Origin: a virus
Reading direction: 5' to 3' (one strand)
DNA length: 28,553 nucleotides
IMG/VR virus record: IMGVR_UViG_3300042563_001252
Coordinates: 1 to 28,553 of that record
The position numbers and the translations under genes are program-made. Numbering within the stretch: the stretch's first letter is position 1; each line of letters opens with the position of its first letter. Under the pieces are notes generated by a model. It searched no databases and was not told where the DNA came from. It saw only the letters and a program-made list of their open reading frames with translations. Positions 1 through 28,553 of the stretch are shown here, piece by piece.

Positions 1-33
1 TCGTACAACTGCTTAATTGATTATACAGTACAC

Positions 34-62
34 AAAGCCTGGTTAATTCCAGGCTTTTTTTT
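34..62 (+). terminator. Rho-independent terminator of the gene upstream of the window
   Basis: A 9-bp stem (AAAGCCTGG / CCAGGCTTT) with loop TTAATT is followed by an uninterrupted T run to position 62. It lies just before the late promoter at 66 and so separates the tail-tube-like gene from whatever precedes it. Confidence 0.85.
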
Positions 63-65
63 GAC

Positions 66-73
66 CATAAATA
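66..73 (+). promoter_or_regulatory. T4-type late promoter octamer CATAAATA
   Basis: The octamer matches the T4 late promoter consensus TATAAATA in 7 of 8 bases and ends 6 nt before the ATG at 80. T4 late transcription begins about 6 nt downstream of the octamer, so the transcript would begin at or next to the start codon. No Shine-Dalgarno sequence lies between. Confidence 0.65.
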
Positions 74-79
74 ATATAT

Positions 80-1672
80 ATGGCTACCGCTCGCAGACCC
101 AATGACCCAATTTTATTTGACCGTAACCATGCGTCAAAAATATTTGTTGCCAACAACCATGGGTTGTCGCCCAAGTACGGTTTCTTATTTCATGTGGCAT
201 TTGACTTGAATCCTGAAATAGCCAGGATATCAAATGACGATATATTAAAAATGGGCTTTGTTGTCAAGAGTACAAGTCTACCACGATTTACAATTGATAC
301 AAAAACACTAAATGCCTACAATCGAGTTGACATAGTGCAGACAAAAGTAAAATATGATACTGTTTCAATTAAATTTCACGATGACAACTTAGACATTGTT
401 AGAAATTTTTGGTATGACTACTACAGTTATTATTACAGAGACAGTGACTGGAATGAAAGCATATATGCCTCGCCTACAAAATACAGCGAAAGACAGCAAC
501 AGACTTGGGGTTACACTCCTAGACAATATCCAGCTAGTAGTCCTGCCACACAACAATTTCTAAGTGCCATTAGAATTTACAGTTTGCACAATAAAAAGTT
601 TGCTGAATACACATTAATTAATCCAGTTATTACACAATTCCAACACGGTGATCATGCCCACGGTGGCGACGCTGGTACATTGGAAAATACCATGACCATA
701 CAGTATCAGGCTGTGAAATACAAATATGGCCAAGTCAGTGAAGACACAGTATCAGGTTTTGCTACATTATCATATGACACAAGGGAAAGTCCAATGGGTA
801 CAACACCAGTGACAGATCGTACTGTGCATGAAATGAGCGATGGACTAACCGGACTTCCGGGCATACTCAACAATATTAAAAATATCAACGGATCTGCCAT
901 ACTAGGTGGAGCACTAAGCACAGTGGGTTCTGGTTTGCTAACTGGTGCAGTGGGATTTGGTGTTGCCAATTTTGGATCGGGTATAAAAGCAATTGCCGGC
1001 GGAGCATCAGACCTACTGGGCAAGGCCAAGTCAGGCTTAGGTAAAGTTTTTAGCAACGGCGAAAATGTAGACGGAGCTACTATCGATGGCGGCAACGGAT
1101 TGTTTGGCGATCCCGCCCAACCTCAAACAGCAGAACAGGTTCAAGCCAGTATAGATCAAACTACTGCACAGATTGCTGCCGACGAAGCCGCAATTGAACA
1201 GGCAAATGCTGACCTAGAAAGTGGTGAAGCCGAACAAGCCCAACTAGAAACACAAATTGAAGCAGACACTTATAACTTAGAGTACGATCCTAACTTAACC
1301 GAAGAAGACATAGCGGCACTTGAACAAATCATTGACGATAACAAAGCCAAACTGGCTGGAGTGATCAATGAAAACCAAACAACAAGAGAAAACTTAGATG
1401 GGTTATCTAGCACAGTGATGGAAAATACTAGTAAATTGGATCAATTAAAAGAAGCATTGAATGCCAGTGGTAACAGCGCCTCCGAAGGAGGACCCGGTCC
1501 GGGCAGTAGTACTGAATACGATCCGGCGTCTGGCGAAACTATTACAACTAATCCAGACGGCAGTCAGACCATTATTAGTGCAGATGGCTCTATATATACT
1601 AACCCACAGCAAAATCCTGTAGATAATCCCAATGCATCAAGCAATCAATCAACCGCATACCCGGACCCCTAA
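80..1672 (+). CDS. Tail tube / baseplate tail-tube initiator-like protein (gp19/gp54 family) with a long C-terminal extension
   Basis: Residues about 1-240 resemble T4-like tail tube proteins: a segment with 'FHDDNLDIVRNFWYDYYSYY' and a later 'YTLINPVITQFQHGDHAHG' is typical of the gp19/gp54 fold. Members are usually 160-320 residues, but this one has 530. Residues about 260-330 are Gly/Ala-rich and hydrophobic. Residues about 350-465 look like a coiled coil rich in Glu, Gln and Ala. The last 60 residues are Ser/Pro/Gly-rich. The protein is expected in the virion tail, either as the tube or as its initiator; the length and the gp4 neighbour favour a gp54-like role, but I cannot separate the two. 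The start at 80 is set by the late promoter directly upstream. Confidence 0.7.
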   Translation: MATARRPNDPILFDRNHASKIFVANNHGLSPKYGFLFHVAFDLNPEIARISNDDILKMGFVVKSTSLPRFTIDTKTLNAYNRVDIVQTKVKYDTVSIKFHDDNLDIVRNFWYDYYSYYYRDSDWNESIYASPTKYSERQQQTWGYTPRQYPASSPATQQFLSAIRIYSLHNKKFAEYTLINPVITQFQHGDHAHGGDAGTLENTMTIQYQAVKYKYGQVSEDTVSGFATLSYDTRESPMGTTPVTDRTVHEMSDGLTGLPGILNNIKNINGSAILGGALSTVGSGLLTGAVGFGVANFGSGIKAIAGGASDLLGKAKSGLGKVFSNGENVDGATIDGGNGLFGDPAQPQTAEQVQASIDQTTAQIAADEAAIEQANADLESGEAEQAQLETQIEADTYNLEYDPNLTEEDIAALEQIIDDNKAKLAGVINENQTTRENLDGLSSTVMENTSKLDQLKEALNASGNSASEGGPGPGSSTEYDPASGETITTNPDGSQTIISADGSIYTNPQQNPVDNPNASSNQSTAYPDP

Positions 1673-1681
1673 GGAACAACC

Positions 1682-2086
1682 ATGGCAGTAATAGATACAT
1701 TTGCACAATTAAAAAATAATCCTAGTAATCTAGGAACTATCAATTTAAATAATATATCTGGTGACGGCAGTAAGTTCTTTAACAATTATTTTGATAAAAC
1801 TATTACAATTAGCTCAGCCAAAGATGATGCAGTACTCACTTACTTTGAAAAAATTTGTGAAAACAAAGAAAGTGCGTTGGCACTTAGTAGTGCAGTGATA
1901 TATACAGCTCGAGTTCAAAATGTTGATGTCATGGCAGTATTGGATGAGTTTAAAAAGTTAAGTAGAGAACAACTTGGTCCGTATATAAGCTACTTTTTAA
2001 ATCTCAGTAGGATTGGCACCAGCCTGATAGGTGTGCAAAACAGTACAAATAAAAACAAATATGTAGCTCGAACAATTATAGCATGA
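1682..2086 (+). CDS. Hypothetical protein in the tail/head completion cluster
   Basis: I do not recognise this 134-residue protein. It has a beta-type N-terminus rich in Asn and Ile, then a mostly helical stretch (residues about 45-125) with no cysteine cluster, signal peptide or membrane segment. A Shine-Dalgarno sequence AAGGAA lies 6 nt before the ATG. Its stop overlaps the next start (ATGA), so it is translationally coupled to the gp4-like gene. Its position between a tail-tube protein and a head completion protein suggests a virion assembly role, by context only. Confidence 0.75.
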   Translation: MAVIDTFAQLKNNPSNLGTINLNNISGDGSKFFNNYFDKTITISSAKDDAVLTYFEKICENKESALALSSAVIYTARVQNVDVMAVLDEFKKLSREQLGPYISYFLNLSRIGTSLIGVQNSTNKNKYVARTIIA

Positions 2087-2517
2087 GTAAGTACGCACAG
2101 GGAAAATATCAATTACAGAATCCGGCTAAGTATGTGGGTAACAAGACGCCAACTTACCGGTCGGGGTGGGAGTGGACTTTTATGCAGTTCTGTGATGTTA
2201 ATCCAAATATACTTCAATGGGCTAGCGAAGCCATACATGTTAACTATCGTAATCCGTTGACAGGCAAAAATACAATTTATGTACCAGATTTTTTAATTGT
2301 TTACAACGATGCTCAAGGCCGACAACATGCCGAGGTGATTGAAGTTAAACCAAAAAAAGAAACCACGCTAGAAGGTAACACCAATGCTAGATCACAGGCC
2401 GCCGCAATACTCAATATGGCTAAATGGGAAGCTGCCAGAGCCTGGTGCAAGAATCAAGGCTTGTCCTTTCGTGTGATAACAGAAGATCAAATTTTTCATC
2501 AAGGCAAGAAGAGATAA
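2083..2517 (+). CDS. 4: Head completion protein, T4 gp4-like, with TnsA/PD-(D/E)XK nuclease fold
   Basis: The 144 residues follow the gp4 pattern: an N-terminal 'KYQLQNPAKYVGN', 'YRSGWEWTFM', 'VPDFLIVY' and 'AEVIEVKPKK'. The acidic and basic residues E30, D69, E87 and K89 fit the PD-(D/E)XK/TnsA-like nuclease core. T4 gp4 acts late in head maturation, before tail joining. The length is close to the T4 protein (about 150). The start overlaps the preceding stop by four bases. Confidence 0.8.
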   Translation: MSKYAQGKYQLQNPAKYVGNKTPTYRSGWEWTFMQFCDVNPNILQWASEAIHVNYRNPLTGKNTIYVPDFLIVYNDAQGRQHAEVIEVKPKKETTLEGNTNARSQAAAILNMAKWEAARAWCKNQGLSFRVITEDQIFHQGKKR

Positions 2518-2523
2518 TAAATA
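2516..2523 (+). promoter_or_regulatory. T4-type late promoter octamer AATAAATA
   Basis: The octamer overlaps the end of the gp4-like gene and stands about 52 nt before the TctC-like gene. Unlike most late promoters here, it leaves a real leader. The leader contains a six-codon reading frame (2548-2568, MNGHNY) that ends inside the ribosome binding site GAGGAAA (2567-2573). Confidence 0.55.
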
Positions 2524-2575
2524 CTGTTAGTATCGACTACTAGTCCCATGAACGGACACAATTACTGAGGAAATT

Positions 2576-3484
2576 ATGAAAAAGCTATTAGCTACACTAG
2601 CCATAGCCTTGTCTTTTGCGGCAACGGCTCAAGAAAATGTAACCATTTATTACGCATTTAGTCCTGCTGACAGTATTGCCAATTATGGCCGTACCCTGGT
2701 ACAGGAAGCAAATCGTATTCAAACCAAATACAATTTTATGTTTGACACCAAACCCGGAGCAGGCAATGCCATTGCGGCAAACTTTGTAAAGACAAATCCC
2801 AACACTATCTTGTTTACCAGTAGTGCATTCTTTATTCGTCCAGAGTTTTACCCAAACGAAAGTTATGAGGTACGAGACTTTCGTGAGTTTATGCCATTTT
2901 GTACCAGCCCAGTGGCAATCAGTTCAGTCAAGTACAAGTCTTGGGACGAAGTACCCAAAGATCGACCCCTGAACATCGGTGTCAGTGGACTTGGCGTTAC
3001 TACACACTTGATCAGTTTACAGATTGTTGACAAATATCCAAATGCACAAGCAGTGCCTTTCAAAAGCACTTCAGAAGCCTTCATGGGTTTGATCAGTGGA
3101 TCACTGGATTTTAGTCTTGGGTTTCTAACAGATCATCACGCCTGGGCCAGCGACCCAGCTAGAAAAGTACAGACACATGTACTGGGCATCACAGGTGCCA
3201 AACCCATGTTGGGATACAAACCCATAGCCGGAATGGGTTTCAATCCAGTTACTAAATTGTTAAACATTCCACATCATATGGTAGTGCCAGTCACAACACC
3301 AGATGCCAAGTTTAAAGAATGGAGAGCTATACTAACACAAGCAGTACAGGCCAAAACTGTGTTGGACAGTTACAAAGCAGACATGTGTGAGCCACTGGTA
3401 CTAAAAGACAACGAACTAGACTCTTGGTACACCGAGCAACATCAAAAATGGAAAAAGTTAACCACAGGTATTAAACTTAACTAA
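2576..3484 (+). CDS. Tripartite tricarboxylate transporter substrate-binding protein (TctC/Bug family)
   Basis: This 302-residue protein is a periplasmic binding protein of the TctC/Bug family, which captures carboxylates or similar small molecules for a TctAB-type permease. A signal peptide is clear: Lys-Lys, a hydrophobic core and a cleavage site after A16-T17-A18. The family pattern 'KPGAGNAIAANFV' (residues about 60-72) corresponds to the usual 'PGAGGNIGA' loop. No TctA or TctB lies in the window, so the phage protein would have to work with a host permease. A strong Shine-Dalgarno (GAGGAAA) precedes the ATG and a terminator follows directly, so it is a one-gene late unit. A second member of the family lies at 24030. 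Confidence 0.85.
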   Translation: MKKLLATLAIALSFAATAQENVTIYYAFSPADSIANYGRTLVQEANRIQTKYNFMFDTKPGAGNAIAANFVKTNPNTILFTSSAFFIRPEFYPNESYEVRDFREFMPFCTSPVAISSVKYKSWDEVPKDRPLNIGVSGLGVTTHLISLQIVDKYPNAQAVPFKSTSEAFMGLISGSLDFSLGFLTDHHAWASDPARKVQTHVLGITGAKPMLGYKPIAGMGFNPVTKLLNIPHHMVVPVTTPDAKFKEWRAILTQAVQAKTVLDSYKADMCEPLVLKDNELDSWYTEQHQKWKKLTTGIKLN

Positions 3485-3485
3485 C

Positions 3486-3509
3486 AAAAGGACCGCAAGG
3501 TCCTTTTTT
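3486..3509 (+). terminator. Rho-independent terminator after the TctC-like gene
   Basis: A stem of AAAAGGACC and GGTCCTTTT closes on a GCAA tetraloop, with a T6 run on its 3' side. It begins 2 nt after the stop codon and isolates this gene from the hydrolase downstream. Confidence 0.9.
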
Positions 3510-3524
3510 AATGTTAAATACTCA

Positions 3525-4334
3525 ATGCCCTATCCAGATCGACAAGAGATACTCAATAAATTATATCTGCGTAAACGAGATAACATCTTGTTGGGCAACC
3601 TGGCTATTAAACAGTTGGAGTTCATCGAAAGAAATGCACACAAAACTGCGTATTTGACTTTGAGTCGAGTACCTGATCCCGATGTAGTAGTAATATATAC
3701 ATATGGCGGAACAACTCCTCATCACTTTTATTTTACCAATGCTGGGAAAATATCAGATAAAACAGTAAAGCACCATCAATTTACATGGGATTGGATTGAT
3801 AAATGGCTAGATCAAGGTGTTGCTGTTGTTATATTTGATGTGCCAAGTTACTTTATGGCCTACGAAAATCCCTGGGTCACTAGTTTCTATAGAGCCAGCG
3901 AAGATAGGTTGACTGAAAGCTTCCAACTAATAGACATAGTAGAACAGAAATTCTCCAATGCATCTATCAATTGGTTTGGCATTAGTTATGGAGCACAAGA
4001 TGCGGCCAATATTAGTCTACACCCATCCAAGTTACGAAAAATAGTATCGGCCTCTGCCACCTGGCATGTGATTGAGGATGTTGATAAATTCCAACAAGGT
4101 GCCAGATTAGATTGGTACAATGTTGCTGATTCAACATGTCCTGTGCTTATAGTCATGCACGAGAAAGAAGTGTTTCGAAAAGCACAAGAAGAAATGCTCA
4201 AGACAGATTCTATCTTAGTGGCTAATTTTGTACCTGCAAGTGAAGGACATTTTTTTGCCAAGAAAGAATCAGAGGTTGTGACAGCAATCTGCGACTGGTA
4301 CAGAGACAAACCTATACCAAAAATAATACAATAA
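3525..4334 (+). CDS. Alpha/beta hydrolase-fold protein
   Basis: The 269-residue sequence has the order expected of an alpha/beta hydrolase. A strand 'DVVVIYTYGG' near residue 50 would form the oxyanion-hole region. A nucleophile elbow G-I-S154-Y-G lies at residues 152-156. The strand 'CPVLIVMHEKE' lies where the acidic residue is usually found. 'EGH242FF' would supply the catalytic histidine. It has no signal peptide, so it should act in the cytoplasm. The substrate is unknown; an esterase or peptidase-like role is possible. It sits between a TctC-like gene and the small terminase, so it looks like accessory cargo. The variant late octamer GTTAAATA (3513-3520) ends 4 nt before the ATG, with no Shine-Dalgarno. 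Confidence 0.65.
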   Translation: MPYPDRQEILNKLYLRKRDNILLGNLAIKQLEFIERNAHKTAYLTLSRVPDPDVVVIYTYGGTTPHHFYFTNAGKISDKTVKHHQFTWDWIDKWLDQGVAVVIFDVPSYFMAYENPWVTSFYRASEDRLTESFQLIDIVEQKFSNASINWFGISYGAQDAANISLHPSKLRKIVSASATWHVIEDVDKFQQGARLDWYNVADSTCPVLIVMHEKEVFRKAQEEMLKTDSILVANFVPASEGHFFAKKESEVVTAICDWYRDKPIPKIIQ

Positions 4335-4337
4335 ATA
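4330..4337 (+). promoter_or_regulatory. T4-type late promoter octamer AATAAATA
   Basis: The octamer overlaps the hydrolase stop codon and ends 4 nt before the ATG of the small terminase gene. A transcript from it would have essentially no leader. Confidence 0.6.
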
Positions 4338-4341
4338 CCAT

Positions 4342-4857
4342 ATGACTAAACGACTTGAAGAAACATTTAACTTACCATCAGCAACAACAGATGAAGCTGG
4401 TGGTACAACCACAGAAGATATTAGAACAGTAATTGCACAAAACAGAGACATGATAACTGATGTTGATGCGGCTATAGATAAGATTGATGCGGCCCTGCCC
4501 TATGTTAGAGATTTAGATACCGCGGACAGCGAACTAGATGAACTGGCCCTGTTGGCCAAAAGCAAAGCAGAAGACCTAATAGATTTGGGTATGAATGTTG
4601 ATCCACGATTTGCAGGTGTTATACTACAAACAGCGGGCCAGTTACTGGGCCATAGTATCACCGCCAAGACAGCCAAAATGGACAAAAAACTCAAGATGAT
4701 ACAGTTGCAGTTGAACAAGGCCAAACTGGATCATCAAATAGCCAAGGACAACAGCCGAGAAGAAGACGAACCCGTGGATGGCCGAGGCATGGTACTGGAC
4801 CGCAATGCGCTACTAGATCAGATTCTGGGCAAAAATCGCACAGAAGAAAAGAAGTAA
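4342..4857 (+). CDS. 16: Small terminase subunit, T4 gp16-like
   Basis: This 171-residue, mainly helical protein matches gp16 in length (T4: 164) and in plan: a variable acidic N-terminus, a central helical oligomerisation part (residues about 60-135, 'VILQTAGQLLGHSITAKTAK' then a Lys/Gln/Leu-rich helix), and a charged tail. Gp16 forms a ring that recognises concatemeric DNA and regulates the gp17 motor. The large subunit lies about 4.8 kb downstream rather than adjacent. Identification rests on overall pattern, not on a diagnostic motif. Confidence 0.65.
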   Translation: MTKRLEETFNLPSATTDEAGGTTTEDIRTVIAQNRDMITDVDAAIDKIDAALPYVRDLDTADSELDELALLAKSKAEDLIDLGMNVDPRFAGVILQTAGQLLGHSITAKTAKMDKKLKMIQLQLNKAKLDHQIAKDNSREEDEPVDGRGMVLDRNALLDQILGKNRTEEKK

Positions 4858-4862
4858 TCGGA

Positions 4863-4870
4863 CATAAATA
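4863..4870 (+). promoter_or_regulatory. T4-type late promoter octamer CATAAATA
   Basis: It lies 22 nt before the ATG at 4893 in the short gap after the small terminase gene. It probably serves the genes from 4893 to 9140, which are joined by short gaps and start/stop overlaps. Confidence 0.6.
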
Positions 4871-4892
4871 TAGAATACAGGACTATTCCACT

Positions 4893-5492
4893 ATGAAAAA
4901 TTTATCAGCATATTTTCACGAAACACACAAAGTTTACGAGTTTCGTATCAAAATGGCACACGTAGAGCCCAAGGGCGAAGTGCTAGATCGTATCAAAAAC
5001 GCACTGGATTGTTTTCAAGTTGAAACTATCAGTGCTGTAAAAAGATTACCAGTGACTGAGCATTATGAGTTTGCCAAAGAAGGTGCATGTGATTGCTACA
5101 TGCTAGATGTTGGCCTAAAGTATCCAACTATCCCGGGACAAATTCGTCAGTTGATTGGCGAACGAGCCGGTGTTAATGCTGCCTGGGTTGATGTTAAAAC
5201 CATGGCTGATGCATTGAATGAACAATTGGTATGGGGGCATGTTGAAAGCAACGAAGATGAAAGTCCTGTGCTGACCAAAGAAGATCTAGGTGGTCCCAGC
5301 GCACAAGATGCAGTTGGCCAGAAACGCTTAACTGGCCTGATCAAAGAACTCAGTGCCAACACACGCAAATATGAAGTGCAAGGCACTGATACGGAGTATG
5401 CCAGTGGTAAAACCACCAACGATGCCCCACAACAAAACAACAGCCCCATTGGCAGTACCAAGAACACCCTACAACGTCCCCGAGGAAAATAA
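4893..5492 (+). CDS. Hypothetical protein, probable virion-associated
   Basis: I do not recognise this 199-residue protein. The N-terminal 110 residues alternate strands and helices ('YEFRIKMAHVEP', 'EVLDRIKNALDCF', 'DCYMLDVGLKYP', 'IPGQIRQLIGERAGV'), consistent with two ferredoxin-like beta-alpha-beta units. The C-terminal 80 residues are polar and probably disordered. It sits 2 nt before the 941-residue protein and shares its late promoter. A structural or assembly role is inferred from context only. Confidence 0.75.
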   Translation: MKNLSAYFHETHKVYEFRIKMAHVEPKGEVLDRIKNALDCFQVETISAVKRLPVTEHYEFAKEGACDCYMLDVGLKYPTIPGQIRQLIGERAGVNAAWVDVKTMADALNEQLVWGHVESNEDESPVLTKEDLGGPSAQDAVGQKRLTGLIKELSANTRKYEVQGTDTEYASGKTTNDAPQQNNSPIGSTKNTLQRPRGK

Positions 5493-5494
5493 TC

Positions 5495-8320
5495 ATGAGC
5501 AACATGTACACAATTTTAGACAGTCTCAAAAAAGTAACACCACAACAAGAGCCGCAAGAGAATAAGAAACCACAAGCCATCTACGAAAGTGTAGAAGCCA
5601 AAGGGTCAATTCTTGAGGGTGTGGCTAAAGTCGAACAAAAACTCAAAGAGCAATTTGCTGAATTCAATGAAGGTGACACTGAATATAAAAACGGTGTCAC
5701 CAAGCATAAAGGTACATACGGCACCGAATACCAAGGTGATCCCGATGACGAAGACGCTCCCAAGCGCGGCCGTCCTGCCAAAGGCACAGCTAAAAAAGAA
5801 AAAGTTGTTCGTGTAAAAGGTCCCAAAGGTCGTCCCAAGAAGGATCCTGGTGCCAGTGCTCCTGCCAAAATTGGTAATGATCCATTTGGTCGTGTGCCAG
5901 ACAAAGCGCCCAAGGGTGCCAAAGGTACAGTGGTCAAAGGCAAAGCAACACAAGACACCAACGAAGACCAAATCAATGAACTAAGTCCTGAACTGCTAAA
6001 GAGAGCAAGAGACAAGGCAGGTATGAAATATGCTGATGCTGACGACCGCCGAGATCAAAAAGCATCTGACAAATACAACGCACAAGATGACAAGTTTCAT
6101 AGTGCCATGCGTAAAAAACAAAAAGACATGGCAGAAGGTGCCATTATGGAGTACGACAGATCTTTAGCCATTCCAGCGTCAAAGGCTTTGATTGCGGCCT
6201 TGCCCCGAATGTCTAGTTTGGGATATACTCAAGAAGACAAAGCATGTGTTGAAAAATTTATCAGCCTCTTACAAAGAGGCGATACACACAAGGCTCGTAG
6301 ATACCAAAAAATCAAAGGCGGATGCACAATTCACGCAAGTAATTTCATTGACGAAATTTTAAGTGATGCAAATATTAATCCAGATGCTGAATTTCAGCAA
6401 CCCGTCCTCGTTGATCCTCGTTTGAAAAAGCAAGGCATGGCCGAAGCAGAAAATCCATTTGCCAGTTTTAAAAAGCAAGCCAAAGGTGCAGGCCTACTTC
6501 GTTCTAAAATCAAAACCAAAACCAAGACAATGGAAAGCAGTCAGCGTATGGCCAAGTTGTTGATCGAAGGTGTCAACTTCACTGAGATGATCAAGAAGAA
6601 AGACATGACACTACAAGAGATGTTGGCTGAACTACAAGCAGATATCCAGTCATTCAAAGAAACAGGACATTGCAGTGAACTCCTGCGTGACTGCATGGAA
6701 GTACACAGTTACGGCAAGTCACAGTTGAATGATGCCACAGAAAATCCAATGGACAATGATAATTTTCCCATGCCACTAGCACCTGCACGGCCCAGCATGA
6801 TGGATCGTGCCAAGCGCATGGGCGGACAAGTTCTAAACACATTAGGACACGGCAGTGATGAAGATATGAAAGCTGACCTGCGCCGCAAGATGGGTATGCA
6901 GGAAGCCGCAGAACTAAACGAACTGGCCCGTCTAGCAGGCTTGACCGTGAAAGAAGCCAACGATGGCAACTTGGCCAACAATGCTAAACCATATAAAAAA
7001 GTAACTAGACGCGATGTTATTCAAGGTGCTCAAGGCAAAGATGAACAGGGTGGCGAAGCAGAAGTCGATGAAGCAGCCAAGTATCGTGATCCCAAATACA
7101 AAGATCGTCTGTACACTCAAGAATTACCCGATTATGAAAACGATGATTACAGCGATGACGAGTACTACACTGGTGCAAAACCCGATGACTATCCTGGCTC
7201 AAAAGACCTAATAGGTGGTGGAGAATTTGATCATAATGACCCGTTACAAAAAGGCTTTGGCCGTCATGGGCATGATGTATTAGATCGTGGTCCAAGAAAA
7301 GGCATGCCTTCGCGTAATCACATTACCAGTTTAAAAGGCAGTATCAAGGCCGCACACGGAACTCATAGCAAACCCAACCTGCCCGAAGGCGACGGGTCTG
7401 AATCCAATATCCGTGATACTCTAGCATATGAAATCAGGATGATTCTTGATGGAGCTCTTGCTGATTACGATCAAACAGATCATATCGTCGATGAGCTGGG
7501 TGATATATTCAATGATATTGAGGCCAGCGGTGACAGAGAGGCAATGATGGCATATGAGATGATGGTTGATACAATTGATACAGACGCTGACACACAAGTT
7601 GATGCCGCCCGCCAGGCATTAAAATTATTAAACTTAGATGAAGGCGACATGGAAGAAGGCAACGAGTTCAGTGGCAATCGTGATGACGCAATAAAAGCAG
7701 GCAAAACAGAGTTCGAAGTTGACGGTAAGACATATCCTGTAAAAGAATCATCAGATGACACCTGTGACAAGTGCGACTGTGATCCATGTGAGTGTGATGA
7801 TGCAGATCGTGATTTGGCCAAACTCAAAGAAAACTGCGGAATTGTGAGCCCAATTGGTAGCATGGCACAAGACATGCAACAGCAACAAGGCAAGATAAGT
7901 GTTAATACAAATCAAAGCAGTGATGGCACCAAGAACATCAGCATCAGTGCTGATGGTGAAGCCGCTGACCAACTGATGCAGATGTTAAAGATGGCAGGCA
8001 TGGGTGGACAATATGCTGAAGTAGTTGTCACCGCACAACCAATGGAAGCCAAAGAATATGGCAACACCGACATTGACAAACCTGAAGAAGTATTGAATAC
8101 TCCTCGTCCTGATGTTCGTGGCATGCACCGTGCAGAAACAGTTGGATATGCGGACACCACAGATGACTTGAACAAGCAAAAAGATCAAGACCCTGAAACA
8201 GCCAACCGGGCCGCTAATCCAAAAACGCCCAAGGCCAACAAGGTTGAAGAGTCTCATCCACTTGAGTCATTGGGTGCAAAGTTAATGGCTGAATACCAAA
8301 GCATTAAATTAACAAAATGA
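5495..8320 (+). CDS. Large hypothetical protein with AT-hook-like motifs and a Cys cluster, probable virion or DNA-associated protein
   Basis: I do not recognise a family for this 941-residue protein. It is highly charged and low in complexity. Residues 90-96 (KRGRPAK) are a textbook AT-hook core, and residues 111-116 (KGRPKK) are a second one inside a Lys/Pro/Gly-rich stretch running to about residue 150. Around residues 756-766 there is a C-x2-C-x-C-x2-C-x-C cluster in an acidic setting, suitable for a metal. Segments 'GSILEGVA' (residue 38 on) and 'KLLIEGVN' match the T4 prohead protease preference (L/I)-x-E before G. A good Shine-Dalgarno (GAGGAAA) precedes the start. Its neighbours suggest an internal head or DNA-packaging-associated protein, but this is not shown. 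Confidence 0.75.
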   Translation: MSNMYTILDSLKKVTPQQEPQENKKPQAIYESVEAKGSILEGVAKVEQKLKEQFAEFNEGDTEYKNGVTKHKGTYGTEYQGDPDDEDAPKRGRPAKGTAKKEKVVRVKGPKGRPKKDPGASAPAKIGNDPFGRVPDKAPKGAKGTVVKGKATQDTNEDQINELSPELLKRARDKAGMKYADADDRRDQKASDKYNAQDDKFHSAMRKKQKDMAEGAIMEYDRSLAIPASKALIAALPRMSSLGYTQEDKACVEKFISLLQRGDTHKARRYQKIKGGCTIHASNFIDEILSDANINPDAEFQQPVLVDPRLKKQGMAEAENPFASFKKQAKGAGLLRSKIKTKTKTMESSQRMAKLLIEGVNFTEMIKKKDMTLQEMLAELQADIQSFKETGHCSELLRDCMEVHSYGKSQLNDATENPMDNDNFPMPLAPARPSMMDRAKRMGGQVLNTLGHGSDEDMKADLRRKMGMQEAAELNELARLAGLTVKEANDGNLANNAKPYKKVTRRDVIQGAQGKDEQGGEAEVDEAAKYRDPKYKDRLYTQELPDYENDDYSDDEYYTGAKPDDYPGSKDLIGGGEFDHNDPLQKGFGRHGHDVLDRGPRKGMPSRNHITSLKGSIKAAHGTHSKPNLPEGDGSESNIRDTLAYEIRMILDGALADYDQTDHIVDELGDIFNDIEASGDREAMMAYEMMVDTIDTDADTQVDAARQALKLLNLDEGDMEEGNEFSGNRDDAIKAGKTEFEVDGKTYPVKESSDDTCDKCDCDPCECDDADRDLAKLKENCGIVSPIGSMAQDMQQQQGKISVNTNQSSDGTKNISISADGEAADQLMQMLKMAGMGGQYAEVVVTAQPMEAKEYGNTDIDKPEEVLNTPRPDVRGMHRAETVGYADTTDDLNKQKDQDPETANRAANPKTPKANKVEESHPLESLGAKLMAEYQSIKLTK

Positions 8321-8706
8321 AAATAAACGAGATTGTTCTCGAAGGGTCCGCTCCCAGTGGGGGCGGCTCAACCAAGGCAATTAGCAAAACACACAAAGTT
8401 GGGTTGTCGAATGCACTAACCAGTCCCGACTTGAATATGAATTCTGGAAGTTTATATTTAAATTATCGTTTTAGTGTTGCACTCGCAGGAAGTCCAGATC
8501 AGACCATGGACAAGGACAATTATATTGCTGGGGATCCTTTTTATGCTCCATATGCCGACGAGGAATTGGAAACTTTATATCATGCCGCAAAACAAATTGG
8601 CATCAAGTTTGATAAAAACTGGGCCAGCAATAAGAGTGAGTTAGACTCAGTGAACAAAACAAGTCCAGTTAAGTCAGCTGGACCCATTGTCCTTAAAAAC
8701 AAATGA
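8317..8706 (+). CDS. Hypothetical protein
   Basis: I recognise no domain in these 129 residues. The N-terminus MKINEIVLEG resembles that of the gene at 19871 (MKIFEVIATVSEG). Codons 11-18 (SAPSGGGS) lie on an 8-bp GC-rich hairpin. The gene overlaps both neighbours by ATGA junctions, so translation is coupled along the series from 5495 to 9140. Confidence 0.7.
   Translation: MKINEIVLEGSAPSGGGSTKAISKTHKVGLSNALTSPDLNMNSGSLYLNYRFSVALAGSPDQTMDKDNYIAGDPFYAPYADEELETLYHAAKQIGIKFDKNWASNKSELDSVNKTSPVKSAGPIVLKNK
8348..8366 (+). other. GC-rich hairpin inside the first codons of the gene at 8317
   Basis: CCGCTCCC and GGGGGCGG form 8 consecutive pairs (one T-G) around the loop AGT. No T run follows, so it is not a terminator. 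It could affect ribosome movement or RNA stability near the coupled start. Confidence 0.6.
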
Positions 8707-9140
8707 AACAGTATCGCATAACCGCACCAAGTTATGCCCAGGATCACATTCCTGATGCCGCAATGGCCTCAGACGACTTGGCAGAACTTAAAAAGTTAGC
8801 CGGCCTTGGCAATGACCTACTAGAAGACTTTACACCAATTTGTGCTGACGCTAGAGAAATGCCATCAATGAGTCCAGTGGGATCAAACATTTCTATTACA
8901 GGTATGGAAAAACAACGACTGGAGAAACAACTAAACATCAAAGCAGGAACACCCGAGTGGTTTCAGCTGTGGTTTAGTCGTCCGTATTTGACTGGTGAAA
9001 AACCTGTAGGTGATGCTCCGCCCGAAGCTGAACGCAATCCTGCACATCTAATAGATAAAAACGGCAACGCCGACACAGACAAAGTACAACAACTTGCGTC
9101 CCGTCTAGAACGCAAGTTTCGCAACGACTCAAGCAACTAG
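8703..9140 (+). CDS. Hypothetical protein
   Basis: I do not recognise this 145-residue protein. It contains 'DDLAELKKLAGLGNDLLEDF' (residues about 24-43). The L-x-x-L-A-G-L pattern also occurs in the 941-residue protein and at the C-terminus of the 491-residue protein. The rest is polar with a helical C-terminus. It is coupled to the previous gene by an ATGA overlap. Its 3' end overlaps the 3' end of the convergent HNH gene by 12 bp. Confidence 0.7.
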   Translation: MKQYRITAPSYAQDHIPDAAMASDDLAELKKLAGLGNDLLEDFTPICADAREMPSMSPVGSNISITGMEKQRLEKQLNIKAGTPEWFQLWFSRPYLTGEKPVGDAPPEAERNPAHLIDKNGNADTDKVQQLASRLERKFRNDSSN

Positions 9141-9656
9141 TTTTTCAACACCCAAGTATTTGTTCCACGATTCCTGTTTCACCGTGAAAGGCAAGTCTTT
9201 CCACTTGTTGACCAGGTTGTAGTATTCTGGACGATGCGGCAAGTTCTTTGGACGCATCAACTTGGAACCTTTGTGGTGATTACAGCTCTTGCAACTGGTG
9301 ACACAGTTATCCCATGCAGTCTTACCTCCAGCCGCTCTTGGCACAACATGATCGATGGTCAAGTCTTCGTAGTCAAATATGTCTTCACAATACTGGCACT
9401 CAAACAGATCGCGTAGGTACATGTTGTAGCGACTAAACTTGACATGTTTTTTGTATTTGAAATAGTCTGTGGTCACACAAACACTGGGCACATTGATGGA
9501 CAAGCGTTCTGAATGCACTATCCATGTTGGATAAGTTTCAAGTACATGAACTTTTTTAAGAAACATAAGTTTGATAGCATGTTGCCAATTAATAACGCTC
9601 AAGGGCAGTACGGAAATTGGACGATAATCTTGATTAAGCAGTAGGCAGTCACTCAT
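9129..9656 (-). CDS. HNH endonuclease
   Basis: A complete HNH nuclease of 175 residues if translation starts at the ATG at 9656. A Met 12 codons further upstream would run into the terminase start region. Visible are the zinc knuckle C87-x2-C90 and C122-x2-C125, the catalytic D102-H103, N117 and H127/H128. The N-terminal domain ('LLLNQDYRPISVLPLSV') is the one common in free-standing bacterial HNH proteins. It is the only minus-strand gene in the structural region, with its start 12 bp from the divergent large terminase start. It may be a selfish homing-type nuclease or may assist packaging, as HNH proteins beside terminases do in other phages; the family alone does not decide. Confidence 0.85.
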   Translation of the reverse strand: MSDCLLLNQDYRPISVLPLSVINWQHAIKLMFLKKVHVLETYPTWIVHSERLSINVPSVCVTTDYFKYKKHVKFSRYNMYLRDLFECQYCEDIFDYEDLTIDHVVPRAAGGKTAWDNCVTSCKSCNHHKGSKLMRPKNLPHRPEYYNLVNKWKDLPFTVKQESWNKYLGVEKLVA

Positions 9657-9668
9657 AAGTAATAGATA

Positions 9669-11237
9669 ATGGCAAAAATTGACGAACAACAACTAGTAAA
9701 GACGCCCCATAAAAAATCGTCTTACACAGAACAGCAGATCTTAGAATTTGCTCGCTGTGCAGATCCTGTGGACGGACCACAGTATTTTATGGACAACTAC
9801 TTCTACATACAACACCCCGTCAAAGGTAAGATGTTGTATCACCCTTTTGAATATCAAAAGCGTCTTATTGATACTTACCACAATTATAGATTCAGTATAT
9901 CATTGATGCCCAGACAAACAGGCAAATCAACCAGTGCCGCCGGCTACTTGCTATGGTATGCTATGTTTGTTCCCGACTCAACAATTCTTATTGCGGCTCA
10001 CAAGTATACAGGAGCACAAGAAATTATGCAACGAGTTCGGTATGCCTATGAACTATGCCCGGATCATATTCGCGCAGGTTGTACCAGTTACAACAAAGGC
10101 AGTTTAGAGTTTGAAAACGGCAGTCGTATTGTGAGCCAAACCACAACTGAAACAACAGGTCGTGGTATGAGTATTACCTTGCTGTACTGCGATGAGTTTG
10201 CATTTGTTCGACCCACTATTGCCAAAGAGTTTTGGACCAGTATTTCACCTACACTGAGCACAGGTGGTAAGGCCATTATCACCAGCACTCCCAATTCAGA
10301 TGAAGACCAGTTTGCACTGATTTGGAAAGGTGCCAACAAGTGCGTTGACGAATTTGGCAATCAAACTGAATTGGGTATAAACGGATTTAGAGGCTTCCAG
10401 GCGGCCTGGCAAGAACATCCAGATCGTGATGATAAATGGAAAACAGAAGAGATTGGTCGCATTGGTGAAGAACGGTTCCGTCGTGAGCATGGTTGCGAAT
10501 TTTTGATCTACGATGAAACGCTAATTAACAGTACCACCCTAATTGAAATGGCAGGCATAGATCCAATGGAACGACAGGGTCAAGTTCGTTGGTATAAAAA
10601 ACCCACACGAGGACATCAGTATTGTGTAGGACTAGATCCCAGCTTGGGTACTGGCGGCGACTATGCGGCACTAGAGATAATTGAGTTGCCAACAATGATG
10701 CAGGTGGGCGAATGGCAACACAATAAGACGCCAATACAACGGCAAATTGTCATCATGAAAGAAATTTGCGATTATCTATATGAAATCACCGGATCAGATA
10801 CAGACATATACTACAGTGTAGAAAACAACACAATCGGTGAAGCATCATTGATTGCCATTGCTGAAATAGGCGAAGAGAACATACACGGAACATTCTTAAC
10901 AGAGTCCAAAAAAGTAGGCAATGTACGAACTTATCGCAGAGGATTCAATACCACACACAAGAGTAAACTAACAGCCTGTGCCAAGTTGAAGAGCCTGATT
11001 GAAACCCGGCGTATGCACATAGCCAGCAAAAACTTAATTAGTGAACTAAAGACTTTTGTAGCAACAGGCAATACATTCAAGGCCAAAATTGGCGAAACTG
11101 ATGATTTGGTAATGAGCTTGATCCTGGTACTACGCATGGTACAAATGCTACAGAGCTTTGATGCTGAATTAGATCAGCATCTCAGGGACGGTTTAGATGA
11201 GTTTATTGAGCCCATGCCCTTTATAATGACCATGTGA
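9669..11237 (+). CDS. 17: Large terminase subunit, T4 gp17-like
   Basis: This is the packaging ATPase and headful nuclease. The ATPase domain shows Walker A R82-Q-T-G-K-S-T, Walker B 'LLYCDEF' with D175-E176, and 'STPNS' (about residue 205) as the coupling motif. The RNase H-like nuclease domain has D322 in 'VGLDPSLGTGGDY', E384 in 'SVENN' and the C-terminal 'GETDDLVMS'. At 522 residues it is shorter than T4 gp17 (610), lacking mainly terminal extensions. No strong Shine-Dalgarno precedes the ATG. The last bases overlap the next gene. Confidence 0.95.
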   Translation: MAKIDEQQLVKTPHKKSSYTEQQILEFARCADPVDGPQYFMDNYFYIQHPVKGKMLYHPFEYQKRLIDTYHNYRFSISLMPRQTGKSTSAAGYLLWYAMFVPDSTILIAAHKYTGAQEIMQRVRYAYELCPDHIRAGCTSYNKGSLEFENGSRIVSQTTTETTGRGMSITLLYCDEFAFVRPTIAKEFWTSISPTLSTGGKAIITSTPNSDEDQFALIWKGANKCVDEFGNQTELGINGFRGFQAAWQEHPDRDDKWKTEEIGRIGEERFRREHGCEFLIYDETLINSTTLIEMAGIDPMERQGQVRWYKKPTRGHQYCVGLDPSLGTGGDYAALEIIELPTMMQVGEWQHNKTPIQRQIVIMKEICDYLYEITGSDTDIYYSVENNTIGEASLIAIAEIGEENIHGTFLTESKKVGNVRTYRRGFNTTHKSKLTACAKLKSLIETRRMHIASKNLISELKTFVATGNTFKAKIGETDDLVMSLILVLRMVQMLQSFDAELDQHLRDGLDEFIEPMPFIMTM

Positions 11238-11794
11238 TGCAAATAACTGCCATAGATCAATATTTGTATCAAATAACCGACATACTACCTGTTGACCTGT
11301 TGACAGAATTAACAGCAACAGATTGGCTCAATTGGCCCTATCCACTAGATGCAATTGAAGAAGGAAATCGCAAAAGTTTAGCAGTGACAGGCGTTCTTGA
11401 ACAAGTAAATCAATACATTATTGATATAACCCCAACCATACAGCAACACATTGGTATAATCTTTGATAATTTGCCGCATATTGCAAATACCAATTGGTGG
11501 TTAGACACAGAAAACTTTACCAGTGGAAAACATTCAGATACTAATATTGCCGCAAGTATGCAACTTTATTGGCACGGGGTAGAAACTTTGGGCACAATAT
11601 TTTTTGAAGAAGACAAAATTACAGTTAAAAAGCATTTTGTTTTTGAACCAAATACCGGATATTTGATACTGAACCAAAACAGTAACCCTGTGCTCAGAAC
11701 AGTAACAAACCTGCATCACATGCCTACATCCGTGCCAGCAGGGCAGTACCGCGTATCAAGCTATACAGGCTTTACGGATTACACAGATAAATAA
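11237..11794 (+). CDS. 2-oxoglutarate/Fe(II) oxygenase-like protein
   Basis: The 185-residue protein carries the facial triad pattern of small 2OG-Fe(II) dioxygenases: H99-x-D101, a distal His (H160 or H161) and R172, separated by the usual double-stranded beta-helix strands ('TLGTIFFEE', 'HFVFEPNTGYLIL'). Such phage proteins hydroxylate proteins, nucleotides or DNA bases; the substrate here is unknown. I chose the ATG at 11237, which shares one base with the terminase stop (TGATG), over a GTG one codon upstream. Motif match is moderate. Confidence 0.55.
   Translation: MQITAIDQYLYQITDILPVDLLTELTATDWLNWPYPLDAIEEGNRKSLAVTGVLEQVNQYIIDITPTIQQHIGIIFDNLPHIANTNWWLDTENFTSGKHSDTNIAASMQLYWHGVETLGTIFFEEDKITVKKHFVFEPNTGYLILNQNSNPVLRTVTNLHHMPTSVPAGQYRVSSYTGFTDYTDK
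11786..11793 (+). promoter_or_regulatory. T4-type late promoter octamer GATAAATA
   Basis: The octamer overlaps the stop of the oxygenase-like gene and ends 5 nt before the ATG at 11799. The downstream bases ACTATATG are identical to those at the late promoter before 19871. Confidence 0.6.
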
Positions 11795-11798
11795 CTAT

Positions 11799-13274
11799 AT
11801 GAGAGAAATAGACAAAATTGCAGAAAACTTGTTTGACAAGATCCGTAGCCGATTTAGTAATGTAAATCTAGGTGACGAAACAGCCAAACGCACCCAAGAT
11901 CCAGAACGGGCCAGATTTTTTAACTTTGATTTTGATGTTGACGGTGAAACTCTAGGCAATGTAACAATCAGTTTGATTGATGAAAAAGCAATGAAAGTGT
12001 ATTTTGGCAGTGATATTATAGATAATATCAAACAGTCCGACGGAGATGAAAACTCCAAGCAAGAAGCATGGTACGATTTCTTGAGAAACTTGCGTAAGTT
12101 TGCCAAGCGTAACATGTTGAACTTTGATACCAGAGATGTTGCTAAAAGTAATTTACAACTCAAAGACATCAAACAACAAACCAAGGCAGATGATACTGTG
12201 AACAAAGAAGAAATTAATGTAACTGAAAGCCGATTATATGGAACCAGTCGCCATAGCTTTATGGAAGTTGGTCCTTGCAAGTTAAGAATCATACACAGCG
12301 ACAGCATTGATGAAGAACAACACGGCGCCCGCAGTCGTAAAATTGATCAAATCTTTATTGAAACACCACATGGTGAGCGTTTCCTAGTACCACACAAGCA
12401 TCTAGGTTGCGCGGCCGCATTGGCAACACATATTGCACATGGTGGCGAACACAATGATGACATAGCCGAGTGCATGAACGGTATGGTTGCCGAAATGGGC
12501 AATATGAGCCATTTTGTGCGTTCAGTTAAACGCCGTACAGACCTAGATGATGAAACAGGTCAAATGGCACATGCGGCCATTAACAGATACAATGAACTTA
12601 AAAACAAATTAAAGCGTCTAAGAAGTCCACGCCACTATTTAGATTTTGTGGAAAATTACATGCCTGAATCTGCAATAGAAGAGGAATATGATGTTGACGC
12701 ATTGCGTGAGCGTTTTGTTAAGAAGATGTATGATGAGCGTTTTGATGCCGCACTGCCGTTTGTGTATAGAGCACATAAACGACAGCAAGAAAGCATGAAC
12801 ACACCAATGGCAGAAGAATTTGAATCTTGGGCCAACGGTATAGTAGAAGGCACTTGGGCCATGCCCGAGTCGGAAGAAGAAGTTCGTCAACTAGTCGAAT
12901 TAATGAGCAAACCACTGCAAGTTGGAGTCAACGGCGAAGATGCCACCAGTGCATTGTATAGTGTCATAGGTGATGATCAGTTATTTGATGACATACATGA
13001 TATGGCCGACATCAAAGGCGAAGAATATGATTGCCGCCCAGAAGTATTAAAATGGGTCAAGCAAAACATGCCTGCAATAGTTCCGCAAATTGAAGCAGTC
13101 ATGCAGAATGACAAAGCACAACCACAACCAGGTGCAGAACCAGTGTTGGGTACAACCCAACCTGCCGAACAACCTGTACCAGCGGCAACGCCACCGGTTA
13201 CACCAGCACAACCTGTGATGCAAAGTGCTGATCCATTGGACTTTATTAGATCATTGGCCGGCCTGAGAAGATAA
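11799..13274 (+). CDS. Hypothetical protein, late-expressed, probable virion protein
   Basis: I do not recognise this 491-residue protein. The first 120 residues are charged, with 'FFNFDFDVDGETLGNVTISL'. The middle (about 150-300) contains a compact segment 'GERFLVPHKHLGCAAALATHIAHGG', and the 300-430 part is helical and acidic. Residues about 435-480 are Pro/Gln/Ala-rich and likely disordered, ending in 'DFIRSLAGLRR'. Its start sits directly on a late promoter and a terminator follows at 13299, so it is a single late unit. A structural role is inferred from timing and context. Confidence 0.7.
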   Translation: MREIDKIAENLFDKIRSRFSNVNLGDETAKRTQDPERARFFNFDFDVDGETLGNVTISLIDEKAMKVYFGSDIIDNIKQSDGDENSKQEAWYDFLRNLRKFAKRNMLNFDTRDVAKSNLQLKDIKQQTKADDTVNKEEINVTESRLYGTSRHSFMEVGPCKLRIIHSDSIDEEQHGARSRKIDQIFIETPHGERFLVPHKHLGCAAALATHIAHGGEHNDDIAECMNGMVAEMGNMSHFVRSVKRRTDLDDETGQMAHAAINRYNELKNKLKRLRSPRHYLDFVENYMPESAIEEEYDVDALRERFVKKMYDERFDAALPFVYRAHKRQQESMNTPMAEEFESWANGIVEGTWAMPESEEEVRQLVELMSKPLQVGVNGEDATSALYSVIGDDQLFDDIHDMADIKGEEYDCRPEVLKWVKQNMPAIVPQIEAVMQNDKAQPQPGAEPVLGTTQPAEQPVPAATPPVTPAQPVMQSADPLDFIRSLAGLRR

Positions 13275-13298
13275 AACCAAAATTTGGTAACGGAAACG

Positions 13299-13323
13299 GG
13301 CAAATTAATTTGCCTTTTCTTTT
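13299..13323 (+). terminator. Rho-independent terminator after the 491-residue gene
   Basis: GGCAAA and TTTGCC pair around TTAA, followed by TTTTCTTTT. It separates the late gene from the gp32 promoter region that starts at 13322. Confidence 0.75.
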
Positions 13324-13350
13324 GACTTGTCATAAATATTACTGTATACT
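13322..13350 (+). promoter_or_regulatory. Sigma70-type promoter of gp32, overlapping a late octamer
   Basis: TTGACT (13322-13327) and TATACT (13345-13350) are separated by 17 bp, with TG just before the -10 box (13343-13344). A late octamer CATAAATA (13331-13338) lies in the spacer, so gp32 could be made both early/middle and late. Confidence 0.75.
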
Positions 13351-13370
13351 GCAAAGAGTGCATTATACAT

Positions 13371-13394
13371 ATTAAGGCACACAATTAAGGCACA
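13371..13394 (+). repeat. Two direct repeats in the gp32 leader
   Basis: ATTAAGGCACA occurs at 13371-13381 and 13384-13394, 13 bp apart, just before the Shine-Dalgarno AAGGAG (13400-13405). T4 gp32 represses its own translation by binding its leader, so these repeats are candidate operator units. That link is inference. Confidence 0.5.
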
Positions 13395-13412
13395 TTTTTA
13401 AGGAGAACTATT

Positions 13413-14402
13413 ATGGCCATGACATTAGCAGAAATTCGAGCAAAATTACAATCTCAAGACAACCGTAAAACCGGTAATCAACAAGGCGGTGATAACGCCA
13501 TTTACGCACACTGGAACATTCCAGAGAACACAACAAGTCGCGTAAGATTCCTTCCCGACGCAGATCCAAAGAACAGTTTTTTCTGGGTTGAACGCCTGAT
13601 GATCAAATTGCCATTTGCTGGCGTTAAAGGTCAATCAGACAGCAAACCTATTGTTGTTCAAGTTCCCTGTGTAGAAATGTATGGAGATGCTTGCCCTGTG
13701 TTGGCAGAAGTCCGTACATGGTTCAAGGATCCTAACTTAGAAGATATGGGTCGTAAGTACTGGAAGAAAAAATCTTATTTGTTCCAAGGCTTTGTGCGTG
13801 ACAATCCAATTGGTGATGACAAGACTCCGGAAAATCCAATCCGTAGATTTGTTATTAGCCCGCAGATCTTCAACTTGATCAAGAACGCACTAATGGATCC
13901 AGAAATGGAAAACTTGCCAACTGACTATGCGGCAGGTCTAGACTTCTCAGTTAAGAAAACTAGCAAAGGTGGTTATGCTGACTATAGCACTAGTAGTTGG
14001 AGCCGTAAAGAGTCTGCACTTACAGCAGTAGAGGCCGCCGCAATTGAGCAATATGGACTTCACAACCTAGGTGATTTCTTGCCCAAGCGTCCCACTGATG
14101 TAGAGTTAAAAGTCATCAAAGAGATGTTTGAAGCATCTGTTGATGGACAGCCTTACGATCCAGATCGTTGGGCTAACTACTACAAACCCTATGGTTTGCA
14201 AGTAGGTGCTGGTAGCTCAGGTGATGAGGTTGCCGCTCCAGCAGTTAAAGTTGCCGCTCCAGTAGTAGCCAAGGCTGAAACACCAGCTTGGGAAGACGAT
14301 GCCGCAGAAGCCGCATCTGCTCCGGTAATGACACCGACAGCAAAACCATCAAGTCAAAAAGCCGAGGACATCTTGGCCATGATTCGTAGTCGAAAACAGT
14401 AA
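13413..14402 (+). CDS. 32: Single-stranded DNA-binding protein, T4 gp32-like
   Basis: This 329-residue protein follows gp32: a basic N-terminal cooperativity segment (residues 1-20), an OB-fold core from about 38 ('SRVRFLPDADPKNSFFWVE') to about 260, and an acidic/Ala-rich C-terminal tail (265-329) ending in a helix 'AEDILAMIRSRKQ'. It coats single-stranded DNA in replication and recombination and works with UvsX/UvsY. Only C86 and C94 lie where T4 gp32 has its four zinc ligands, so the zinc site seems incomplete. A strong AAGGAG site precedes the start. Confidence 0.9.
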   Translation: MAMTLAEIRAKLQSQDNRKTGNQQGGDNAIYAHWNIPENTTSRVRFLPDADPKNSFFWVERLMIKLPFAGVKGQSDSKPIVVQVPCVEMYGDACPVLAEVRTWFKDPNLEDMGRKYWKKKSYLFQGFVRDNPIGDDKTPENPIRRFVISPQIFNLIKNALMDPEMENLPTDYAAGLDFSVKKTSKGGYADYSTSSWSRKESALTAVEAAAIEQYGLHNLGDFLPKRPTDVELKVIKEMFEASVDGQPYDPDRWANYYKPYGLQVGAGSSGDEVAAPAVKVAAPVVAKAETPAWEDDAAEAASAPVMTPTAKPSSQKAEDILAMIRSRKQ

Positions 14403-15223
14403 TGCAACTGTCGGTAGTTTTAGGCTCCTCCGCTCCGGGGGAGTCTTTTTCCATTGCACTCTACGATAATTTGTTTGTTAATAAATGGGTTAATGAATTT
14501 CGTTGGGCTGTTGATAACTGCACAATTAATCAACAAGATGCATTTTCAACACTAATGTCGGTTGAAGAAGCATCAGCAGTATTGCTGGATTCGTGTGTTA
14601 CCATCAATAGATATCTTAAAGACTTTGTAGAAATTAGACCCGATATTGCCAACCAACCACAGGAATATTTCAACTACTTGCACGGCATATTTGAACAATT
14701 AACCGGAACATTTGATCGACCTACTAGGTTGTTTACTATTGCCAACACAGAACTTAAAAAAGCCATTAGGAATTTAAATTTTTATGTACACAGGGTAGAA
14801 CAACAAACAGATCCGTTAGTTAATATGTATTTGAATTTTGATAAAGATCAATATCGTAGAATTCCCTTTGCATTAGAGGATTACAACTTCTTTGAATTTG
14901 CATTTCCTGCAGGCACATTATTCTTACACTATGCAGAATTAGGCAAAGAATATTTTGATTTGTACGAAGATGGGTTAGAATTGGATTACGCCGCATCGGC
15001 TAACTCACATTACTACAGTGGCGAAGCAAGTCTGGCAGCCAGAGATTTTGATGCATTTGAAGATGCCAATTTTAAGCAATGGCTTGTTGATAGAAATATT
15101 GATCCTTATAACAAGCAATTAGCACATGGAAAGATACCATTGGGCTTTGTGGGCAACATAAACCAAGTTACTGCCATGTTACAAAAGTATCGACACATTG
15201 ATAGGATCGAAATTCATGAGTAA
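14402..15223 (+). CDS. Hypothetical protein between gp32 and a radical SAM enzyme
   Basis: I do not recognise this 273-residue protein. It is largely helical with many aromatic residues ('FYVHRVEQQTDPLVNMYLNF', 'YNFFEFAFPAGTLFLHYAEL') and no cysteine motif or membrane segment. Its ATG shares one base with the gp32 stop. No Shine-Dalgarno is visible, and codons 8-17 lie on a strong terminator hairpin. The next in-frame ATG is about 50 codons further and would remove a plausible folded N-terminus, so I keep this start. The radical SAM gene begins inside its last codons, suggesting the two proteins act together. Confidence 0.7.
   Translation: MQLSVVLGSSAPGESFSIALYDNLFVNKWVNEFRWAVDNCTINQQDAFSTLMSVEEASAVLLDSCVTINRYLKDFVEIRPDIANQPQEYFNYLHGIFEQLTGTFDRPTRLFTIANTELKKAIRNLNFYVHRVEQQTDPLVNMYLNFDKDQYRRIPFALEDYNFFEFAFPAGTLFLHYAELGKEYFDLYEDGLELDYAASANSHYYSGEASLAARDFDAFEDANFKQWLVDRNIDPYNKQLAHGKIPLGFVGNINQVTAMLQKYRHIDRIEIHE
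14423..14450 (+). terminator. Rho-independent terminator after gp32, inside the start of the next gene
   Basis: GGCTCCTCC and GGGGGAGTC form a 9-bp stem with two G-T pairs around the loop GCTCC, followed directly by TTTTT. It lies 20 nt after the gp32 stop. Unless read through, it would cut gp32 mRNA off from the downstream gene. Confidence 0.85.
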
Positions 15224-16331
15224 TATAAATTCTATTGCGTTTGCCCTCGACCCTACCAATGTTCCCAGCTTCTTACTAGACTGGGAAGTTACCAAACGAT
15301 GTAATTTAGATTGTGGGTATTGTGCTATAGGAGAGTTTGGGGGACATGATAATAGCCTCGAACACCCACCTGTAGCAGAATGTCTACACACAATTGATTT
15401 CATGTATGAGTATGTTGACCTGTATATGCGCCACAAAAAACCCAGCCAACGCAAAGTAGTATTAAATGTGTATGGTGGAGAAAGTCTATTCCATCCGGAC
15501 ATTGTGGAAATACTTACGGCCTGTAGAGATCGTTATGCTAAGTATAAAAATAATTGGTACCTAACTATAACTTGCACTACAAACGGTGTAGTTGGTGCTA
15601 ATAGATGGGAACAGATAGTACCACTGGTTGATATGTTTATGATGAGCTATCATGCTGAAGCTTTGCCAAAACAACAGCAACAGTACCTTGACAATGTGAT
15701 GTATCTTAAACAGCACGACCGCCGAGTCAAGTGTATAGTGATGATGCATAATGATCCGGAGTTGTTTAAGAAATCACAGACTGTGGTGGAGTTCTGTCAA
15801 ACTAACAATATAGATCATGTAGCCAAGGCCTTGGATAACAGCGAAGCAAAATGGTCTTATAATAATACACAACAAGAGTCTATGAAGATACATTGGATAA
15901 CCAAATCTGAACTATCTAATAAACCAGTTATTGAACAAGGTCGCGCCTGCTGTGGTGGGAGGAAACTTAGTACCAATGGTGATTTAAAGTCTCGTAATAC
16001 TTTTGTTCATCAACAAGGTTTTCGAGATTGGTACTGTAGTGTTAATTGGTTCTTTTTATTTGTTAACCAGAGTAACGGAACGGTATATACAAACAAAGAC
16101 TGCATGACCAGTACCACTAACCGAGTCGAACCATTGGGCAGGTTAAAAGAATATCAACAGATTCTCGATACCGTAAAACAGCAACTAGACACCCAGTCTA
16201 TGCCTGTTATTCGTTGTATTAAGGATACTTGTAGGTGCGGCTTCTGTGCGCCGAAAGCACAAAACTTAGAAGATTTTATGGGTTTGATAGAACGCAATGT
16301 TACGGACAAAGTGTTCTTGCAATCTGTATAA
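15216..16331 (+). CDS. Radical SAM enzyme with C-terminal SPASM-like cysteines
   Basis: The 371-residue protein has C29-x3-C33-x2-C36 ('KRCNLDCGYC'), which binds the 4Fe-4S cluster that cleaves S-adenosylmethionine. The glycine-rich 'NVYGGESLFHPD' and 'CTTNG' fit the radical SAM barrel. C-terminal cysteines ('GRACCGG', 'DWYC', 'KDCM', 'CIKDTCRCGFC') resemble the auxiliary clusters of SPASM/twitch enzymes. Many relatives modify peptides, but the substrate here is unknown. I chose the ATG at 15216, which overlaps the preceding stop region and has AGGA at proper distance, over a Met six codons earlier. It lies inside the recombination block, coupled to the 273-residue gene. Confidence 0.85.
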   Translation: MSNINSIAFALDPTNVPSFLLDWEVTKRCNLDCGYCAIGEFGGHDNSLEHPPVAECLHTIDFMYEYVDLYMRHKKPSQRKVVLNVYGGESLFHPDIVEILTACRDRYAKYKNNWYLTITCTTNGVVGANRWEQIVPLVDMFMMSYHAEALPKQQQQYLDNVMYLKQHDRRVKCIVMMHNDPELFKKSQTVVEFCQTNNIDHVAKALDNSEAKWSYNNTQQESMKIHWITKSELSNKPVIEQGRACCGGRKLSTNGDLKSRNTFVHQQGFRDWYCSVNWFFLFVNQSNGTVYTNKDCMTSTTNRVEPLGRLKEYQQILDTVKQQLDTQSMPVIRCIKDTCRCGFCAPKAQNLEDFMGLIERNVTDKVFLQSV

Positions 16332-16345
16332 AAAAATGTTAAACT
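16317..16345 (+). promoter_or_regulatory. Sigma70-type promoter of uvsX
   Basis: TTGCAA (16317-16322), a 17-bp spacer and TAAACT (16340-16345) with an extended -10 TGT before it. It lies at the end of the radical SAM gene, about 20 bp before the uvsX start. The Shine-Dalgarno AAGGAA follows. Confidence 0.55.
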
Positions 16346-16364
16346 ATATCAAAGGAACTTTATT

Positions 16365-17435
16365 ATGGCAAAACCATTCGATGTAAGCAAATTTAGAAAA
16401 AATATTACCAAAGCAATTGACGGTATTAGTGTTGGATTTAACGATCCAACTGATTGGATATCAACAAACAATTTTGCATTGAACTATCTTATCAGCGGAG
16501 AATTTACCAAAGGTATTCCGATGGGCAAGGTCACTGTGTTTGCAGGCGAATCTGGCGCAGGCAAGAGCTTTATCTGTGCAGGTAACTTGATTGCCAATGC
16601 ACAGAAGCAAGGCATCTACCCAATCTTAATTGATACAGAAAACGCACTGGATGAAGCATGGTTACACGCCTTGGGCGTGGACACAGACGAAAGCAAACTA
16701 CTCAAACTTAATATGGCCATGATTGATGATGTGGCAAAAGTTATTAGCGACTTTGTTAAGGAATACAAAACAATACCTGAGATAGAGCGTCCCAAGGTAT
16801 TGTTTGTTATTGACAGCTTGGGTATGTTGTTGACTCCCACAGATGTTAACCAATTTGAAGCAGGCGAAATGAAAGGTGACATGGGTCGTAAACCCAAAGC
16901 ACTCACAAGTCTTGTTCGTAACTGTGTAAACATGTTTGGTAGTTTAAATATTGGCCTGGTATGTACCAATCACACATACGCCAGCCAGGACATGTTTGAC
17001 CCAGATGATAAAATCTCCGGTGGTCAGGGCTTTATCTACGCTAGTAGTATTGTTGTTGCCATGAAGAAACTCAAACTCAAAGAGGACGAGGACGGCAACA
17101 AGATCAGCGAAGTTAAGGGTATTAGAGCCGCTTGTAAGATTATGAAGACACGCTATAGCAAGCCGTTTGAAAGTGTACAAGTAAAGATTCCTTACGAAAC
17201 AGGAATGAATCCCTACTCGGGACTAGTCGATCTGTTTGAGAACAAGGGATTTTTAGAAAAAGAAGGCAACAGTCTTAAATACACACTAACAGATGGCAAG
17301 ACTATCAAGCAATTCCGCAAGGCGTGGGAGAGAAATGAAAATGGTTCGTTGGATCAAGTAATGGCTGACTTCACTGCCAACCCACACCATGTAATTGCAA
17401 TCCCTGCAGAGGCAACAATAGAAGAGGAAGTCTAA
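16365..17435 (+). CDS. uvsX: UvsX, RecA-like recombinase
   Basis: This 356-residue protein is a RecA-family strand exchange protein. Walker A is G61-E-S-G-A-G-K-S68 and Walker B is 'VLFVID150'. The 'TDVNQFEAGEMKGDMGRKPKAL' segment and 'ISGGQGFIYASSIVVAM' correspond to the DNA-binding loops of UvsX. It drives recombination-dependent replication with gp32 and UvsY, both encoded nearby. The length is near T4 UvsX (391). The start has a good AAGGAA site, and the next gene follows 1 nt after the stop. Confidence 0.95.
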   Translation: MAKPFDVSKFRKNITKAIDGISVGFNDPTDWISTNNFALNYLISGEFTKGIPMGKVTVFAGESGAGKSFICAGNLIANAQKQGIYPILIDTENALDEAWLHALGVDTDESKLLKLNMAMIDDVAKVISDFVKEYKTIPEIERPKVLFVIDSLGMLLTPTDVNQFEAGEMKGDMGRKPKALTSLVRNCVNMFGSLNIGLVCTNHTYASQDMFDPDDKISGGQGFIYASSIVVAMKKLKLKEDEDGNKISEVKGIRAACKIMKTRYSKPFESVQVKIPYETGMNPYSGLVDLFENKGFLEKEGNSLKYTLTDGKTIKQFRKAWERNENGSLDQVMADFTANPHHVIAIPAEATIEEEV

Positions 17436-17436
17436 T

Positions 17437-17664
17437 ATGAGTATCGAAGTTGATGTATTGAGTGAAACATATACTGTGCTTAAACAGTACATACCGGTCA
17501 AGGATCGCCAAGAAGCCGCAGACAATTTAATGAGTATTCTGGTAGATCTACTGGGTGATATTGAACTTAAAGAATTTGGCGGCACAGATGCCAATCTTAA
17601 AAAAGCCATTAAAGAATATGCCAACGACGAAGAAGACGAAGAACCTTACGACTACGAAGATTAA
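17437..17664 (+). CDS. Small acidic hypothetical protein between uvsX and uvsY
   Basis: Seventy-five residues, predicted helical, with a strongly acidic tail (EDEEPYDYED). I do not recognise it. It starts 1 nt after the uvsX stop, with GAGG upstream, and ends 2 nt before uvsY, so it belongs to the recombination operon. Confidence 0.75.
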   Translation: MSIEVDVLSETYTVLKQYIPVKDRQEAADNLMSILVDLLGDIELKEFGGTDANLKKAIKEYANDEEDEEPYDYED

Positions 17665-17666
17665 CA

Positions 17667-18119
17667 ATGTGGTATAACCGGATTGTACAAAATCTTGGAG
17701 AGATACCAGATTTTATCAACTACTATGAAAACGAACTAGTAGAAGCAAAGTACGATTGCAATGTCAAGGGACATCTTGAGAAAAATATTGCAACCTTGCC
17801 TGGTATAACTGAACACCGGTTTAATCAACTACAAGAGATTGAAGCGGTGCTTAACTATCTTAATATACAGTTAAGAAAGATTCGTCGCAAACACTTTCAA
17901 AAATATTTGGAAGCATACGCCAGGGCATTGACAAGCCGTGACGCTGAAAAGTATGTGGATGGTGAAGATGAAGTCGTTGATTTTGAAACAATTATCAACG
18001 AGGTTGCACTTGTACGCAACAAATGGCTGGGTTTACTTAAAGGATTAGAGTCAAAGAACTTTATGATTGGCCATGTAACTAGATTGCGTACAGCAGGCAT
18101 GGAGGATGTTGTATTGTGA
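17667..18119 (+). CDS. uvsY: UvsY-like recombination mediator
   Basis: The 150-residue, helical, basic protein resembles T4 UvsY (137 residues) in its C-terminal half: 'VVDFETIINEVALVRNKWLG' followed by 'LESKNFMIGHVTRLRTAG', which parallels the UvsY end with its 'IKSRGFAIKHIQDMR'. UvsY loads UvsX onto gp32-covered DNA. Its place 230 bp after uvsX supports the call. Its last codon overlaps the next start (GTGA). Confidence 0.7.
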   Translation: MWYNRIVQNLGEIPDFINYYENELVEAKYDCNVKGHLEKNIATLPGITEHRFNQLQEIEAVLNYLNIQLRKIRRKHFQKYLEAYARALTSRDAEKYVDGEDEVVDFETIINEVALVRNKWLGLLKGLESKNFMIGHVTRLRTAGMEDVVL

Positions 18120-18361
18120 ATGATTGGAAAGTTCGCGCCGATGAATTGCTGTCAGAGTTTGACATGTGTATAAGGGCACAACCAATGCACAATACTGTAG
18201 AAGTGCAGATAGCCAAAGATGCCACTGCTAAATGGGCTCATCATCTAAGTACACAGCGTAGTTGGGGCTCAGACTTAGAGATTGCAGAAGCATGCCATCA
18301 ACTTGAACCTAGGCTAAAACAACTTAAAGAAAAAATAGTATTGGAAGTATTAACCAAATGA
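18116..18361 (+). CDS. Small hypothetical protein with GTG start
   Basis: Eighty-one residues, helical, with a heptad-like C-terminus ('HQLEPRLKQLKEKIVLEVL'). I do not recognise it. The start is a GTG inside a GTGA overlap with uvsY; the nearby ATG is in another frame. It also overlaps the next gene by ATGA. Confidence 0.65.
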   Translation: MNDWKVRADELLSEFDMCIRAQPMHNTVEVQIAKDATAKWAHHLSTQRSWGSDLEIAEACHQLEPRLKQLKEKIVLEVLTK

Positions 18362-19113
18362 CACAATTTGCCAACCCGCATCTAAGTCACGAACATAGTT
18401 TAGAAATTCTAAATTTGCTGTACGGATACGATAGTTTTTTAGACAGTCTTACAGTGATAGGAGACATGGGTTGTGGCTCAGGACTAGATGCACAATGGTG
18501 GGCCACATTGGAAACTCGCGACGATCCACCAGAGCCTAGAAATTATCGAGTGTATGCAGTTGATCGTTCTTTTAATAAAGTAGATGAAGAAATTCGTGCA
18601 ACGGAAAATATCAGGTGGATAGAAGGTAATTTTGAAGAATATGGTATACTGCCAGAACTACTAGATCTAGTGTGGGCACACGATTCGTTTCAATTTGTCA
18701 CAAGCCCACTACATACACTGTCGGTGTGGAATAAGCAAATGAACAACAACGGCATGCTGGTCATGGCACTGCCGCAGACTATCAATTATACATATAATAG
18801 ATTGACCTTTAGAACACCCAACTATTCTTATTTTAATTATAACATTTCAAATTTAGTTTACATGTTGGCTGTAAATGGTTTTGACTGTAGAGATGCATAT
18901 TTTTATAAAAATGTCCAAACTGATTGGATATACCTGGCAGTATACAAAGCAGAAGCGCCAATGGATCCTGGCACTACCAGCTGGTTTGATCTAGCTGATA
19001 AAGAATTACTGCATCCAAGTGTGGTAGACAGCTTAAACAGATATGGACATGTCAGACAAGAAGATATATTTTATCCTTGGCTAGACAAAGATTTCTACAG
19101 GGCAAAGACATGA
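18358..19113 (+). CDS. Class I SAM-dependent methyltransferase
   Basis: The 251-residue protein shows motif I D36-M-G-C-G-S-G42, an acidic end of beta-2 in 'YAVDRSFN', 'LLDLVWAHDSFQFV' as the motif IV region, and 'NGMLVMALPQ' after it. This is the UbiE/SmtA-like small-molecule type of fold; no DNA methylase motif (NPPY/DPPY) is seen, so a small molecule or lipid/sugar acceptor is more likely than DNA. It overlaps the preceding gene (ATGA), and the nucleotidyltransferase-cupin gene starts at its stop, which suggests a shared pathway. Confidence 0.85.
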   Translation: MTQFANPHLSHEHSLEILNLLYGYDSFLDSLTVIGDMGCGSGLDAQWWATLETRDDPPEPRNYRVYAVDRSFNKVDEEIRATENIRWIEGNFEEYGILPELLDLVWAHDSFQFVTSPLHTLSVWNKQMNNNGMLVMALPQTINYTYNRLTFRTPNYSYFNYNISNLVYMLAVNGFDCRDAYFYKNVQTDWIYLAVYKAEAPMDPGTTSWFDLADKELLHPSVVDSLNRYGHVRQEDIFYPWLDKDFYRAKT

Positions 19114-19862
19114 GGATAGTGACATGTACCGGCGGCTTTGATCCCTTACATAGCGGACATATTGCCTATTTCAAAGAAGCAAGAACATTGGGTGACATGT
19201 TGATTGTGGGACTTAATAGCGACGAATGGTTGGAACGCAAGAAAGGTCGGGCATTTATGCCTTGGAACGAAAGATTGTGTATTATCAACAATTTGAGCAT
19301 GGTTGATGAGGTCTACACATTTGATGATACTGATGGGTCAGCCAATCATTTTATACAACAGGTTCAGGCACACTATCCAGACTGTGAATTAATTTTTGCC
19401 AACGGTGGCGACCGAACTGCCAATAACATACCTGAAATGTTCATACAGGATGTAACTTTTAAATTTGGTGTAGGTGGCAAAAATAAAAAGAACAGCAGTA
19501 GTTGGATCTTAGAAGAATGGAGCGCACCAAAAACACAACGCCCGTGGGGTTATTATAGAGTGCTACACGAAGTACCGGGTACCAAGGTTAAAGAACTTAC
19601 AGTTAATCCTGGGCAAAGTTTAAGTATGCAACGACATGCTGACCGGGCTGAATATTGGCATGTTAGTCACGGAGCATGTGCGGTGTATAGTATGATGCCC
19701 AATGGATATGCACTTCCAGTGGTGCTGTTAAGCGAGCACATGAACTATCATGTGCCTACAGGAGAATGGCATAGACTAACCAATCCCTATGAAGTGCCCT
19801 GCAAAATAGTAGAAATACAGTACGGAGAATCCTGCACAGAAGAAGATATTGAACGGCGATAA
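19110..19862 (+). CDS. Fusion of an RfaE2/TagD-type nucleotidyltransferase and a ManC-type cupin
   Basis: Residues 1-135 form a cytidylyltransferase-like domain with G8-G-F-D-P-L-H-S-G-H17 and a later 'PWNER' segment. It would join a nucleotide to a sugar phosphate or polyol phosphate. Residues about 143-245 match the C-terminal cupin of mannose-6-phosphate isomerase/GDP-mannose enzymes: 'RPWGYYRVL', 'LTVNPGQSLSMQRH176', E181, 'VPTGEWH221RLTNP', 'IVEIQYGE'. The guanylyltransferase core normally joined to that cupin is absent. I start at the ATG at 19110 (ATGA overlap). An earlier Met would place extra residues before the conserved first strand. A sugar modification pathway for capsule, LPS or virion glycans is inferred. 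Confidence 0.85.
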   Translation: MRIVTCTGGFDPLHSGHIAYFKEARTLGDMLIVGLNSDEWLERKKGRAFMPWNERLCIINNLSMVDEVYTFDDTDGSANHFIQQVQAHYPDCELIFANGGDRTANNIPEMFIQDVTFKFGVGGKNKKNSSSWILEEWSAPKTQRPWGYYRVLHEVPGTKVKELTVNPGQSLSMQRHADRAEYWHVSHGACAVYSMMPNGYALPVVLLSEHMNYHVPTGEWHRLTNPYEVPCKIVEIQYGESCTEEDIERR

Positions 19863-19865
19863 ATA
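19858..19865 (+). promoter_or_regulatory. T4-type late promoter octamer GATAAATA
   Basis: The octamer overlaps the stop of the fusion gene and ends 5 nt before the ATG at 19871. The intervening ACTAT equals that at 11794-11798. Confidence 0.6.
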
Positions 19866-19870
19866 ACTAT

Positions 19871-21253
19871 ATGAAGATTTTTGAAGTTATTGCCACAGTA
19901 TCAGAAGGCCGCGGGATTTATGCTCGTAGTCCCACAGACCCTGCATTTACTGCTGTGCCCAACAACACATTTGGCGCAGAAGTAGGCGCACCTTATCAAT
20001 TTGCCGGCACACAAAACTATCCACAACGGGGACAGTTTGCAGATACCGCAGAATTACAAGCCAATGTTGCACATGTAGACAAACAAGTACAACAACAAAG
20101 CGGTCGACCTATTACCTGGGCAAACCGCCAGGGCCCACGCCATCGTGGTTTTGGTCTAGCACAATTTGTTGGCAATGATGGCAAGCCTGTTTACTTTGGC
20201 AAGTACTTTGAAGAAATTCTTCCCAGTATGATGCACAAGTGGGACAATGATGAAGTGCCCGGCCTGCGTCCAGAACTAAAAGCCAGTAAAAAAGCCCGTG
20301 TCGGCTTCAAGCCACAAGACATTCTTGGAGCAGTTGACACAGCCACCAACGGTGCTGAGTTGTTGAAACACATCAACAGTGTGACCACACTACAGCAAAA
20401 CATCAAAGACGGCATCAACATGATGACTCAGAAACGGTTGCCTGTGTTTGCCGGAGAAGCCGCAAACCTGGAAGCAGTGCGTGACAACCTAGGTGAAGTG
20501 CTACAAAGCATTGCCTTAACATATGGCATGGTTGGCGGCGAAGCTGACCAGGCTCGTAAAAAGATTCTTAACAATGCGCCCTGGCAGAAACTTGCTGTGC
20601 ATTTCCCGCAGGGTAAAACATTTGGCCTGGTGGACTTCTATCTTCGTGCAGGCAACTTCAGTCTTGGCGTCAGTAGTAAAGGAGCCAAAGGAGCTCCGGC
20701 CAGTGTGCGTAATCTGCTGGAAGGTATTACCAATGCCAAGAAAGTTGGACAAGATCTAGAAGCTGAGTTTCCCATTGCGGCCAACCTGGTTAAGAAAATT
20801 GCTGAAGCCAACATGCAAGACGGGCCGTTGTTGTTGGCACAGGACTACAAATTTATCACTGTAGATCAAGCCGCGGATGTCAAACGCATGATCAAAGAAC
20901 ACACCACAGAAAATCCTCCGGCCTGGACTCAACCCTGGACTGAAGCATTTAAAATGAAATCGGCCGCAGGATGGAATTATGGATACTGGGTGCTGAGTGC
21001 CATTGCAGGTCGAGTTGCACAGCATGTCAACAGCACACCCGACTTCAGCGCAGGATGTGTGCAATTTTTAAATTATGCCAGCATGATGCAACTATACACA
21101 CAGGCCAAAGCAGTAGGTGATGATGTGCAGATTACCGAATTCAAGCCAGTGTACCCTCCAAACTTTGAAGGCTCAATAGCATTGGTAGCAGGCAAGAGTT
21201 ACTATGCAAGCGGTATCAACCAGAAATATGTTTTCGACTTCAGGCCTGCTTGA
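19871..21253 (+). CDS. Hypothetical protein, late-expressed
   Basis: I do not recognise this 460-residue protein. Residues about 235-285 ('FPQGKTFGLVDFYLRAGNFS', then 'SLGVSSKG') show an acidic residue followed by S-x-K after a strand, faintly like a nuclease core, but not enough to name one. The rest is helical. The N-terminus MKIFEVIATVSEG resembles that of the gene at 8317. It is a single late unit: a late promoter touches its start and a sigma70 promoter overlaps its stop. Confidence 0.7.
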   Translation: MKIFEVIATVSEGRGIYARSPTDPAFTAVPNNTFGAEVGAPYQFAGTQNYPQRGQFADTAELQANVAHVDKQVQQQSGRPITWANRQGPRHRGFGLAQFVGNDGKPVYFGKYFEEILPSMMHKWDNDEVPGLRPELKASKKARVGFKPQDILGAVDTATNGAELLKHINSVTTLQQNIKDGINMMTQKRLPVFAGEAANLEAVRDNLGEVLQSIALTYGMVGGEADQARKKILNNAPWQKLAVHFPQGKTFGLVDFYLRAGNFSLGVSSKGAKGAPASVRNLLEGITNAKKVGQDLEAEFPIAANLVKKIAEANMQDGPLLLAQDYKFITVDQAADVKRMIKEHTTENPPAWTQPWTEAFKMKSAAGWNYGYWVLSAIAGRVAQHVNSTPDFSAGCVQFLNYASMMQLYTQAKAVGDDVQITEFKPVYPPNFEGSIALVAGKSYYASGINQKYVFDFRPA

Positions 21254-21278
21254 CAACTAAAGACTCTTAGTATATAAT
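21250..21278 (+). promoter_or_regulatory. Consensus sigma70 promoter before tRNA-Met
   Basis: TTGACA (21250-21255), exactly 17 bp, then TATAAT (21273-21278): a perfect match to the consensus. It overlaps the stop codon of the preceding gene and ends 9 bp before the tRNA. No terminator is seen before 24926, so it may drive the whole unit of two tRNAs and four genes. Confidence 0.9.
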
Positions 21279-21287
21279 ATACATATC

Positions 21288-21364
21288 GCGCTGATAGCTC
21301 AGTTGGTCAGAGCAGAGGACTCATAATCCTTTGGTCGTAGGTTCGAGCCCTACTCGGCGTACCA
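21288..21364 (+). tRNA. tRNA with CAU anticodon (Met, or Ile if lysidine-modified)
   Basis: A 77-nt cloverleaf with CCA encoded. The acceptor GCGCTGA pairs with TCGGCGT, the anticodon loop is CTCATAA and the T-arm GTAGG-TTCGAGC-CCTAC. CAU can mean elongator Met, or Ile(AUA) after lysidine formation; the sequence alone does not decide. Confidence 0.93.
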
Positions 21365-21382
21365 AATTTCAATCAAGTTTAT

Positions 21383-21631
21383 ATGTTAACATACATCATT
21401 ACATTCTTTGCTGTGTTTGCAACTGATATACTTTATGTATATTTTATAAAGGCAGTGCAAAACGACCGATCGGTACAGGCCAGTGGTTGGGCCATGCTGG
21501 TCACACTGACAGGAACCATAACTGTTATCAGTTACACTGAAGATCATTGGGCCATAATTCCAGCCTTGATAGGAGCGGCCGTTGGCACTTATGCAGGCAT
21601 GGCCTTAAGGCGAAGACAACAGGTAGAATGA
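21383..21631 (+). CDS. Small membrane protein
   Basis: Eighty-two residues with two or three membrane segments (about 3-22, 36-50 and 55-74) and a basic tail 'RRRQQVE'. I do not recognise a function; size and topology would allow a holin-like or membrane-modifying role, but nothing specific supports it. It lies between two tRNA genes, 18 nt after the tRNA-Met 3' end, with no Shine-Dalgarno. Confidence 0.7.
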   Translation: MLTYIITFFAVFATDILYVYFIKAVQNDRSVQASGWAMLVTLTGTITVISYTEDHWAIIPALIGAAVGTYAGMALRRRQQVE

Positions 21632-21635
21632 AATC

Positions 21636-21710
21636 CTGGCGTTCGTTCAATGGATAGGACATGATTCTTCTAAAGTCATTATAGAGGTTCGATTCCTCTA
21701 CGCCGGACCA
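21636..21710 (+). tRNA. tRNA-Arg(UCU)
   Basis: A 75-nt cloverleaf with encoded CCA. The acceptor CTGGCGT pairs with ACGCCGG, the anticodon stem TGATT/AGTCA closes the loop CTTCTAA (anticodon TCT), and the T-arm is AGAGG-TTCGATT-CCTCT. It reads AGA, an Arg codon often rare in GC-richer hosts. Confidence 0.93.
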
Positions 21711-21715
21711 AATAT

Positions 21716-22900
21716 ATGCAAACACTAGAACAAAATCCCAGACTAGGTTTTTACACCGTAGGTGATAAACGATTCTACAGCAAGCCACAGGCCCTGTTGG
21801 AAGCAACCGCAACTGGTCACTTTCCGCACTTTAACTTCAACAGAGAAGTATACAGTCGAATAGATACAACCATAGAACCCGAAATAAGTCTGCGTGAACT
21901 GTATCGTATGCGGGCTCGACAATTACGAGACCGATACGATTACATTCGTCTAGAGTTCTCGGGCGGCAGTGATTCAACAACTGTGTTGTATAGTTTTATT
22001 AACAATGGTATACACCTAGACGAAGTGGTGTTTCGTTATCCTGCACAAGGTGATAAGAATCTTGGACCCGACGCCAAGAACATGAAAGCGGAAAACACAC
22101 TGAGTGAATGGCACTTTGCCGCCAAACCCATACTGCAAAAATTAGCCATCAGTAATCCCACAATCAAAATTACTATGCATGACTTTAGTCAAAACATACT
22201 GGACTACAAGGGTGATGAGTCTTGGGTTGAAAACGCCAGAGACTACCTGCATCCTGAACACACATTCAAACATGATCCCTTGGGGCTGGATGGACACAAA
22301 CAATTGGCCGAGTCTGGCAAGAGTATTTGCGTACTATACGGCATAGATAAGCCTAAGATCTGTATTCGAGATGGGCGTTGGTACTTGTATTTTTTAGACA
22401 TACAGGCCAATCACAGTCAAGGCACGATTGGTCCTTATACCAACTTGACTACAGAATATTTTTACTGGCAACCAGATATTCCTGAATTGATAATCAAGCA
22501 AGCACACACTATTCGCAACTGGTTCCAGTTGCCGCATACCCGGCACTTGCAGTTCTTGATGCGGTGGCCCAACCACAGTCCGGCACAGCGTAATGCATAC
22601 GAACAGATTGCTCGTCCCCTGATCTACGAAGACTACGATCCCACAACTTGGCAGACAATGAAAAGTACCAACAACTTCTATAGTGAAATGGGTTGGTGGT
22701 TCTTCAAGAACTTCTCAGAGACTCGTTTCTACGAAGCATGGAAAGCCGGAGTAGCACACATGGTGGACAAGATTGATCCCAAGTTCTTTACCTATGAGAT
22801 GGGCCGGCCTGTGGGTTTTACTGGCTTTATGGATACCTTCTACGACCTAGGTCCTGCTGACTTTGTCAACACGGACGCCATGTTGGACTTGATGCGCTAA
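21716..22900 (+). CDS. PP-loop ATP pyrophosphatase family protein, copy 1
   Basis: The 394-residue protein has the PP-loop S82-G-G-S-D-S87 after a hydrophobic strand ('YIRLEFSGGSDSTTVL'). The PP-loop binds ATP and adenylates a substrate; known relatives include tRNA thiolases, TilS, QueC and asparagine synthetase. The N-terminal 75 residues are shared with the next gene ('GFYTVGDKRFYSK'), as is 'GIDKPKICIRDGRWYLYFLD' (about residue 205). The reaction is unknown. Its ATG is only 5 nt after the CCA of tRNA-Arg, without a ribosome binding site. The next gene starts at its stop (TAATG). The tRNA neighbours make a tRNA substrate worth testing, though this is inference. Confidence 0.75.
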   Translation: MQTLEQNPRLGFYTVGDKRFYSKPQALLEATATGHFPHFNFNREVYSRIDTTIEPEISLRELYRMRARQLRDRYDYIRLEFSGGSDSTTVLYSFINNGIHLDEVVFRYPAQGDKNLGPDAKNMKAENTLSEWHFAAKPILQKLAISNPTIKITMHDFSQNILDYKGDESWVENARDYLHPEHTFKHDPLGLDGHKQLAESGKSICVLYGIDKPKICIRDGRWYLYFLDIQANHSQGTIGPYTNLTTEYFYWQPDIPELIIKQAHTIRNWFQLPHTRHLQFLMRWPNHSPAQRNAYEQIARPLIYEDYDPTTWQTMKSTNNFYSEMGWWFFKNFSETRFYEAWKAGVAHMVDKIDPKFFTYEMGRPVGFTGFMDTFYDLGPADFVNTDAMLDLMR

Positions 22901-24033
22901 TGGAACAGTTTGGATTTTATCGAGTTGGCGATGCGAAGTTCTTCAGCAAGTTAGAAGCCGCACACGAGCACGAGCGTGTAGGCTTGCCACTCTCTTGGGA
23001 TTTCAACGAGGCAGTATACAGCAGTTACGATTGGAAACAGGAACCTGTAGAAACATTAGAAGAATTATACAGACAGCGAGCACAGCAAATCAGAGACAAG
23101 TACGATTACCTTGTACTTTGGTTTAGTGGCGGTGCTGATAGCAATAACATACTGAATTCGTTTATCAACAACGATATCAAACTAGACGAAGTTGCCAGTT
23201 ATGTAAACTACGAAGCAACCAAGGATCGTTATAACTTCCTTAATGGTGAAATTTATAATGTGGCCACGGTTAAAGTAGAGCAAGCAAGAGTTCGACAACC
23301 TACATTACGGCACACAGTGATAGATCTAGCCCAACAAACACTGGATCATTTTACTGCCAAAGAAACCAAGTTTGATTGGATATATCATATGAATGGATAT
23401 CTCAATCCCAACAATGCGGCCAAGCAGGATATTAAACTGCGTGAAGCCCATTGGCGTGACATGATTGCGGCAGGCAAGCGTGTGTGTTTTATACACGGCA
23501 TAGACAAACCGCGTATCAATGAAGTCAAAGGCAATTACTATTTCCGTTTTGTGGACATGGTAGATACTGCTGTCAGTGGGCAAGTGCAGATGTTGAATCG
23601 ACCCTGGGACTTTGATGAAATGTTTTATTGGAGTCCAGAGGCGGCCAAGATTGTGATCAAACAAAGCCATGTTATCAAACGCTACATGACCGTGGCCACA
23701 CCCACAAGCCCGTACATAACAGAAGACACCAACAATATTGTAAGCAAGACCGTTGATGGCAAACGATTCTTTCTAAGTGTTGACGGCATCAGTTATTTGA
23801 TCTATCCTGGCTGGTATCCGGTGCCCTATCAGTCAAAGGCACCCAGTTTGTTCTTTTCACCTAGAGATGAATGGTTTTTTAATTTACCAGATTCAGATCC
23901 TGCTAAGTATTCTTGGAGAACAGGATTAGAACATATTTGGCGCATCATGCCCACCAAATGGAAAGAAGATCCGCAAGACATTAGACGCGGATTTAAAAAG
24001 ATGCCGAGCAAGGTTTATAATTTAGGAACATGA
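22900..24033 (+). CDS. PP-loop ATP pyrophosphatase family protein, copy 2
   Basis: A 377-residue paralogue of the preceding protein. It begins 'FGFYRVGDAKFFSKLEAA', has the PP-loop S76-G-G-A-D-S81 and the shared 'GIDKPRINEVKGNYYFRFVD'. The two have diverged well beyond recent duplication, which suggests a heterodimer or two different substrates. Its stop overlaps the ATG of the second TctC-like gene (ATGA). Confidence 0.75.
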   Translation: MEQFGFYRVGDAKFFSKLEAAHEHERVGLPLSWDFNEAVYSSYDWKQEPVETLEELYRQRAQQIRDKYDYLVLWFSGGADSNNILNSFINNDIKLDEVASYVNYEATKDRYNFLNGEIYNVATVKVEQARVRQPTLRHTVIDLAQQTLDHFTAKETKFDWIYHMNGYLNPNNAAKQDIKLREAHWRDMIAAGKRVCFIHGIDKPRINEVKGNYYFRFVDMVDTAVSGQVQMLNRPWDFDEMFYWSPEAAKIVIKQSHVIKRYMTVATPTSPYITEDTNNIVSKTVDGKRFFLSVDGISYLIYPGWYPVPYQSKAPSLFFSPRDEWFFNLPDSDPAKYSWRTGLEHIWRIMPTKWKEDPQDIRRGFKKMPSKVYNLGT

Positions 24034-24926
24034 AACAGTTAATTTTATCTTTGGTATTGTTATTTGGTACAGCACAAGCAGAAACAATTCGGATAGTTGT
24101 GCCATTTGCACCTGGTGGAGCCGCTGATCAAGCCGCTCGCGTACTAGAACGAGCTTTAACTACACATACACAGAACACGTATGTAATAGAGTACCGTGCA
24201 GGAGCAGGTGGCGCCATTGGTGCCAATTATGTAGCAAAAAGCCGTGGATCTGACACTATTTTGTTAATTCACAGCCTGGCCGTGGTGGTAAACAGTCTAC
24301 AGGCCGATAGTATGTACAGTTTAACAGAGTTTGAGCCTGTTGCCACATTGGGCACAGTGCAATTGGCATTGATCACAAATCCAAAGAGCGCAGTTAATAC
24401 CATGCCAAAGTTGCTGGCCACACGAGATCCTGTGTTCTTTGGTAGCAGTGGCAACGGTGCGGCCACACATATTGCTGGAGAACTATTTAGAATCAATACT
24501 CTTGTTGACATGACTCATGTACCTTATCGAGGTGAAGCGGCCGCACTAACAGACATACTCAGCAATAATATTACTGTATTGTTTACGAGTGTTGGGGTGG
24601 CAAAGGATCAACCTGTGACAGTACTAGCAGTTACAGGTATACGGCGCAATCGTGAATTTTCGCAAGTACCTACATTGCAAGAACAAGGCATACGCGGTTT
24701 TGAAACTAGCCCAAATTGGTTAGTGTTACTGGCCAACCCAACAGCAGACCAACACACACTGGCAGTAATTAGAGCCGCACTTGGCACCGCACTTAGGGAA
24801 GATCCAGAACTATTTGGTCGAGTGGGGGTTGACATAGATCGACAGCAGTTGTATAATACACAACAGTTTATGAATTCTGAACGACAACGAGTTCAAAAGA
24901 TTTTATCCCGAATTCAAATAAAGTAG
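24030..24926 (+). CDS. Tripartite tricarboxylate transporter substrate-binding protein (TctC/Bug family), second copy
   Basis: A 298-residue binding protein closer to the cellular family than the first copy. The signal peptide ends at A15-Q16-A17. The mature protein begins with 'IRIVVPFAPGGAADQAAR' and 'EYRAGAGGAIGANYVA', the two hallmark ligand loops. Later, 'THIAGELFR' and 'HVPYRGEAAALTDILS' complete the pattern. It would be exported and feed a host permease. It is coupled to the PP-loop genes by ATGA. A perfect promoter follows its stop at once. Confidence 0.9.
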   Translation: MKQLILSLVLLFGTAQAETIRIVVPFAPGGAADQAARVLERALTTHTQNTYVIEYRAGAGGAIGANYVAKSRGSDTILLIHSLAVVVNSLQADSMYSLTEFEPVATLGTVQLALITNPKSAVNTMPKLLATRDPVFFGSSGNGAATHIAGELFRINTLVDMTHVPYRGEAAALTDILSNNITVLFTSVGVAKDQPVTVLAVTGIRRNREFSQVPTLQEQGIRGFETSPNWLVLLANPTADQHTLAVIRAALGTALREDPELFGRVGVDIDRQQLYNTQQFMNSERQRVQKILSRIQIK

Positions 24927-24955
24927 TTGACACGAAGAGATAAATAAAGTATAAT
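24927..24955 (+). promoter_or_regulatory. Perfect consensus sigma70 promoter with embedded late octamer
   Basis: TTGACA (24927-24932), 17 bp, TATAAT (24950-24955). A late octamer GATAAATA (24939-24946) lies in the spacer. The -10 box ends 7 bp before an ATG (24963), so the transcript should begin at or beside that codon. Confidence 0.9.
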
Positions 24956-24962
24956 AGAGACT

Positions 24963-25097
24963 ATGATGCAAACATTATCCTTACATTCACCAAAACAAAT
25001 GCCCCAGTTAGGCCTAACAGCCTATTGGTGCCTGTTTGCGAAGGTGAGTAATGATCGCACACCAGAGATTCGCAGGGTCCAGGGAGACACCGTGTAA
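24963..25097 (+). CDS. Possible 44-residue leader peptide (or part of a small RNA)
   Basis: A 44-codon frame begins MMQTLSLHSPKQMPQ and ends in TAA. No known domain. It is placed exactly at the predicted start of the strongest promoter in the window, so it would be translated leaderless, if at all. The transcript, about 200 nt to the terminator at 25160, could instead act as a small RNA. I give moderate weight because length alone does not establish coding. Confidence 0.4.
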   Translation: MMQTLSLHSPKQMPQLGLTAYWCLFAKVSNDRTPEIRRVQGDTV

Positions 25098-25130
25098 TTA
25101 CATAGTAACTACAACAAACCCCAGGACCCT
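25074..25130 (+). promoter_or_regulatory. Possible antiterminator stem
   Basis: AGGGTCC (25074-25080) is perfectly complementary to GGACCCT (25124-25130), and GG/CC pairs extend it after an A-A mismatch. Its 3' arm shares CCCT with the 5' arm of the terminator at 25127, so the two stems exclude each other. The 5' arm lies inside the 44-codon frame, as in attenuators. Confidence 0.5.
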
Positions 25131-25160
25131 AGGCTTAAAACACCTAGGGTTTTTTGTTTT
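25127..25160 (+). terminator. Rho-independent terminator before the 54-residue gene
   Basis: CCCTAGG and CCTAGGG form a 7-bp stem around a 9-nt loop, followed by TTTTTTGTTTT. It lies 11 bp before the next gene's ATG, which fits an attenuator or the end of a small RNA. Confidence 0.85.
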
Positions 25161-25170
25161 AAGGAATAGA

Positions 25171-25335
25171 ATGACAGATAGAAAAGAAAAACTTAGTCCC
25201 AGAGAACAGGCGTATGTGCATGAGCATACTTTAACCAAAGAACAACTACATGAGTTGATTCGAGCAAAGTTAGAGCGTGCCGAGCGTATGCGTATGCAAC
25301 CTAGGATCGAAGAACGCAAACAAATCTATACTTAA
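25171..25335 (+). CDS. Small basic hypothetical protein
   Basis: Fifty-four residues, highly charged and helical ('LTKEQLHELIRAKLERAERM'). I do not recognise it. The start at 25171 is chosen for its Shine-Dalgarno AAGGAA (25161-25166); an ATG 120 bases further upstream in frame would run through the terminator. It may be a small regulatory or nucleic-acid-binding protein, but no motif shows it. Confidence 0.7.
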   Translation: MTDRKEKLSPREQAYVHEHTLTKEQLHELIRAKLERAERMRMQPRIEERKQIYT

Positions 25336-25582
25336 CAGTATATGTAGTGTGGGGAAACGAGGTCCCTGGCGCACTCTAAACATGCCTAAACGGGCGGACA
25401 GGACACATGGAGTTCCATTTGTGGAACAATAGACTCCTGGGTAGGGTATCAACTCTATCATATCCCTTGGCGACAAGGGGTATTCAAAAACACATCGGAT
25501 GAAAAATGCGGCAAGTAGAAAGATAAACTACTGATGCGGGCTCACTGACCGGGCCGACAAGGACCAGTGTGTTTTTGAATAC
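25336..25582 (+). ncRNA. Structured non-coding stretch leading into tRNA-Ser
   Basis: No gene fits here; several strong hairpins do. GTTCCA/TGGAAC around TTTG (25412-25427) sits inside GGAGT/ACTCC. ATATCCCTTG/CAAGGGGTAT (25460-25483) is a 10-bp stem on a GCGA tetraloop. A 15-bp perfect inverted repeat, GTATTCAAAAACACA (25480-25494) and TGTGTTTTTGAATAC (25568-25582), encloses 73 nt with an inner AGTAG/CTACT stem. The last arm ends on the base before tRNA-Ser. I match it to no RNA family. Confidence 0.5.
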
Positions 25583-25672
25583 GGAAGTGTGGCTGAGCTT
25601 GGCTTAAGGCAACTGTCTTGAAAACAGACGATCTGAAAAGGTCCGTGGGTTCGAATCCTACCACTTCCGCCA
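25583..25672 (+). tRNA. tRNA-Ser(UGA)
   Basis: A 90-nt class II cloverleaf with encoded CCA. GGAAGTG pairs with CACTTCC, the anticodon stem ACTGT/ACAGA has one imperfect end pair and loop CTTGAAA (anticodon TGA), followed by a long variable arm. The 3' end is 2 nt from the convergent desaturase stop. Confidence 0.93.
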
Positions 25673-25674
25673 GA

Positions 25675-26493
25675 CTAAAAAGATCTTTTAAATTTTTGTT
25701 GAGTAATTGTGCCCCATCCTAGCTTTTCAAAAGCCCAGATGCAGTATTTACCAACATCAACTTGCCACCAGTGGTACCCAATTTTCCAATTCCCTGGATC
25801 TGTACTGTGGTTGTTGTGCCACGGCTCACCATCTAAATAAATGTAGGCCCAAATTGGTCTATTGCAAGTGCTTTTATTAACAGGGTCTGCATGACCTATG
25901 CTGTTAATTAATCGTTGTTTAAAACTGTATCCACCCAATACAGCAATCCAAAAACTCAACAAAGATAAACTAGGATCGATTATACACATTGCAATCCATA
26001 ACGCAATGTTTATGTGATAGTGGTAATCAAAGAAAAACAAGTGATCTTTATCTTTACCTAAATCTTTGATATATTCTGGACTATACGAAACTTTAGTTTG
26101 AAGTCTAGGATAAAATATTATTTTCCATCTAGGCATGTAATATGGACTATGTGGATCGTTGGGAGTATCTTCTAGATGGTGATGTTTTCTATGTGTCATT
26201 ACCCATGATAACGAAGTAGTAAACAATCCAATGGTATGCATAAACAATCCATATATGTTGAGCCATCTTACTGGTTTCCAGGACTTGTGACTCCAACACC
26301 GGTGTACAAACAAAGAAACGTGTAAGCCACCTGTCGCCACAATTGCATACAAAAACAGTATGTCAATCCAGTTAAAATGTGTAATGCACCAGTATACGGT
26401 CCATATAGGAAATAACACACATGTTAGTAAAAATACTTCATGGTCTATTTTCCCTCGCTTTTGGTATCTCTTATTAAGTTCTGCAGGTATCAT
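25675..26493 (-). CDS. Membrane fatty-acid desaturase, copy 2, with a degenerate third His box
   Basis: The 272-residue protein belongs to the acyl desaturase family, which inserts double bonds using a di-iron centre. His boxes are H64-RCWS-H69, H101-RKH-H105 and H226-NN-H229-S230. Family members have H-x2-H-H at the third box, so one ligand is replaced by Ser. Hydrophobic segments near 20-40, 45-62, 80-97 and 160-190 fit the membrane topology. It ends 2 nt from the convergent tRNA-Ser and is transcribed with copy 1, whose stop lies just before its start. It is rather AT-rich compared with the virion genes. Confidence 0.85.
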   Translation of the reverse strand: MIPAELNKRYQKRGKIDHEVFLLTCVLFPIWTVYWCITHFNWIDILFLYAIVATGGLHVSLFVHRCWSHKSWKPVRWLNIYGLFMHTIGLFTTSLSWVMTHRKHHHLEDTPNDPHSPYYMPRWKIIFYPRLQTKVSYSPEYIKDLGKDKDHLFFFDYHYHINIALWIAMCIIDPSLSLLSFWIAVLGGYSFKQRLINSIGHADPVNKSTCNRPIWAYIYLDGEPWHNNHSTDPGNWKIGYHWWQVDVGKYCIWAFEKLGWGTITQQKFKRSF

Positions 26494-26495
26494 AA

Positions 26496-27308
26496 TTAAT
26501 CTCTTTCAAATGATCGTATTTTACCCCAACCCAACCAAACACATAATTGTATAAACCTCGCTCCTAGGTCTATCTCATACCATTTGTGCCCGAATCTCCA
26601 ATTTGTGGGGTCAAGATGATGATTTCTATGCCATGGCTCACCGTGTAGGTATAGCCAGGCATAGAAAATACTATTAGTTGATTCTTTAGTAGATGAATCG
26701 TTATGTCCGAGTACATTAAATGATTTATTTTTAAACATGTGAAACCCAATGATACCTAACCATAGTATTAACCAATTTATATTTATAATAGCTAACAATG
26801 TCCATAAGCTGACATTTATAACCCAATAGTAATTAGAAAACCACATGTGTATTGGATCTTTAATTAGGTCTTTAGAATATATTCCAATATCCTTGGGAAA
26901 ATCCATGTCGTATACAGCAGTTGCCACATAAAATTTACCCTTATAGTAAGGGCTGTGTGGATCTTTTTCAGTATCTGAAAATCTATGATGTTTCCGATGA
27001 ACCGCGGCCCATGCTAAAGTCTTGCCAGTACAACCGATATTATGAATAATTAAAGCACATATATTTAACCATTTGTTTGGCACCCAGGCTCGATGACACC
27101 AGGCTCGATGCATAAATGTAGTTGTGTTTATACCAAGAAGGTAAGCAAAAAAAATAAAAATATATAAATGTGTAGGATTAAAATCTATACACATGTTGTA
27201 AATCCATATCAATGTAAAGATTGGAAGTCCGTAAGTTGTTGCCCAAACTAAACCCCATTCAATAGTATGGCGTAATACTTTATTCTTTTTCAATGGTTGT
27301 GGCAGCAT
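26496..27308 (-). CDS. Membrane fatty-acid desaturase, copy 1
   Basis: A 270-residue paralogue with all three His boxes complete: H67-RAWC-H72, H104-RKH-H108 and H227-RNH-H231. It should desaturate acyl chains of host membrane lipids. Lipid desaturases are known cargo of some cyanophages. Four membrane segments are visible (about 16-40, 46-65, 80-100, 160-190). The ATG is 6 nt after a late octamer on the minus strand, so the pair is a late operon running against the RNA genes on both sides. Confidence 0.9.
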   Translation of the reverse strand: MLPQPLKKNKVLRHTIEWGLVWATTYGLPIFTLIWIYNMCIDFNPTHLYIFIFFAYLLGINTTTFMHRAWCHRAWVPNKWLNICALIIHNIGCTGKTLAWAAVHRKHHRFSDTEKDPHSPYYKGKFYVATAVYDMDFPKDIGIYSKDLIKDPIHMWFSNYYWVINVSLWTLLAIININWLILWLGIIGFHMFKNKSFNVLGHNDSSTKESTNSIFYAWLYLHGEPWHRNHHLDPTNWRFGHKWYEIDLGARFIQLCVWLGWGKIRSFERD

Positions 27309-27314
27309 TTTTAA

Positions 27315-27322
27315 TATTTATG
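27315..27322 (-). promoter_or_regulatory. T4-type late promoter octamer for the desaturase operon
   Basis: On the minus strand the sequence reads CATAAATA followed by TTAAAA and the ATG at 27308. The 6-nt gap again predicts a leaderless message. A second minus-strand CATAAATA lies at 27425-27432, between two tRNA genes. Confidence 0.65.
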
Positions 27323-27347
27323 TTGGGTTTGGTGGTAGAAATTAATT

Positions 27348-27423
27348 GGCAACTTAGCTCAGTAGGTAGAGTAATGGATTGAAAATCCGTGTGTCACTAG
27401 TTCGATTCTAGTAGTTGCTACCA
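27348..27423 (+). tRNA. tRNA-Phe(GAA)
   Basis: A 76-nt cloverleaf with encoded CCA. GGCAACT pairs with AGTTGCT (first pair G-T), the anticodon loop is TTGAAAA and the T-arm ACTAG-TTCGATT-CTAGT. No clear promoter is seen between it and the desaturase start. Confidence 0.92.
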
Positions 27424-27431
27424 GTATTTAT

Positions 27432-27514
27432 GCCCCGGTGGCGCAATATACCGGGTAGACGCATCTGTTCAAGAGACAGACTAGTTGCGGGTTCGAACCC
27501 CGTCCGGGGCACCA
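27432..27514 (+). tRNA. tRNA-Leu-like, anomalous anticodon arm (CAA or AAG)
   Basis: The acceptor GCCCCGG/CCGGGGC, the D-arm context 'GTGGCGC...GGTAGACGC' and the T-arm GCGGG-TTCGAAC-CCCGT look like tRNA-Leu, with encoded CCA. The perfect anticodon stem TCTGT/ACAGA leaves the loop TCAAGAG, giving anticodon AAG with C at position 33 instead of U. A 9-nt loop TTCAAGAGA on a 4-bp stem would give CAA with a normal U33. The variable region is only 6 nt, unlike class II tRNA-Leu, and the D-loop is unusually long. Confidence 0.75.
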
Positions 27515-27535
27515 GATTGCAAACAAAAGTATTAC

Positions 27536-27564
27536 TTGCTCATTAAAGGAATCATTGCTATACT
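27536..27564 (+). promoter_or_regulatory. Extended -10 sigma70 promoter P1 of the RNA operon
   Basis: TTGCTC (27536-27541), 17 bp, TATACT (27559-27564), preceded by TGC. The predicted start is near 27571, where the transcript would open with GTTAA-GAAA-TTAAC, a hairpin on a GAAA tetraloop. Confidence 0.8.
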
Positions 27565-27678
27565 AGAGGCAAGTTAAGAAATTAACTGAACCTGGTGTAG
27601 CACAAACGCAACAGTTGAAAATAACAGTTGTCCAGAAATGGTAAAGGTGCTATACTAGAGTTAAGTTAAGAAATTAAC
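27556..27678 (+). repeat. Two near-identical promoter/5'-end modules
   Basis: A 31-bp module (extended -10 box, start site and 5' hairpin) occurs at 27556-27586 and 27648-27678. It is identical except for the two bases after TGCTATACTAGAG. The period is 92 bp. Both transcripts would therefore begin with the same hairpin. Confidence 0.85.
27628..27656 (+). promoter_or_regulatory. Extended -10 sigma70 promoter P2 of the RNA operon
   Basis: TTGTCC (27628-27633), 17 bp, TATACT (27651-27656), preceded by TGC as in P1. The tandem arrangement resembles P1/P2 of bacterial ribosomal RNA operons. Confidence 0.8.
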
Positions 27679-27679
27679 A

Positions 27680-27697
27680 CAGTTCTTTAAAAATTTA
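27680..27697 (+). promoter_or_regulatory. boxA-like antitermination leader
   Basis: CAGTTCTTTAAAAATTTA closely resembles the boxA region (TGCTCTTTAACA in E. coli) that precedes 16S rRNA genes and recruits the Nus factors. It stands just after P2, in the position boxA has in rrn leaders. Confidence 0.5.
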
Positions 27698-27733
27698 ATT
27701 TTCATATAGGTCTTGATCTAGTATTGAGATACT

Positions 27734-28137
27734 ATATGCAAACGCATTGGGTTACCAAGCCAGTAGGTGACCTAGTTAGTGATATACCAGTTGACGGACT
27801 GGCACTGCTAGGTCACACGAAAGACGGGCGTATCAGTGATGTAAATCACGAGTTACGGTAGTCACGCTGGAACAACTTGGCCTGTAATGTGATTGATAGA
27901 CAAGTCCGTGGACGGCACGGTAGGGCAGGTTCAAAACTGTTGTTTCTATCACTCATCCCTGTGTGTTTTCATATAGTGAGTATTGCTCGGGTCGTCTATC
28001 GGCGAGGACGCTGCCCTTTCAAGGCGGAAAGAGGGGTTCGATTCCCCTTCCGAGTACCATATGAAAACACATTACCTATTAGTAGCGGCGTACCCGTGGG
28101 GCTAGTAGGAGTCTTGCAAGCTAGTGTGTTTTAATAT
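27734..28137 (+). repeat. Alternating complementary 13-mers (left, right, left, right) around the RNAs
   Basis: Left arms ATATGCAAACGCA (27734-27746) and ATATGAAAACACA (28059-28071) alternate with right arms TGTGTTTTCATAT (27962-27974) and TGTGTTTTAATAT (28125-28137). The pair around tRNA-Glu is perfect over 13 bp; the first pair has one mismatch and one G-T, and the last has one mismatch. Each arm could therefore close a loop on either side: the leader RNA, the tRNA-Glu precursor, or the element at 28072-28124. Confidence 0.75.
27985..28059 (+). tRNA. tRNA-Glu(UUC)
   Basis: A 75-nt cloverleaf with encoded CCA. GCTCGGG pairs with TCCGAGT (two G-T), the anticodon arm CTGCC-CTTTCAA-GGCGG has anticodon TTC, and the T-arm is AGGGG-TTCGATT-CCCCT. 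The final A of CCA is also the first base of the complementary repeat at 28059-28071. Confidence 0.9.
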
Positions 28138-28146
28138 GGTAGTTTT
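28060..28146 (+). ncRNA. tRNA-sized structured element between tRNA-Glu and tRNA-Tyr
   Basis: AAAACACA and TGTGTTTT close a 53-nt interior. In it, CCTATTAG pairs with CTAGTAGG (8 bp, one G-T), with CCC/GGG inside, followed by the palindrome CTTGCAAG. It shares its ends, AAAACACAT and AGTGTGTTTT, with the element before tRNA-Ser at 25480-25582. It has no tRNA T-loop or CCA. Confidence 0.5.
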
Positions 28147-28232
28147 GGAGAACGAGAAGCATTGGCGACTTCAGGTGACTGTAAATCATCCACCTAACGG
28201 TATACGGGGTTCGATTCCCTGGTTCTCCACCA
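28147..28232 (+). tRNA. tRNA-Tyr(GUA)
   Basis: An 86-nt class II cloverleaf with encoded CCA. GGAGAAC pairs with GTTCTCC, the anticodon arm GGTGA-CTGTAAA-TCATC has anticodon GTA, then a variable arm and a CGGGG-TTCGATT-CCCTG T-arm. Confidence 0.92.
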
Positions 28233-28379
28233 AAGCAGAGGATAAGTTACATTATCCAGTATGAGCCACTAAGGTAGGTACCTAATCCTTAGGGCAAGCA
28301 ATAGTACAAAAATGCAATGTAACAGGTGAACGGTGATCCGTTTCATGGGGAGACCTCAAAAATGACCTCCACCAAATTT
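28233..28379 (+). ncRNA. Structured element between tRNA-Tyr and tRNA-Asp
   Basis: GTTACATT (28246-28253) and AATGTAAC (28316-28323) enclose CTAAGG/CCTTAG, whose loop holds the palindrome AGGTACCT. A competing hairpin GGATAA-GTTACA-TTATCC (28240-28257) uses the same left arm. Then AACGG-TGAT-CCGTT and GGAG/CTCC stems follow. A CTCCACCA near 28367 looks like a tRNA end, but no matching acceptor or T-arm exists. Confidence 0.45.
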
Positions 28380-28455
28380 GGTCCTAAAGTGTTCATGGAC
28401 GCACGACGGCTTGTCACGCCGTAAGAGTGGGGATCGTTACCCCCTAGGACCGCCA
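28380..28455 (+). tRNA. tRNA-Asp(GUC)
   Basis: A 76-nt cloverleaf with encoded CCA. GGTCCTA pairs with TAGGACC, and the anticodon arm ACGGC-TTGTCAC-GCCGT has anticodon GTC. The T-loop reads ATCGTTA rather than TTCGAAT, so the first T-loop base, normally ribothymidine, is A. Confidence 0.9.
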
Positions 28456-28461
28456 AGTTTT

Positions 28462-28526
28462 GAGAGCCACATCGCCTGGATACTTCCTTCGGTAACGAAG
28501 CACTAGGTCCTGCAACCGTGGCTCTC
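28462..28526 (+). ncRNA. tRNA-sized structured element after tRNA-Asp
   Basis: A perfect 9-bp stem GAGAGCCAC / GTGGCTCTC encloses 47 nt with an inner CTTC/GAAG hairpin. It has no tRNA T-loop or CCA. It is followed by CCGCT-TGGTT-AGCGG, cut by the window end, which may begin another unit. Confidence 0.5.
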
Positions 28527-28553
28527 CCCTAACGTTCCGCTTGGTTAGCGGAT

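Follow-up and report, generated by a model that had tools for sequence, protein, structure and literature searches.

The best reading of the element analysed here is that of a ribosome-mediated transcription attenuator which heads a phage tRNA array and senses any missing aminoacyl-tRNA. We regard this reading as likely: the two competing RNA folds, their co-variation, a conserved coding frame, the amino-acid completeness of the leader peptides and the position before tRNA arrays are established by the sequences, while it is inferred, there being no expression or ribosome data, that ribosomes translate the leader in infected cells, that the response has the direction proposed below and that the unit serves to sense a shortage of tRNA. 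The element is carried by a viral contig of 28.5 kb taken from a publicly available collection of metagenomes (hereafter the window, i.e. the whole stretch of 28 553 nt that was analysed). The terminase encoded in the window is 53% identical to that of the giant Pseudomonas phage PA5oct.

All features of the window described below are on the plus strand unless otherwise indicated. The unit begins with a sigma-70-type consensus promoter (TTGACA-17-TATAAT; 24927–24955) which matches the consensus at 12 positions out of 12, as had been predicted; its spacer contains the sequence ATAAATA, which we take to be a T4-type late-promoter-like motif. The ATG of the leader, at 24963, is located 7 nt past the −10 box, a spacing which fits a predicted transcript start on the ATG itself; we infer that transcription begins there or within 1–2 nt. 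The leader (24963–25097; 44 codons; MMQTLSLHSPKQMPQLGLTAYWCLFAKVSNDRTPEIRRVQGDTV) contains each of the 20 amino acids. The 5′ arm of the antiterminator (A arm, AGGGTCC, 25074–25080) lies within the leader frame, and the TAA stop codon (25095–25097) has the two antiterminator arms on either side. The 3′ arm (C arm, GGACCCT, 25124–25130) overlaps the 5′ arm of an intrinsic terminator (25126–25155), the stem of which is formed by ACCCTAGG (25126–25133) and CCTAGGGT (25143–25150, the D arm) and is followed by TTTTTT. The ATG of the next gene (25171) is found 11 bp beyond the T-rich tail of the terminator. The original prediction of a promoter, a 44-codon frame, a competing arm, a terminator and a following gene thus held in every part, positions included. 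The antiterminator and the terminator are mutually exclusive because both require nucleotides 25126–25130, which confirms the proposal that the AGGGTCC/GGACCCT pairing excludes the terminator stem. Two further perfect consensus promoters are present in the window (21250–21278 and 24829–24857), one before a tRNA-Met and one inside a TctC gene. This gene, which codes for a TctC-type substrate-binding protein (Pfam PF03401) in a phage, is accompanied by a second related one recognized by eye (24030–24926 and 2576–3484).

Both folds of the window are stronger than those of shuffled sequences (antiterminator: −21.7 kcal/mol, z = −3.6; terminator: −13.2 kcal/mol, z = −4.2). Some 150 distinct copies of the unit were found in related viral contigs by means of three scans. 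The first, based on an 18-mer of the leader, returned 59 stretches and 58 homologous units (L016 was a chance match, and two of the contigs were previously known); the second was keyed on the terminator alone and the third on the leader plus the first arm. The counts from the last two are lower bounds. After duplicate removal, 150 elements remained. The mean energies are −24.6 kcal/mol for the antiterminator versus −15.1 kcal/mol for the terminator. The occurrence of homologues keeping the terminator without the competing arm would have spoken against attenuation; this is not what was found, as 146 out of 150 distinct elements possess a perfect 7-nt A arm (G-U pairs allowed) and the other four have a single mismatch. 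A chance origin of the competing arm was ruled out with a bacterial control set: the identical terminator pattern gave 18 matches when bacterial and archaeal genomes (257 billion bases in all) were scanned, none of them (0/18) with a perfect arm.

When 83 divergent elements were aligned without regard to structure, the A:C pairing was maintained in 97.8% and the C:D pairing in 100% of the cells, with changes on both sides. At a variable position, the A, C and D arms co-vary in a three-way fashion (G-C-G in 34, A-T-A in 21 and A-T-G in 18 of the 83 elements). The A arm falls in three different reading frames of the leader, depending on the phage, and its conservation is therefore exerted at the RNA level and not at the coding level. 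When RNAalifold was applied to the whole alignment the terminator alone was visible, which is why the antiterminator pairing was counted separately. A single strong copy per contig was found in 14 out of 14 large contigs, one of which has an additional weak match. No clear protector hairpin (I:II of trp), of the kind that would impose termination when the leader goes untranslated, was seen, which counts against the reading; as judged by eye, many members, though not all, could form a short GGTCC/GGACC hairpin. Region 24927–25170 matched no T-box or other Rfam family up to an E-value of 5, and a DNA-similarity search of isolates gave no match for the element.

A frame with a start codon which crosses the A arm and ends before the C arm was present in all of the 77 divergent elements tested (for three of them a short alternative frame was first reported; the full-length frame was used in the count of 144 leaders given below), and it is conserved as a coding frame in homologues. 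The leaders are typically 42–53 codons long, and their stop codon mostly comes 20–28 nt after the point where the A arm begins; a frame of 38–60 codons is absent from one element, L137. In 28 of 144 leaders a full promoter lies immediately ahead of the start codon, and Shine–Dalgarno-like sites are found in most of the others.

The amino acid content of 144 distinct leaders was analysed: the full set of 20 is present in 120 of them, 19 amino acids are present in 22, and the remaining two have 18. The proportion of complete sequences expected is 2–4% overall (2.6% for windows of the same length in phage proteins from the same loci, 3.2% from the pooled composition of the leaders). The possibility that small phage proteins in general are complete was ruled out, since the small proteins encoded just downstream have all 20 amino acids in 2 out of 54 cases. 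Shared ancestry was likewise ruled out, by clustering, by column shuffles and by unrelated leaders. When the leaders were grouped at less than 40% identity, all 20 amino acids were present in 10 of 18 groups and at least 19 in 17 of 18; at less than 35% identity, the values were 9 of 13 and 13 of 13, respectively. Permutation of residues within columns for 65 representatives, a procedure which preserves the make-up of each alignment column, lowered the proportion of complete leaders from 74% to a mean of 14% (maximum 31%; 1000 shuffles). All 20 amino acids are also found in leaders without recognisable shared sequence. Several residues tend to occur exactly once (Cys and Trp each in 88% of the leaders, His in 83% and Tyr in 77%), and the single-copy Cys of 126 of the 144 leaders is spread over at least eight alignment columns. 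Codon choice in the leaders is also more diverse than that obtained by synonymous resampling (z = +1.36; −0.40 for control windows).

Two observations qualify this property. First, 24 of the 144 leaders lack one or two amino acids, which counts against the main reading. Second, and likewise against it, if the A arm is required to be fully free (i.e. stalling at least 4 codons upstream), 19 or 20 amino acids are available in 113 of the 144 leaders and all 20 in just 22. The reason is that the residue which completes the set, in many cases Glu, Ile or Val, coincides with the arm or is close to it. The pangram property, together with the architecture, is a fact of the sequences. Neither it nor the tRNA array as the controlled unit was part of the original prediction.

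The gene which follows the terminator in the window (25171–25335; 54 codons) is the usual follower of the unit: it belongs to a family of small proteins of ∼50–58 residues (HTLT..Q...LI..K.ERA) encoded directly behind the attenuator in most members. Its function is unknown. The protein was considered as a clue to the function of the unit and abandoned, as it yielded nothing more than weak hits to uncharacterised families (one member is weakly similar, E = 4e-5, to PHROG 20536, of unknown function). Between this gene and the first tRNA lies a conserved and probably structured RNA of ∼240 nt (25337–25582 in the window, abutting the tRNA; 3166–3407 in L002; 3136–3382 in L003), with a core AACGAGG..GCACT..AAACATG..GGGCGG..GGATG and co-varying helices; the window copy has no match in Rfam. 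The array itself comprises tRNA-Ser(TGA) as its first member (25583–25672), tRNA-Phe(GAA) (27348–27423) and tRNA-Glu, tRNA-Tyr and tRNA-Asp (27985–28455), and may continue past the end of the contig. Two proteins without a Pfam hit, the histidine boxes of which resemble by eye those of fatty-acid desaturases, are encoded on the minus strand (25675–27308), against the direction of the array.

That the unit heads a tRNA array is shown by its position in other contigs. Representatives of the unit were examined (83 in number); for 71 elements with at least 700 nt of downstream sequence, a tRNA gene on the same strand was found within 1.1 kb in 69, at a median distance of 432 nt. In seven giant contigs (345–383 kb), 21–38 tRNA or tmRNA genes come after the unit versus 0–5 before it, and the tRNAs of seven sampled arrays correspond to 17–20 amino acids.

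Other features were observed in or near such arrays: a GOLLD RNA in one of them (L243, 12283–12747, minus strand) and tmRNA genes in or beside others (L238, L239 and L241). The giant contig L238 also carries a second, unrelated attenuator-like unit (minus strand, 1221–1325 of the reversed locus), located at the head of a side cluster that comprises tRNA-Ser, Glu, Tyr, Asp and Met; its leader of 34 residues is enriched in those five amino acids (16/34, P = 0.003, post hoc). In L093 (minus strand, 10875–10976 of the reversed locus), an unrelated leader of 33 residues with 18 amino acids and a 12-bp competing arm precedes tRNA-His, Tyr, Glu, Ile, Pro and Arg.

The same layout was found at the head of tRNA clusters in two isolated phages. 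In Sinorhizobium phage Phosso, an annotated gene of 54 codons (XYS97753.1; GTG start; 19 amino acids) is located just before the tRNA array; its arm CCGGGTCGGT pairs with ACTGACCCGG, the fold of the antiterminator region has an energy of −35.5 kcal/mol (z = −4.9) and the terminator is strong. In Agrobacterium phage Atu_ph07, a gene of 42 codons (AUZ95228.1; 18 amino acids) just precedes the main tRNA cluster, with an arm (TCCGGTTCCG/CGGAACCGGG) and a terminator; the Atu_ph07 paper mentions neither leader, attenuation nor terminator. The two leaders bear no sequence likeness to that of the window and, taken singly, are not significant pangrams (19/20 and 18/20; P of about 0.17 each), so that the evidence from these phages resides in the common layout and not in amino acid counts. 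No equivalent layout was seen in the stretches scanned of XacN1, Vibrio phage 2.275.O, PA5oct, KVP40, phage G, GAP32, CBB and XaC1, which did not cover all their tRNA genes; its absence, within these stretches, from several isolates rich in tRNA genes counts against the reading. A purpose-written layout detector, applied to 4.17 million bases with both strands counted, returned 217 family matches and four others, two of which are family members with a different arm.

The following mechanism is proposed. The ribosome would translate a leader which holds every amino acid, the rare Cys, Trp, His and Tyr usually as single residues. With all aminoacyl-tRNAs present, it would reach the stop codon between the antiterminator arms and mask the A arm; the C arm would then pair with the 3′ arm of the terminator and transcription would end. 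If an aminoacyl-tRNA is short, the ribosome would stall upstream and leave the A arm free to form the longer and more stable A:C antiterminator, allowing RNA polymerase to read through and transcribe the small gene, then the structured RNA and finally the tRNA genes, the expression of which would resupply the missing tRNA. The antiterminator is on average longer and more stable and is transcribed first, and is therefore the expected default fold. The direction of the response is itself inferred from this geometry. A bolder reading, for and against which we see equally good chances, is that of a universal tRNA-shortage switch: the pangram leader would detect the loss of any aminoacyl-tRNA, brought about for example by a host anticodon nuclease or by host shut-off, and the phage would answer with its own near-complete set of tRNAs.

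The alternative that survives best, though we consider it unlikely, is an attenuator which responds to the overall condition of translation (supply of ribosomes, initiation or a global block) and not to single aminoacyl-tRNAs, the leader merely needing to be translated. In its favour, absence of translation alone would give read-through since the antiterminator is the default fold, and the leaders are provided with directly adjacent promoters (28/144) or, mostly, with Shine–Dalgarno-like sites. However, this explanation accounts neither for the 120 complete leaders out of 144, nor for the single Cys that shifts between columns, nor for the unusually varied codons. A functional or arrest peptide of conserved sequence, through which regulation would take place, is much less plausible. 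It is supported by the strong conservation of DRTPEI and of one Trp in the main family (for DRTPEI, in part a result of its use as the first search key), but leaders retrieved with the terminator key may be entirely devoid of DRTPEI and yet complete (e.g. MNKHYMLSLKPVMLQTASAWSRGFNFNCAITIPENQGSVGDKM). Slightly less probable still is that the short terminated transcript acts in trans as a small RNA of ∼195 nt. The promoter and the terminator are both good, but a small RNA has no need of a conserved coding frame, of a near-invariant competing arm or of a position before a tRNA array. The original prediction had offered a 200-nt small RNA as its alternative; such an RNA is not excluded as a by-product, and alone it leaves the in-frame, amino-acid-complete leader unexplained. 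Finally, hairpins can overlap by chance, but an accidental likeness, or a terminator that simply serves the upstream gene, is all but excluded since it is refuted by conservation and co-variation, amino-acid completeness also being against it.

The tRNA-responsive attenuator remains the preferred reading. The presence of dozens of tRNA genes in phages has long lacked an explanation; if the reading is true, a sensor of any tRNA shortage would tell when the arrays are for use, in a manner which can be tested codon by codon. An amino-acid-complete leader ahead of a terminator also provides a signature with which to search for more such units. tRNA arrays have been described in huge phages (PMC7162821), and phage tRNAs have been described as a counter-defence against tRNA-cleaving host systems (PMC10264068); the unit is proposed to control such arrays. 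The text of the former does not mention a leader or attenuation, and that of the latter mentions neither attenuation, leader peptide, terminator nor promoter. More generally, no earlier description of all-amino-acid leader peptides, or of attenuation together with phage tRNA arrays, was found in the literature searched (subscription papers were mostly outside the search, so that absence is unproven). To our knowledge no earlier attenuator senses all amino acids at once, and the unit would be the first. T-box elements are alike in that they detect uncharged tRNA and are able to work through antitermination; they differ in binding the tRNA directly, without the help of a leader peptide, and the unit has no T-box match in Rfam.

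The closest comparison is with the attenuators of the trp, his and ilvGMEDA type of enteric bacteria (modelled in PMC1183508). Both have a leader peptide with control codons inside, exclusive antiterminator and terminator folds, a stop codon at a position where the finishing ribosome would mask the first arm, and an output which relieves, in the phage unit by inference, the shortage sensed. The membership test that control codons match the supply of the operon is met, most leaders having all 20 amino acids and the sampled arrays serving 17–20. On the main features that can be tested in sequences the unit thus behaves as a ribosome-mediated attenuator, and the predicted attenuation layout is supported and conserved in relatives, with translation and response inferred. 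In known attenuators, the leader repeats the codons of a single amino acid or of a small number of them, and the operon controlled is a biosynthetic one (PMC1183508). The phage unit, by contrast, has a leader with all 20 amino acids, a phage tRNA array as its output and no clear I:II protector hairpin. It would widen the classical attenuation logic (PMC1183508), which deals with a single amino acid or a small number, to the whole set of 20, and its output would be tRNA genes.
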